A stretch of 44,106 nt of DNA from a virus, in IMG/VR virus record IMGVR_UViG_3300031963_000292, positions 1-44,106 of that record; one strand, given 5' to 3'. The number at the start of each line of letters is the position of its first letter. The first letter of the stretch is position 1. This document shows positions 1 through 44,106 of this stretch, in pieces. The notes beneath the pieces were generated by a model that was not told where the DNA came from, did no database searches, and saw only the letters and a program-made list of their open reading frames with translations. Both the position numbers and the translations under genes were made by a program.

Positions 1-66
1 GAAAGTATTCCTAATGTATCCTCTTGGTTAACACAATTATTTGGTTATCTAAACTCTTTTAAATAA
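1..66 (+). CDS. C-terminal end of an upstream gene (partial)
   Basis: Frame 1 is open from the window edge to a TAA at 64-66 and encodes 21 residues ending GYLNSFK. The stop lies 9 bases before the helicase start, as expected for an adjacent co-directional gene. Too little is present to name a family; in T4-like genomes recombination or replication genes sit next to the gp41 helicase, but nothing here tests that. Confidence 0.5.
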   Translation, partial: ESIPNVSSWLTQLFGYLNSFK

Positions 67-75
67 ATTTAGGTT

Positions 76-1455
76 ATGACGACTTTACAAAAACTTTCCA
101 CATACGGACCTGTATTCCAAGTTAAGGTATTAGGTGCCTTACTAACACAACGACAGTTCCTAATTAATATTATTGATTCACTTGATTCAGAGTATTTTGA
201 ATCGTCTGCTCATAAATGGGTTGTAGAGTACGTTCAAAAATACTTTGGAGAATATCACACTACACCTACAGTAGAGACAATGTCTATTGAGGTTAAGAAA
301 ATTGAAAATGAAGTATTAAGAATATCAATTGCTGAGGCGCTTAAAGAGGCATATAAAATGTCAGATCAATCTGATTTAGAATGGGTTGAATCTGAATTTA
401 GTAATTTCTGCCGCAATCAACAAGTTAAAAAAGCAATCTTAAATTCAGTTCAGTTACTTGAAATGAATGATTTTGATAGCATTTTACAATTAATTGGTAA
501 AGCAGTACGAGCAGGCGAGGATAAAACAGTAGGATTAGATTACAATTTAGATATTGAAGCTAGATATCGCGAGGATGATCGTAGCTGTATTCCGTTTCCT
601 TGGCCTACATTTAATGAATTAACACAAGGTGGATATGGTAAGGGCGATTTAGTACTAGTATTTGGTAACCCAGGTGGCGGTAAATCATGGGCCGTAACGG
701 CAATGGGTGCTTATGCAGCAGCATTAGGGTACAATGTGGTACACTACTCATTAGAGCTAGGCGAAGGGTACATTGGTAAACGCTACGATGCTATATTCTC
801 TGGTATTGAGGTAGATAAATTACATTTACACCGTAAAGAGGTGGATGCAATAGTGGGTAAAGTAAAGGGTAAAGTAATCATTAAAGAATACCCACCTAAA
901 AGAGCATCATTTGATACTATAGAGGCACATTTGCAGCAGTTAGAGCATCAAAATGATTTTAAACCCGATTTAATTATCATCGATTACCTAGATTATATGC
1001 GCACTAAGGGTAGAAAAGAACGTAAAGATGAAATTGATGATGTTTACGTAGCTGCTAAAGCATTTGGTAAAGAAAAGGGTATACCTATTGTATCTCCATC
1101 ACAAGCAAATAGAACAGCGGCTAAATCCGACATTATTGAAGGTGATAATGCAGCTGGATCATATGATAAAATAATGATTGGGGATATAATTATATCCTTA
1201 GCCCGTAAACGTAAAGATAAAATTGAAGGTACAGGGCGCTTCCATATTATGAAAAACAGATATGGAGCTGATGGTATGACCTTTAAAGCAAAGATAAATA
1301 CATCAAACGGATTTATTGAAGTAGATAGTGATCCACTTGATGATGACGATATAGAAACTAGTATTACTAATAAGAAACCAGTAAATGACTTTTCAAATGT
1401 TGATGTAGAAGAAAGGCAACTTCTTCAACAGAAATTTTTCAAACTCGAATCTTAG
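76..1455 (+). CDS. gp41: Replicative DNA helicase, DnaB/T4 gp41-like
   Basis: This is a hexameric DnaB-family helicase that would unwind the fork ahead of the phage polymerase. An N-terminal helical domain (about residues 1-140) precedes a RecA-like core. Walker A is GNPGGGKS at residues 197-204 and Walker B is the hydrophobic strand LIIIDYLD around 299-306. Downstream are the SQANR segment (DnaB motif H3-like) and an ARKRKDK stretch with a plausible arginine finger. At 459 aa it matches the T4 gp41 length (about 475). The ATG follows an AT-rich leader with the sequence TTTAGGTTATG. The gene heads a run that continues with nucleotide metabolism and, later, gp43, gp45, gp44 and gp62 homologues. 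The family call is firm; the gp41 label rests on length and context. Confidence 0.93.
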   Translation: MTTLQKLSTYGPVFQVKVLGALLTQRQFLINIIDSLDSEYFESSAHKWVVEYVQKYFGEYHTTPTVETMSIEVKKIENEVLRISIAEALKEAYKMSDQSDLEWVESEFSNFCRNQQVKKAILNSVQLLEMNDFDSILQLIGKAVRAGEDKTVGLDYNLDIEARYREDDRSCIPFPWPTFNELTQGGYGKGDLVLVFGNPGGGKSWAVTAMGAYAAALGYNVVHYSLELGEGYIGKRYDAIFSGIEVDKLHLHRKEVDAIVGKVKGKVIIKEYPPKRASFDTIEAHLQQLEHQNDFKPDLIIIDYLDYMRTKGRKERKDEIDDVYVAAKAFGKEKGIPIVSPSQANRTAAKSDIIEGDNAAGSYDKIMIGDIIISLARKRKDKIEGTGRFHIMKNRYGADGMTFKAKINTSNGFIEVDSDPLDDDDIETSITNKKPVNDFSNVDVEERQLLQQKFFKLES

Positions 1456-1469
1456 ACGAAGTATATACT

Positions 1470-1478
1470 ATATTTATA
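1470..1478 (+). promoter_or_regulatory. ATATTTATA box upstream of thioredoxin gene
   Basis: An exact ATATTTATA lies between the helicase stop and the thioredoxin ATG, 19 bases before the start. The same 9-mer recurs ahead of several transcription units in this window, so it is a candidate phage -10-like element comparable in size to the T4 late box. There is no obvious -35 partner. Promoter function is inferred from position and recurrence only. Confidence 0.45.
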
Positions 1479-1497
1479 ACTACACAATCAGTAATTT

Positions 1498-1758
1498 ATG
1501 ATAACGGTTAAACGATTCACGGCTGCATGGTGCGGTCCGTGCCGACAGCTTGCTCCTCTTTTTACAACACTGGAAAGTGAATTTCCAAATGTTGAATTTC
1601 AAACTATAGATGTAGACACATCTCGTGAGGAGGTACAGGAAAATTTCATTACTAGTGTGCCAACAGTTATATTCTTTAAAGATGGTGTTGCCAAACAACG
1701 TTTTTCAGGGGTACAACCAAAGTCTATGTATACTGATACTATTATTTCACTTAATTAA
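1498..1758 (+). CDS. Thioredoxin-like protein
   Basis: A compact 86-aa thioredoxin fold with the redox motif WCGPC near residue 12 and the cis-proline segment SVPTVIFF around residues 53-60. It would act as a cytoplasmic dithiol reductant. Its position directly before a ribonucleotide reductase ending in a Cys-Gly-Gly-Ala-Cys tail suggests it re-reduces that enzyme, as thioredoxins do for this class. It is shorter than bacterial TrxA (about 108 aa), lacking part of the N-terminal strand and helix, as is common for phage versions. It is preceded by a candidate promoter box. Confidence 0.92.
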   Translation: MITVKRFTAAWCGPCRQLAPLFTTLESEFPNVEFQTIDVDTSREEVQENFITSVPTVIFFKDGVAKQRFSGVQPKSMYTDTIISLN

Positions 1759-1772
1759 AAAACAAAACAAAA

Positions 1773-3986
<2,214 letters not shown>

Positions 3987-4003
<17 letters not shown>

Positions 4004-4199
4004 AATTCATGACATATTAATGATTGTAGGCTTATTAATATTAGCCTGTATATTATTTGGTTTACCACTCCAAATATTATGGAACCTATTAATGCCAGAA
4101 TTATTTAGCTTACCTTACATTACGTTTTGGCAAGCATGTGGGTTACAATTAATGGCAGCACTATTATTCAAATCTAATATTAATATAGATAAAAAATAA
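3987..4199 (+). CDS. Small two-helix membrane protein, unknown
   Basis: A 70-aa protein with two hydrophobic stretches, about residues 9-32 (ILMIVGLLILACILFGLPL) and 42-62, a basic N terminus (MKMKSK) and a short basic tail. It probably spans the cytoplasmic membrane twice. It overlaps the preceding small acidic gene by 17 bases. No holin-like or other specific signature is evident. Confidence 0.6.
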
Positions 4200-4205
4200 A
4201 TTAAT

Positions 4206-4670
4206 ATGTTTCAATCAACTAAGTTATTTGATGGATATAGTTGCGTATTCCGTCAATGGAAAGCAGAAGGGACACATTGTCGCTTTCTTCATGGTTATGG
4301 AGTATCATTTAGAGTATGGTTTGAGGGTGAATTAGACGAACGTAATTGGGTTTGGGATTTCGGAGGAATGAAACGTGCTAAAGGCACTATTGATGGTAAA
4401 AATCCTAAAGCCTGGATGGATTATATGTTTGATCATACAACACTTATTGCAGAAGATGATCCAGGAATAGGTGGATTTAAAACAATGGATCAATTAGGTA
4501 TTATTCAACTTAGAATACTTCCAGCTGTTGGGGCAGAGCAGTTTGCAAAATATGTCTTTGAGAAATTGAACGTATTTGTTCAAGAGGAAACTAGCGGTAG
4601 AGTTAAAGTTGCGAGAGTAGAATTTATGGAACACTCTAAAAACACCGCTATATATGAACAAGAAAACTAA
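4206..4670 (+). CDS. queD: 6-carboxy-tetrahydropterin synthase-like protein (QueD)
   Basis: QueD converts the FolE product dihydroneopterin triphosphate to 6-carboxytetrahydropterin, step two of 7-deazaguanine synthesis. The fold signature is present: THCRFLHGYGVSFRVWFEGE (about 22-41), the WVWDFGGMKRAKG strand-helix segment, FDHTTLIAEDD for the catalytic Asp-His region, and a C-terminal VARVEFMEH strand. At 154 aa it is somewhat longer than bacterial QueD (about 120). In E. coli QueD the zinc is held by AAH and HGH; here the equivalents read GYSC and HGYG, so only one histidine is retained and a nearby Cys may substitute. This variant form seems to be a recurring subfamily, but its activity is inferred. 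It sits in a cluster with dpdA, queC, queE and folE. Confidence 0.82.
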   Translation: MFQSTKLFDGYSCVFRQWKAEGTHCRFLHGYGVSFRVWFEGELDERNWVWDFGGMKRAKGTIDGKNPKAWMDYMFDHTTLIAEDDPGIGGFKTMDQLGIIQLRILPAVGAEQFAKYVFEKLNVFVQEETSGRVKVARVEFMEHSKNTAIYEQEN

Positions 4671-4920
4671 AAAAACTCAACGCAAAAAAATTATTGAACA
4701 AAATCCACCACTATATCTTAGTGAGGGACATTGGGAAGAGGCTATGTTAGAGCATAACAGCTACTGGGATGTGGATGTAATTGCTAAAGCAAATGCTCCT
4801 GTCTATAAGAAAATAGATAAGTGGGCTAAAAAGTATGCCGAAGCATCTTCTTGGTTAGGAAAATGGTATTGTCAAATTCAAATCGATAAATTAAGAAATA
4901 AATTAGTAAAATATAAATAA
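4654..4920 (+). CDS. Conserved-looking small protein, unknown
   Basis: An 88-aa basic, Trp-rich protein: a Lys-rich N terminus (MNKKTKKTQRKK) followed by helices containing SYWDVDVIAKANAPVYKKID and WLGKWYCQIQID. It overlaps the queD stop by 17 bases and lies between queD and the DpdA-like gene, so it may belong to the 7-deazaguanine module, for example as a small DNA- or enzyme-binding accessory. That is inference from position only; no family is recognised. Confidence 0.6.
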   Translation: MNKKTKKTQRKKIIEQNPPLYLSEGHWEEAMLEHNSYWDVDVIAKANAPVYKKIDKWAKKYAEASSWLGKWYCQIQIDKLRNKLVKYK

Positions 4921-4921
4921 T

Positions 4922-5122
4922 ATGGACCCTTTATATCATTATATATTCTGGTATAACCCAGTTGAAAAAACATGGTACTCTGTAACTAGAGACACTCAAT
5001 TAGCCTTTTTTAATGGTAATAGAAAAGAATCAAATTATTTAAAATCTAGTGATATTAATACTCTTATCGAATTAATTTGTAAACCAAATAAACTAAAAGA
5101 AGCAAATGAAAGTAAGTCATGA
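4922..5122 (+). CDS. Small protein, unknown
   Basis: A 66-aa protein starting MDPLYHYIFWYNPVEKTWYS, with an aromatic N-terminal half that looks like a short beta hairpin (IFWYNPVEKTWYSVTRD) and a helical C-terminal half. It begins one base after the preceding stop and overlaps the DpdA-like gene by 17 bases. It is small, tightly coupled and unrecognised. Confidence 0.55.
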   Translation: MDPLYHYIFWYNPVEKTWYSVTRDTQLAFFNGNRKESNYLKSSDINTLIELICKPNKLKEANESKS

Positions 5123-5909
5123 GTTGCCCATTAGCCTCCTCCACCACAGTTATCAGTGGAATGATTATGACTATTGTCTCCCTCATTTAATAGATAAATA
5201 CGAACAATATCGTTTGTTTTTTCAAAAAGCTAGACTAGATCAAAGATTTATTATTATGGATAATGGATTATTTGAAGGTGTAAAACACACCGAACAGGAT
5301 CTATTCGATAAGATGTGGATTGTAAAACCCAATGTATTCATTGTACCTGATGAATGGAATGATTCAATTACTACCCTAAGAAATGCTAAGCATTGGATGA
5401 TTAACCGTAAAGGATTCCTACCAGAGGATACTAATCTAATGGCAGTATGTCAAGGTAAAACAATAGGTGAATTAATTACTACATATCAAAATTTAGTTGA
5501 TATGGGTTATAAATACATTGCATTCAACCATTCAAGCGTTGCATATACTGAATTTTATCCTCAACATAAACCATTAAATGCTCAAATGTTAGGTAGAATT
5601 GAGTTGATTAGAACATTGCTTGAAAAAGATACTATTAGAAAAGATATATATCATCACCTACTAGGATGTTCATTACCACAAGAGATGATGGCTTATAGTG
5701 ATTTTAATTGGATTAAATCAGTTGATACATCAAATCCAATTATTATAGGAGCTAGTGGAGTAAGATATGGAGATAACGGAATTGACTATAAACCAAAAAC
5801 TAAAATTGAAGAATTATTTGATTTAAATTTGGAAGACAAGTTAGAAGATATTACATTTAACATAAATAAATTTAAAAGTTATGTCAGAAAAGCTATTATC
5901 ACTGTTTGA
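5106..5909 (+). CDS. dpdA: DpdA-like 7-deazaguanine transglycosylase (TGT superfamily)
   Basis: TGT-superfamily enzymes swap guanine for a 7-deazaguanine base; DpdA members act on DNA. Visible TGT-like landmarks are IIMDNGLFEGV (about 49-59), the pocket strand LMAVCQGKTIGE (about 115-126), the barrel segment MGYKYIAFNHSS, the late loop HLLGCSLPQEM and the strand IKSVDTSNPIIIGAS carrying an Asp in the position of a catalytic DTS-type motif. At 267 aa it is shorter than bacterial tRNA TGT (about 375 aa), and the TGT C-terminal zinc site (CXCX2C and His) is absent, which favours a DNA-acting phage DpdA over a tRNA enzyme. It lies among queD, queC, queE and folE, so the predicted substrate is preQ0. 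The tRNA alternative is not fully excluded. Confidence 0.8.
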   Translation: MKVSHELPISLLHHSYQWNDYDYCLPHLIDKYEQYRLFFQKARLDQRFIIMDNGLFEGVKHTEQDLFDKMWIVKPNVFIVPDEWNDSITTLRNAKHWMINRKGFLPEDTNLMAVCQGKTIGELITTYQNLVDMGYKYIAFNHSSVAYTEFYPQHKPLNAQMLGRIELIRTLLEKDTIRKDIYHHLLGCSLPQEMMAYSDFNWIKSVDTSNPIIIGASGVRYGDNGIDYKPKTKIEELFDLNLEDKLEDITFNINKFKSYVRKAIITV

Positions 5910-6168
5910 TTATTTAGGTTATCCTGCTGGAAACCAATTAGGAGAACAAGTAGCAGCATATGCTAAGATCAGAAAAACAAAATGTAGTATACGTCATGTA
6001 TCTACAAAAACATATACTGGACCAGTAATGTTATATACTAAAGCATTTCTAGATGAATACTTTGAGGCTAAAAAAGTATTTGAAGGTGATTACGATGAAA
6101 TCAATACTACATTGATGGAAGATAGTTTTAAATCTCAAGAACAAGAAAATCAAAACAGAATATTTTAA
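5881..6168 (+). CDS. Small protein between dpdA and queC, unknown
   Basis: A 95-aa protein starting MSEKLLSLFDYLGYPAGNQL, with a central segment containing RKTKCSIRHVSTKTYTGPVM and an acidic, Gln-rich tail. It overlaps the dpdA end by 29 bases and ends 1 base before queC, so it is co-expressed with both. The family is not recognised; a role alongside the DNA-modification enzymes is a positional guess. Confidence 0.6.
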   Translation: MSEKLLSLFDYLGYPAGNQLGEQVAAYAKIRKTKCSIRHVSTKTYTGPVMLYTKAFLDEYFEAKKVFEGDYDEINTTLMEDSFKSQEQENQNRIF

Positions 6169-6169
6169 T

Positions 6170-7030
6170 ATGAAACAAGCAGTATTATCACTAAGTGGAG
6201 GAATGGATAGCTCCACCTTGCTGCTTCATCTACTCGCCAATGGCTATGAAGTAACAGCTCTATCCTTTGATTATGGACAGAAACACCGTGTTGAGCTTGA
6301 ACGTGCTCAAGAATTAGTTAAGTACGTTAATGATCAAAACTGTGGATGTGGTGGTAAACCAATCTATGGTAATGTAACCCATCAAATTATTAAATTAGAT
6401 GGACTACAACAACTACTCAATTCAGCATTAGTTGAAGGTGGTCAAGATGTACCTGAAGGACACTACGAGCAATCCAATATGAAGGAAACAGTAGTTCCTA
6501 ATCGCAACAAAATATTTAGCTCACTAATCCAAGCAGTAGCATTATCAGTAGCTACTAAAGGTGAAAAACAACCAGTAGATATTGCATTAGGTATTCATGC
6601 TGGTGATCATGCTATCTATCCTGATTGCAGACAAGAGTTTAGGGATGCTGATATGGAAGCGTTTAAAATTGGTAACTGGGATTCTGAATTAGTTAATTTC
6701 TATACTCCATATCTTAACACAGATAAGTTTGGTATTTTACAAGATGGAGAGTTGGCTTGTCAGAAACTTAGACTTAACTTCGATGAAGTTTATAAGCGCA
6801 CAAATACCTCTTATAAGCCAATTAAGCATTATTACAGACCAGAAACATATGCTTTTAAGTGGTACAGCGATTATAAATCAGCAGCATCAGTAGAGCGAAT
6901 TGAGGCATTTTTAAAACTCGGTCGTCCTGATCCTGTGGAATATGCTGATGAAACAGGACCTGTTAGTTGGGAAGTAGCTAAAGAGCATGTAGAATCAGTA
7001 TTATTAGAGCATAAAAGAACAAACATTTAA
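6170..7030 (+). CDS. queC: 7-cyano-7-deazaguanine (preQ0) synthase-like protein (QueC/ExsB)
   Basis: QueC turns 7-carboxy-7-deazaguanine into preQ0 with two ATP. The PP-loop is intact: LSGGMDSST at 8-16, followed by LSFDYGQKHRVELERA, and the VVPNRNKIFSSL segment matches the QueC VPNRN motif. HAGDHAIYPDCRQEF also fits the family. It is longer than bacterial QueC (286 versus about 230 aa), with an inserted CGCGGK segment near residues 60-66. The C-terminal zinc site of QueC (SCY...CGXCXXC) is not kept: the matching region reads NTSYKPIKHYYRP and then KWYSDYKSAASVERIEAF, with no cysteines. Catalysis is likely but the zinc-less C terminus is unusual. Confidence 0.86.
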   Translation: MKQAVLSLSGGMDSSTLLLHLLANGYEVTALSFDYGQKHRVELERAQELVKYVNDQNCGCGGKPIYGNVTHQIIKLDGLQQLLNSALVEGGQDVPEGHYEQSNMKETVVPNRNKIFSSLIQAVALSVATKGEKQPVDIALGIHAGDHAIYPDCRQEFRDADMEAFKIGNWDSELVNFYTPYLNTDKFGILQDGELACQKLRLNFDEVYKRTNTSYKPIKHYYRPETYAFKWYSDYKSAASVERIEAFLKLGRPDPVEYADETGPVSWEVAKEHVESVLLEHKRTNI

Positions 7031-7049
7031 ACAAAAACCCGATATAGTT

Positions 7050-7292
7050 ATGAGTTATCAAACTAAGGTTCGTGCGAATTACCTTAACCGCACCGCTAAA
7101 TTGGCTTTCTTTAAGAATCGCCAACGCAATGGAGATGTAGCTCGTCTTGCTGACGAAACAGGCTACACTGAACGTATGATTTATTACGTTATTCGTGGCG
7201 AGCGTCGTGTTAAACAAGAAGTTGCTAACGCAATGTACAATTTGACACGCCGTCGTATGCACAATGAAGATTACATTGTAGCAACGGCTTAA
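7050..7292 (+). CDS. Small HTH-type DNA-binding protein
   Basis: An 80-aa very basic protein. Residues about 28-55 (NGDVARLADETGYTERMIYY, then VIRGERRVKQ) read as a helix-turn-helix like those of small XRE-type regulators, with the second helix around ERMIYYVIRGE. The codons are noticeably more GC-rich and more C- or G-ending than the neighbours (for example cgtgcgaattaccttaacc), so it may be highly expressed or recently acquired. It is closed by a strong intrinsic terminator immediately downstream and preceded by the sequence GATATAGTTATG. It could repress early or modification genes; the target is unknown. Confidence 0.75.
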   Translation: MSYQTKVRANYLNRTAKLAFFKNRQRNGDVARLADETGYTERMIYYVIRGERRVKQEVANAMYNLTRRRMHNEDYIVATA

Positions 7293-7303
7293 TCAACCCT
7301 TGA

Positions 7304-7336
7304 CATCTCCACCCCTTGAGGGTGGGGATGTTTTTT
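7304..7336 (+). terminator. Rho-independent terminator after the HTH gene
   Basis: An 11-bp stem with one G-T wobble (CATCTCCACCC paired with GGGTGGGGATG), a 5-base loop (CTTGA) and a run of six T. It begins 11 bases after the HTH stop and separates the queC-HTH run from the next small-gene operon. Confidence 0.92.
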
Positions 7337-7347
7337 AATTTAATGTT

Positions 7348-7605
7348 ATGGAATATATTATAAAATTTATATTAGTAGCTCTAGCAATGGTCGTAGCTGA
7401 TGTTTGCTGGACATTTTACTTTATCAAAGTAGAAGAACGCAAAGTAATAGCATCAGGTGTTTGGTCATCACTTATTATTATAGCAAGTGCATTTATTACA
7501 ACTAGCTATGTAGAGGATAGATCATTAGTACCAGCAGCTGTAATTGGTGCCTTTATAGGTACAGCAGGTACTGTATGGTATAAAAAGAAAAAAGAAAATA
7601 AATGA
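7348..7605 (+). CDS. Small integral membrane protein (3 TM), unknown
   Basis: An 85-aa hydrophobic protein with three likely membrane helices (about residues 5-25, 34-53 and 60-76) and a Lys-rich cytoplasmic tail KKKKENK. The layout resembles the short membrane protein at 38807-39133, another small phage membrane protein family. It is the first gene after the terminator and its stop overlaps the next ATG (ATGA), giving translational coupling. It may modify the host membrane; function is unassigned. Confidence 0.65.
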   Translation: MEYIIKFILVALAMVVADVCWTFYFIKVEERKVIASGVWSSLIIIASAFITTSYVEDRSLVPAAVIGAFIGTAGTVWYKKKKENK

Positions 7606-7727
7606 TCCACGAAGTACAACATCTATTAGGAATATGTGGTGAAAAACACTTCAGTATATTGAGTGTACTTGCAGATTGGCAAAATATAAGTCCTATATTT
7701 AATTATATAAAAATATTGTTTAAATGA
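7602..7727 (+). CDS. Tiny protein of 41 aa, unknown
   Basis: ATG at 7602 overlaps the preceding TGA (ATGA), and its own TGA overlaps the next ATG at 7724 in the same way, a double coupling that argues strongly for translation despite the 41-aa length. The product begins MIHEVQHLLGICGEKHFSIL and ends FNYIKILFK. Similar short LCP/HSH-type proteins occur in other phages to my recollection, but no function is known. Confidence 0.65.
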   Translation: MIHEVQHLLGICGEKHFSILSVLADWQNISPIFNYIKILFK

Positions 7728-7954
7728 CAGTTAAAGAGTTAATAGAGCAACTACAGCAATTAGATCCTGACTTACATGTATTCACTCAAGGATATGAAGG
7801 CGGATATGAGGATGTTTATGTAGGTAAAGAGGTAATGAAAATTGCTTTAAACGTACATGAAGAATGGTATTACGGTAAGCATGAAGATGTTAATAATGCC
7901 TACTATGTACCTGATAAATCAAAATACACAATCGTAAAAGGAATAATATTATGA
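7724..7954 (+). CDS. Small phage protein with TVKELIEQLQQLDPDL start, unknown
   Basis: A 76-aa protein beginning MTVKELIEQLQQLDPDLHVF followed by TQGYEGGYEDV. This N-terminal pattern is common in small phage and prophage hypothetical proteins. It has a helix then a Gly/Tyr-rich loop and strands. It is coupled to the 41-aa gene upstream and overlaps queE by 4 bases (ATGA). Unknown function; location implies co-regulation with queE. Confidence 0.65.
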   Translation: MTVKELIEQLQQLDPDLHVFTQGYEGGYEDVYVGKEVMKIALNVHEEWYYGKHEDVNNAYYVPDKSKYTIVKGIIL

Positions 7955-8790
7955 GTAAAATTGATCCAAACAAATTATTAATATCTAGTGACTTCTACTC
8001 TGTCCAAGGTGAGGGTATCTCCTCTGGAGTGCCCTCTTACTTTGTAAGATTAGGTATCTGTAACCTAACTTGCGGTATGAGCAGAGCATTTGCTAATAAA
8101 TTAGCTAAAGAACAATCACTAGAAGACGGAGAAATATTCGTTGGTGATTTACATGCTGAAGGCAAAGCAACTTGGACTTGTGACTCTACATCTCAGTGGT
8201 TATGGAGAGGTGAAGATAAAGAGTTTCAATATCTGATTGATAGATGGAAAGAAGAAGGTGTTTACGGAGGCATCCTAAACGGTAATATTCATATTATTTG
8301 GACTGGTGGCGAACCAACAATTAAGGGCCATCAAGAATCAATTGTTAATTTTCATAATTATTGGAGAAGTTTAATGGGACCTTATGATATGAGTAAGGTA
8401 TTTAATGAGATTGAAACTAACGGTACAATCGTTATTGATAAACCATTATTCGACCGCCTTGAGCAAATTAACTGCTCACCTAAGCTAGCTAACTCAGGTA
8501 TGACAGAAAAGCAACGTATTGTTCCAGAAGCAATTAAACGTATAATGCAACATAACAACTATCAATTTAAGTTTGTTATTAGCACAGAAGATGATGTTAA
8601 AGAGATCTTTAGAGACTTTGTAGAGCCATTTAACATACCTTTAAAGCGTATTGTCTGCATGCCAGGTTTAGACGATGCAGCTAACTTTGAAGAAAGAACT
8701 CGATTCTGTCTTGAAATGGCTAAGAAGTATCGTTTTAGAGGTTTAACTAGATTACATATTGCGGCTTGGAATAAAACATTAAATGTATGA
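7951..8790 (+). CDS. queE: 7-carboxy-7-deazaguanine synthase (QueE), radical SAM
   Basis: QueE is the radical SAM enzyme that contracts 6-carboxytetrahydropterin to 7-carboxy-7-deazaguanine. The N terminus has the QueE signature FYSVQGEGISSGVPSYFVRL, and the SAM-binding strand is IIWTGGEPTI (about 114-123), with later PKLANSGM and KFVIS segments typical of the family. The iron-sulfur motif is unusual: C37 and C41 (ICNLTC) are followed by the third ligand only at C77 (TWTCDS), so CX3CX2C is expanded to CX3CX35C by an insertion. Length is 279 aa against about 220 in bacteria. The last codons lie within the first copy of an 18-bp repeat. Confidence 0.88.
   Translation: MSKIDPNKLLISSDFYSVQGEGISSGVPSYFVRLGICNLTCGMSRAFANKLAKEQSLEDGEIFVGDLHAEGKATWTCDSTSQWLWRGEDKEFQYLIDRWKEEGVYGGILNGNIHIIWTGGEPTIKGHQESIVNFHNYWRSLMGPYDMSKVFNEIETNGTIVIDKPLFDRLEQINCSPKLANSGMTEKQRIVPEAIKRIMQHNNYQFKFVISTEDDVKEIFRDFVEPFNIPLKRIVCMPGLDDAANFEERTRFCLEMAKKYRFRGLTRLHIAAWNKTLNV
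8771..8788 (+). repeat. 18-bp direct repeat, copy 1
   Basis: ATAAAACATTAAATGTAT, forming the last codons of queE and lying 4 bases before the next likely start. An identical sequence occurs twice more downstream. The core ACATTAAATGT is nearly palindromic. Confidence 0.85.
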
Positions 8791-8792
8791 TT

Positions 8793-9374
8793 ATGACAAT
8801 TATAGAAAAATTTTACGCTATTACAGGAGAACCTGCAGAAGGCGAAATGGAGAATTACAGTTACGGTTTAGACAATCTAACATTAGAACAACAAAAACAG
8901 ATAGAAGATCTACTAAAAGGACATTTATCCTTCGGTAAAGTAGAATGGATGGAGTTACCTGCTGGATTAATCAAAAATAGTAAAGGTGAGGAAGTAGCGG
9001 TAGTAGCCAAAACTAGAAAGATTGATGATGAACCTACTGAAGATAAAAGTGATAAAACTTTATACTTATATAAAGTACTGTATTCACCCGTTATTTACGA
9101 CCCAATAGATCTACACAGACCTGTAAAAGACAGTATGGTTATGTCTCCTTTATTATATAATCCTCATACATACGAACCTTATAGAACTTTAGCTATTTCT
9201 TGGAAACCTGAAGATCTATTTTACGAAAAAGAAATTCAACCTATTACATGGGAGGATGAAAAAACATATCTAAGAGAAAAATTAGAAACACTACTAGCCA
9301 ATCCAGAAGATTATAAACCAATAGGTAAGAGAGCAGTGTTGATAAGATATGCTCTTGATAAAACAGAAGAATAA
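8793..9374 (+). CDS. Protein of 193 aa, unknown
   Basis: Starts MTIIEKFYAITGEPAEGEME, with an acidic N-terminal region, a beta-rich centre (LYLYKVLYSPVIYDP, RTLAISWKPEDLFY) and a helical C terminus (YLREKLETLL). I prefer ATG 8793 over 8787 because in all three cassettes the start follows the 18-bp repeat by 1-4 bases. It is bounded on both sides by copies of that repeat. No family is recognised; placed after queE, it may be unrelated cargo rather than part of the pathway. Confidence 0.6.
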   Translation: MTIIEKFYAITGEPAEGEMENYSYGLDNLTLEQQKQIEDLLKGHLSFGKVEWMELPAGLIKNSKGEEVAVVAKTRKIDDEPTEDKSDKTLYLYKVLYSPVIYDPIDLHRPVKDSMVMSPLLYNPHTYEPYRTLAISWKPEDLFYEKEIQPITWEDEKTYLREKLETLLANPEDYKPIGKRAVLIRYALDKTEE

Positions 9375-9388
9375 AACATTAAATGTAT
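9371..9388 (+). repeat. 18-bp direct repeat, copy 2
   Basis: Identical to copies at 8771 and 9722. It overlaps the stop codon of the upstream gene and ends 3 bases before the next likely ATG. Confidence 0.85.
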
Positions 9389-9391
9389 AAC

Positions 9392-9565
9392 ATGAAAAAT
9401 ATCAACAAGCTAGAACTACTGATTATTTTAATTACAGCAGTATGTATATTCTTCAGTGAATATCTATTCCTATTTAAAAATGAACCAACTAAAGCTATCT
9501 TTATTGGGTTATGGCCTCCAACTATTCTCGGACTATTAAATTATATTAATTCAAAAAGAAAATAA
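9392..9565 (+). CDS. Small membrane protein, unknown
   Basis: A 57-aa protein beginning MKNINKLELLIILITAVCIF, with two likely transmembrane helices (about 8-25 and 34-50) and a basic tail NSKRK. An in-frame ATG at 9383 lies inside the 18-bp repeat and would add MYN; I prefer 9392 by analogy with the other repeat-bordered genes. Function unknown. Confidence 0.5.
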   Translation: MKNINKLELLIILITAVCIFFSEYLFLFKNEPTKAIFIGLWPPTILGLLNYINSKRK

Positions 9566-9566
9566 A

Positions 9567-9722
9567 ATGGAAATCATCATTTTATCCTCGGTTGTGTCAC
9601 TCCTCTTTGCTGTATTCATTATCTTAGTTGTAAAAGAAGCTGCTAAGGGTCCATCTGAGACAGAAGATAATGTTAGGGCGAATTTTGTAAAGAAAGTTGG
9701 GAAAATATTTGATCATGAATGA
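9567..9722 (+). CDS. Small single-pass membrane protein, unknown
   Basis: A 51-aa reading frame starting 1 base after the previous stop: one N-terminal hydrophobic helix (IIILSSVVSLLFAVFIILVV) followed by a charged tail that includes GPSETEDN. The stop overlaps the first base of the third 18-bp repeat copy. It resembles a small membrane-anchored phage protein; nothing more specific can be said. Confidence 0.5.
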   Translation: MEIIILSSVVSLLFAVFIILVVKEAAKGPSETEDNVRANFVKKVGKIFDHE

Positions 9723-9739
9723 TAAAACATTAAATGTAT
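9722..9739 (+). repeat. 18-bp direct repeat, copy 3
   Basis: Third identical copy of the repeat at 8771 and 9371, ending 1 base before the ATG of the lipoprotein gene. Spacings between copies are 600 and 351 bases. Confidence 0.85.
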
Positions 9740-9740
9740 A

Positions 9741-10058
9741 ATGAGATATCTATTGTTAATACTCTTATTATTTACATCTTGTCGTAAACAAACTGAATCT
9801 TACTTCTGGTATTATCAGGTAGAAACAAATTCAGATAATGTTGAAGCGACATATAGAATGCTTGATGGTACTTATAAAACACAAAGAGTATTTAATGGGT
9901 GGATATATGGTTGGGGTAGTACATCTTTAAATGAAAAATATTATATTAAGTTAACTAATAAATCACAATTTGGAGGGTTTATGTTGGCAAGAATAATTAG
10001 AGATAGTGATACATTAGATATAGCAGTTAGTGACACTGTAACAAAATTACCAAGATGA
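9741..10058 (+). CDS. Small lipoprotein, unknown
   Basis: A 105-aa protein with a signal peptide MRYLLLILLLFTSC; the lipobox LFTSC places the lipidated Cys at residue 14, so it is predicted to be anchored to a membrane on the outer face. The mature part is beta-rich (FWYYQVETNSDNVEATYRM, GWIYGWGSTSL). Phage lipoproteins often act in superinfection exclusion, but that is inference. It starts just after the third 18-bp repeat and overlaps the Smr-like gene by 4 bases. Confidence 0.65.
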   Translation: MRYLLLILLLFTSCRKQTESYFWYYQVETNSDNVEATYRMLDGTYKTQRVFNGWIYGWGSTSLNEKYYIKLTNKSQFGGFMLARIIRDSDTLDIAVSDTVTKLPR

Positions 10059-10261
10059 AAGAGTTAGATCTTCATGGTGTATCTCATTATGATGTAAGAG
10101 ATGTAGTTGAAAACTTCATCCTAATGAATAATCCTCCATTTAGAATAATAACAGGATATTCTGAAAGAATGAGAAATCTAACTCAAAATACACTTGATAA
10201 ACATAAACTTCAACATTATATTCCAGCTCATAACCCAGGAGAAATAATTGTAATAGATTAA
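10055..10261 (+). CDS. Smr-domain protein
   Basis: A 68-aa stand-alone Smr-type domain: the LDLHGVSHYDVRDVVENFI start matches the Smr LDLHG signature and helix, PPFRIITGYS matches the central strand before the HG-type turn (here TGYSERM), and the tail NPGEIIVID matches the final strand. Smr domains are nicking nucleases or RNA-binding modules, so it may act on nucleic acids. It is shorter than the typical 80-85 aa. Confidence 0.75.
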   Translation: MKELDLHGVSHYDVRDVVENFILMNNPPFRIITGYSERMRNLTQNTLDKHKLQHYIPAHNPGEIIVID

Positions 10262-10272
10262 AATAAATTAAT

Positions 10273-10425
10273 ATGGAAATTACAAACACTAAACAACACA
10301 TTGAAGCATTACTTGCTGAAATCCAAGTATTAAGATCTAGATTTGAAGACACAGACACAGGTCATCTCCGTACAACAGTAAATGTACTAGAGGATCGAGT
10401 TAAAGAACTTTTAAATTCATTATAA
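10273..10425 (+). CDS. Small coiled-coil protein, unknown
   Basis: A 50-aa frame, nearly all helical with heptads (HIEALLAEIQVLRSRFED, then TVNVLEDRVKELLNSL). The stop TAA overlaps the next ATG (TAATG), supporting translation. Possibly a small oligomeric protein; unknown. Confidence 0.5.
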   Translation: MEITNTKQHIEALLAEIQVLRSRFEDTDTGHLRTTVNVLEDRVKELLNSL

Positions 10426-10661
10426 TGGCTAAAGATACCTGCATTATGTGTGGTGTAGAAACACCATACGACTTTGAAACACATATTGACCTACGTATTG
10501 GCTACATTGAAGGTGCTGGTCAATTATGTTCAGCGTGCTATAATAAAGGCAATAATCGCAATCATTTAACTGTACCTGAATGGTTAGTTGAAAATTATCC
10601 TAATGATCAAGAATTAGGAGCCAAAGTAAGAGAAATATATTGGCAAAATAAAAGTTTATAA
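10425..10661 (+). CDS. Small zinc-ribbon protein, unknown
   Basis: A 78-aa protein with two CXXC knuckles, CIMC (residues 5-8) and CSAC (about 36-39), spaced like a zinc ribbon, followed by a helical tail. The short phrase MCGVETPYDFETHIDLRIGY is typical of conserved phage zinc-ribbon hypotheticals. It probably binds one zinc; partner unknown. Confidence 0.65.
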   Translation: MAKDTCIMCGVETPYDFETHIDLRIGYIEGAGQLCSACYNKGNNRNHLTVPEWLVENYPNDQELGAKVREIYWQNKSL

Positions 10662-10662
10662 T

Positions 10663-10830
10663 ATGGATATTGAAAAGCGTATTAGAAAAGTACTTGCTGA
10701 ATATGGTGCTCAATCTAATATCATTGAAATGTATTTAGATGAAGCATTTGCTTATGATGATATTAGTGCTTATAAAGATATGTCTGATGATGACATCACT
10801 GAAGATTTTGATGCTTGGTTGGAAGAATAA
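10663..10830 (+). CDS. Small acidic protein, unknown
   Basis: A 55-aa frame starting 1 base after the previous stop, MDIEKRIRKVLAEYGAQSNI and a very acidic tail (SDDDITEDFDAWLEE). Helical. No family recognised. A 32-base AT-rich gap follows, containing TATATTATATTCAAATAAA ahead of folE. Confidence 0.5.
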   Translation: MDIEKRIRKVLAEYGAQSNIIEMYLDEAFAYDDISAYKDMSDDDITEDFDAWLEE

Positions 10831-10862
10831 GATTAGTATATTATATTCAAATAAAATAAAAA

Positions 10863-11498
10863 ATGGAACTATTAAAGAAGTCAAATGGTAGTTTACCTCG
10901 TACACAGAAAGAGGTAGATAAAATGATTGAAAAAGCAGCTAAAGCATACGGTGATTTCCTTAACGCCGTAGGATTTGATTATACAGCTGATAGACAAACA
11001 GTAGATACTCCTCGTCGTGTAGCCAAAGCATGGCTTAAGGATTTGATTGTAGGTAGTATTACTGATGAACCAAATATCACAGTATTTCCTAATGATGAAG
11101 GTTATAGTGGATTAGTTATCCAATCAGGGATTCCTATCGTTAGTATGTGTGCACATCACAATCTTGCATTCACAGGTTATGCTACATTAGCATACGTACC
11201 TAGTGAAAATGTAATTGGATTAAGTAAATTGAATCGTATTGTAGAATGGTTTTCTCGTAGACCACAAATGCAAGAATCACTTACTCAACAAATTCATGAT
11301 TATCTAGCTACTAAAATGGATTGCCCATCAGTAGCAGTAAGCATCGCTTGTAAACATACATGCTGCTCACATCGTGGAATTAAACATCCATCTGTAATGA
11401 CTACAAATAAATTTAGTGGTGTGTTTATGGAAAAGGACAATTTAATTCGTGAGGAATTCTTACATGCAATTGAGGTTAACGGAACAAAAATGAAGTAA
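10863..11498 (+). CDS. folE: GTP cyclohydrolase I (FolE)
   Basis: FolE opens GTP to dihydroneopterin triphosphate, the first step to 7-deazaguanines (and folate). Zinc ligands are present: C96 and H99 in VSMCAHHNLAF and C167 in CKHTCCSHRG. The active-site segments GYATLAYVPSENVIGLSKL, RIVEWFSRRPQMQE and the catalytic His region are all there. Length 211 aa matches the family. It completes the FolE-QueD-QueE-QueC route in the window. The product starts MELLKKSNGS after a 32-base AT-rich leader, and it overlaps the next gene by one base. Confidence 0.95.
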   Translation: MELLKKSNGSLPRTQKEVDKMIEKAAKAYGDFLNAVGFDYTADRQTVDTPRRVAKAWLKDLIVGSITDEPNITVFPNDEGYSGLVIQSGIPIVSMCAHHNLAFTGYATLAYVPSENVIGLSKLNRIVEWFSRRPQMQESLTQQIHDYLATKMDCPSVAVSIACKHTCCSHRGIKHPSVMTTNKFSGVFMEKDNLIREEFLHAIEVNGTKMK

Positions 11499-11911
11499 TG
11501 GATAGACGATTTTTAAACTGGAATGATGTTGATAGAGCAATTAATAGAATAGTTGCTAGCATTAACAGTAGTGGGGTTAAATTTGAAGCCGTTGGAGGAT
11601 TACCTCGTGGAGGATTAATCCCAGCTGTAATGCTATCTCACAGATTAAGTGTTCCCTTCGTAGCTCAAGCTAATATATCATCAATAGAAGGTAATATTTT
11701 AGTTGTAGATGATATCTGTGATACAGGTAGAACATTAAAGCGATTTAAGTTTGAAAACAATATCTACACTGCCGCTCTACACTGGAAACAATCAGCTGAC
11801 TATCAACCCAATTACTTTTGGGAAATTGCTTACGAAAACGAGTGGATAGTATATCCATGGGAAAATAAAGACTCAAAAACAATACCAGATTATGCAACCA
11901 AAGGAGAGTAA
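11498..11911 (+). CDS. Phosphoribosyltransferase-family protein
   Basis: A 137-aa type I phosphoribosyltransferase-like protein: the PRPP-binding motif is ILVVDDICDTGRTLKRF (about 67-83) and an upstream GGLPRGGLIPAVML loop contributes to the pyrophosphate site. The short hood gives no clear base specificity; purine or xanthine/hypoxanthine salvage is possible. It starts at the folE stop (TAATG), so it may salvage guanine released by the transglycosylase, but this is speculation from position. Confidence 0.8.
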   Translation: MDRRFLNWNDVDRAINRIVASINSSGVKFEAVGGLPRGGLIPAVMLSHRLSVPFVAQANISSIEGNILVVDDICDTGRTLKRFKFENNIYTAALHWKQSADYQPNYFWEIAYENEWIVYPWENKDSKTIPDYATKGE

Positions 11912-12053
11912 AACAAGTTGGCATTTTTGGATTAGCTTTGCTAAATCATGCATTCGATTATTCGCAGCATTTGCTTTAATTGGACAAAGTTTCACAACAG
12001 CAGGGTTATCATTTATATTGGCTGAATTATTAGGTATAGTAGAAGAACTATGA
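11892..12053 (+). CDS. Small membrane-associated protein, unknown
   Basis: A 53-aa frame overlapping the previous gene by 20 bases and the next by 4 (ATGA). It has a WHFWISFAKSCIRLFAAFAL stretch, one likely transmembrane helix with a Ser/Thr-rich continuation, and an acidic end AELLGIVEEL. Similar small proteins occur in other phages as I recall; function unknown. Confidence 0.5.
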   Translation: MQPKESKTSWHFWISFAKSCIRLFAAFALIGQSFTTAGLSFILAELLGIVEEL

Positions 12054-12715
12054 AAAAAATAATATTCTGTTTACCTGGTAGAGAATTCAGTGGACGATTT
12101 CTACAATGTTGGACTGAATTGGTGTATGCATGTTTACAAAACGGCATACAACCAATAATGTCCCAACATTATTCTCCCTTACTATACTACGTTCGCAACA
12201 TGTGTTTAGGAGGAGATTCAGTAGCTGGTATTGATCAAAAGCCATTTCAAGGTAAATTTGACTACGATTATATAATGTGGATCGATTCTGATATTGTATT
12301 TACACCAGAACAATTCTTCAGATTAATAGATGCAGATAAAGATATAGTTAGTGGACTATATAAAATGCAAAATAATATTCATTATGCTACTGTAGAGAAA
12401 TGGGAAGATGAATTCTATCTTAAAAATGGTAGTTACGAATTTCTAACTGCTGAAATGGTAGCTAAAAAGAAAGAATTATTCCCTGTAGCATATACTGGAT
12501 TTGGATGGATATTAATGAAGAAAGGTGTATTTGAATCTCTTGAATACCCCTGGTTCCAACCAACATGGAAAGAGTGGGAATACAAGGGAAAACAAATTAG
12601 GGAGTTCATGATGGAGGACGTATCGTTCTGTAATCTAATCCAACAAAAAGGATATCAAATATGGATTGATCCTCAAGTAGTAGTTGGTCACGAAAAAATG
12701 ATGGTATTACAATGA
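12050..12715 (+). CDS. GT-A type glycosyltransferase-like protein
   Basis: A 221-aa protein with the GT-A signature YIMWIDSDIVFTPEQFFRLI (DxD-type DSD around residue 77) and the later acidic MEDVSFCNLIQQKGY, where the conserved Glu-Asp helps bind substrate, ending with the WIDP...GH pattern. It would transfer an activated sugar to an unknown acceptor. It forms a pair with the next gene, overlapping by 4 bases; both lie next to nucleotide-modification genes, so sugar addition to DNA bases or virion proteins is possible. Confidence 0.75.
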   Translation: MKKIIFCLPGREFSGRFLQCWTELVYACLQNGIQPIMSQHYSPLLYYVRNMCLGGDSVAGIDQKPFQGKFDYDYIMWIDSDIVFTPEQFFRLIDADKDIVSGLYKMQNNIHYATVEKWEDEFYLKNGSYEFLTAEMVAKKKELFPVAYTGFGWILMKKGVFESLEYPWFQPTWKEWEYKGKQIREFMMEDVSFCNLIQQKGYQIWIDPQVVVGHEKMMVLQ

Positions 12716-13416
12716 AAATATTCATTCCACTAATATGTTACAACCATACTTGTAACACTGAGTATATGATGTCTATTCTTAAACTGCTTAACGCAGCTAA
12801 AGATAGAAAACTAAATGTATCATTCTATCCAATATTCTTTGAAAGCCTAGTATCACGAGCTAGAAATGCAGCTGTAGCTCACTTTCTAGAAGATAAAGAA
12901 AATACTCATATACTATTTATAGATTCAGATATTATATTTGAACCTGAAGATGTACTCAAGCTAATCCAAGCAAATAAAGAGGTAGTAGCAGGAATATATC
13001 CTAAAAAATACATTGTATGGGATCGCTTAAAACAACATCCTGACTCTGAACGAGTTGATTTCCCCGTTGGTGGACAAATTAAAATGACTGAGGATAATTT
13101 CCTTGAACTAGACTATCTACCAACAGGCTTCTTACTAATAAGTAGAACAGCAATCAATAAAATTATTAAAGCACATCCAGAGCTAAAATATAAAAACGAT
13201 ATTGATGGTTATATGAGCGCTGGGGATAATTTCTATGATTTATTTAAAGTAGGTATTCGCAACGGAATATACGAGAGTGAAGATTGGGGTTTCTGCTCAT
13301 TATGGAAATCAGTAGGTGGTAAAGTATTAATTCATCCTGATATTAATGTTAAACATTTGGGTTGGCATGAATACTCAGGTAACTTATTAAAATATATAAT
13401 TGATCTAAATAAATAA
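12712..13416 (+). CDS. GT-A type glycosyltransferase-like protein
   Basis: A 234-aa relative of the preceding protein: SRARNAAVAHFLEDKENTHI then LFIDSDIIFEPEDVLKLI provides the DSD metal site, followed by VAGIYPKK, DYLPTGFLLISRTAI, and ESEDWGFCSLWKSVGG, the acidic ED motif, and a C-terminal KHLGWHEYSGN with a metal-ligand-like His. Both proteins look like duplicated or co-operating glycosyltransferases. The sugar donor and acceptor cannot be read from the sequence. Confidence 0.75.
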   Translation: MKIFIPLICYNHTCNTEYMMSILKLLNAAKDRKLNVSFYPIFFESLVSRARNAAVAHFLEDKENTHILFIDSDIIFEPEDVLKLIQANKEVVAGIYPKKYIVWDRLKQHPDSERVDFPVGGQIKMTEDNFLELDYLPTGFLLISRTAINKIIKAHPELKYKNDIDGYMSAGDNFYDLFKVGIRNGIYESEDWGFCSLWKSVGGKVLIHPDINVKHLGWHEYSGNLLKYIIDLNK

Positions 13417-13418
13417 TT

Positions 13419-13946
13419 ATGTTAAACGCACAACAAATCCTAGATGAAGGATTATTACACCTTGAACACACTAAAGGTAAACCAGCACAAGTTGGATATG
13501 ATCTTACTTTAAAATCAATTAATAAAGTAGGATACAGAATTGGAGCAAATATGTATGGAGGTGGTAATATTGGTAAAGTATTAAAAGATAAAACCATATT
13601 AACTACATATACTACCCTTGATAAAATACAGCTAGATGGAGTTACTGGTTGGCTTTTACACCCAAACACATACGATATTACATTTTGGGAAGGATGTAAA
13701 ATCCCGGATAACCGTGTAGCATTTATTAAACAACGTTCATCACTATGGCGTAACGGTACATTGATCAACAGTCCTGTATTTGATCCTGGATTCGAAACTG
13801 AATTTATGGGTACTATTATGTTGGTTACTGAGCCATTATTTATTGAAGAGGACGCACGAGTAGCACAGATCTACTTTCATGAATGTGATCCTGCTGAAAA
13901 ATATGATGGACAGTGGCAAAACGATAAGCAGCGAACTTCACTATAA
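13419..13946 (+). CDS. dCTP deaminase / dUTPase-like protein
   Basis: A 175-aa protein with the trimeric dUTPase/Dcd beta-fold signatures: VGYDLTLKSI at the start, LHPNTYDITFWE, AFIKQRSSLWRNGTLINS (the R-S-S-L-x-R motif) and FDPGFETEFMGTIML (the D-x-G-F motif with a downstream Glu), and VAQIYFHE near the end. It would deaminate dCTP or hydrolyse dUTP to feed dTTP synthesis and cut uracil incorporation. Exact reaction (deaminase or dUTPase) is not decided. It is in the same run as the glycosyltransferases. Confidence 0.82.
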   Translation: MLNAQQILDEGLLHLEHTKGKPAQVGYDLTLKSINKVGYRIGANMYGGGNIGKVLKDKTILTTYTTLDKIQLDGVTGWLLHPNTYDITFWEGCKIPDNRVAFIKQRSSLWRNGTLINSPVFDPGFETEFMGTIMLVTEPLFIEEDARVAQIYFHECDPAEKYDGQWQNDKQRTSL

Positions 13947-13949
13947 GGC

Positions 13950-13958
13950 ATATTTATA
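13950..13958 (+). promoter_or_regulatory. ATATTTATA box just before LamG gene
   Basis: Exact ATATTTATA within GGCATATTTATATGTATG, directly ahead of the LamG-like gene ATG at 13962. If it is a -10 element the mRNA would be nearly leaderless, so either a downstream start is used or the box acts differently. Confidence 0.35.
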
Positions 13959-13961
13959 TGT

Positions 13962-14696
13962 ATGCCATTAACATTATCTAATATAGGAGGAGCTGGTAAC
14001 TTTACATTAGTTAATAATAGTAATAGTGGTAAATTTAATATATCTATTGCTAATACTATAGTTACTGATAGTCTTACTTTGCAATTAGATGCTAGTAATT
14101 CTACATCATATCCAGGTTCAGGAACAACTTGGTTTGATTTAGCAGGTACACAACAAAATATTACACTTGTAAATTCTCCAACATTTACTTCTGGTACACC
14201 ATCATATTTTACTTTTAATGGATCAAATCAACGTGGTTCAGGAACAGGAGTTGTATTATCATCAACAACATATACTAAAGCAGTATGGTTCTATTTAAAT
14301 TCATATGTTGATAATAATATAGTAAGTAGTGATACAGGAGGTCATTATATGTTTTTTCAAGGAGGAAATAAAATGTATAATGGGCATTCTAACTGGGCTG
14401 GATTTCCATCTAATTATCCATCAACAGCTACATTTAGCTTAAATACATGGTATAATGTAGCACTTACATTTAATACAACTGATGGAATGAAACTTTATAT
14501 CAATGGTAATTTAGATAGTTCTTATACTACAATTAAAACAGCATTTACTGGAAATGGCTCAACAAATATAGCATCATATGGAGCTGGTAATTTATTAAAT
14601 GGTAGAATAGCTAAAGTATACTGTTACATTAAAACATTAACAGCAGCTGAAGTTTTACAAAATTATAATGCTGATAAAGCACAATTTGGTTTATAA
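13962..14696 (+). CDS. LamG/concanavalin-like jelly-roll protein, possibly a virion or adhesin protein
   Basis: A 244-aa protein, Ser/Thr/Asn-rich and beta-strand-rich, with a LamG-like jelly roll around residues 44-235: LQLDASNSTSYPGSGTTWFD, then YFTFNGSNQ, NTWYNVALTFNTTDGMKLYI, NGNLDSS and a closing AAEVLQNYNADKAQFG. This tail pattern is frequent in phage structural or decorative proteins carrying LamG domains. It may bind glycans on the host surface. It lies alone between dCTP deaminase-like and polymerase genes, after an ATATTTATA box. Confidence 0.78.
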   Translation: MPLTLSNIGGAGNFTLVNNSNSGKFNISIANTIVTDSLTLQLDASNSTSYPGSGTTWFDLAGTQQNITLVNSPTFTSGTPSYFTFNGSNQRGSGTGVVLSSTTYTKAVWFYLNSYVDNNIVSSDTGGHYMFFQGGNKMYNGHSNWAGFPSNYPSTATFSLNTWYNVALTFNTTDGMKLYINGNLDSSYTTIKTAFTGNGSTNIASYGAGNLLNGRIAKVYCYIKTLTAAEVLQNYNADKAQFGL

Positions 14697-14705
14697 TTTG
14701 ATCTT

Positions 14706-14730
14706 GTCAAAATAATTACTTATATTTAAG
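14706..14730 (+). promoter_or_regulatory. Candidate two-part promoter before DNA polymerase gene
   Basis: GTCAAAATAA (14706-14715), 5 bases, then TATATTTAAG (14721-14730), with the polymerase ATG at 14735. The same two blocks with the same spacing recur at 37702-37726, and the second block resembles the TAnnTTTG -7 element known from Bacteroidota promoters. Start site not known. Confidence 0.4.
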
Positions 14731-14734
14731 GGTT

Positions 14735-17317
14735 ATGTATCAAGCAATTTTCTACGAGGGAAAACCCAATTATAAATTTCATTTACGTGATGATAAAAAG
14801 GGTTGGAGCGAATTTAAATTTGATATACCACGTTATCAAATTGATGATAATGGTCAATTTCCAACATTAGATGGTAAGCGTACTAAAAAGGTTACTAAAT
14901 ATGAGTGGAATGATAATCATTTATATGAATCGGATGTTGATCGCTTAACAGCAGTATTAATTGACAAATATAAGGATAGTGATGATACTCCTGAATGGCA
15001 AAATATAATTTACTTTGACATTGAGTGTGAAATTGGAGGTGCCTTAACTACTGAGTATATTAAATCAGCACCAATGAAGATTACCTCAATCTCATTGTAT
15101 GATGCTACAGCTAAAAAATATTATTGCTTAATATTAGATGAAAAAAAGCAACTGCAACCTATAAATGAAAATGATAAACAAGTAGTGCCTTGTGATAATG
15201 AAGAGCAGCTATTAAGTTTATTTCTTGATTTATGGGAATCGGTTGATCCAACTATTATTACAGGTTGGAATAGTGGGTTCTTTGATGTGCCTTATCTATA
15301 CTATCGTTTATGTAATGTATTAGGATCAGATCAAGCAGCTCGCTTATCTCCAATTCGCAAGTTCAAATTTACTGAATGGGATCAATATCAACCAATTGAA
15401 ATTGGAGGTATTAATCATTTAGATTATCTACTACTATATAAAAAATATAATCCTAAAAACGAACCATCTTATAAATTAGGTGATATAGGAACTAAATACG
15501 TTAATTTAGGTAAGATAGAATATGAGGGTAATTTAGATAGACTATTTAGAGAAAATCCAAATAAATTTATTGAGTATAATATTCGTGACGTTGAAATTAT
15601 TATTGAATTAGAAAAGAAATTTAAATTCATTGAATTAACAGTTGCTATCTGTCATTTGTGTCATGTACCTTATGAAATGATTTACTTATCAACTGTATTA
15701 AATGATGGAGCTATATTGACATATCTTAAACGTCAAAATATAGTATCACCAAATAAACCTACTACTACTAATCCATCATTAAAAGAAGCACATGAAGAAT
15801 ATGCTGGCGGATACTTAAAAGACCCAGTACCAGGACTATATGAATGGGTTATTGACTTGGACTTTACCTCGCTGTATCCGTCTATTATTCGTTCTTTAAA
15901 TATGGGAATTGAGACATTCGTTGGGCGAATAGTAAATAAAGACAAATACGATAATAATTGGACATTAGATGATCTAAAGCAAATGGATCCTAATGATACA
16001 GTTACTATTGAAAAATTAACTGAAAAACGAGGTACACAACAAGCAGTTGTAAAAGTAGGTGTAATTATTAAGTTAATTGAGGAAAATAATTGGATGGTTG
16101 CAGCATCAGGTGCTATGTTTAGAACAGATAAATCATCAGTAGTTTGTGATGTATTAACTGATTGGTTCAATAAACGTGTTGAGTATAAAAACTCAATGAA
16201 AAAAGCATATAAATCAGGTGATGCTGTTAAAGGTGAATTTTACAATCGTCGTCAACACGCTTACAAAATTAAATTGAACGACGTTTACGGTTGTTATGCT
16301 ATTAATGGTTGGCGCTATACAGACGGACATAAAATGATATCTAAAGCAATTACATTAACTGGTCAACGTGTAACCCAAGAATCAATTAAATTTGTAAATG
16401 ATTGGATGAATATGCATTTAGGTACTGATGGTAAAGACTATGTTGTTACCTCAGATACAGACTCATTATTTATTCAGGTTAAAGATTTAGCACTACGTAG
16501 AAATCCAGGATTAGCTGTTGCTGGTAAGGAAGAATGGATTAAATATATTTTAGAAATTGCTACTGAAATACAAAGAGCAGCAAATGAAAATATTGATCGT
16601 GTAGCTAAGGATTACTTTAATGTTAAAGATCGCCCTCACTACTTTGAATTAAAACAAGAGGTAGTTATTGAAAGGGGCTACTTTGCAGGTAAAAGACGCT
16701 ATGCAATGTATATTGTAAATAAAGAGGGTGTTACTGTTGATGAAATGGTAATGATGGGTCTTGATCTAATGAAATCAAATATGACCCCACTATATTCTGA
16801 ATTTGGTGAGGGGTTACTTAAGGATATTATGTTTGGTAAACCTAAAGCTGAAATTGATCAAAAGATAATTGATTTTAAAAAGTATGTTAAAACAATGCCT
16901 ATTGATCAAATTGCTAAACCAACTGGAGTAAAGCAAATAGAATCATATATTGAGCGTGCTCCTAAAGTAGGTGAAATATTTAGCACATTAAAACTAAAAT
17001 GCCCTATCAATACTAAAGCAGCTATCTACTATAACGACTTGCTTAAATTTAAAAAAGCAGATAAAAAATACCCTCGATTCACTGTTGGTGATAAAATGAA
17101 ATACATTCAACTTAAAACCAACCCATATGGAATTGATGTGATTGGCTTTACAGGTAATGATCCTGACTTTATTGTTAAGCTGATTGATGAATTCGCTGAT
17201 AGGGAAGAGGGATTTGAATCAACATTATTAAATAAATTAAAAGGCATTTATGAGGATTTAGGTTGGAACTTCCCATCACTAAACGATAAGGTAAATAAAT
17301 TCTTTAAATTTGTTTAA
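14735..17317 (+). CDS. gp43: Family B DNA polymerase (T4 gp43-like)
   Basis: The replicative polymerase. The 3'-5' exonuclease motifs are FDIECEI (Exo I, D95/E97), GWNSGFFDVPYLYYR (Exo II) and YNIRDVEII (Exo III). The polymerase motif A is DLDFTSLYPSII (D376, SLYPS), motif B is KIKLNDVYGCY and motif C is SDTDSLF (D574/D576). Length 860 aa compares with T4 gp43 (898). C-terminal KVNKFFKFV could contact the clamp. It is followed by the clamp gene after 27 bases, as in T4-like replication blocks. Confidence 0.97.
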   Translation: MYQAIFYEGKPNYKFHLRDDKKGWSEFKFDIPRYQIDDNGQFPTLDGKRTKKVTKYEWNDNHLYESDVDRLTAVLIDKYKDSDDTPEWQNIIYFDIECEIGGALTTEYIKSAPMKITSISLYDATAKKYYCLILDEKKQLQPINENDKQVVPCDNEEQLLSLFLDLWESVDPTIITGWNSGFFDVPYLYYRLCNVLGSDQAARLSPIRKFKFTEWDQYQPIEIGGINHLDYLLLYKKYNPKNEPSYKLGDIGTKYVNLGKIEYEGNLDRLFRENPNKFIEYNIRDVEIIIELEKKFKFIELTVAICHLCHVPYEMIYLSTVLNDGAILTYLKRQNIVSPNKPTTTNPSLKEAHEEYAGGYLKDPVPGLYEWVIDLDFTSLYPSIIRSLNMGIETFVGRIVNKDKYDNNWTLDDLKQMDPNDTVTIEKLTEKRGTQQAVVKVGVIIKLIEENNWMVAASGAMFRTDKSSVVCDVLTDWFNKRVEYKNSMKKAYKSGDAVKGEFYNRRQHAYKIKLNDVYGCYAINGWRYTDGHKMISKAITLTGQRVTQESIKFVNDWMNMHLGTDGKDYVVTSDTDSLFIQVKDLALRRNPGLAVAGKEEWIKYILEIATEIQRAANENIDRVAKDYFNVKDRPHYFELKQEVVIERGYFAGKRRYAMYIVNKEGVTVDEMVMMGLDLMKSNMTPLYSEFGEGLLKDIMFGKPKAEIDQKIIDFKKYVKTMPIDQIAKPTGVKQIESYIERAPKVGEIFSTLKLKCPINTKAAIYYNDLLKFKKADKKYPRFTVGDKMKYIQLKTNPYGIDVIGFTGNDPDFIVKLIDEFADREEGFESTLLNKLKGIYEDLGWNFPSLNDKVNKFFKFV

Positions 17318-17344
17318 TCCAAATAAAAATCATATATTCACACT

Positions 17345-18076
17345 ATGGATAAGCAATTATTAGTATCAGTTATTGAAAAGTACTACCTAAACGGAGTACA
17401 CGAGAAAGTAAAATGGACAATTAAGGACAAAAAAATCCAAATCTTATTTACCTCAGCCACTAAGGATCTAGCTGGTTCAGTTGAGGCAGATGGGTTTGAT
17501 ATTGAGGATTGTACCTTAGGTGTGTACGATACAAATAAACTACTTAAATTAATTGGTATTACTAATCAATTCGTTCAATTAAATGTTGAATCTAAAAACG
17601 GTATAGCAACTAAATTAAGTATTGCTGATATGGAATACGATTTAGTTTACCATCTTGCTGATTTGAGAATGATGCCAATGGAGACAATGGTATTAGATGA
17701 ATCTCAAATTACGTTTGGATATTCATTTGAAATTGATGCTGAATTTATTGAGCGTTACAATAAGGCTAAAAAAGCATTAGGTAGCGATGAGGTTAAAATA
17801 CAAGCATTATTTAATGATGAAAGCGAAAAAGGTATATATCTTACATTAGGTGGTAAAACATCATATGATGATAAGATTAGCTTCCAATCACCTGCTCCAT
17901 CATTTGAAGTACCATCATCTGAGTTTCAATACAATGCTAATTACTTATTTGAGATATTTACAGAAAATAAAGGCGCAACTGGTACAGGGTACTTTGATGA
18001 AAATGGAATATTGAAATTAGTGTTTGAAGAAGAAAATGGGATAAAAGCCTTGTATTATTTGCCACCGAAGAACTAA
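17345..18076 (+). CDS. gp45: Sliding clamp (T4 gp45-like)
   Basis: A 243-aa protein next to the polymerase and ahead of the clamp-loader genes, of the right size and beta-alpha pattern for the trimeric phage clamp (T4 gp45 is 228 aa). The N-terminal half (TIKDKKIQILFTSATKDLAG) and the C-terminal half (YNANYLFEIFTEN, then GILKLVFEEENGIKALYYL) have the repeated clamp-fold layout, including the final inner strand. Sequence identity to T4 gp45 cannot be tested here; the call rests on length, fold pattern and position. Confidence 0.8.
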   Translation: MDKQLLVSVIEKYYLNGVHEKVKWTIKDKKIQILFTSATKDLAGSVEADGFDIEDCTLGVYDTNKLLKLIGITNQFVQLNVESKNGIATKLSIADMEYDLVYHLADLRMMPMETMVLDESQITFGYSFEIDAEFIERYNKAKKALGSDEVKIQALFNDESEKGIYLTLGGKTSYDDKISFQSPAPSFEVPSSEFQYNANYLFEIFTENKGATGTGYFDENGILKLVFEEENGIKALYYLPPKN

Positions 18077-18082
18077 TCCGTA

Positions 18083-18091
18083 TATATTTAT
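18083..18091 (+). promoter_or_regulatory. ATATTTAT box upstream of Hsp20 gene
   Basis: TATATTTAT within CCGTATATATTTATCATTG, 63 bases before the Hsp20 GTG. It is a variant of the recurring ATATTTATA box with C after the eighth base. It leaves a longer leader than at other sites. Confidence 0.35.
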
Positions 18092-18133
18092 CATTGAGAT
18101 ACGACAGGTCTCAGTTATGACTATTTATTAACC

Positions 18134-18148
18134 GCTACCTTAGGGAGC
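18134..18148 (+). promoter_or_regulatory. Hairpin covering the Hsp20 Shine-Dalgarno (possible RNA thermometer)
   Basis: GCTACC pairs with GGGAGC over a 3-base TTA loop, with an A-G mismatch, and this stem contains the AGGGAG Shine-Dalgarno at 18142-18147, seven bases before the GTG start. Upstream, TGAGA and TCTCA can form a second hairpin. Small heat-shock genes are often controlled by such metastable hairpins. The regulatory role is inferred; a chance small hairpin is the alternative. Confidence 0.4.
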
Positions 18149-18154
18149 ACAAAA

Positions 18155-18574
18155 GTGAACATTATGACACAATTTGCAGCACATTTTGGCATTGAGCCAT
18201 TCGACATCGTTTGGAAGAATTTCTTCGACACAAACGCACAGTTCAACACATTTGAACAAAAAATCAACTATCCAGTTGACATTTACGAAACAGACAAAGG
18301 ATTACGTTTCGAATTAGCCGTAGTAGGCCTTGACAAATCAGATATCGACATTCAGGTAGAAGGAGATACACTCCGCATTAAACACGAAAGACAAGAACAA
18401 GAGGCACGTCAGTACCTTCAAAGAGGTATTGCTAAGCGCTCGTTTGATCTAGCTTGGAAAGTAGCCGTTAAATTTAATTTAGCTAATCTTGAGGCTAAAT
18501 TGGATAAGGGCTTATTAATCATCGACATTCCTTATGCCGATGAACAAGCACCAAAGAAAATCAAGATTAAGTAA
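18155..18574 (+). CDS. Small heat-shock protein, Hsp20/alpha-crystallin type
   Basis: A 139-aa small chaperone holding unfolding proteins. The alpha-crystallin domain runs from NYPVDIYETDKGLRFELAV (about residue 42) through VGLDKSDIDIQVEGDTLRI to LEAKLDKGLLIIDIPY, matching the A-x-x-x-n-G-v-L motif in a divergent form. The C-terminal KKIKIK carries the I-x-I-type anchor. It begins at GTG 18155 with Shine-Dalgarno AGGGAG (alternative ATG 18164). It precedes groES/groEL, separated by one small gene, so the chaperones form a block; its 5' region holds a possible thermometer hairpin. Confidence 0.9.
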   Translation: MNIMTQFAAHFGIEPFDIVWKNFFDTNAQFNTFEQKINYPVDIYETDKGLRFELAVVGLDKSDIDIQVEGDTLRIKHERQEQEARQYLQRGIAKRSFDLAWKVAVKFNLANLEAKLDKGLLIIDIPYADEQAPKKIKIK

Positions 18575-18611
18575 GTTTTGAAATCAAAAAGATCTGTCGT
18601 ATTTTTAAGTT

Positions 18612-18779
18612 ATGGAAATCATAGTATATAAAGGTGAAGCCGCTTGGGGCAGATCAGCTTATCTAAAATTGATAGATGATAAGGTGGTATTTGACTGCTC
18701 GAATGAAGAGTATGGTCCAATTGAGTTTGACCTTAAATTACTAATTGAAGCACTAAAAAAACATAAAAATGAAGATTAA
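18612..18779 (+). CDS. Small protein, unknown
   Basis: A 55-aa frame between hsp20 and groES, starting MEIIVYKGEAAWGRSAYLKL, with a beta hairpin (LIDDKVVFDCSNEEYGPIEF) and a helical Lys-rich end. It overlaps the groES start by 11 bases, which supports coupled translation. No family recognised. Confidence 0.5.
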   Translation: MEIIVYKGEAAWGRSAYLKLIDDKVVFDCSNEEYGPIEFDLKLLIEALKKHKNED

Positions 18780-19059
18780 ACCACTGCATAATCACGTAGT
18801 GATTAAACAACAAGATGAAACTGAAACAATGTATGGTAACATTGTAGTACCTGATATGGGTAAAGAAAAACCATTAATGGGTGAGGTTCTAGCTATAGGA
18901 CCTGGAGTACATTCAGTTACAGGAACTTGGATTGAAACTAAAGTACAAGTAGGTGAAACAGTAGTGTTTCCTGCCTTTGGTGGAACTAAAATGACTATTG
19001 AAGGTGAAGAGTATGTTGTAATGAAAGAATCTGATTTGTTGGCAATTTTAGAAAAATAA
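18769..19059 (+). CDS. groS: Co-chaperonin GroES
   Basis: A 96-aa GroES: the start MKIKPLHNHVVIKQQ matches the IRPLHDRVV strand, GNIVVPDMGKEKPLMGEVLAIGPG matches the mobile-loop region (usually flanked by G-x-I-V-x-P) and turn, and the end EGEEYVVMKESDLLAIL matches the GroES terminus. It would cap the GroEL ring encoded 3 bases downstream. T4 replaces GroES with the unrelated gp31; here a true GroES homologue is present together with its own GroEL. Confidence 0.96.
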   Translation: MKIKPLHNHVVIKQQDETETMYGNIVVPDMGKEKPLMGEVLAIGPGVHSVTGTWIETKVQVGETVVFPAFGGTKMTIEGEEYVVMKESDLLAILEK

Positions 19060-19062
19060 GAT

Positions 19063-20694
19063 ATGAGTAAAATTATAAAATTTAATCGCGAAGCGAAAGA
19101 AAAACTACAAGCCGGTATTGATAAAGTAAATAACGCTGTAGCAGTTACAATGGGTCCTTTTGGACGTAACGTGTTAATTGAAAAAGAACACGGACAAGTA
19201 GCATCAACTAAAGATGGTGTTACGGTTGCTAAAACAATTTCATTGGAGGATCCAATTGAAAATATGGCTGCCACTATTATTAAACAAGCAGCATCAAAAA
19301 CAGTTGATCAAGCAGGTGATGGTACAACTACCTCAACTGTATTAGCACATGCTATTGCCTCTCAAGCATTAGCAGTTACTGCTCATTCATCTACTAATGC
19401 TACTCAAGTAAAGCGTGGTATTGAAGAGGCTGTTAAAACAGTAGTTGCTGAATTAAAAACAATGTCAGTAGATGTTACTGATGAAAAGCAAATTAAACAA
19501 ATTGCCACATTATCAGCTAATGGTGATACTGAAATTGGAGAATTAGTAGCTACAGCAATTGATAAAGTAGGTAGAGATGGAATTGTAACAGTAGAGGAAT
19601 CACGCTCAGGTGAAACTGAACTTGAGGTGGTTGAGGGAATGCAATTTGATCGTGGTTATAAATCACCTTATATGGTGACTGATAACAACACAATGCAAGC
19701 AATTTTAAATGATGCTTTTATCTTATTATATGATGGTCGTTTAAGTGCAATTAAGGATTTACTTCCTATCCTTGAGCGTGTATCATCTGATAATAAAGCA
19801 TTATTGATTGTAGCTGAAGATATTGATGGTGAGGCACTTTCAACCCTCATTGTAAATAAAATGAGAGGTATCTTAAAAGTAGCTGCTGTTAAAGCACCTG
19901 ATTTTGGTGAGCGCCGTACACTCATTCTTGAGGATATTGCTACTGTAACTGGTGGTACTGTAATTTCACCTACCAAAGGTATGAGATTAGATCGCTTCAA
20001 TATGGAGTGGTTAGGTAAAGCTAGAACAGTTACTGTAGGTAAAGATACCACTACTATTGTAGATGGTAAAGGTAGTGAAGATAAAATTAATGAGCGTATT
20101 GTAGAATTAAAATCTCAGATTGAAGCATCTAGTTCACCATATGAAATTGAGCGTTTACAAGATCGCTTAGCTAAAATCGTTGGTGGTGTAGCTATTATTA
20201 ATGTAGGTGGTGGTACTGAGGTTGAAATGAGAGAAAAGAAAGATCGTATTGATGATGCTTTACAAGCTACAAAAGCTGCTCTTGATGAAGGTATCTTACC
20301 AGGTGCCGGTGTATCATTGTTACATGCTAGTAGAAAAATTAATGTACTTGGTGGTAACGATAAAGCTAAAGGAGCATTGATCGTGTTTAAAGCCTGCGGC
20401 AAACCATTCAAACAAATACTTGAAAACGCTGGTGAAGAAACAAATGAATGGCTAATGAAATTATCTACAACAGAAAGCAACCCTTGGTATAATAAAGTAC
20501 CAGATATTGCTACTGGAGAATTAATAGATGCTTCCGAATCAGGTATTATTGATCCAACTAAAGTAGTACGTTGCGCACTTGAAAACGCTGCTCACGCTGC
20601 CGTTACGTTACTAATGACTGAATGTGTCATTCATGAAAAACCAACCGATAAGAAAAAATCAGATGATTTTGGAATGGCAGATTTAGGAATGTAA
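19063..20694 (+). CDS. groL: Chaperonin GroEL (60 kDa)
   Basis: A 543-aa full-length chaperonin. The ATP site DGTTT is present in VDQAGDGTTTSTVLAHAIA (about 82-100), MGPFGRNVLIEKEHG marks the N-terminal equatorial segment, and AAVKAPDFGERR the apical segment; GGVAIINVGGGTEVEMREKKDRIDDAL and DEGILPGAGVSLL are the intermediate and C-terminal signatures. The end is GMADLGM instead of a (GGM)n tail. It folds host or phage proteins with the adjacent GroES. Complete GroEL genes are rare on phages, so the phage may have folding needs not met by the host. Downstream gene: clamp loader. Confidence 0.97.
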   Translation: MSKIIKFNREAKEKLQAGIDKVNNAVAVTMGPFGRNVLIEKEHGQVASTKDGVTVAKTISLEDPIENMAATIIKQAASKTVDQAGDGTTTSTVLAHAIASQALAVTAHSSTNATQVKRGIEEAVKTVVAELKTMSVDVTDEKQIKQIATLSANGDTEIGELVATAIDKVGRDGIVTVEESRSGETELEVVEGMQFDRGYKSPYMVTDNNTMQAILNDAFILLYDGRLSAIKDLLPILERVSSDNKALLIVAEDIDGEALSTLIVNKMRGILKVAAVKAPDFGERRTLILEDIATVTGGTVISPTKGMRLDRFNMEWLGKARTVTVGKDTTTIVDGKGSEDKINERIVELKSQIEASSSPYEIERLQDRLAKIVGGVAIINVGGGTEVEMREKKDRIDDALQATKAALDEGILPGAGVSLLHASRKINVLGGNDKAKGALIVFKACGKPFKQILENAGEETNEWLMKLSTTESNPWYNKVPDIATGELIDASESGIIDPTKVVRCALENAAHAAVTLLMTECVIHEKPTDKKKSDDFGMADLGM

Positions 20695-20713
20695 ATTTAA
20701 GAAAACAATAGTT

Positions 20714-21634
20714 ATGAAGCAACATTCACTTTGGATCGAGAAATATAGATCAGAAACATTAGAACAATATATAGGCAACGATGCGGTTAAAGATCGCATC
20801 GCTGCTTGTATTACAGCAAATGATATCCCTCACTTTATATTTGGTGGTACTGCTGGTACAGGTAAAACTACATTAGCAAAATTAATTGTTAAAAATATTA
20901 AATGTGATTATCTCTACATTAATGCTAGTGATGAAAACGGTATTGATGTTATTAGAGATAAAGTAAAAACATTTGCCTCTACATCTACATTTCAACCACT
21001 TAAAGTTGTAATATTAGATGAGGCTGATTTTTTAACTCAACCAGCCCAAGCAGCACTTCGTAACTTGATTGAGGAATATTCAATGGTTACTCGATTTGTA
21101 CTTACTTGTAACTATATTGAGCGTTTAATTGAACCACTTCAATCACGCTGTGAAATTCATATGTTAAAACCACCTACTAAAGGTGCTGTTGCAAAGCATA
21201 TTTGCACTAATATCCTTGATGTTGAAGGTATAAAATATGAATTACCAAATGTAGCTACATTAGTTAATGAATATTATCCTGATGTTCGCTCAATTATTAA
21301 AAATCTACAAGCAGGTGTTAAAGATGGTAAATATGAGTGGATTACCCTTAATACTGATTGGCTTAATGCTGTAGTTGAAACATTAAAAGCAAGAGATAAA
21401 AAAGCATGGTATACTATTAGACAAATAGTAGCTGATTCGCAAGTAGATGATTTTCAAGTAGCATATAAATACTTATTTGACAACCTAGATAAATTCAGTT
21501 ATGGACATGATGCTGAATTATCAGTAGTATTAGATGAACATATTTGGAGAGCAGGTGTAGTACCTGATAAGGAAATTAACTTTGCTGCATGTATAGCTAA
21601 AATATTAGAAACAACTAAAAAACAAGTAATATGA
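20714..21634 (+). CDS. gp44: Clamp loader large subunit (T4 gp44-like AAA+ ATPase)
   Basis: A 306-aa AAA+ protein that loads the sliding clamp. Walker A is GTAGTGKTTLAKL (about 44-56), Walker B is VVILDEADFLTQ (about 97-108), the sensor-1 segment is TRFVLTCNYIERLIEP and LQSRCEIHML carries the SRC motif with the arginine finger. T4 gp44 has 319 aa. It overlaps the next gene by 4 bases and is followed, two genes on, by the gp62 homologue. Confidence 0.94.
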   Translation: MKQHSLWIEKYRSETLEQYIGNDAVKDRIAACITANDIPHFIFGGTAGTGKTTLAKLIVKNIKCDYLYINASDENGIDVIRDKVKTFASTSTFQPLKVVILDEADFLTQPAQAALRNLIEEYSMVTRFVLTCNYIERLIEPLQSRCEIHMLKPPTKGAVAKHICTNILDVEGIKYELPNVATLVNEYYPDVRSIIKNLQAGVKDGKYEWITLNTDWLNAVVETLKARDKKAWYTIRQIVADSQVDDFQVAYKYLFDNLDKFSYGHDAELSVVLDEHIWRAGVVPDKEINFAACIAKILETTKKQVI

Positions 21635-21873
21635 GTCAAGAACAAATTAATTTAAATATCACATTAGATAAAACTACAGGTGTAGTATGTGAAAAATGTG
21701 AAAACGAGGTATTCATTGAAGGAATGATGCTTCGTAAAGCATCTCGTTTTATAACAGGAACAGCACAAGATGCTCTTATCCCTATTCCAGTATTTACTTG
21801 TAGTAAATGTGGACATATAAATGAAGAATTTATACCAATGCAATTAAGAAATAATGATACTAAAACTATTTAA
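21631..21873 (+). CDS. Small zinc-ribbon protein, unknown
   Basis: An 80-aa protein with CEKC (about 21-24) and CSKC (about 54-57), a two-knuckle zinc ribbon with beta strands around it, and an FITGTAQDALIPIPVFTC loop. Phages of this type commonly carry such a protein between clamp-loader subunit genes. It may assist transcription or replication protein contacts; no experimental role is known to me. Confidence 0.7.
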   Translation: MSQEQINLNITLDKTTGVVCEKCENEVFIEGMMLRKASRFITGTAQDALIPIPVFTCSKCGHINEEFIPMQLRNNDTKTI

Positions 21874-21883
21874 TAAATACAAA

Positions 21884-22102
21884 ATGAAAACAAAAGAATT
21901 ACAACAAGAAAACGAAGCATTACAAGCTCGAGTTTTAGGACTAGCTGAAACATTAAGAGCATCAGATAATAAAATTAAATTTTTAGAAACTGAGCTTCAA
22001 GATCTTTTTAAAAAGTATAAAGATTTATTGGCTGAGGTAGAGCATCTTCGTATGTTGGGAAATACATCAACTAAAAACCAAAACGATTCAAGATATTATT
22101 AA
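21884..22102 (+). CDS. Small coiled-coil protein, unknown
   Basis: A 72-aa almost entirely helical protein, starting MKTKELQQENEALQARVLGL with clear heptads continuing to KDLLAEVEHLRML. I chose ATG 21884 rather than 21854, since the extra residues precede the first heptad and overlap the upstream gene. The stop overlaps the gp62-like start (TAATG). It may form dimers and link neighbours; unknown. Confidence 0.6.
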   Translation: MKTKELQQENEALQARVLGLAETLRASDNKIKFLETELQDLFKKYKDLLAEVEHLRMLGNTSTKNQNDSRYY

Positions 22103-22473
22103 TGAATATATTTGACCATATTAAGAACATCACTACTAATAAGGGACCATACCTAGGTGACGAGGGATGGAATAATTGGATGATCAATCGTTATCTAAGT
22201 ATGGACCCTGATTATTGTGAGGTAGTCAATTATGTCCAAAAGAATACTTGGCAAATGAAAGGAGAATACCTATACAATCTGTATAAGGACCTTATTCCAA
22301 AACAATACAAGTATCTTAAATATATTAAAGCAACTAATAAGAAAGAATATAAGGTTGATCAAGTAGAGGCAGTAGCTGCCTACTATGAAATTAGTAAAAA
22401 GGAAGCTAAACAATATATTGATATGCTTCCCGAAGATGAATTAGAAAATATAATACTACAAATCAATGGCTAA
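22102..22473 (+). CDS. gp62: Clamp loader small subunit (T4 gp62-like)
   Basis: A 123-aa protein with the gp62-type segment GWNNWMINRYLSMDPDYCEV (about 24-43), corresponding to the WxVNRxLS-x-F/M-D-P pattern of phage small clamp-loader subunits. It is shorter than T4 gp62 (187 aa), mirroring other marine T4-like phages. It would form the asymmetric collar with gp44. Assigned from this motif and its place two genes after gp44. Confidence 0.78.
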   Translation: MNIFDHIKNITTNKGPYLGDEGWNNWMINRYLSMDPDYCEVVNYVQKNTWQMKGEYLYNLYKDLIPKQYKYLKYIKATNKKEYKVDQVEAVAAYYEISKKEAKQYIDMLPEDELENIILQING

Positions 22474-22747
22474 ATACATTAACGGAGAAACAGAGTATAG
22501 AAAATATCTAATGGAAATGGAACAAGAACGAGAAGATGTATTTCAACCTGATTCGGTAGTAAGCTCAATTATAAATGAATTTCTTGCTCGTTCTAAAAAA
22601 GGTAAAGCAAAATACGGTGTTGATTTAGATCGTACTGATTTATCATTACTAGAGTGGATTGAACATGCTAAACAAGAACATATGGATGCTATCTTGTATT
22701 TAGAAAAAATTAAACAAACAATTAGTGGCAAAGAAAAAAATATCTGA
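22466..22747 (+). CDS. MazG-like/dNTP-pyrophosphohydrolase-like small protein
   Basis: A 93-aa helical protein with KGKAKYGVDLDRTDLSLLEW and then IEHAKQEHMDAILYLEKI, a layout resembling the E-x-x-E helix plus the D of MazG-type pyrophosphatase helices found in T4-like phages. It overlaps gp62 and the nuclease gene. It may hydrolyse damaged or excess nucleotides; the family call is tentative. Confidence 0.55.
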   Translation: MAKYINGETEYRKYLMEMEQEREDVFQPDSVVSSIINEFLARSKKGKAKYGVDLDRTDLSLLEWIEHAKQEHMDAILYLEKIKQTISGKEKNI

Positions 22748-23660
22748 TATAGAGTTAAAAATCAGAAACTTCCAAAAGCCAAATATTGATCATGCCTTTC
22801 AGCGTAGCGTTTCCTATTCTCAATATTCAATGTGGAGTTCATGCCCACATAAGTGGTATTTAACCTATGTAGAAAATAAGCAACCGTACCAAGCTAGTAT
22901 CCATACTGTGTTTGGGACAGCATTTCATGAAACATTACAAGAATATATTACTGTAATGTATAATGAAAGTGGAGCTGCCGCTGATAGAATAGATTTAGAA
23001 GCATTATTTCAAGAAAAATTTAGAGAGGTATATTCTAAGGAATATAAAGCAATGGGTACACATTTTAGCAATGCTGAGGAAATGGGTGAGTTCTTTAATG
23101 ATGCTATTGCTATATTAACCTTTATAAAGAAAAATCGTAATAGATTATTTACAATACGTAAAGTACGTTTGCTTGGAATAGAGTTACCCTTGTTACTAAA
23201 AATAGCTAATAATTTATTCTACAAAGCATTTGTTGATTTTGCTTTATATGATGAAGAATTAAATAAAATTTACATATATGACATTAAAACATCAACCAGA
23301 GGATGGTCAGATAATGACAAAAAAGATGATGCTAAGATTGCTCAAGTACTCTTATACAAGCAGTACTTTGCAACTCAATATAATGTCGACGTAGAAAAAA
23401 TCGAGGTTGAATTCTTCATTGTTAAACGCAAAATCTGGGAACAATCCGAATATCCAATTCCAAGAGTCCAATCATTTAAACCAGCAAGCGGAAAAAATAA
23501 ACGCAAGCAAGCAATAGATAACTTTCAAGCATTTGTAAAAGATTGCTTTGATGAAAGTGGAAAACCGATTATAAAGTCGTACCTTAAAAATGTAGGTGAA
23601 AAATCATGTAAATGGTGTCCCTACAACGATAAACAAGATCTTTGCGATAAAGTAAAATAA
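22725..23660 (+). CDS. PD-(D/E)XK nuclease with Cas4/RecB-like [4Fe-4S] cysteines
   Basis: A 311-aa nuclease. The first cysteine is in SMWSSCPHKWYLTYV (about 35-49), a conserved His is in FGTAFHETLQEY, the catalytic D...DxK is VDFALYDEELNKIYIYDIKT (about 168-187), and the last three cysteines are in KSCKWCPYNDKQDLC near the end, giving the four-Cys cluster of Cas4/AddB/RecB-type nucleases. It likely processes DNA ends in recombination-dependent replication. A GTG start at 22725 overlaps the upstream gene by 23 bases; no closer ATG precedes the first Cys. It sits after the clamp-loader genes. Confidence 0.85.
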   Translation: MAKKKISDIELKIRNFQKPNIDHAFQRSVSYSQYSMWSSCPHKWYLTYVENKQPYQASIHTVFGTAFHETLQEYITVMYNESGAAADRIDLEALFQEKFREVYSKEYKAMGTHFSNAEEMGEFFNDAIAILTFIKKNRNRLFTIRKVRLLGIELPLLLKIANNLFYKAFVDFALYDEELNKIYIYDIKTSTRGWSDNDKKDDAKIAQVLLYKQYFATQYNVDVEKIEVEFFIVKRKIWEQSEYPIPRVQSFKPASGKNKRKQAIDNFQAFVKDCFDESGKPIIKSYLKNVGEKSCKWCPYNDKQDLCDKVK

Positions 23661-23661
23661 T

Positions 23662-24072
23662 ATGATAAAAGAATTTATACCATATGAACAAGCATTAGAA
23701 CTTAAAGAACTTGGGTTTGATGAACCTTGTATGTTCTCTTACCATAGGAATAATACAGATTATATTGATAGCACTTATGTTGAATTATCTAATTACAACG
23801 CTACTAAAAAATTAGTATCCGCAGTTTTATACCAACAAGCCTTTAGATGGTTTAGAGAGAAGTATGGTTATGACATTCATATTAGAGGTGCAATTTTTAG
23901 AGCATCTTATGTTATTGGGATACCTAAAGAAATAAACATAAAATCAGTTGATGGGTATCCATTAGTGATGTCTTGGGATTATATTATTGATGAAACTGGG
24001 GAAAGAAAAACTTATGAAGAAGCAGAACTTGCTTGTCTTAAAAAACTTATTGAAATCGTTAAAAACAAATAA
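23662..24072 (+). CDS. Conserved phage/MGE protein, unknown
   Basis: A 136-aa protein starting MIKEFIPYEQALELKELGFD, with VLYQQAFRWFREKYGYDI and TYEEAELACLKKLIEI. This combination of an E-x-A-L-x-L-K-E-L-G-F-D-E start and an AFRWFREKYG centre is common in mobile elements and phages of Bacteroidota; function unknown. It starts one base after the nuclease stop and ends ahead of an AT-rich gap containing a promoter-like box. Confidence 0.7.
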   Translation: MIKEFIPYEQALELKELGFDEPCMFSYHRNNTDYIDSTYVELSNYNATKKLVSAVLYQQAFRWFREKYGYDIHIRGAIFRASYVIGIPKEINIKSVDGYPLVMSWDYIIDETGERKTYEEAELACLKKLIEIVKNK

Positions 24073-24101
24073 ATAAACTATAGTTCTCTATAGCTTTCTA
24101 T

Positions 24102-24110
24102 ATATTTATA
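24102..24110 (+). promoter_or_regulatory. ATATTTATA box before small RHH-like gene
   Basis: Exact ATATTTATA in CTATATATTTATAATCGATG, just 4 bases before ATG 24115. Same element as the other boxes. It ends the 42-base gap after the 136-aa gene. Confidence 0.4.
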
Positions 24111-24114
24111 ATCG

Positions 24115-24291
24115 ATGAAACAGATAACAAAAGCAATTCAAATTGACATTAAAATTCATGAACAGTTAAAACAATACTGTAATGATAATGGTCTTAAAAT
24201 GCAAAAATTAATTGAAAAATTGATTATAAAACAAATAGAAAATGAACATCAACCCTCGAACAGCAGTATACATTATCAAGAAGGAAAATAA
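24115..24291 (+). CDS. Small ribbon-helix-helix-like protein
   Basis: A 58-aa frame: ITKAIQIDIKIHEQLKQYCN resembles the beta strand plus first helix of a ribbon-helix-helix (Arc/MetJ) domain, with the second helix GLKMQKLIEKLIIKQIE. Such proteins are dimeric DNA-binding regulators. It overlaps the GIY-YIG gene by 50 bases in another frame, so it may be truncated or expressed independently. It parallels the RHH-like gene at 24583-24777, which has the same strand-helix-helix layout. Confidence 0.5.
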   Translation: MKQITKAIQIDIKIHEQLKQYCNDNGLKMQKLIEKLIIKQIENEHQPSNSSIHYQEGK

Positions 24292-24553
24292 ACCAGTATA
24301 TATAGGAAAAAGTATGGATCCTTATAGTAGATGGTTAACTCATCACCCATACTTTGGAGAAAATGCAGTAATGGAGATAATAGATGAATATAATGATCCT
24401 GAAATAGAATGGATTGGTAGATTTAAAAATAAAGGAATAATATTAGAAAATAAAAGTAGTAATAAATCTTATACTAATAAATGGAAAGTAGGAGATGTAT
24501 ATATTAAACCACTTTCTAAAGGAAGACCAATAAGAGATGATGTTTTTATATAG
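24242..24553 (+). CDS. GIY-YIG nuclease-like protein
   Basis: A 103-aa protein with TAVYIIKKENKPVYIGKS (about 7-24) carrying the paired VYI...VYIGKS strands of the GIY-YIG fold, followed by the Arg in DPYSRWLTHH and a later Glu in IEWIGRF. It lacks an evident DNA-binding C-terminal domain, so it is either a stand-alone nuclease (homing-type or repair-type) or an inactive remnant. The ATG overlaps the upstream small gene. Metal-binding Glu is not certain. Confidence 0.65.
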   Translation: MNINPRTAVYIIKKENKPVYIGKSMDPYSRWLTHHPYFGENAVMEIIDEYNDPEIEWIGRFKNKGIILENKSSNKSYTNKWKVGDVYIKPLSKGRPIRDDVFI

Positions 24554-24559
24554 ACGTAT

Positions 24560-24568
24560 ATATTTATA
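24560..24568 (+). promoter_or_regulatory. ATATTTATA box before RHH-like gene 24583
   Basis: Exact ATATTTATA within CGTATATATTTATATC, 14 bases before ATG 24583. Same motif and similar spacing as upstream of clpP-like and 36066 genes. Confidence 0.45.
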
Positions 24569-24582
24569 TCAAATATATTATT

Positions 24583-24777
24583 ATGGGAAACAAAATGCAA
24601 TTAACAAGCGTGAAGGTTCCTGAAGATTTATTTGAGCAATTTAAAATTGCATGTGTTAAGTACAAGTTTAGTGTTCAAAAATTAACAGAGCGCTCAATGT
24701 TCTTATACCTAACAAATGATGAATTCAGAAAAACTATTCATAACCAATTAGACACAACATTTACAGGAAGTATTTAA
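24583..24777 (+). CDS. Small ribbon-helix-helix-like regulator
   Basis: A 64-aa protein: MQLTSVKVPEDLFEQFKIAC is a strand-then-helix typical of RHH repressors (V-x-V-P-x-D-L), and FSVQKLTERSMFLYLTNDEF provides the second helix. It starts the transcription unit upstream of the sugar island and could regulate it. Its upstream box is ATATTTATA. Target unknown. Confidence 0.6.
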   Translation: MGNKMQLTSVKVPEDLFEQFKIACVKYKFSVQKLTERSMFLYLTNDEFRKTIHNQLDTTFTGSI

Positions 24778-24786
24778 AACAGTTAC

Positions 24787-26244
24787 ATGAAAGAAGGTTA
24801 TATTCCGCAAGAAAAACGTAAGAAAATTTTATTGCTGTGTGACGATATTCGAATGACAAGTGGTATTTCCACTATGGCACGTGAAATCGTTATTGGTACA
24901 GCCCATCATTATAATTGGGTAAACGTAGGTGGAGCTATTACTCACCCCGATAAAGGTAAGCGTTTTGATCTTAATGATGATACTAATAAAAATGCCGGTA
25001 TTACTGATGCAAGTGTATTCCTTTATCCTGTAGATGGATATGGGTCACCAGAATTAATTAGACACCTTATTCAAATTGAAAAACCAGATGCATTAATGAT
25101 GTTTACTGATCCAAGATATTGGATTTGGTTATTTCAAATGGAACATGAGATTAGAAAGCAAATACCTATTATTTATCTTAATATTTGGGATGATTTACCT
25201 TATCCAATGTATAATAAGTCATTTTATGAATCATGTGATTGCTTAATGGCTATCTCAAAACAAACTGAAAATCTTAATCATTGTGTATTAGGTCCTGAAG
25301 TAGCAGCTGAAAAAGTAATTAAATATGTTCCACATGGTATTAATGAAAGATTTTTCTTTCCTATTACTACTGAACATCATGAATATTTAGCTTTACAAGA
25401 ATATAAAAAAGCACTTTATCAAGGTAAAGAATATGATTTTAATTTACTTTACAATGCTAGAAATATTCGTCGTAAATCAGTTCCTGATTTAATGTTAGCT
25501 TGGAAAATATTCATTGATCAGTTACCACTAGAAGAAGCTAAAAAATGTGTATTTACACTTCACACTCAACCCATAGATGAAAATGGAACTGATCTTCCAG
25601 CTGTAAGAGATATGTTATTTGGAAGGAATCCTCAATACAATCTTGTATTTTCAACGACTAAAAATCCATCTAACATCATGAATTTACTTTACAATTCAGT
25701 TGATGTTGTAGCTCTTATAAGCTCAAATGAAGGATGGGGATTATCACTTACTGAAGCAATGATGTGTGGTAAACCAATTATCGCTACAGTAACAGGTGGA
25801 ATGCAAGATCAAATGCGTTTTGAAGATGAAAACCATGAATGGATTAAATTTACCCCTGAATTTGGATCAAATCATAGAGGCAAATATAAAGATCATGGTG
25901 ACTGGGCATTTCCAGTATTTCCTTCAAACCATAGTTTAGTTGGATCAGTACCTACACCTTATATCTTTGATGATAGAGCTGAACCACATGATATAGCTGA
26001 GCAAATTATGAAGGTTTACAGATTAAAAATGGATCGTCCTGATTTATATAAAATGATATGTAAACATGCCTATGAATGGGTTATATCAGATGAATCAATG
26101 ATGACAGCAAGAAAAATGTCTGAAAATGTGATTGATGCTATTGATACAACATTTAGTAAATGGCAACCTAGATATGCATTTGAGTTAATGAGAGTAGAAC
26201 CACTTGAACAACCTAAACATTACGTAAAACACGTTATCGCCTAA
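24787..26244 (+). CDS. Glycosyltransferase, GT4 (GT-B) family
   Basis: A 485-aa GT-B enzyme: N-terminal KILLLCDDIRMTSGISTMAR marks the acceptor domain, and VVALISSNEGWGLSLTEAMM followed by CGKPIIATVTGG marks the C-terminal nucleotide-sugar E-x7-E motif. It is longer than typical GT4 members, with a long insertion after the motif (residues about 350-400). It starts the sugar island and is closely linked to the next GT4. Donor is likely a nucleotide sugar made by genes 29.4-34.6 kb, but this is inferred. Confidence 0.88.
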   Translation: MKEGYIPQEKRKKILLLCDDIRMTSGISTMAREIVIGTAHHYNWVNVGGAITHPDKGKRFDLNDDTNKNAGITDASVFLYPVDGYGSPELIRHLIQIEKPDALMMFTDPRYWIWLFQMEHEIRKQIPIIYLNIWDDLPYPMYNKSFYESCDCLMAISKQTENLNHCVLGPEVAAEKVIKYVPHGINERFFFPITTEHHEYLALQEYKKALYQGKEYDFNLLYNARNIRRKSVPDLMLAWKIFIDQLPLEEAKKCVFTLHTQPIDENGTDLPAVRDMLFGRNPQYNLVFSTTKNPSNIMNLLYNSVDVVALISSNEGWGLSLTEAMMCGKPIIATVTGGMQDQMRFEDENHEWIKFTPEFGSNHRGKYKDHGDWAFPVFPSNHSLVGSVPTPYIFDDRAEPHDIAEQIMKVYRLKMDRPDLYKMICKHAYEWVISDESMMTARKMSENVIDAIDTTFSKWQPRYAFELMRVEPLEQPKHYVKHVIA

Positions 26245-26248
26245 TAAT

Positions 26249-27541
26249 ATGAAACCACTAGTTTTTATAAGCTGCCCAATTGATACATTTTCTGGTTATG
26301 GTGCTCGCTCAAGAGATATTGCTTTAGCAATTATTAAATCAGATAAGTATAATGTTAAAATACTTCCTCAACGTTGGGGTGCTACACCGTTTGGATTTTT
26401 ACAAGCAAATAATCCTGATCATAAATTAATGATTGATTGCCTCTGGCAACAACCCCAACTTCCAAAACAACCAGATTGCTGGATTCAAATTACTGTACCA
26501 AATGAATTCCAACCAGTGGGTAAATTTAATATTGGTATTACTGCTGGTATTGAAACTACTGTTTGTGCTCCCCAATGGATTGATGGTATTAATAGAATGG
26601 ATTTAACATTAGTATCATCTGAACATGCTAAAAAAGTATTTCAAAATAGTTCATTTGAAGAAAAAAATAATCAAACAGGACAAGTAACAAGACAGATCAA
26701 ACTTGAAAAACCAGTAGAGGTATTATTTGAAGGTTTAAATACTGAAATCTATAAAAAATTAGATAGTGTTAAAGGTGAAATAACTGAAACATTAAATGAT
26801 ATAATTAGTGAGGAATTTAACTTTTTATTTGTAGGTCATTGGTTACAAGGCGAGATTGGACAAGATAGAAAAGATGTAGGTATGTTAATTAAAACATTCC
26901 TTGAAACATTTAAAAACAAAAAACAACGCCCTGGTCTTATCATTAAAACATCTGCTGGTAACTACTCTATTATGGATAGAGATTCTATTTTAGATAAGAT
27001 TAGACAAATTGAAGAATCAGTAGATGGTGATTTACCAAGCATTTATTTATTACATGGTGAATTAAGTGATGAAGAAATAAATGAATTATATAATCATCCT
27101 AAAGTAAAAGCACACGTATCATTTACTAAAGGTGAAGGATACGGTCGTCCATTAATTGAAGCAACAGTAAGCCAAAAACCAGTAATTGCCCCAAATTATA
27201 GTGGCCATACTGATTTTCTTGATGCTGAAATGTCTACACTATTGTTAGGTCAAATTACTCAAATTCATCCTTCAGCTGTAGTACAAGATATGCTTATACC
27301 TGAGTCGGGTTGGTTTACTGTTGATTATAGTAAAGCAGCTGATACACTTGAAGATATTTATAAAAATTATAAAAAATATATCGATGGTGCAAAACGTCAA
27401 GCATATAAATCACGTACTGAATTTAGTTTAGAGAAAATGAATGAAAAATTAGTTAATATACTTGATGAAAAAGTGCCTAGACAAGCAGAATTAAAATTAC
27501 CAACATTAAAGAAAATTGAATTACCTAAAAAACCAGAATAA
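26249..27541 (+). CDS. Glycosyltransferase, GT4-like
   Basis: A 430-aa GT-B protein with IDTFSGYGARSRDIALAIIK at the start (glycine-rich acceptor loop) and HVSFTKGEGYGRPLIEATVS followed by QKPVIAPNYSGH near residues 290-325 for the donor motif (E-x7-E). It follows the first GT4 by 4 bases and may use the same donor or extend the chain. Lys-rich C terminus. Specificity cannot be read. Confidence 0.85.
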   Translation: MKPLVFISCPIDTFSGYGARSRDIALAIIKSDKYNVKILPQRWGATPFGFLQANNPDHKLMIDCLWQQPQLPKQPDCWIQITVPNEFQPVGKFNIGITAGIETTVCAPQWIDGINRMDLTLVSSEHAKKVFQNSSFEEKNNQTGQVTRQIKLEKPVEVLFEGLNTEIYKKLDSVKGEITETLNDIISEEFNFLFVGHWLQGEIGQDRKDVGMLIKTFLETFKNKKQRPGLIIKTSAGNYSIMDRDSILDKIRQIEESVDGDLPSIYLLHGELSDEEINELYNHPKVKAHVSFTKGEGYGRPLIEATVSQKPVIAPNYSGHTDFLDAEMSTLLLGQITQIHPSAVVQDMLIPESGWFTVDYSKAADTLEDIYKNYKKYIDGAKRQAYKSRTEFSLEKMNEKLVNILDEKVPRQAELKLPTLKKIELPKKPE

Positions 27542-27936
27542 TGCAAGAAAGTCTTATTACATGCCCTAGATGTGGAGGTAATGCTTGTCACGAAGCAACA
27601 AATGGTCATTTTACAGTATGGAGTTGCTTTGGATGTGGATTTACAGCTAACAGTACTACTACAGAAGATAATTTAAAAACTATAGAAGAGGTAATGCCTC
27701 AACTTTATATTGATCTTAAATTCAAAGACGATAAAGGACATAATTGGTATCCATCTACAGTAATATTAGAAGATAAATCAATGGTATTTGCTGATGGTAA
27801 ATCTACTGAAGATTGGAAATGGGCAGGTGTATTATCTAAAGATAGTAAAGCAGATATGACAACTGTAAAACACTTTGATGAAAGAGATTTTATGGAAGCG
27901 CTTGATTATATAGGCTTCTTTGAAAAACAAAAATAA
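27541..27936 (+). CDS. Small protein with N-terminal zinc ribbon, unknown
   Basis: A 131-aa protein: CPRC (8-11) and CFGC (about 29-32) form a zinc ribbon, followed by a domain with VMPQLYIDLKFKDDKGHNWY and KHFDERDFMEALDYIG. It starts at the previous gene's stop (AATAATG). It is found inside the glycosyltransferase run, so it may be a regulatory or scaffolding subunit; no family is recognised. Confidence 0.6.
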   Translation: MQESLITCPRCGGNACHEATNGHFTVWSCFGCGFTANSTTTEDNLKTIEEVMPQLYIDLKFKDDKGHNWYPSTVILEDKSMVFADGKSTEDWKWAGVLSKDSKADMTTVKHFDERDFMEALDYIGFFEKQK

Positions 27937-27940
27937 CGTT

Positions 27941-28570
27941 ATGTTAAGAATTAGTTATGCTATTACTGCTTGGAATGAACACCAAGAGTTAGAACGTTTG
28001 TTAGATATGTTACATTCTAATATTCGTCCTGAAGATGAAATAGTCCTTCAATTAGATAATAATGCTACTGATGAAGTAAAAAAAGTAGCTGGGAAATATA
28101 ACGTAGGTGCTCCATATGAATATCATAGAATATTTTTTGGATTGAATAATGACTTTGCAACATTTAAAAATAATTTAAGCAAACATTGCACCAGGGAATA
28201 TATCTTTCAAATTGATGCTGATGAATATCCGCATCCTCATTTATTAGCATCATTACCTGATGTATTAGAATTTAATAACAGTATAGGTGTATTTTTAACT
28301 CCTAGAATCAATACAGTAGAAGGTTTAACTGAACAACATATTCAACAATGGGGTTGGAATGTTAATGATAAAGGTTGGGTTAATTTTCCTGATTATCAAT
28401 GGCGTATTTGGAAAAATAGATCTAACATACAATGGATAAATAAAGTACATGAGCGTTTAGATGGGTTTAGTGAATATACTCTCTTACCCCAATTAGAAGA
28501 ATATTGTTTATTTCATCCTAAAGATATTAAAAGACAAGAAAGACAAAATAACTTTTATAATACGTTATAA
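27941..28570 (+). CDS. Glycosyltransferase family 2-like
   Basis: A 209-aa GT-A protein: ISYAITAWNEHQELERLLDM gives the N-terminal GT2 strand-loop, EIVLQLDNNAT the first Asp region, and EYIFQIDADEYPHPHLLASL the DxD (DAD) metal motif; IQWINKVHERLDGF is the acceptor-side segment. I use ATG 27941 after the upstream stop; a TTG at 27920 would add seven residues and overlap the previous gene by 17 bases. It ends in the overlap with the GT10-like gene. Confidence 0.85.
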   Translation: MLRISYAITAWNEHQELERLLDMLHSNIRPEDEIVLQLDNNATDEVKKVAGKYNVGAPYEYHRIFFGLNNDFATFKNNLSKHCTREYIFQIDADEYPHPHLLASLPDVLEFNNSIGVFLTPRINTVEGLTEQHIQQWGWNVNDKGWVNFPDYQWRIWKNRSNIQWINKVHERLDGFSEYTLLPQLEEYCLFHPKDIKRQERQNNFYNTL

Positions 28571-29448
28571 TGCTTAAGTTTCATACTAATTTTGATCCTA
28601 TATTTCACTTTTTAAAAGATAAATATGCTGATAAACCATTTACTATCTGGCATGAGTCTTTTCCTAAAAATTTTGAAGAGCTACAAGAGAATCCTTATAA
28701 CTTTCTATTATTAGTAGAACCAAATGAATTATTTGGATTACATAGTAATGCAATACTAAACCAACATTTATTTACAGCAATATTAAGTTGGGGACCTCTA
28801 GTTATTAATCAATGTAGTAATGGAATTAGATTTACTTTTAATGGAAGATCATTAGACTATAATTTTATAGATTCTATTAAAGATAAACCTAAAAAATTTG
28901 AAGTATCATTTTTAAGTGGTAATAAAGATTTAATTGAGGGTCATAAATTAAGACAAAAAGCATATGCTTTAAACGATCAAGTTAAAATACCTAAAAAATG
29001 GTATTATGTATTAGATGATTTTGATCATGAAGCTGGAGTTAGACCAGGATACCAGCAATACTCTAAAGATTTATCTCATATTCCTTCAGGAGTAGACCCA
29101 ATAGGATATGGAAAAAGATTCTTATATGAAGAATCAATGTTTAACGTAGTAATAGAAAGCTGTTGGAATGATAATTGGTATAATAAAATTGGAGATAGTT
29201 TTCTAACTAAATGTCTTCCATTATATTGGGGTTGTCCTAATATAAGTGAATTTGGTTATGATGAAAGAGGTATTATACGATTTACAGATGAAAATGAATT
29301 AATTGATATATTAAATTCACTAACACCTGAAACCTATAACCAAATGAAACCATACATAGATTATAATTATGAGGTAGCTAGGTTAGATGAAATAGAATCA
29401 AATGCAATTCATTTTTTTGATGAATTTATTAAATTAAACAATTTATGA
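28570..29448 (+). CDS. GT10 (fucosyltransferase-like) glycosyltransferase
   Basis: A 292-aa protein whose C-terminal half has FNVVIESCWNDNWYNKIGDS and FLTKCLPLYWGCPNISEFGY, matching the nucleotide-sugar motif of alpha-1,3-fucosyltransferases (F-x-N-S, T-E-K, P-x-Y-W-G). GT10 enzymes use GDP-fucose or related GDP-deoxy sugars, which fits the GDP-sugar enzymes encoded just downstream (GMD and ColD-like). N-terminal half (PNELFGLHSNAI) is more divergent. It overlaps both neighbours. Confidence 0.78.
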   Translation: MLKFHTNFDPIFHFLKDKYADKPFTIWHESFPKNFEELQENPYNFLLLVEPNELFGLHSNAILNQHLFTAILSWGPLVINQCSNGIRFTFNGRSLDYNFIDSIKDKPKKFEVSFLSGNKDLIEGHKLRQKAYALNDQVKIPKKWYYVLDDFDHEAGVRPGYQQYSKDLSHIPSGVDPIGYGKRFLYEESMFNVVIESCWNDNWYNKIGDSFLTKCLPLYWGCPNISEFGYDERGIIRFTDENELIDILNSLTPETYNQMKPYIDYNYEVARLDEIESNAIHFFDEFIKLNNL

Positions 29449-29927
29449 TATTCCCAGAGGTAAAAATATACCAACCAGATGTATTTACTGATTTTAGAGG
29501 TGATTTATTAACTTTATACAATAGAGATACATTTGATCCTAAATTAGATTTTAAACATGATAAAATATCTACCTCAAGAAAATACACATTAAGAGGAATG
29601 CATGGTGATAATAAATCGTGGAAATTAACCTCGTGCCTACAGGGTGAAATGTATTTTGTAGTAATAGATAATAGACCAGAATCACCTAATTACTTAAAGT
29701 GGGATTGGGTTATACTTGACGATAGAACTAGAAAACAAGTGTTAACACCACCTCAATTTGCAATTGGGTTTTTAGTGTTAAGCGAACAAGCTTTATTACA
29801 TTATAAATGGGCTTATGAAGGTGAATATGCTGATGTTGATCAACAATTTACTTTAAAATGGAATGATCCTCAAATAGGAATATATTGGCCAATTGATAAT
29901 CCAATTTTACAAAAACGTGATAAATGA
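29445..29927 (+). CDS. RmlC-like sugar 3,5-epimerase/isomerase
   Basis: A 160-aa cupin of the dTDP-4-dehydrorhamnose 3,5-epimerase type. The start (FPEVKIYQPDVFTDFRGDLL) has the D-x-R-G motif; YTLRGMHGD has the catalytic His of the LRG-x-H motif; KLTSCLQGEMYFVVIDNR is the strand bearing the RmlC core; and FAIGFLVLSEQALLHYKWA is the later pocket. It may epimerise a GDP-linked keto-sugar rather than dTDP-rhamnose. It overlaps the fucosyltransferase-like gene and the transketolase alpha gene by 4 bases each. Confidence 0.82.
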   Translation: MIFPEVKIYQPDVFTDFRGDLLTLYNRDTFDPKLDFKHDKISTSRKYTLRGMHGDNKSWKLTSCLQGEMYFVVIDNRPESPNYLKWDWVILDDRTRKQVLTPPQFAIGFLVLSEQALLHYKWAYEGEYADVDQQFTLKWNDPQIGIYWPIDNPILQKRDK

Positions 29928-30646
29928 AAGAGTTAATTAAAAAAATAGTAACAATAGCTACTGCTAAAAAGGAAGGACATATAGCTAGTTCACTTTCTAT
30001 TTTAGATATAATGTATATTTTATATAATAACGTTATAGATAGTAAAGATCGTTTTATACTAAGTAAAGGACATGCATCATTAGGATTGTATGTTATACTT
30101 GATCATTTTAAATTACTTGAAGATGATCTTAATACATTTTGTGATTTTGATAGTAAACTAGGAGGTCATCCAACAGATAAAATTAAGGGTGTTGAGTCGT
30201 CAACTGGATCTTTAGGGCATGGTTTACCTATGGCTGTTGGATTTGCTTTGGCATATAAAATAAAGGGTATTAAAAATAAAGTATATGCTTTAATAGGCGA
30301 TGGAGAAGCAAATGAAGGAACTATATGGGAATCAGCTTTATTAGCTAATCACCATTCTTTAAATAATTTATATTGCATTATTGATTTCAATCATTCAACA
30401 GATAGAGCAGTAGAATTAGGAAATTTAAAAAATAAATTTGAAGCATTTGGTTGGGATGTAATTGAAATTAATGGTCATAATCAAAAAGAAATACACGAAG
30501 CATTATCACACCAGAATAATAAACCAGTGTGTATTATTGCAAACACAATTAAAGGAAAAGGAATATCAATGATGGAAAATAATCCTGAATGGCATCATAA
30601 ATTTCCAAATGAAGAAGAACTTAATCAAATATTAAATAGTTTATGA
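29924..30646 (+). CDS. Transketolase-like N-terminal (thiamine diphosphate-binding) subunit
   Basis: A 240-aa subunit of a split transketolase: the ThDP motif begins GDGEANEGTIWESALLANHH (about residues 126-145) and continues with IIDFNHSTDR, while the early FILSKGHASLGLY and GVESSTGSLGHGLPMAVGFA are family signatures. It needs the next gene's product for a full active site. Split transketolases in sugar islands are suggestive of C-C bond formation on nucleotide-sugar ketones. It overlaps the partner gene by 4 bases. Confidence 0.88.
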   Translation: MKELIKKIVTIATAKKEGHIASSLSILDIMYILYNNVIDSKDRFILSKGHASLGLYVILDHFKLLEDDLNTFCDFDSKLGGHPTDKIKGVESSTGSLGHGLPMAVGFALAYKIKGIKNKVYALIGDGEANEGTIWESALLANHHSLNNLYCIIDFNHSTDRAVELGNLKNKFEAFGWDVIEINGHNQKEIHEALSHQNNKPVCIIANTIKGKGISMMENNPEWHHKFPNEEELNQILNSL

Positions 30647-31521
30647 GAAAGCAATTTGCATCTACTTTATATGAAATGATGAAAACAGATGAAAATATCT
30701 GTGTGCTGTTAGGAGATATTGGTGTATTTGGGTTTAGAAAATGTTTTGAGGAATTTCCAACTAGAACCTACAATATTGGTATCTTAGAACAATCAATGAT
30801 AAGTTTAGCAGCTGGATTAAGCAAAACAGATCTTATACCAGTAGTACATACTATTACTCCATTTATAGTTGAACGAGCATTAGAGCAAATAAAAGTAGAT
30901 TTTGGATATCAAAAATTAAATGGTAACTTTGTAAGTGTAGGAAACTCATATGATTACGCAGGATTGGGATGCACTCACCATTGCCCAGGAGATATAACAA
31001 TATTGTCTTCTATTCCAGGTATGCAGTTAGTAGCTCCAGGTAATGCTAAGGAATTTGATTTATTATTTAGACAATCATATAATAATGGATCACCAACCTA
31101 TTTTAGATTAAGTGAGTATTCTCATAATTTAGATTTAGATGTTGAATTTGGTAAAGCTAAAGTAATTAAAACAGGTACATTAGCTACTGTAGTATGTTTT
31201 GGTAATATGTTAAACCAAGTATATGATGCTGTAGCTAATTTAGATGTTACTTTACTTTATTATTCTACTATACTACCATTTGATGGTGAAACGTTAAAAC
31301 AATATTTTAATGAAAATATTGTAGTGTGTGAGCCGTTTTATGAGGGATCAACTAACTATCTTATCAATAAAACGTTAAGTGGTTTAAAATATAGTTTACA
31401 TAACATAGGAGTACCTAGAGAATTTATTTTAAACTATGGTAAAAAACAACAAATAGACGAAATGTTGGGATTAGATACTGAATCAATTAAAAACACACTA
31501 TATGGACTTTTTAAAAAGTGA
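30643..31521 (+). CDS. Transketolase-like C-terminal (pyrimidine-binding) subunit
   Basis: A 292-aa partner of the previous protein. YNIGILEQSMISLAAGLSKT (about 46-65) carries the catalytic Glu (GILEQ) that activates ThDP, VVHTITPFIVERALEQIKVD and STILSSIPGMQLVAPG-type signatures follow (ITILSSIPGMQLVAPGNAKE), and the C-terminal domain includes TGTLATVVCFGNM. The two would form an alpha-beta ThDP enzyme. Substrate is likely a keto-sugar from the neighbours, inferred from context. Confidence 0.88.
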   Translation: MRKQFASTLYEMMKTDENICVLLGDIGVFGFRKCFEEFPTRTYNIGILEQSMISLAAGLSKTDLIPVVHTITPFIVERALEQIKVDFGYQKLNGNFVSVGNSYDYAGLGCTHHCPGDITILSSIPGMQLVAPGNAKEFDLLFRQSYNNGSPTYFRLSEYSHNLDLDVEFGKAKVIKTGTLATVVCFGNMLNQVYDAVANLDVTLLYYSTILPFDGETLKQYFNENIVVCEPFYEGSTNYLINKTLSGLKYSLHNIGVPREFILNYGKKQQIDEMLGLDTESIKNTLYGLFKK

Positions 31522-32500
31522 AATAAATAACATTGTAAATAATATTGACTTTTCATCTTTACAAGATAAAAAAGTACTAATTACAGGGGCTTCAGGACTT
31601 GTAGGATTTTATTTATCCCAATGCTTAGGAGCATTACAAGAAGAATTAAATATTGAGGTATGGTTATCTTATAAAAGTGATCAACCTGAGTATTTTAAAC
31701 CATATTTTGGTTTCAAACATAATGTTTTAAAAGGAGACATTACTGAAATAAAATTAGACTCTGAATCGTTTGATGTTATTATTCACTCCTCAGGGTATGC
31801 TCAACCATCTAAATTTTTAGATGATAGAATAAAGACTATTAATATTAATACTGAGGTAACAACTAAACTACTAAATGCTTTAAAAAAGGATGGTAAATTC
31901 TTATTTGTAAGCAGCAGTGAGGTTTATAGTGGTAACGATAACTTTAATATTACCGAATCAGATATAGGAACTAGTACCCCAGACCATAATAGAGCATGTT
32001 ATATTGAATCTAAGCGCTGCGGAGAAACAATATGCCATACATATGCCTTATCAGGATATCATGTTAAAATAGCTAGATTAAGTTTAGCTTATGGTCCATT
32101 TACTAAAAAGGGGGATAGCAGAGTACTAAGTAATATTATTGATAAAGGTTTAAATAAAGATACTATTACATTAATGGATGATGGTTCTTCTATTAGAACA
32201 TATTGCTATATAACAGATATAATTGAAATGTTCTGGAATATATTATTATTTGGAAAACATACAACATATAACGTTGCTGGTTTTTCAAAAGTATCAATCA
32301 AAGAATTAGCCATATTTGTAGGAGATAAACTAAATAAAGAAGTTAAAACACCAGAGGTAACAGAAAGTTTGGCTGGTAGCCCTAAAGTCGTTAACATTAG
32401 TATAGATAGATATATTCAAGAGTTTAATAAAACCTTATTTGTAGATATAAGTGAAGGTTTAAATAGGACCATAGGTTGGCATAAACATATAAATAATTAA
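31502..32500 (+). CDS. Extended SDR nucleotide-sugar epimerase/dehydratase/reductase
   Basis: A 332-aa extended short-chain dehydrogenase: VLITGASGLVGFYLSQCLGA (about 25-44) binds NAD(P), FLFVSSSEVYSG is the Ser region, YIESKRCGE has the YxxxK catalytic pair, and IARLSLAYGPF the substrate loop. It resembles UDP-glucuronate decarboxylase or GDP-keto-sugar reductases rather than RmlB. Within this island it could reduce or epimerise the keto sugar after the ColD-like enzyme. It overlaps the transketolase subunit by 20 bases. Confidence 0.85.
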   Translation: MDFLKSEINNIVNNIDFSSLQDKKVLITGASGLVGFYLSQCLGALQEELNIEVWLSYKSDQPEYFKPYFGFKHNVLKGDITEIKLDSESFDVIIHSSGYAQPSKFLDDRIKTININTEVTTKLLNALKKDGKFLFVSSSEVYSGNDNFNITESDIGTSTPDHNRACYIESKRCGETICHTYALSGYHVKIARLSLAYGPFTKKGDSRVLSNIIDKGLNKDTITLMDDGSSIRTYCYITDIIEMFWNILLFGKHTTYNVAGFSKVSIKELAIFVGDKLNKEVKTPEVTESLAGSPKVVNISIDRYIQEFNKTLFVDISEGLNRTIGWHKHINN

Positions 32501-32502
32501 TT

Positions 32503-33654
32503 ATGATCAAATTAGTAAGTGATACAATTAATAAACAAGATATAGCATCATTAATAGAGTGGTTATCACAAGATGAAATACCTCAATTAACTAAAGGTAA
32601 ACTAACCATTCAATTAGAAGAAAAATGGGCAAATAAGTTAGGAACTAAATATTCTGTATTTGTTAACTCAGGATCATCAGCTATACTATTAACTTTAGCT
32701 GCTTTAAAATGGACTAGTAGATTAAAAAACTTTAAAGTAGTAGTTCCTTCTCTTAGTTGGGCTACTGATTTATCTTCTCCTGTGTTATTAGGGTTAGAAC
32801 CAATTTTATGTGATTGTAATTTAGAAGATCTATCTTGTGATTTAAATAAGCTAGAACAAATATTTGAAAAAGAAAAACCAGGTGCTCTTATATTAGTGTC
32901 AGTTTTAGGATTAGTACCTAATATGGATGCTGTAGTTGAGTTATGTAAAAAACATAATGTTATTCTTTTAGAGGATGTTTGTGAAAGTATGGGTTCAAAA
33001 TATAAAGGTAAGTATTTAGGTACTTTTGGATTAGCATCATTCTTCTCAATGTATTTTGGCCATCATTTGAGTACAATTGAAGGTGGATTTATTAATACAG
33101 ATGATGAAGATTTATATTATGCCTTATTAATGATGCGTAGTCATGGATGGGCTCGTGATTTGCCTGCTCATAAGCAACTTGAATATAACAACAAATATAA
33201 TGTAGATAATTTTAAAGCATTATATAATTTCTATACATTTGGGTTTAATTTACGATCTACTGATTTACAAGCATTTATCGGATTAAGAGCAATTGATAAA
33301 CTAGACAGATTTGCTGAAAATAGGAATAATAATTTTAAATATTATATGGCAAATCTTAAAAACAATGAATTAAATCTTCGCAATAATGAAGGTGATTTTA
33401 TATCTAATTTTGCCATACCAGTTATAAGTAAAGATAAAAAAACCATAGTTAAAAACTTAATAGATAACCAAATCGAATGTAGACCTCTTATTGCAGGCGA
33501 TTTATCTCAAAAACCATTTTGGTATGATTATTTTGGGGAGGTGTATATGGAAAATTGTAGTAAAGTAGATGAATTTGGGTTTTATATTCCTAATCATCAA
33601 GATTTAACAAAAGAACAAATTGATCAAATAATTAAAATAGTAAATAATGAGTAA
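32503..33654 (+). CDS. colD: ColD-like PLP-dependent 3-dehydratase (DegT/DnrJ/EryC1 fold)
   Basis: Aminotransferase-fold PLP enzyme of 383 aa. The PLP site has the conserved Asp in LLEDVCESMGSKYKG, and the position that normally carries the Schiff-base Lys reads MYFGHHLSTIEGGF, where H188 replaces Lys. This exact replacement (His188) is the hallmark of ColD, GDP-4-keto-6-deoxy-D-mannose 3-dehydratase, of similar size (388 aa). The predicted product is GDP-4-keto-3,6-dideoxymannose, and the next gene encodes GMD, which makes its substrate. There is no sign that the enzyme transfers an amino group. Confidence 0.88.
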   Translation: MIKLVSDTINKQDIASLIEWLSQDEIPQLTKGKLTIQLEEKWANKLGTKYSVFVNSGSSAILLTLAALKWTSRLKNFKVVVPSLSWATDLSSPVLLGLEPILCDCNLEDLSCDLNKLEQIFEKEKPGALILVSVLGLVPNMDAVVELCKKHNVILLEDVCESMGSKYKGKYLGTFGLASFFSMYFGHHLSTIEGGFINTDDEDLYYALLMMRSHGWARDLPAHKQLEYNNKYNVDNFKALYNFYTFGFNLRSTDLQAFIGLRAIDKLDRFAENRNNNFKYYMANLKNNELNLRNNEGDFISNFAIPVISKDKKTIVKNLIDNQIECRPLIAGDLSQKPFWYDYFGEVYMENCSKVDEFGFYIPNHQDLTKEQIDQIIKIVNNE

Positions 33655-34621
33655 AAAAGCACTTATTACAGGTATAAATGGACAAGATGGTTCTTACTTA
33701 TCTGAGTTTCTATTAAATAAAGAATATGAGGTAGTAGGAATACTAAAACGCAACTCAGTAGCAGAAAATCAAACATTTAGATTAGATCCTGTATTTGGTA
33801 AAGTTAGCTTAGAATACGCTGATTTAACTGATATGGCATCTTTAGTTAGAGTTATAAGTAAATATCGTCCTGATGAAATTTATCATCTAGGAGCTCAATC
33901 TCATGTAGCAATATCATTTGATCAACCAGTATACACAGCACAAGCAACAGGTATTGGAACATTAAATATAATTGAAGCTGCTAGATTAATTAAACCAAGT
34001 GCTAAAATATATCAAGCATCTTCATCTGAAATGTTTGGAAATAATATTGATGCTGATGGATACCAAAGAGAAACAACACCAATGAACCCAGTATCTCCTT
34101 ACGGATGTGCTAAGGTATTTGGATATAATATAAGTAGAAATTATAGACATTCATATAATATGTTTATTTCAAATGGTATTTTATTCAATCATGAATCTCC
34201 AAGACGTGGTACTAACTTTGTTACTAATAAAGTAGTAAAAGAAGCAGTTAAAATTAAACTAGGATTATCTAATGAATTAAAATTAGGTAATCTAGATGCA
34301 TCTAGAGATTGGGGTCATGCTAAAGACTATGTTGAGGCAATGTGGTTAATACTACAACAAGATAACCCAGATGACTTTGTGTGTGCTACAGGTATTTCTC
34401 ATACTGTAAGAGAATTATGTGATTATGTATTTTCATCTTTAGATTTGGATTATACAAAATATGTAACAAAAGATAAAAGATACTTACGCCCTGAAGAATT
34501 AAATAATTTAAAAGGTGATTCTACTAAATTGAGACAAGTAACAGGTTGGGAACCAACTTATACATTTGAAACAATGTTAGATGAAATGATTCAATATTGG
34601 ATTAGTTATTATAATAAATAA
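33647..34621 (+). CDS. gmd: GDP-mannose 4,6-dehydratase
   Basis: A 324-aa extended SDR making GDP-4-keto-6-deoxy-D-mannose. Key signatures: ALITGINGQDGSYLSEFLLN at the NADP site, DLTDMASLVRVI, YHLGAQSHVAISFDQPVYTA, YQASSSEMFGN, the YxxxK equivalent in YGCAKVFGYN, FNHESPRRGTNFVTNKVV and LGNLDASRDWGHAKDYVEA; all are GMD-specific. It is slightly shorter than E. coli GMD (373). Substrate GDP-mannose would come from the host. It overlaps colD by 8 bases. Confidence 0.95.
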   Translation: MSKKALITGINGQDGSYLSEFLLNKEYEVVGILKRNSVAENQTFRLDPVFGKVSLEYADLTDMASLVRVISKYRPDEIYHLGAQSHVAISFDQPVYTAQATGIGTLNIIEAARLIKPSAKIYQASSSEMFGNNIDADGYQRETTPMNPVSPYGCAKVFGYNISRNYRHSYNMFISNGILFNHESPRRGTNFVTNKVVKEAVKIKLGLSNELKLGNLDASRDWGHAKDYVEAMWLILQQDNPDDFVCATGISHTVRELCDYVFSSLDLDYTKYVTKDKRYLRPEELNNLKGDSTKLRQVTGWEPTYTFETMLDEMIQYWISYYNK

Positions 34622-34622
34622 A

Positions 34623-35480
34623 ATGGAAAAAACAGCTATATTATTAGGATGTAGAAACGATGGTTACAAAGAAGATGAGCGTGTTATAGTTTGTTTAACA
34701 TCAATGGTAGAAACATTTGACGAAGTGTGGTTCTGTGATTGGAATTCACCCGCTGAAAATGGTCCTCTATTATGGAAATTAAAAGATAAAATCCCACAAG
34801 TAGGAAAAATTAGGCATTTTGTTATTGATGAACAAACAGCTAAAATTTTAACAAACTATAATCCTAATGTAAGCCCATTTAATGGTGTTATATCTCAAAA
34901 TATAATGCTTAGAAGATGTACAGCTGATTGGGTTGTATGTTCTACAATGGATATTGTTGCTCCTAAAAAACAACATTTAGATGATTTTATTTCTAAAGCA
35001 AATAAAAACACATTTTACACTGTTTCAAGACGTGATATAGAGTATGGTGATTTAGAAAATATAGGATTTGATAACTGGAGACAATTTAGAAATAAATTAG
35101 ATGTTGAAAGCCAACCCCGCTACTACCCAGCAAAGGTAACACCAAATGATAATTATAGTTTGATTAATTGTTGTGGTGATTTTCAACTAGCCCATAAAAA
35201 TGTATGGGATAAAATTAAAGGATATGAAGAAGAAATGATATATGCCTGTTTTAATGACACAAATATTCAGAAAAAAGCAGTATTAAATGGATATGGATTA
35301 GAAGCTATTTATGATTTACCATTATACCATTTATCTCATAGAGGTATGGGCAATGATGGTTCATCTCCTTCAAAACAAATATATAATAATGCTTGGGATT
35401 GGGTAGAGTGGTTCACTGAATCTCAAAACAATAATGATTGGGGTTTAGGTGAAACTGAAATTGAATTTGAAGTATTTTAA
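34623..35480 (+). CDS. Glycosyltransferase-like protein
   Basis: A 285-aa protein starting MEKTAILLGCRNDGYKEDER, with a middle DWVVCSTMDIVAP (possible metal-binding D) and a C-terminal segment SLINCCGDFQLAHKNVWDKI then YACFNDTNIQKKAVLNGYGL like the Glyco_transf_7C/galactosyltransferase C-terminal region, where Asp/Asn follow the W-x-x-D-x-N-like step, and a HLSHRG ligand. It closes the sugar island. Donor unknown. Confidence 0.68.
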   Translation: MEKTAILLGCRNDGYKEDERVIVCLTSMVETFDEVWFCDWNSPAENGPLLWKLKDKIPQVGKIRHFVIDEQTAKILTNYNPNVSPFNGVISQNIMLRRCTADWVVCSTMDIVAPKKQHLDDFISKANKNTFYTVSRRDIEYGDLENIGFDNWRQFRNKLDVESQPRYYPAKVTPNDNYSLINCCGDFQLAHKNVWDKIKGYEEEMIYACFNDTNIQKKAVLNGYGLEAIYDLPLYHLSHRGMGNDGSSPSKQIYNNAWDWVEWFTESQNNNDWGLGETEIEFEVF

Positions 35481-35481
35481 A

Positions 35482-35490
35482 ATATTTATA
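35482..35490 (+). promoter_or_regulatory. ATATTTATA box before clpP-like gene
   Basis: Exact ATATTTATA in AAAATATTTATAAGAAATCC, 13 bases before the ClpP-like ATG, after the last gene of the sugar island. Confidence 0.45.
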
Positions 35491-35503
35491 AGAAATCCAG
35501 TTT

Positions 35504-36043
35504 ATGCCTCGTCAACGTCGCTCCAAATTAGACCCATTAAGTCGAATCATGACTCTCGGTGATATAGAAACTGAGATAGTAAATGATATTATTCATAGTA
35601 TATATGAGATAAATGAAGAGGATATTAAAAAACAAACAGCAGAACCAATAAAACTAATAATCAACTCAGCTGGTGGGGAAATATACAGTGGATTAGCTTT
35701 AATTGATGTAATTGGCACTTCGTTTACTCCAATCCATACAATATGTCATGGCTCAGCCATGTCTATGGGTTTAATAGTGTTTGTAGCTGGTCATCAAAGA
35801 ATGGCGAGCCCCAATGCTACATTTATGTATCATGAAGCTATGTATGGTCTTGAGGGGAAAACAATGTATCATAAACAAGAAATGAAAGAAGCAAATCGTG
35901 TTGATAAGATATGTGATGATTATTTATTATCTAAAACAAAGTTAACACAAAAATTACTAGATAATGTTAAAAAAACACAAGCAGAATGGTATTTCGATGC
36001 GAAAACTGCGTTGAAACATGGTGTGGTAAGTGAAATTCTGTAA
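35504..36043 (+). CDS. clpP: ClpP-like serine protease
   Basis: A 179-aa ClpP/crotonase-fold protease. SAGGEIYSGLALIDVI is the ClpP N-terminal signature, CHGSAMSMG places the nucleophile at S87 (C-x-G-x-A-x-S-M-G), and FMYHEAMYG gives H110. Aligning the tail AEWYFDAKTALKHGVVSEIL with ClpP [20 protein letters not shown] puts Glu161 in the place of the catalytic Asp. It could be a prohead or regulatory protease; no Clp ATPase is near. It is flanked by ATATTTATA boxes, so it may be a single-gene unit or head of a short one. Confidence 0.85.
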   Translation: MPRQRRSKLDPLSRIMTLGDIETEIVNDIIHSIYEINEEDIKKQTAEPIKLIINSAGGEIYSGLALIDVIGTSFTPIHTICHGSAMSMGLIVFVAGHQRMASPNATFMYHEAMYGLEGKTMYHKQEMKEANRVDKICDDYLLSKTKLTQKLLDNVKKTQAEWYFDAKTALKHGVVSEIL

Positions 36044-36051
36044 TATTTATA
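36043..36051 (+). promoter_or_regulatory. ATATTTATA box before gene 36066
   Basis: Exact ATATTTATA overlapping the last base of the ClpP-like stop codon and 14 bases before ATG 36066. Same spacing as at 24560 and 35482. Confidence 0.45.
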
Positions 36052-36065
36052 TCTAAACGCATACA

Positions 36066-36374
36066 ATGGCTGAATTTAAACCAAAACTTAAAGTAGACGT
36101 AAACCATAACCCAACTAAAAAGGGTATTAAGGTACAGTTTGTATTACCATCTGCAATTGAAGGTGATGCTAAGGCAGCCGCTACTCAAAAATTACAGGAA
36201 AAACTAAACCAAGGATTATCTCAGTATAAATTAACAGTTAGCCAGGACACAGATGTACCTTATGCTAACGTAATTGGATTCTTAATTCCAATTGCTGATG
36301 TTAAAATGTTTATCAAAAACGCTATTAGCGGAGGAGAACCAGCACCACCACCAGCTGAAGAACCACAAATTTAA
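36066..36374 (+). CDS. Small protein, unknown
   Basis: A 102-aa protein: FKPKLKVDVNHNPTKKGIKV then QFVLPSAIEGDAKAAATQKL gives a basic beta-helix layout, and the C terminus is low-complexity (GGEPAPPPAEEPQI). Prolines suggest a flexible exposed tail. Start supported by the ATATTTATA box 14 bases upstream. No family recognised. Confidence 0.6.
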   Translation: MAEFKPKLKVDVNHNPTKKGIKVQFVLPSAIEGDAKAAATQKLQEKLNQGLSQYKLTVSQDTDVPYANVIGFLIPIADVKMFIKNAISGGEPAPPPAEEPQI

Positions 36375-36378
36375 GATA

Positions 36379-36678
36379 ATGAGACGTAAAGTGCCTGTAT
36401 TTCGAGTAAGCGCAAGACCAGGTACCTCATATAATAAACTTACAGAGATACCTGAGTTAAGAGATATTATTATAGAGGAAACAGTATTAGCAATTAAGGA
36501 GGGGATTAGAAAAAAGAAAAAATCTACTCCAATATTTGAAATTGCTGGGTCTGATTGCTATGTAGAATTAGAAAAAACTAATTGGAAACCATCTCTTGAA
36601 AGTGCTCTTGAATATTATATCGAAAGAGAAGAATATGATAAGTGTGCTGAATGTAAAAATTTAATAAATCAGTTATGA
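36379..36678 (+). CDS. Small protein with UVR-like tail
   Basis: A 99-aa basic protein starting MRRKVPVFRVSARPGTSYNK. I chose ATG 36379 since an earlier in-frame ATG at 36292 lies deep in the previous gene. Its C-terminal half (LESALEYYIEREEYDKCAEC then KNLINQL) resembles the short UVR-type helix pair also seen in the 39969-40295 protein. It overlaps the next gene by 4 bases. Such motifs mediate protein contacts; function unknown. Confidence 0.6.
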   Translation: MRRKVPVFRVSARPGTSYNKLTEIPELRDIIIEETVLAIKEGIRKKKKSTPIFEIAGSDCYVELEKTNWKPSLESALEYYIEREEYDKCAECKNLINQL

Positions 36679-37097
36679 ATGATGAACATACAGAAGGTAT
36701 AAAACAATCAATTGAAGACATTATTGGATCAGATACTGTTTTAAAACGTAAGAAAAAAACAGAGGAAGATATTCAGCGTGAATCGTTTGAAAAAATTATC
36801 CTATTAATGGATGAAATTCAAACTAGAGGAGTATTATTACATGCTGAATTAGGATTAGATTATTCCAACTATGATGAAAAATTCTATGAAATAATCGATA
36901 GATTATTTGCTATGCATTTTGGAAGAGAAGCAGCTGAAGTTATATTCTTCTATATCTATGAAAGACAAAATCCAGACGGCTCAGTTAATGAGTTAATAGA
37001 TCAAAATAATGAAATTATATTATTACAATCTCCAACTGATTTGTGGTATTTAGTTAACCACATTAAAAATAAAACTAAAAAGATAAAACAAAAGTAG
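36675..37097 (+). CDS. Protein of 140 aa, unknown
   Basis: A mostly helical protein with IQRESFEKIILLMDEIQTRG, LHAELGLDYSNYDEKFYEII and FFYIYERQNPDGSVNELIDQ, a Lys-rich N-terminal linker and Lys-rich C terminus (KKIKQK). Coupled to its neighbour by an ATGA overlap. It is similar in style to phage structural or accessory hypotheticals; no family recognised. Confidence 0.6.
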   Translation: MNDEHTEGIKQSIEDIIGSDTVLKRKKKTEEDIQRESFEKIILLMDEIQTRGVLLHAELGLDYSNYDEKFYEIIDRLFAMHFGREAAEVIFFYIYERQNPDGSVNELIDQNNEIILLQSPTDLWYLVNHIKNKTKKIKQK

Positions 37098-37099
37098 TT

Positions 37100-37702
37100 A
37101 TGCCTTTAGCTAAACCTATTACTAGGGAAGACGTTTTGCGTGCTATGCGATTTACAAAATCGAATCGTGCTGCTGCTAAGTATTTAGGTTGCTCATATCA
37201 ACATTATAAGCCGTTTGCTAAGTTATTTAAGGTAGATGAAAGTGATTATAATTCACCTTCATTATTTGATGTTCATAAAAATCAAAGTGGTAAAGGTATT
37301 CCTAAATTTCTACCTGATAGGAAAAAATCACCTAATGTAAAGCAAATTGTAGAAACAGGTACTGGTTGGGAATCATTTACACCTGAAAAAATTAAATCAA
37401 GGTTAATAGCTGAAAATTACCTAAAAGAAGAATGTTATGCTTGTGGGTTCTGTGAACGTAGAGTTACTGACTATAAAATACCACTATTATTAAATTTTAA
37501 AGATGGAAACAAATTTAACTATCTTCTTTCTAACCTTGAGTTACTGTGTTACAACCATTACTTTCTATTGGTTGCTGACCCACTTACCCCAGATCAAGTA
37601 CGTCATATTGAAGATAATACAGAAGTTAAAGCAGTGGCTCACGATTGGGATCTAGATGAAGCTCATTTAGAGAACATGAAAGCATTAGGACTGTTGGATT
37701 AG
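37100..37702 (+). CDS. HTH plus degenerate HNH-like zinc protein
   Basis: A 200-aa protein. The N-terminal NRAAAKYLGCSYQHYKPFAK (about 23-42) looks like a helix-turn-helix; the C-terminal region has CYACGFCERRV and then LLLNFKDGNKFNYLLSNLEL and LCYNHYFL, the layout of phage HNH domains (C-x-x-C, L-x-H-x-D-G, N-N, L-C-x-x-C-H), but the catalytic His of the H-x-D-G motif is replaced by Asn/Phe (LNFKDG), and the last Cys-His is C-YNH. It may be a homing endonuclease remnant now used as a DNA-binding protein. Confidence 0.65.
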   Translation: MPLAKPITREDVLRAMRFTKSNRAAAKYLGCSYQHYKPFAKLFKVDESDYNSPSLFDVHKNQSGKGIPKFLPDRKKSPNVKQIVETGTGWESFTPEKIKSRLIAENYLKEECYACGFCERRVTDYKIPLLLNFKDGNKFNYLLSNLELLCYNHYFLLVADPLTPDQVRHIEDNTEVKAVAHDWDLDEAHLENMKALGLLD

Positions 37703-37726
37703 TCAAAATAAGGTTGTATATTTAGG
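37702..37726 (+). promoter_or_regulatory. Candidate two-part promoter, second copy
   Basis: GTCAAAATAA (37702-37711), 5 bases, TATATTTAGG (37717-37726), then ATG 37742. Same blocks and spacing as at 14706-14730. Confidence 0.4.
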
Positions 37727-37741
37727 TTATAAATAAAAATT

Positions 37742-38038
37742 ATGTTAAACAGACCAGAATTAGCACAGCAATTTGCTGAGTTTGACCTACCAACAGAAGT
37801 AAAACAAGCCTATAAAGCAGGTATGCCTTTAGTAGGTTCAGTTAATTTTACTAAAATGATGATGTTTGCAAACCAAGTTCAATTAACAAATGATGATATG
37901 GATTACTTTGCAAGCTTACCTCCACAAAGAATGGAAGGTGAAACTTATGAGGAAATGAAAACGAGAACTCGATTCACTCAAAAGCTTCATAAATATAGAG
38001 CTTACTTATACGATTATTCAGTGTATGAAAGCAAATAA
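37742..38038 (+). CDS. Small protein, unknown
   Basis: A 98-aa helical protein starting MLNRPELAQQFAEFDLPTEV with a Met-rich centre (NFTKMMMFANQVQLT) and an aromatic/charged C terminus (YRAYLYDYSVYESK). First gene after the two-part promoter-like element and overlapped by the next ORF only if an upstream start is used. No family recognised. Confidence 0.55.
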   Translation: MLNRPELAQQFAEFDLPTEVKQAYKAGMPLVGSVNFTKMMMFANQVQLTNDDMDYFASLPPQRMEGETYEEMKTRTRFTQKLHKYRAYLYDYSVYESK

Positions 38039-38111
38039 TACATTAAAATTAACATTACCACTAATAACCAGCAATGCTGATATGAATATTGGTATTTATA
38101 AAACAAATAAT

Positions 38112-38324
38112 ATGGCACAATTCTTTCAAGTTAAAGTACAGTTTACTGTAGAAGACAGTAAAGGTAAAGTAAAAAAACAAAATGTACTATATCTAGTAGA
38201 TGCTCAGTCAGTAACTGAGGCTGAAGCTAGAACAGTACAATTCCTAACCGCTCAAGGCGAACAGGAATTTGAAGTAAAAGCAGCTTCGGAATCTCCCATT
38301 GCACAAGTAGTTACTGCAGAGTAA
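38112..38324 (+). CDS. DUF4494-like small protein
   Basis: A 70-aa protein with FFQVKVQFTVEDSKGKVKKQ and then NVLYLVDAQSVTEAEARTVQ, the DUF4494 pattern (KV-x-Y ... YLVDA-x-S-x-TEAEAR) typical of Bacteroidota. Start at ATG 38112 after AATAAT; the earlier in-frame ATG at 38025 would overlap the preceding gene and give an unrelated leader. Its stop is followed after 8 bases by the tRNA-Pro. Function unknown; useful as a host signature. Confidence 0.75.
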   Translation: MAQFFQVKVQFTVEDSKGKVKKQNVLYLVDAQSVTEAEARTVQFLTAQGEQEFEVKAASESPIAQVVTAE

Positions 38325-38332
38325 CTGCTGAT

Positions 38333-38406
38333 CGGGATGTAGTACAGTCCGGTAGTATGCTTGGTTTGGGACCAAGAGGTCGTTGGTTCGAATCCAGCCA
38401 TCCCGA
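38333..38406 (+). tRNA. tRNA-Pro (TGG)
   Basis: CGGGATG pairs with CATCCCG, the D stem is GTAC with GTAT, the anticodon arm is CTTGG-TTTGGGA-CCAAG (anticodon TGG), and the T arm is GTTGG-TTCGAAT-CCAGC. 74 nt, discriminator A, no encoded CCA. Reads A-ending and other Pro codons, useful in an AT-rich genome. Confidence 0.95.
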
Positions 38407-38409
38407 CAT

Positions 38410-38481
38410 GCTCGGTTCGTCTAACGGTTAGGACACCACCCTTTCACGGTGGTGATACGAGTTCGATTCTCGTACCGAGTA
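38410..38481 (+). tRNA. tRNA-Glu (TTC)
   Basis: Acceptor GCTCGGT with ACCGAGT (1:72 is a G-T pair), anticodon arm CCACC-CTTTCAC-GGTGG (anticodon TTC), T arm CGAGT-TCGATTC-TCGTA-type with GTTCGATTC present, discriminator A. 72 nt, 3 bases after tRNA-Pro. No encoded CCA. Confidence 0.92.
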
Positions 38482-38611
38482 CCTGAAGACGGTGCTAATA
38501 AGCATTGACGCCACCGAGGTTAATTGGGATTTAGGCAAGTGCCTATATCGGTTAGAAAAGCCAGTTATAAAAAGCAGTTGTCCACGCACCCATCTACTGC
38601 TTTCCCTCACC
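38482..38611 (+). other. Structured intergenic segment, unassigned
   Basis: Between tRNA-Glu and a tRNA-like element. No credible gene and no tRNA T-arm found. It holds several hairpins: CGGTG (38490-38494) with CACCG (38512-38516); TAGGC-AAGT-GCCTA at 38532-38545; and AAAGCAGT (38571-38578) with ACTGCTTT (38596-38603), 8 bp around a 17-base loop. It may be a separate small RNA or a spacer of a co-transcribed tRNA array. Confidence 0.4.
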
Positions 38612-38710
38612 TGACCCTTAGCTCAGTAGGTTAGAGCAAGCTTCAGTACTTCGCGAATCCAAAACGCAAGGAAAAAAGCCGTGCCACTGGTTCGATTCCA
38701 GTAGGGTCAG
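38612..38710 (+). tRNA. tRNA-like element with enlarged anticodon loop (isotype unknown)
   Basis: Acceptor TGACCCT (38612-38618) pairs with AGGGTCA (38703-38709), discriminator G; D stem GCTC/GAGC and T arm ACTGG-TTCGATT-CCAGT are intact. Between them, where a 7-base anticodon loop is expected, a 4-bp stem GCTT/AAGC (38640-38643 and 38676-38679) encloses 32 bases that include a further hairpin (CTTCGCG with CGCAAG, 38649-38670). So it has about 25 extra bases. No anticodon or U33 can be assigned. It could be an intron-containing tRNA, a degenerate tRNA, or a tRNA-like RNA with another job. Confidence 0.5.
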
Positions 38711-38717
38711 CAAATAT

Positions 38718-38805
38718 GGAGATTTGGCAGAGTGGCTGAATGCGGCGGTCTTGAAAACCGTTATACGTGAATAGCGTATCTGGGGTTCGAATCCCTGAGT
38801 CTCCG
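38718..38805 (+). tRNA. tRNA-Ser (TGA)
   Basis: Acceptor GGAGATT with AGTCTCC, anticodon arm GCGGT-CTTGAAA-ACCGT (anticodon TGA), long variable arm TATACGTGAATAGCGTATC and T arm GGGGT-TCGAATC-CCT region. 88 nt class II tRNA, discriminator G, no encoded CCA. Its 3' end is 1 base before the next gene's ATG. Confidence 0.95.
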
Positions 38806-38806
38806 C

Positions 38807-39133
38807 ATGGGAATTTATATATTAGTGTTTTTATTTCAGATTATGTTTAATGTCTTCAAAACAATGGAGATAAAATATACTTATGAAAACAAAGTAAACG
38901 AATTAATGCTAAATTCAATTTGGATTAATTTAGTGTCTTTAGGTTCAGTTTACTTTGCTATTGATAATTTATTTAAAGGAAATTGGTCTGTAATTATAGT
39001 TTATATAATGGGAAGTGTAGCTGGAAAGTGGGTAGCAATGAAACATTTTGAAAACTATAGACAAAAAATATATGAAATGTTTTCTAAAAAAAAGAGGACA
39101 AGCAAAATGAAGGTTGTACATTCACGTAAATAA
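38807..39133 (+). CDS. Membrane protein, 3-4 TM, DUF5698/DUF2179-like
   Basis: A 108-aa membrane protein: FLFQIMFNVFKTMEIKYTYE is the first helix with FQIMFNVFK, then WINLVSLGSVYFAIDNLF, and SVIIVYIMGSVAGKWVAM, ending in a basic cytoplasmic tail (KKKRTSKMKVVHSRK). The pattern resembles small membrane proteins in phages. The ATG at 38807 follows the tRNA-Ser 3' end with a single-base gap, so translation must use a leader overlapping or processed from the tRNA. Confidence 0.7.
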   Translation: MGIYILVFLFQIMFNVFKTMEIKYTYENKVNELMLNSIWINLVSLGSVYFAIDNLFKGNWSVIIVYIMGSVAGKWVAMKHFENYRQKIYEMFSKKKRTSKMKVVHSRK

Positions 39134-39139
39134 AATGTT

Positions 39140-39376
39140 ATGGAAGTATTTGGCTGTTATTATTTATTAACTCTTTTATATTGCATGATAATGCAAGCAA
39201 GAAGATGGAAACAAGATGCTATGGCTGGTGGATTAGGAATTTCCCCAGGATTAGATACTTTATCTTTACTAATCATGTGTTGGGCTTTAGCACCCGTTGA
39301 TATATTTTTGAAATGGGTTGAGGTATATAAAGAAGCAGAAGAGGCAAGACGTCGTGGAGCTAAAAAAAGATTGTAA
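39140..39376 (+). CDS. Small membrane-associated protein, unknown
   Basis: A 78-aa protein starting MEVFGCYYLLTLLYCMIMQA (first membrane helix), followed by GGLGISPGLDTLSLLIMCWA (second helix) and a Arg/Lys-rich tail. It begins 6 bases after the previous stop. Its stop codon at 39374-39376 lies inside the 5' acceptor strand of the tRNA-like element that starts at 39372, so coding and RNA overlap. Confidence 0.6.
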   Translation: MEVFGCYYLLTLLYCMIMQARRWKQDAMAGGLGISPGLDTLSLLIMCWALAPVDIFLKWVEVYKEAEEARRRGAKKRL

Positions 39377-39527
39377 GGTGGTGAAATAACCTAGGTTATG
39401 GTAGACACTCCCACTCGTCTCGTGGGCGCGGAGCTCGAAATAGGTAAGTAATATGGATTGACCACGTAGCGCGCTATGTTGTTATTTACTAAATCGCCGC
39501 ATGTTGGTTCGAATCCAACCCTTACAA
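39372..39527 (+). tRNA. tRNA-like element of 156 nt with large insertions
   Basis: Acceptor TGTAAGG (39372-39378) pairs with CCTTACA (39520-39526), discriminator A. The D arm is Leu-like, GTG/CAC, but its loop contains the perfect 14-bp palindrome ATAACCTAGGTTAT (39386-39399). A 5-bp arm CCCAC-TCGTCTC-GTGGG follows; the loop would give GTC but position 33 is C, not T. Then about 75 bases form a long arm: GCGG (39428-39431) with CCGC (39497-39500) and GGTAAGTAA (39443-39451) with TTATTTACT (39482-39490), ending in an intact T arm GTTGG-TTCGAAT-CCAAC. It looks like a class II tRNA with an extreme variable arm, or a degenerate or re-purposed tRNA. Confidence 0.5.
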
Positions 39528-39530
39528 CAC

Positions 39531-39616
39531 ACCTGAGTGTTGAAACAGGTAGACAAGAGAGACTTAAAATCTCTTGAGCAGTAATGCTCGTGCCGGTTCG
39601 ACTCCGGCCTCAGGTA
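39531..39616 (+). tRNA. tRNA-Leu (TAA)
   Basis: Acceptor ACCTGAG with CTCAGGT, Leu-type D arm TTG...CAA with GGTAGA, anticodon arm AGAGA-CTTAAAA-TCTCT (anticodon TAA), variable arm TGAGCAGTAATGCTCG and T arm GCCGG-TTCGACT-CCGGC. 86 nt, discriminator A, 3 bases after the atypical tRNA-like element. No CCA encoded. Confidence 0.95.
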
Positions 39617-39655
39617 CATAGTTACTGTTCTTTGACATATAAGGAGAAACAAATT

Positions 39656-39931
39656 ATGGAAACACTATCATTCATTTTAGGGATAGCGTTTGTGGTGGTT
39701 ATTGTTACGGCAATAGTTGCTGTTTACGCATTCGTTAAGGTAAATAAAGTAAACAAAATAGTTGAACAAAATGAACAAACACTAAGTCAAGAAATAGAGC
39801 TTGTTCATAGAACAATATCTGATAATCAAGATAAAGTCTACAGAGATATGCAAGATCGTTATCAAACCCTTATTGCTATTGTAGATTCACGTTGTGATAA
39901 ATTAGAAAACAAATTATATAACAAAAAATAA
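39656..39931 (+). CDS. Single-pass membrane protein with coiled coil
   Basis: A 91-aa protein: METLSFILGIAFVVVIVTAI then VAVYAFVKVNKVNK is one N-terminal helix, followed by a helical coiled-coil tail (KIVEQNEQTLSQEIELVHRT). I chose ATG 39656 since AAGGAG at 39641-39646 is a good Shine-Dalgarno and the longer frame would cover the tRNA-Leu. It is likely a small membrane-anchored phage protein with a cytoplasmic coiled coil. Confidence 0.7.
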   Translation: METLSFILGIAFVVVIVTAIVAVYAFVKVNKVNKIVEQNEQTLSQEIELVHRTISDNQDKVYRDMQDRYQTLIAIVDSRCDKLENKLYNKK

Positions 39932-39956
39932 AAAATAAGTTGAAGAACAGTAACTA

Positions 39957-39965
39957 ATATTTATT
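39957..39965 (+). promoter_or_regulatory. ATATTTATT box before gene 39969
   Basis: ATATTTATT followed by TATATGG, one base off the usual ATATTTATA, with ATG 39969 three bases after it. A weaker instance of the recurring box. Confidence 0.3.
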
Positions 39966-39968
39966 TAT

Positions 39969-40295
39969 ATGGCATGTCATTGCTTACATTTAAAAGATTC
40001 AAAAGAGTTCTTCGCGTTGCTTAAACAACGCGATCCTGAACTTATATTGAAAATGGTCAAATGTGTACTTAGTGCTGCCAAAAGAGGTAAAGATAAAATA
40101 GACATATTTGAAATTACCTTTAAAAATATGGATGAACTAACATTTGGTATTGATCAGTCTCAATATAAAGAAATGTTAGGTAATTGTATGGATGATTTAA
40201 TTGCTATGGAAGAATATGAATTGTGTGCTGAGGTTAAAAAAATATTAGAGAAAAAAACTCGTAAAACGAGAAAGCCAAAAGCTGAAGTTCTTTAA
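39969..40295 (+). CDS. Small Lys-rich helical protein with UVR-like tail
   Basis: A 108-aa protein: MACHCLHLKDSKEFFALLKQ, a helical centre, then YKEMLGNCMDDLIAMEEYEL and CAEVKKILEKK, a tail that resembles the protein at 36379-36678 (a short helix pair with E-E-Y-x-x-C-A). The C terminus is basic (KKTRKTRKPKAEVL), suited to nucleic-acid or protein binding. It stops 5 bases before the tmRNA. Confidence 0.6.
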   Translation: MACHCLHLKDSKEFFALLKQRDPELILKMVKCVLSAAKRGKDKIDIFEITFKNMDELTFGIDQSQYKEMLGNCMDDLIAMEEYELCAEVKKILEKKTRKTRKPKAEVL

Positions 40296-40300
40296 AATAT

Positions 40301-40659
40301 GGGGGAGTCCAGGTATTGCTCCGTAATGTGAAGGTACCACTACATGCAGGCGTTTGGATATGTCGCCTTTAAACAAATTTTCAAACAATAAATGACGAAA
40401 TGTCAACAATGACCTTCGACGACTTAATGGCGTTCGTAGGTGCCGATTACGCTGTAGCAGCCTAATCCGCGAGGGGCAGCTGATAGCCTTGCAACAGAAC
40501 AGCACTTTAGTTTTCCTAGTTATGTCAAAACTAGGTGGTGGAGCCGACGTTAACCAAAATCAACGTCCCCAATTACTGATCAGCTTGCAGATCTAAGCAT
40601 GTGATACGCTGGTGTTATTGTTCCTTATGGATACACGGGTTCGATTCCCGTCTCCTCCA
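40301..40659 (+). ncRNA. ssrA: tmRNA (SsrA RNA), phage-encoded
   Basis: Acceptor GGGGGAG (40301-40307) pairs with CTCCTCC (40652-40658) with a G-T at the third pair, as in tRNA-Ala and tmRNA; discriminator A40659; T arm ACGGG-TTCGATT-CCCGT (40635-40651). It encloses a reading frame ending GCCGATTACGCTGTAGCAGCC-TAA, i.e. a tag ending in GADYAVAA; the stop is at 40463-40465. The frame opens after TAA at 40370-40372; the most natural tag start is near 40391 (NDE...), giving about 24 residues, longer than the usual 10. Several pseudoknot-forming segments follow. Length about 359 nt is normal. Sits 5 bases after gene 39969-40295. No CCA is encoded. Confidence 0.9.
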
Positions 40660-40664
40660 CAAAT

Positions 40665-40685
40665 TAAGCCTCTAATAAAGGCTTA
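40665..40685 (+). terminator. Weak hairpin after the tmRNA
   Basis: TAAGCCT and AGGCTTA form a 7-bp stem around CTAATAA, with no T run (TATCC follows). It is either a weak terminator or a processing signal that protects the 3' end of the tmRNA precursor. Six bases after the tmRNA discriminator. Confidence 0.35.
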
Positions 40686-40697
40686 TATCCAACATAT

Positions 40698-40988
40698 ATG
40701 AAAAATCTACTTATTATTGCTTTATTGACGATTACGTCTTTAGGAGCAAACGCACAACCACCAATGCAACGTCCATTACCTAATCAATTTAGGGATTTCG
40801 TTGATCATCAACAAATGTGGGGGCGCCCACAAATTGAACATAAAGATGGTAAAGTAATCATCACTATGTCTGAGCAACAATTCAGAGCAAGACAATTAAG
40901 ATTACAACGTACTATTCTAAAACGTAATGAACGTTCATGTCCTTGTCAAAGAAGGCAAGAACCTATGAGAAAATATTATAAAAGATAA
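40698..40988 (+). CDS. Secreted or periplasmic small protein with Arg-rich tail
   Basis: A 96-aa protein with a Sec signal peptide MKNLLIIALLTITSLGANAQ; the cleavage after ANA and before Gln is typical of Bacteroidota. The mature part is short, with a basic helical region (FRARQLRLQRTILKRNERSC), a Cys-Arg-rich end (CPCQRRQEPMRKYYKR). It may be an exported antimicrobial-like or scaffold peptide, but no family is recognised. Confidence 0.7.
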   Translation: MKNLLIIALLTITSLGANAQPPMQRPLPNQFRDFVDHQQMWGRPQIEHKDGKVIITMSEQQFRARQLRLQRTILKRNERSCPCQRRQEPMRKYYKR

Positions 40989-41007
40989 CGTTTTCGTATC
41001 TTTTCAT

Positions 41008-41016
41008 ATATTTATA
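41008..41016 (+). promoter_or_regulatory. ATATTTATA box in front of the 41.0 kb ncRNA
   Basis: Exact ATATTTATA within CATATATTTATATATAC. No coding start follows for 359 bases; instead a structured non-coding stretch begins. This instance argues for the box being a transcription signal rather than a translation signal. Confidence 0.5.
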
Positions 41017-41021
41017 TATAC

Positions 41022-41313
41022 AAAACGTGGCCGAATAAGCGGTTGAGAGCTGCTAAGGCACTGGCAAAATAGCTGAAAAGCTGTTGAGTTGGGTTTCACA
41101 GACGGATGAGTTTAAACCACCACCATCAAGGGTAGAATGCGCAACCCGAAGGTGCTCTGGATACGCTGAAGAACATTAATCATGATCTCCGCAGGCGTTG
41201 TTGGTAATCAAACCAACCTGTCGTTAACACTTAGACTGATCATCTTTGTGGACAGTGGGTGAAAAGGGGTCCGTCCAGGGATTGTGGGTAATCATTACTC
41301 CCATCATTTTTTT
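41022..41313 (+). ncRNA. Candidate structured non-coding RNA of about 300 nt
   Basis: From just after an ATATTTATA box to an intrinsic terminator there are about 290 bases with no plausible gene, noticeably more G+C rich than the surroundings. Local pairings include GGGT-AGAATGCGCA-ACCC, GGTTT...AAACC, TTGGT...ACCAA and TGGGTAA-TCA-TTA-CTCCCA. The first part (GTGGCCGAATAAGCGG) is reminiscent of a Ser/Leu tRNA D-arm, but no tRNA fits. The hallmark motifs of RNase P, SRP RNA or tmRNA are not found. It is a candidate regulatory or large phage RNA; no family assignment. Confidence 0.6.
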
Positions 41314-41346
41314 AAGGGTGGTTCGTTCGCGAACCGCCCTTTTTTT
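41314..41346 (+). terminator. Strong Rho-independent terminator
   Basis: 12-bp stem AAGGGTGGTTCG / CGAACCGCCCTT (one T-G wobble) with a TTCG loop, followed by a run of T. It terminates the ncRNA and insulates the next gene; the next ATATTTATA box starts immediately after it. Confidence 0.95.
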
Positions 41347-41355
41347 ATATTTATA
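41347..41355 (+). promoter_or_regulatory. ATATTTATA box before secreted protein 41376
   Basis: Exact ATATTTATA directly after the terminator T-run and 20 bases before ATG 41376. Terminator-then-box order is what a promoter would show. Confidence 0.5.
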
Positions 41356-41375
41356 ATTGATTAACCTAATTAAGT

Positions 41376-41852
41376 ATGAAACTGTTTCTAACGGCTATAC
41401 TGATATCACTATATAGCTTTTTATCTGCACAACCAACTACAGTGTATGTTGGTAAAGTGACTAATAAAGTGCAGATGGGTCCTCTAACTGGTAATAAAAA
41501 TCTTGCATTTGGAGTTAAAAACGTAGCTGAAGAGGTTATTTTAGATAAAGGACATGATCTAAATAATGACAGTTCAGCTTTTAGATTAGATCTTGAAATT
41601 ATATATTTTGATATACAACAAACAGCTACTGGTGTAAGTGTATTCCATAAAACAGAAAACGAAACAATAATTCGTATTAAAGGTATTCTATACACAAACG
41701 AAAAGAAACCTAAAGAATATATTGCAACAGGTAAAAGTTCCGAAATATCTACCTCAACTATGATAATCGATGAAGGTGGTGGTTTTAACCAAGCATCAGC
41801 CCGTTCTGCTCTTAAAAAAACCATTATTAACGTAATCGAAAAACTACTATGA
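41376..41852 (+). CDS. Secreted protein of 158 aa, unknown
   Basis: Signal peptide MKLFLTAILISLYSFLSAQ with cleavage after LSA, before Gln, again the Bacteroidota style. The mature part is beta-strand rich (TTVYVGKVTNKVQMGPLTGN, FRLDLEIIYFDIQQTATGVS, ETIIRIKGILYTNEKK), perhaps an exported beta-sandwich or periplasmic factor. It is coupled to the next gene by 4 bases (ATGA). The gene order suggests co-export with the T9SS substrate. No family recognised. Confidence 0.7.
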   Translation: MKLFLTAILISLYSFLSAQPTTVYVGKVTNKVQMGPLTGNKNLAFGVKNVAEEVILDKGHDLNNDSSAFRLDLEIIYFDIQQTATGVSVFHKTENETIIRIKGILYTNEKKPKEYIATGKSSEISTSTMIIDEGGGFNQASARSALKKTIINVIEKLL

Positions 41853-43741
41853 AAAAACTATTATTAGCATTCTTGCTTTTAATTAGTTATGTAACCACAT
41901 TCGCCCAAACACCTCAAATTGGACACTTCCAGACTCTTGCTACTGTTAGAAGGGGTGATACATTAGATGTAGCTTGGTATTATAGACCAGGTTCAACTGA
42001 TGTTCGTACATTCCAGGTTGACTGGCAGTATAAGAAAACATTATTAACTTATTTATCTACTACAGTTGATGCTGCTGTAAATGGAATGACTCCAGCAGTA
42101 AGCTATAAGACTTGGGATAACTACAAGTATAATAACTATACAAATGGTACTTACAACTATACTTCAAACACTGATTGGACTGTAGGTCGTAACTACTTAG
42201 TATTATCAAGTGGATCAACTATTGGCTCTAACGGCTATATTATCCATAACAAGTATAAGATTAATGCTGTAGCTCCAAACTACGTATCAGATACAATTAC
42301 TGTAAACTGGGCTCGTATGTTTGATGTTAACGGTGCTACAATCGGTGATAACGTAGCTCAACTTACAAACCAAAAACTAGCTATTAAGTTATTAGGTAAC
42401 TTAACTTTATCAGGTAAAGTATGGTTAGGACCACAAATGACTTTAAAACCAGTTATTTGGTGTTATCAAGCAAATAATAATGCCTTTATCGATTCAGTAA
42501 CTGTAAACACAGATGGTACTTATACCTTAGATAATATTGATGAAAATACAAGGTATAAATTAGAGGTTAGATTCCCATCTCCATTAGCTACTATTAGAGA
42601 CAATGCTGTAACAATAGCGGATGCTGTTAAAACATATGATGAATACACTATTACAGATGTTAACCAAGTATTTAGTAGAAACTACTTAAGAAATGGATTA
42701 GCATATTTAATTGCTGATGTTAATAAAACAGGTGCTTTAGATGGTGGTGATGCCTATTCAATTTACGCTTCAGTATCAGGTTTAAAACCAATTGATACAA
42801 CTAAATTAATCAATGTATTTGCTAAAAACACGTTCGATTCATTAGCATTAGGTGTTAACCAATGGAATGATTGGTCTGGATATATCAATGGTGTAACTCA
42901 TATCTTTGATAGTGTAGGTACAGTTAACTTAACAGGTGTAGATATTAAATATTTCATCCTAGGTGATGTTGACAGAACACATTCATCTCCAGTATATAAT
43001 GCAAACGGTGATTTAGTAGCTAGAGCAAATTATATTGGTAACTTAGATATTAGCATTCCAAATGTAACTGCCCCTACTGGTCAAGCAATGTATGCTAACT
43101 TTAATATCAATACTAATGGTTTAAAGAATGATGGTTTACAGTTTGAAATGAGATACGATCCAACTAAAGTTAAATTTGAGGAAATCATTTCAAATATTAA
43201 AGGACCATGGTTACAATATCTAACACATGATGAGCCAAATGGTATTATTCGCTTTGGTGGAATGAATAACCAAATATTAGGATCATTAGTTGGTAATGCT
43301 ACTCCATTTAGATTAAAATTCTCTCCAATTGGTAACAATGAAATAATGACTAACGTATATGTTAGAAGTTTAATGGATGCTGCTGATAGAAATGGAGATC
43401 ATTTTAATATTAATTTACAATCTGATTATGTAGTATTAGCTACAAGACAAGCAGTAATACCAACACCTGAAGGTGAAATTACAGCTACAATTCGTCCAAA
43501 TCCAACAAGTGGATTATTTGAATTAGTAGTAGTATTCCCTAAAGAAAATATGACTTCATTAGCCACAGTATATGATATTCAGGGTCGTAAAATTAAAGAT
43601 ATAGGTAAAGTACAAAGTGATGCTTATATAACAACAGTAGTTAGACAAGTTGATTTAACATCAGCTGCTAATGGACGTTACTTATTAGTATTAGATAATG
43701 AGAACCAAAAACGCTTAGCAAAACAATTCGTTAAAATATAA
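41849..43741 (+). CDS. Secreted multidomain surface protein with T9SS C-terminal sorting domain
   Basis: A 630-aa protein. Signal peptide MKKLLLAFLLLISYVTTFAQ with cleavage before Gln. The middle has a dockerin-like Ca-binding loop (DVNKTGALDGGDAYSI), a similar LGDVDRTHSS segment and a cohesin-like beta domain (FEMRYDPTKVKFEEIISNIK). The end is a type-A T9SS sorting domain: IRPNPTSGLFELVVVF (RPNP at 549-552), VYDIQGRKIKD, ANGRYLLVLDN and KRLAKQFVKI. In Bacteroidota this domain directs cargo through the type IX system to the surface. It may be a phage-encoded protein that changes the infected cell's surface, or it may be a virion-associated protein; the sorting domain favours the first. Confidence 0.88.
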   Translation: MKKLLLAFLLLISYVTTFAQTPQIGHFQTLATVRRGDTLDVAWYYRPGSTDVRTFQVDWQYKKTLLTYLSTTVDAAVNGMTPAVSYKTWDNYKYNNYTNGTYNYTSNTDWTVGRNYLVLSSGSTIGSNGYIIHNKYKINAVAPNYVSDTITVNWARMFDVNGATIGDNVAQLTNQKLAIKLLGNLTLSGKVWLGPQMTLKPVIWCYQANNNAFIDSVTVNTDGTYTLDNIDENTRYKLEVRFPSPLATIRDNAVTIADAVKTYDEYTITDVNQVFSRNYLRNGLAYLIADVNKTGALDGGDAYSIYASVSGLKPIDTTKLINVFAKNTFDSLALGVNQWNDWSGYINGVTHIFDSVGTVNLTGVDIKYFILGDVDRTHSSPVYNANGDLVARANYIGNLDISIPNVTAPTGQAMYANFNINTNGLKNDGLQFEMRYDPTKVKFEEIISNIKGPWLQYLTHDEPNGIIRFGGMNNQILGSLVGNATPFRLKFSPIGNNEIMTNVYVRSLMDAADRNGDHFNINLQSDYVVLATRQAVIPTPEGEITATIRPNPTSGLFELVVVFPKENMTSLATVYDIQGRKIKDIGKVQSDAYITTVVRQVDLTSAANGRYLLVLDNENQKRLAKQFVKI

Positions 43742-43752
43742 AAATTAAATTT

Positions 43753-44058
43753 ATGTCAGAAGAACTAGAACAATCAAACGACGGAACTTGGTCGGGTTTA
43801 AAGAAAACTATTATTGGTGTTGCAACAACAGCAGTAATGGGTTTAGGTACTTGGGGTATTACTAAAGTTACAGGTGGTGATGATGAACCAGCTCCTGCTG
43901 CTGCTCCTGCTCCTGTAATTAACATTACTACAAATAACACTCAGCAACAATCTGCAGGTGGAACTAAAGTAATTGAGCGTGTAGTTGAAAAACCAGCTAC
44001 TAAACCAGCTGAACCAGCTCCAAAGAAAAAAGAATTTACTGAAGAACCAAAATGGTAA
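43753..44058 (+). CDS. Small protein with TM helix and Pro/Ala-rich linker
   Basis: A 101-aa protein: SGLKKTIIGVATTAVMGLGT then WGITKVTGGDD is one likely membrane helix, followed by a low-complexity PAPAAAPAPVINITTNNTQQ stretch and an EPAPKKKEF end. It follows the T9SS gene by 11 bases. Possibly a small membrane anchor or spanin-like component; not recognisable further. Confidence 0.6.
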   Translation: MSEELEQSNDGTWSGLKKTIIGVATTAVMGLGTWGITKVTGGDDEPAPAAAPAPVINITTNNTQQQSAGGTKVIERVVEKPATKPAEPAPKKKEFTEEPKW

Positions 44059-44062
44059 TAAA

Positions 44063-44106
44063 ATGAGTCAACAGCCAACAGGTTTTAAAGACCTATTAAA
44101 TAGTAT
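44063..44106 (+). CDS. Start of a downstream gene (partial)
   Basis: ATG at 44063 after a short AATAAA leader; the 14 visible residues read MSQQPTGFKDLLNS. It continues past the window edge. No function can be inferred. Confidence 0.5.
   Translation, partial: MSQQPTGFKDLLNS

Follow-up and report, generated by a model that had tools for sequence, protein, structure and literature searches.

The 44-kb virus record IMGVR_UViG_3300031963_000292 (44,106 nt, analysed as a whole and hereafter called the window) carries, just 3′ of four tRNA genes called by ARAGORN, a locus that resembles a tmRNA gene with an unusually long tag. This raises two questions, namely whether the RNA is a genuine tmRNA and why a phage should keep a tag so different from those of its probable hosts.

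A tmRNA gene in a phage of probable Bacteroidota hosts

The window RNA is a real tmRNA. ARAGORN called a one-piece gene with the tag DEMSTMTFDDLMAFVGADYAVAA (Table 1), and the Rfam model RF00023 matched over its full length (40301–40662, model positions 1–374) with 64.8 bits, above the cut-off of 47 (E = 3.8e-23). The initial annotation had described a complete tmRNA with a G-T third pair, a T arm and an internal frame, to be checked against the Rfam model and for its pseudoknot, and it agrees with both programs. Every one of 36 distinct phage tmRNAs from the window and related records has the alanine identity pair G3-U70, and in 35 of them both the acceptor stem and the T stem pair completely, compensatory changes occurring at acceptor pairs 4–7 and in the T stem; in the exception (L137, from record G027) three acceptor pairs are broken. 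Pseudoknot 1 is present and covaries above both shuffled and slid controls: across 15 sequences, 76% of cells were paired compared with 38–50% when the pairing was slid, and the covariation score was 0.407 versus 0.171 after shuffling. Within this pseudoknot P3 was strong and P4 weaker (68% of cells paired), while the region of PK2–PK4 was aligned by Rfam with low accuracy. No Rfam riboswitch matched the window tmRNA, and the Bacteroidota promoter motif TTTG-N-TANNTTTG did not occur in the window above chance.

Table 1 Features of the tmRNA locus and selected genes of the window (window coordinates)
Feature	Position	Strand	Basis or remark
QueC and GTP cyclohydrolase I	6170-7030 and 10863-11498		
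Hsp20, GroES and GroEL, consecutive, phage-encoded	18155-20694		
ClpP-like protease gene, ~4.3 kb upstream of tmRNA	35504..36043	+	PF00574, 90.7 bits
Conserved 108-aa protein directly upstream of tmRNA	39969..40295	+	14 relatives
tmRNA (ssrA) gene, one-piece, CCA not encoded	40301..40660	+	ARAGORN; Rfam RF00023
Acceptor stem, 5′ strand	40301..40307	+	Sequence; pairs with 40652-40658
Acceptor G3 with U70; discriminator A	40303 with 40656; 40659	+	Sequence
Pseudoknot 1	40348..40386	+	P3 40348-40352/40364-40368; P4 40353-40356/40382-40385
Resume codon GAC, right after TAA-A-T	40394..40396	+	ARAGORN; TAA[AC][CT] kept before it in relatives
Tag reading frame DEMSTMTFDDLMAFVGADYAVAA	40394..40465	+	Stop TAA 40463-40465
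Tag core S4-D18 (STMTFDDLMAFVGAD), predicted short capped helix	40403..40447	+	
Tag C-terminal part YAVAA, ClpX-type	40448..40462	+	Sequence
T arm of tRNA-like domain, ACGGG TTCGATT CCCGT, standard	40635..40651	+	
Family B DNA polymerase, DnaB-like helicase, block of sugar genes	window		Gene content

The phage host is probably a member of the Bacteroidota, as had been proposed at the outset, because a 630-aa window protein carries a T9SS sorting domain, a mark of this phylum (PF18962, 28 bits, cut-off 27), and part of the window is similar to Flavobacterium phage immuto (68% identity). Relatives were gathered via the phage GroEL, the ClpP-like protein and the 108-aa protein adjoining the tmRNA, and they define a clade of phages of ~155–183 kb that probably infect Bacteroidota. 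A tmRNA scored above the Rfam cut-off in 35 of 68 other related records and in eight of the 11 records of at least 155 kb, a ninth (G027) lying just under it with 45.6 bits. The Rfam search of these 11 large records found no tmRNA in the near-complete G013 and G019, and the gene is therefore not essential to the clade. A search of immuto likewise returned no tmRNA. In one relative (L133), an otherwise normal phage tmRNA has a frame change that cuts the tag after VGADYE, which is either a natural variant or an assembly error.

Several neighbours of the tmRNA gene deserve mention in their own right. The 108-aa protein has 14 relatives, at least eight of which have a tmRNA directly downstream. 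Its AF2 model (pLDDT 89) resembled no fold in the PDB at E ≤ 0.001, so that we rejected it as a known adaptor, and its significant matches were to uncharacterised viral proteins only. Downstream, a structured non-coding RNA of ~310 nt (41020–41345) ends in a terminator hairpin and is conserved in several relatives; changes on both sides occur in 29 of its 91 predicted pairs (seven sequences), and it had no Rfam match above the cut-off. Upstream, the RNA at 39371–39529 resembles tRNA-Leu with a long domain inserted ahead of the T arm; it is conserved in dozens of relatives, with 15 of 40 pairs covarying, and had neither an ARAGORN call nor an Rfam match above the cut-off. A further tRNA-like gene with a long insert (38612–38710) reached 42 bits with the Rfam tRNA model and was missed by ARAGORN; it is preceded by a conserved stretch (~38517–38605) that recurs in relatives. 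Elsewhere in the window, QueC together with GTP cyclohydrolase I suggests synthesis of 7-deazaguanine (preQ0), perhaps for DNA modification.

A long tag conserved at the peptide level

With GAC as its most likely start, the window tag comprises 23 encoded residues (DEM...). The initial annotation had read about 24 residues from near NDE; the frame stands, with the N lying before the resume codon at 40394 and thus outside the tag. Its view that the tag is longer than normal holds: tmRNAs scored above the cut-off in 141 of 148 Bacteroidota genomes, and 81 of the 85 host tags that were read had 9–10 residues, as in GENNYALAA. At over twice this length, the window tag lies outside the 9–10-residue range typical of the probable host phylum. 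The resemblance of its end to a bacterial degron was also recognised correctly, YAVAA being of the normal ssrA kind.

We ran a DNA pattern for the tag core, with codons left degenerate, on viral contigs. At least 120 viral stretches matched, nearly all of them inside tmRNAs among the matches listed, and the full tag could be read from 109 of the listed matches (at least 109 records), giving 47 distinct tags. Tag lengths in the phages were 23–27 residues, and the core consensus across them was S[TSD][MWF][TS]F[EDN]D[ALMV]M[SA]F[VI]GAD. Most tags resemble DVELSTMTFEDAMSFVGADYAVAA, whereas a second class resembles DNKKSRQEIGASIINMAFANVAVAA. Among the matches listed, all 47 unique tags had A as the last residue and 45 ended in AA; FA, SA or TA takes its place in a few (for example, DEATFA and DYAVSA).

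The tag core is under strong peptide-level selection, and both conservation and selection are well supported. For a set of sequences chosen by Rfam alone and not by tag, pN/pS in the class A core was 0.23 in frame (95%: 0.19–0.26) compared with 1.28 and 1.74 in the shifted frames, values drawn from pairs of related and hence not independent sequences, yet with equal relatedness in the shifted frames. The M-x-F-V-G-A-D half of the core had a pN/pS of only 0.11, and class B (six sequences) showed 0.33 in frame versus 1.64 and 1.80 in shifted frames. Within the RNA the tag is the best-conserved segment, with a mean identity of 0.76 compared with 0.71 for the 3′ tRNA-like part and 0.45–0.60 elsewhere.

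The tag seems confined to viruses. A slightly stricter core pattern searched against 84,980 bacterial and archaeal genomes matched no tmRNA and gave a single chance match (L260), in which the motif lies in another frame outside any tmRNA; we therefore rejected acquisition of the tag from hosts. A tblastn search with the tag against 50,697 phage records gave no match, which for so short a query is a weak test, and a mycobacteriophage tag searched likewise gave none either. Other phage proteins yielded only chance-like matches to the tag motif, and no chain among the PDB sequences matched the tag peptide.

A candidate two-part tag and its alternatives

We consider it fairly likely that this is a working phage tmRNA which depends on host SmpB and appends a tag of two parts, a conserved docking helix and a ClpXP degron. 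The host alanyl-tRNA synthetase would load the RNA with alanine, and host SmpB and EF-Tu would bring it to stalled ribosomes, which would thereby be released. During infection, Ala-DEMSTMTFDDLMAFVGADYAVAA, in which Ala is the residue carried by the tmRNA, would then be added to the unfinished protein. The N-terminal module, a putative short capped amphipathic helix, would dock on a partner (an adaptor or a protease, of host or phage origin), while the C-terminal module YA(V/L)AA would be gripped by host ClpX. Neither SmpB nor a Clp ATPase was found in the 17 phage records searched, so phage-encoded versions of either were rejected and host factors would be needed.

The two modules are suggested by the peptide itself. 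The core follows the pattern [MWF]-[TS]-F-[EDN]-D-x-M-[SA]-F-[VI]-G, that is, a hydrophobic residue, an N-cap Thr/Ser, an acidic first turn, a hydrophobic face and a Gly C-cap, and such a capping pattern is that of a short self-capped helix. An AF2 model computed in single-sequence mode for a 30-residue frame, which includes seven untranslated residues, places a helix over the core and hints that it may form a short capped helix. Ends of the YA(V/L)AA type are gripped by ClpX, as in the E. coli ssrA tag, and the hydrophobic-Ala-Ala terminus (VAA in the window tag) predicts the same recognition here.

Four other readings have to be weighed against this one. The extended tag might divert its substrates away from ClpXP towards a different protease, for instance Lon; in Mesoplasma florum, an ssrA tag of divergent length and sequence is recognised by Lon (PMC8138137). 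The core does contain many hydrophobic and aromatic residues, and the terminal AA has been lost in some cases (DEATFA, DYAVSA). This reading is nevertheless unlikely, as 45 of 47 unique tags among the matches listed retain a ClpX-type AA terminus and the invariant M, F and G resemble a docking motif more than general hydrophobicity. M. florum is not known to possess ClpXP, and this motive for a switch does not hold for Bacteroidota. The suggestion in the initial annotation that tagging is redirected to other proteases is not supported. Slightly less probable still is an ordinary spare tmRNA that adds rescue capacity during infection, with the longer tag as a non-specific unstructured extension: tmRNAs are familiar phage cargo (402 of 18,146 phages; PMC9004378) and sit among tRNA genes, as in the window, but here selection at the peptide level acts strongly on the extension itself, and not on the end alone, and no other part of the RNA is better conserved.

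The protease encoded upstream offers a further reading, in which the tag feeds a phage proteolysis module made of the ClpP-like protein working with host ClpX. Its gene occurs in 29 of 36 tmRNA-bearing records at a similar relative position, and Ser87 and His110 are invariant in 20 sequences. Shared ancestry is enough to explain this association, however, since seven of 19 searched records without a tmRNA above the cut-off also have the gene; in addition, the N-terminal loop region is missing, Glu replaces the catalytic Asp in 19 of 20 sequences and PHROGs also matches head maturation proteases. NCBIfam ClpP models matched the protein below their cut-off. The ClpP-like protease is a candidate partner of the tmRNA, and a dedicated module of this kind is improbable. 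That the conserved frame encodes an independent small protein overlapping the tmRNA by chance could draw on the strong codon-level selection and on an ATG at tag codon 3 in the window, but in the relatives the frame lies where translation resumes on a covarying tmRNA and ends in an ssrA-type YAxAA. We rejected this very improbable reading because the relatives share no start codon ahead of the core (for example, AEELSSFTFEDAM).

Taken together, we favour a working tmRNA with a two-part tag, and the signal by which the cell tags proteins seems to have been rewritten in this virus family. Whether the change amounts to reprogrammed trans-translation, in which a virus-specific docking helix and a ClpX degron would send stalled proteins to a particular phage or host partner that the host tag does not address, is a more tentative matter, to which we give somewhat less than an even chance. 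If true, the clade could in this way control which proteins are destroyed in infection, or withstand RNA-cutting defences. A host-unlike tag that is kept in at least 109 viral records and selected as a peptide implies that what a phage tmRNA encodes matters in itself, beyond ribosome rescue; its conservation bears on why phages carry their own tmRNA and points to a further protein interaction. The phage tag may also find use as a new degradation tag in Bacteroidota research.

Relation to known tmRNAs and tags

Phage tmRNAs, including those of Bacteroidota phages, are already known. They have been reported in ten phages (PMC4131195), among huge phages (PMC7162821) and in Cellulophaga phage Calle (PMC8776804), and we found one above the Rfam cut-off (87.6 bits) in phage phi38:1 of the same genus (Callevirus), so that the novelty which the initial annotation saw in a Bacteroidota phage tmRNA does not hold. 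The phi38:1 tmRNA also has a long tag (22 residues by ARAGORN); it reads AQIEANMEAVNAILNLEVAVGV, is without clear sequence likeness to the window tag and belongs to an unrelated 72-kb podovirus. What appears new is a family-wide, virus-specific extended tag, as our literature search, mostly outside subscription journals, returned no report of a conserved tag of this kind. An annotated tmRNA of Maribacter phage Panino (PP540027; L362, 27557–27889) is a separate case: it overlaps tRNA genes at both ends, is called by ARAGORN as permuted and scores below the Rfam cut-off, and is likely a false annotation.

With the bacterial one-piece tmRNA of the Bacteroidota type (RF00023), the phage RNA shares the G3-U70 acceptor, T arm, P2, PK1, resume codon and a short tag frame ending in AA-stop, and in both the CCA is usually not encoded. 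It differs in its tag, which has 23–27 residues with a conserved inserted core compared with the 9–10 residues of the GENNYALAA type, and in its Rfam scores, which range from 52 to 105 bits in related phage records above the cut-off compared with 105–200 for nearly all Bacteroidota hosts. One Bacteroidota genome contains a second, degenerate-looking tmRNA copy (L300, G171:C1:772761-773172; 49 bits) with the host-type tag.

Mycobacteriophages (Bxz1, Wildcat and others) and Bacillus phage G also encode a tmRNA (PMC4131195) in other hosts, the tag of phage G being 13 residues long (AKLNITNNELQVA) versus 23 in the window. The Wildcat tmRNA is the most highly expressed lytic gene of its phage (PMC7474061), a precedent for activity. 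Methylophage Melnitz and pelagiphages likewise keep a tmRNA within an aquatic phage group (PMC9004378), but theirs is permuted, in two pieces and accompanied by a glutamine riboswitch, whereas the window tmRNA is in one piece and has no Rfam riboswitch match. Mesoplasma florum resembles our phages in an ssrA tag that departs from the usual bacterial length and sequence, with a matching change of protease, yet it is a cellular organism without ClpXP. In the E. coli ssrA tag the adaptor SspB recognises one part and ClpX the end, and it is this arrangement of an adaptor-binding part and a ClpX-binding end that the proposed two-module phage tag would parallel.

Follow-up and report, generated by a model that had tools for sequence, protein, structure and literature searches.

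The locus and its surroundings

The DNA analysed here, referred to as the window, is an IMG/VR virus record of 44,106 nt. Towards its end, downstream of four tRNA genes, it carries the following features:

40301–40660, + strand: phage tmRNA gene (Rfam match to 40662, 64.8 bits; also called by ARAGORN)
41008–41016, + strand: promoter-like box ATATTTATA, of phage late-promoter type, 5' of the RNA (sequence and recurrence in other loci)
41025–41346, + strand: structured RNA gene (homologues and covariation; 3' end set by the terminator)
41314–41348, + strand: intrinsic terminator, 12-bp stem and seven Ts (sequence)

The 5' end of the RNA is inferred to lie at about 41020–41027; the tmRNA gene is located 365 bp upstream of the RNA. 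An earlier note on this DNA had described a non-coding, GC-rich stretch between a promoter-like box and an intrinsic terminator. Inspection of the sequence bore this out: the box ATATTTATA is present at 41008–41016, a 12-bp stem (41314–41341) is followed by seven Ts, no open reading frame of at least 60 aa overlaps 41025–41346 on either strand, and the GC content of the RNA stretch is ~0.45 compared with 0.30–0.33 in the flanking genes. The note had also found no tmRNA signature; here it was mistaken, having missed the tmRNA that adjoins the RNA at 40301–40660.

Such single-sequence features of the window (box, GC content, terminator, folding energy) prove little alone. The RNA folded by itself gave a z-score of −1.44, with eight of 100 shuffles equally good, and single-sequence folding energy was rejected as proof of an RNA for lack of significance. 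The box TATATTTAT is not over-represented in the window (7 seen, 4.8±2.0 expected). It gains meaning because it recurs 15–70 nt upstream of the RNA in eight of 15 loci: at 15–26 nt in the window, L046, L049, L055 and L057, and at 40–70 nt in L044, L048 and L062. The same box stands directly before the baseplate hub gene of Flavobacterium phage immuto, and again at 41347 in the window, directly after the terminator, where it is likely to be the promoter of the next gene. A terminator-like stem with a T-run is present in most relatives from small phages.

Rfam 15 holds no family that matches the RNA stretch at its curated threshold, and no match to tmRNA, RNase P, SRP or 6S RNA was found at 41025–41346. 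Weak Rfam matches in the window (sbrA, L20_leader and similar) cover the terminator only and were discarded. A type-IX-secretion sorting domain in a protein neighbouring the RNA, and the similarity of window proteins to those of phage immuto, are pointers to a host among the Bacteroidota. The window also encodes a phage GroEL (19063–20694; 543 aa, PHROG E 6e-153) and a ribonucleotide reductase (1773–3626).

Some neighbouring RNA genes are unusual in their own right. The tmRNAs of the window (40301–40660) and of many relatives encode long tag peptides of 23–25 residues, e.g. DEMSTMTFDDLMAFVGADYAVAA. A tRNA-like gene at 38612–38714, missed by ARAGORN, has acceptor, D and T arms matching the tRNA-Phe of L001 and an insert of ~25 nt in the anticodon arm (compare L001 4122–4196 and L003 3873–3985). 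The insert is also kept in L003, L005 and L002 and partly in L009 and L010, and the gene is possibly one with a tRNA intron or a tRNA-derived RNA; Lak phages reportedly carry tRNA introns. A second tRNA-like non-coding stretch (39372–39530) combines an 8-bp acceptor (TTGTAAGG/CCTTACAA) and a T arm with a long insert. It is 76–80% conserved in L048 (1973–2100) and L050 (1090–1203), and it overlaps an open reading frame (39140–39376) at the latter's 3' end.

Homologues and their shared fold

A search with neighbouring genes found the RNA at the same place in L004/L055, where it is 88% identical and where bases of helix P4 (listed below) are already changed on both sides relative to the window. 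Pattern scans with conserved segments yielded 15 further IMG/VR loci with the RNA (L044–L046, L048–L051, L054, L055 and L057–L062); in L047, L052, L053 and L056 the pattern had matched unrelated sequence, and a scan for exact 21-mers detected no relatives. BLAST with the IMG/VR copies reached the 735-kb huge phage LR756501 (nhmmer E 7e-15), which in turn led to the RNA in every one of the 15 Lak genome records, among them MK250015 (492015–492309) and MK250020 (132348–132644). GTDB genomes, scanned with two patterns whose sensitivity is limited to close relatives, revealed no cellular copy; the match L064 was a chance one in coding sequence, and L063 was also due to chance. The phages Flavobacterium immuto and Bacteroides DAC16 share the promoter box without yielding a copy of the RNA, and the searches turned up no sequenced isolate that carries it. 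As far as tested, the RNA is confined to Bacteroidota phages, including the largest known phage genomes: the same fold occurs in freshwater and marine Bacteroidota phages, gut Lak megaphages and the 735-kb phage. Many relatives keep the same neighbour genes and the tmRNA yet are without the RNA, which marks it as an accessory gene, dispensable in some lineages.

The first structure set comprised 14 aligned relatives and 73 named base pairs in 14 helices. In window coordinates, all on the + strand, the elements are:

41026–41100, +: domain I, a three-way junction (pair counts; GAAA in 18 of 18)
41026–41029/41097–41100, +: P1, in domain I (pair counts)
41030–41032/41057–41059, +: P2a (pair counts)
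41038–41044/41048–41054, +: P2b (pair counts)
41061–41065/41088–41092, +: P3a (pair counts)
41068–41074/41079–41085, +: P3b, capped by the GAAA loop 41075–41078 (pair counts; loop invariant)
41101–41275, +: domain II, closed by P4 and P5
41101–41107/41269–41275, +: P4 (three pairs changed on both sides in 14 sequences)
41116–41118/41258–41260, +: P5
41124–41154, +: P6/P8 hairpin, pairs 41124–41127/41151–41154 and 41130–41133/41144–41147
41138–41143, +: palindrome UGCGCA in the 10-nt P8 loop, candidate kissing loop of a homodimer
41163–41198, +: P7 hairpin, pairs 41163–41167/41194–41198 (pair counts), carrying the 5' pseudoknot strand 41182–41186
41200–41204/41213–41217, +: P10 hairpin with loop UAAUCAAA (three pairs with double changes)
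41218–41222/41251–41255, +: P11, within 41218–41255 (three pairs with double changes)
41228–41231/41247–41250, +: P12 with loop palindrome UGAUCA at 41237–41242 (UCAUGA in Lak)
41284–41304, +: P13 hairpin with 11-nt loop, pairs 41284–41288/41300–41304
41291–41295, +: 3' pseudoknot strand in the P13 loop (pseudoknot variants across members)

Across the 14 relatives 97.8% of the cells were paired and 29 of the 73 pairs were changed on both sides, compared with 15.7 in shuffled alignments; the covariation score was 0.321, which no shuffle reached. Structures slid along the alignment had 28–43% of cells paired and 1–4 pairs changed on both sides. The 735-kb phage and three Lak types were then added in a manual alignment, made one helix at a time and guided by the structure; in this larger set 98.4% of cells were paired and 47 of 65 pairs were changed on both sides. 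These counts are not independent events, several members being near relatives, and drawing the structure from the same sequences favours it over the slid versions. Independent support for the fold comes from a covariance model built from the 14 small-phage sequences alone, which found the Lak and 735-kb members, unseen during building, at the same places (E 4e-26, 3e-24 and 6e-27).

Individual elements illustrate this conservation. P4 is replaced wholesale in the 735-kb phage and in Lak (GACGGAU/GUCCGUC in the window, AUUAAG/CUUAAU in Lak), and the P3 loop is GAAA in all 18 sequences. A 5-bp pseudoknot connects the loops of P7 and P13; it reads AUGAU/AUCAU in the window, ACGAU/AUCGU in eight sequences, CUGAU/AUCAG in two and CUGAU/GUCAG in three, and in four with AUGAU/GUCAG four of the five pairs form. 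The earlier note had proposed a structured non-coding RNA, perhaps of a new family, that could be checked for covariation among homologous phage sequences and would be refuted by homologues without conserved structure. Homologues exist, their fold is strongly conserved, and the compensatory changes exceed those of the controls. We have practically no doubt that this is a conserved structured RNA family. With a covarying fold and no Rfam 15 family at its threshold, it is a new one, previously uncatalogued and present in no RNA catalogue searched.

Two loops are palindromic. Most members have UGCGCA in the P8 loop, whereas L061 has UGUACA; in L059, L062, the 735-kb phage and Lak, a GGCC-loop hairpin takes the place of this loop, and its stem varies while staying paired. 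The P12 loop is UGAUCA in small phages and UCAUGA in Lak, with only GAUC remaining in the 735-kb phage. Neighbouring bases within a loop are unable to pair in the same chain, so that the persistence of a palindrome while its sequence changes is a hint that two molecules pair with each other, an argument made for the symmetric kissing loops of OLE and GOLLD (PMC12286853). In the L9.3 dimer contact of OLE, too, a palindromic loop swaps its sequence and stays palindromic, with GGCC among the variants (PMC12286853); OLE, however, is a larger, cellular RNA of extremophiles, and no sequence relation to it was detected. In the majority of members the P8 palindrome is the same, and evidence for a two-sided change within it is limited to a single sequence (L061) and the different hairpin form. 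Oligomerization is inferred only, and we consider the odds that the RNA forms a homodimer via the P8 loop to be about even.

Relation to manA RNA

The closest described RNA is manA (RF01745), found in T4-like cyanophages and marine metagenomes and filed as a possible riboswitch or cis-regulator (PMC2864571). That our RNA is a divergent member of this family is possible but doubtful. L062 matched the whole manA model with 33.4 bits (E 3.5e-7), and weaker, sub-threshold matches fell at the RNA locus in many other records. However, this best score remains below the manA cut-off of 55.2 bits, which no member reached (window: 11–15 bits), and control genomes also gave weak manA matches. Our models R1 and R2 did not recover true manA RNAs, with nothing convincing in manA-bearing cyanophages. 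Because the scores are below the cut-off and our own models miss true manA RNAs, we did not file the RNA as manA.

The structural comparison is similarly divided. Both RNAs have a 5' module GUG-RC-nGAAUAA-hairpin-UAA and a 3' hairpin UUGugGGUA-(11-nt loop)-CCca, with a loop able to pair to the hairpin that precedes it. The 5' module of manA, GUGaCUGAAUAA-hairpin-UAAgG, is met in the window by GUGGCCGAAUAA-P2b-UAAGG, with variants in the 735-kb phage and Lak; P13 and the pseudoknot correspond to its 3' hairpin, in which the 11-nt loop pairs with the hairpin upstream. The manA pseudoknot was marked uncertain by its authors and may be read from the consensus as ACUGUA/UACAGU. In contrast, P4, P10–P12 and the GAAA arm of P3 have no clear manA counterpart, manA being without the P4/P10–P12 domain and shorter (192 positions versus ~290). 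Nor is the outer stem of manA, GGGaG/CuCCC, seen in our RNA: no covarying pairing of the flanks could be found, and P1 closes domain I only.

Both RNAs are phage-borne, and the genomic position of manA is partly comparable. In S-CREM1 it lies within a tRNA cluster, between tRNA-Leu and tRNA-Asn, and in S-SSM7 directly before tRNA-Gly; in P-SSM2 it occupies a leader-like position between regA and purL. What makes a distant relationship plausible is that the two RNAs have the 5' module and the 3' hairpin in common and that manA lies beside tRNAs in S-CREM1 and S-SSM7. The S-CREM1 copy (10215–10429; L088 2216–2430), annotated as cis-regulatory, sits between two tRNA genes in a cluster that also holds wcaG and abiF RNAs.

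Gene context and mode of action

Of the 15 small-phage loci, 12 have a tmRNA gene close to the RNA (the window, L044–L046, L048–L051, L054, L060 and L061, and L057 by sequence). In L045, L051, L054 and L061 the RNA starts 8–13 nt after the tmRNA end, suggesting co-transcription and processing. In Lak it lies between tRNA-Thr and tRNA-Met (L066, L067 and L069) or between other tRNA calls (L068 and L070); in the 735-kb phage no tRNA was found within 6 kb. The same knotted fold in different phages, nearly always beside tRNA or tmRNA genes, probably indicates a working phage RNA rather than a protein-coding or control region. The RNA and the tmRNA may be neighbours because both belong to one cluster of RNA genes and not because they share a function, and antisense pairing between RNA and tmRNA did not consistently exceed shuffles, doing so in one case only (L050). 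The abstract of the Lak paper mentions highly expressed intergenic regions (PMC6784885), among which the RNA locus could not be placed from the abstract. An extra 5' hairpin of ~50 nt (ACUUAGC-ACAG...CUGU-...GCUAAGU) sits directly upstream of the RNA in L048, L050 and L062, between it and the promoter box or upstream RNA gene; other members are without it.

The terminator directly after the structured part, and the filing of manA, the nearest Rfam relative, as a possible riboswitch, would also fit a cis-acting riboswitch or attenuator, in which an aptamer and terminator control the downstream gene as proposed for manA. Such an element would be expected before a constant class of genes, but the RNA is followed by at least three unrelated protein families and singletons, or by tRNAs: a lipoprotein-like gene in the window, L055 and L057, a small membrane protein in L048, L058, L059 and L061, a 91-aa protein in L045 and L060, and tRNA genes in L045, L060 and Lak. 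In the window, moreover, the next gene has a promoter-like box of its own, at 41347, after the terminator. The differing downstream genes fit a trans-acting RNA better than a leader, and we consider cis-regulation improbable. A guide or scaffold for a phage nuclease, of the HEARO/IsrB or omega-RNA type, can be set aside almost entirely, as the only hint is an HNH endonuclease gene 3.3 kb upstream (37100–37702), while no variable guide segment or consistent nuclease neighbour was noticed and HEARO was not matched in Rfam.

We therefore favour a stand-alone, trans-acting phage non-coding RNA of ~300 nt, a new family in Bacteroidota phages, with a probability of roughly 0.7; no expression or probing data exist for the locus. 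A stand-alone gene is indicated by the box upstream, the terminator downstream and the unrelated genes or tRNAs that follow, and action in trans taken by itself is very probable. The RNA would be transcribed alone, or co-transcribed with tmRNA or tRNAs and then cut out. Docking of the GAAA tetraloop and the P7–P13 loop pseudoknot would fold it into a compact particle, which may pair with a second copy, probably through the palindromic P8 loop. That it affects translation, or the pool of tRNAs and tmRNA, in the course of infection is speculative, and a role linked to translation remains a tentative suggestion. A comparable role has reportedly been suggested for GOLLD and ROOL.

The earlier note had pointed to GOLLD- or ROOL-type RNAs. 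Identity can be dropped, as neither covariance model in Rfam matched the RNA, and only a comparison of how they may work survives. Like them, the RNA is phage-borne and lies near tRNA islands, and ROOL and GOLLD are large, heavily folded, pseudoknotted phage RNAs with possible RNA–RNA contacts via palindromic loops (PMC12286853); however, they measure 600–800 nt or more compared with ~300 and have different helices, and of a homo-oligomeric cage our RNA shows no more than the palindromic loops. The tmRNA (RF00023), likewise phage-encoded and a neighbour in most small-phage members, is a separate gene, whereas the RNA has neither a tag reading frame nor tRNA-like ends. A wider proposal, doubtful at present, is that GOLLD and ROOL are joined by a third superfamily of phage RNAs from tRNA islands, which would dimerize or oligomerize via two palindromic loops, span phages of 170 kb to 735 kb and include cyanophage manA as a short branch, phage 'manA' then being trans-acting and not a riboswitch.

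Should the relationship to manA prove true, that family, listed since 2010 as a candidate riboswitch, would need re-reading. The covarying palindromic loop makes homo-dimerization directly testable in vitro. A fold kept across Bacteroidota phages, 15 Lak records and a 735-kb phage must be useful to large phages, and the recurrent position of the RNA next to tmRNA and tRNA genes is a hint of a connection with the takeover of translation.
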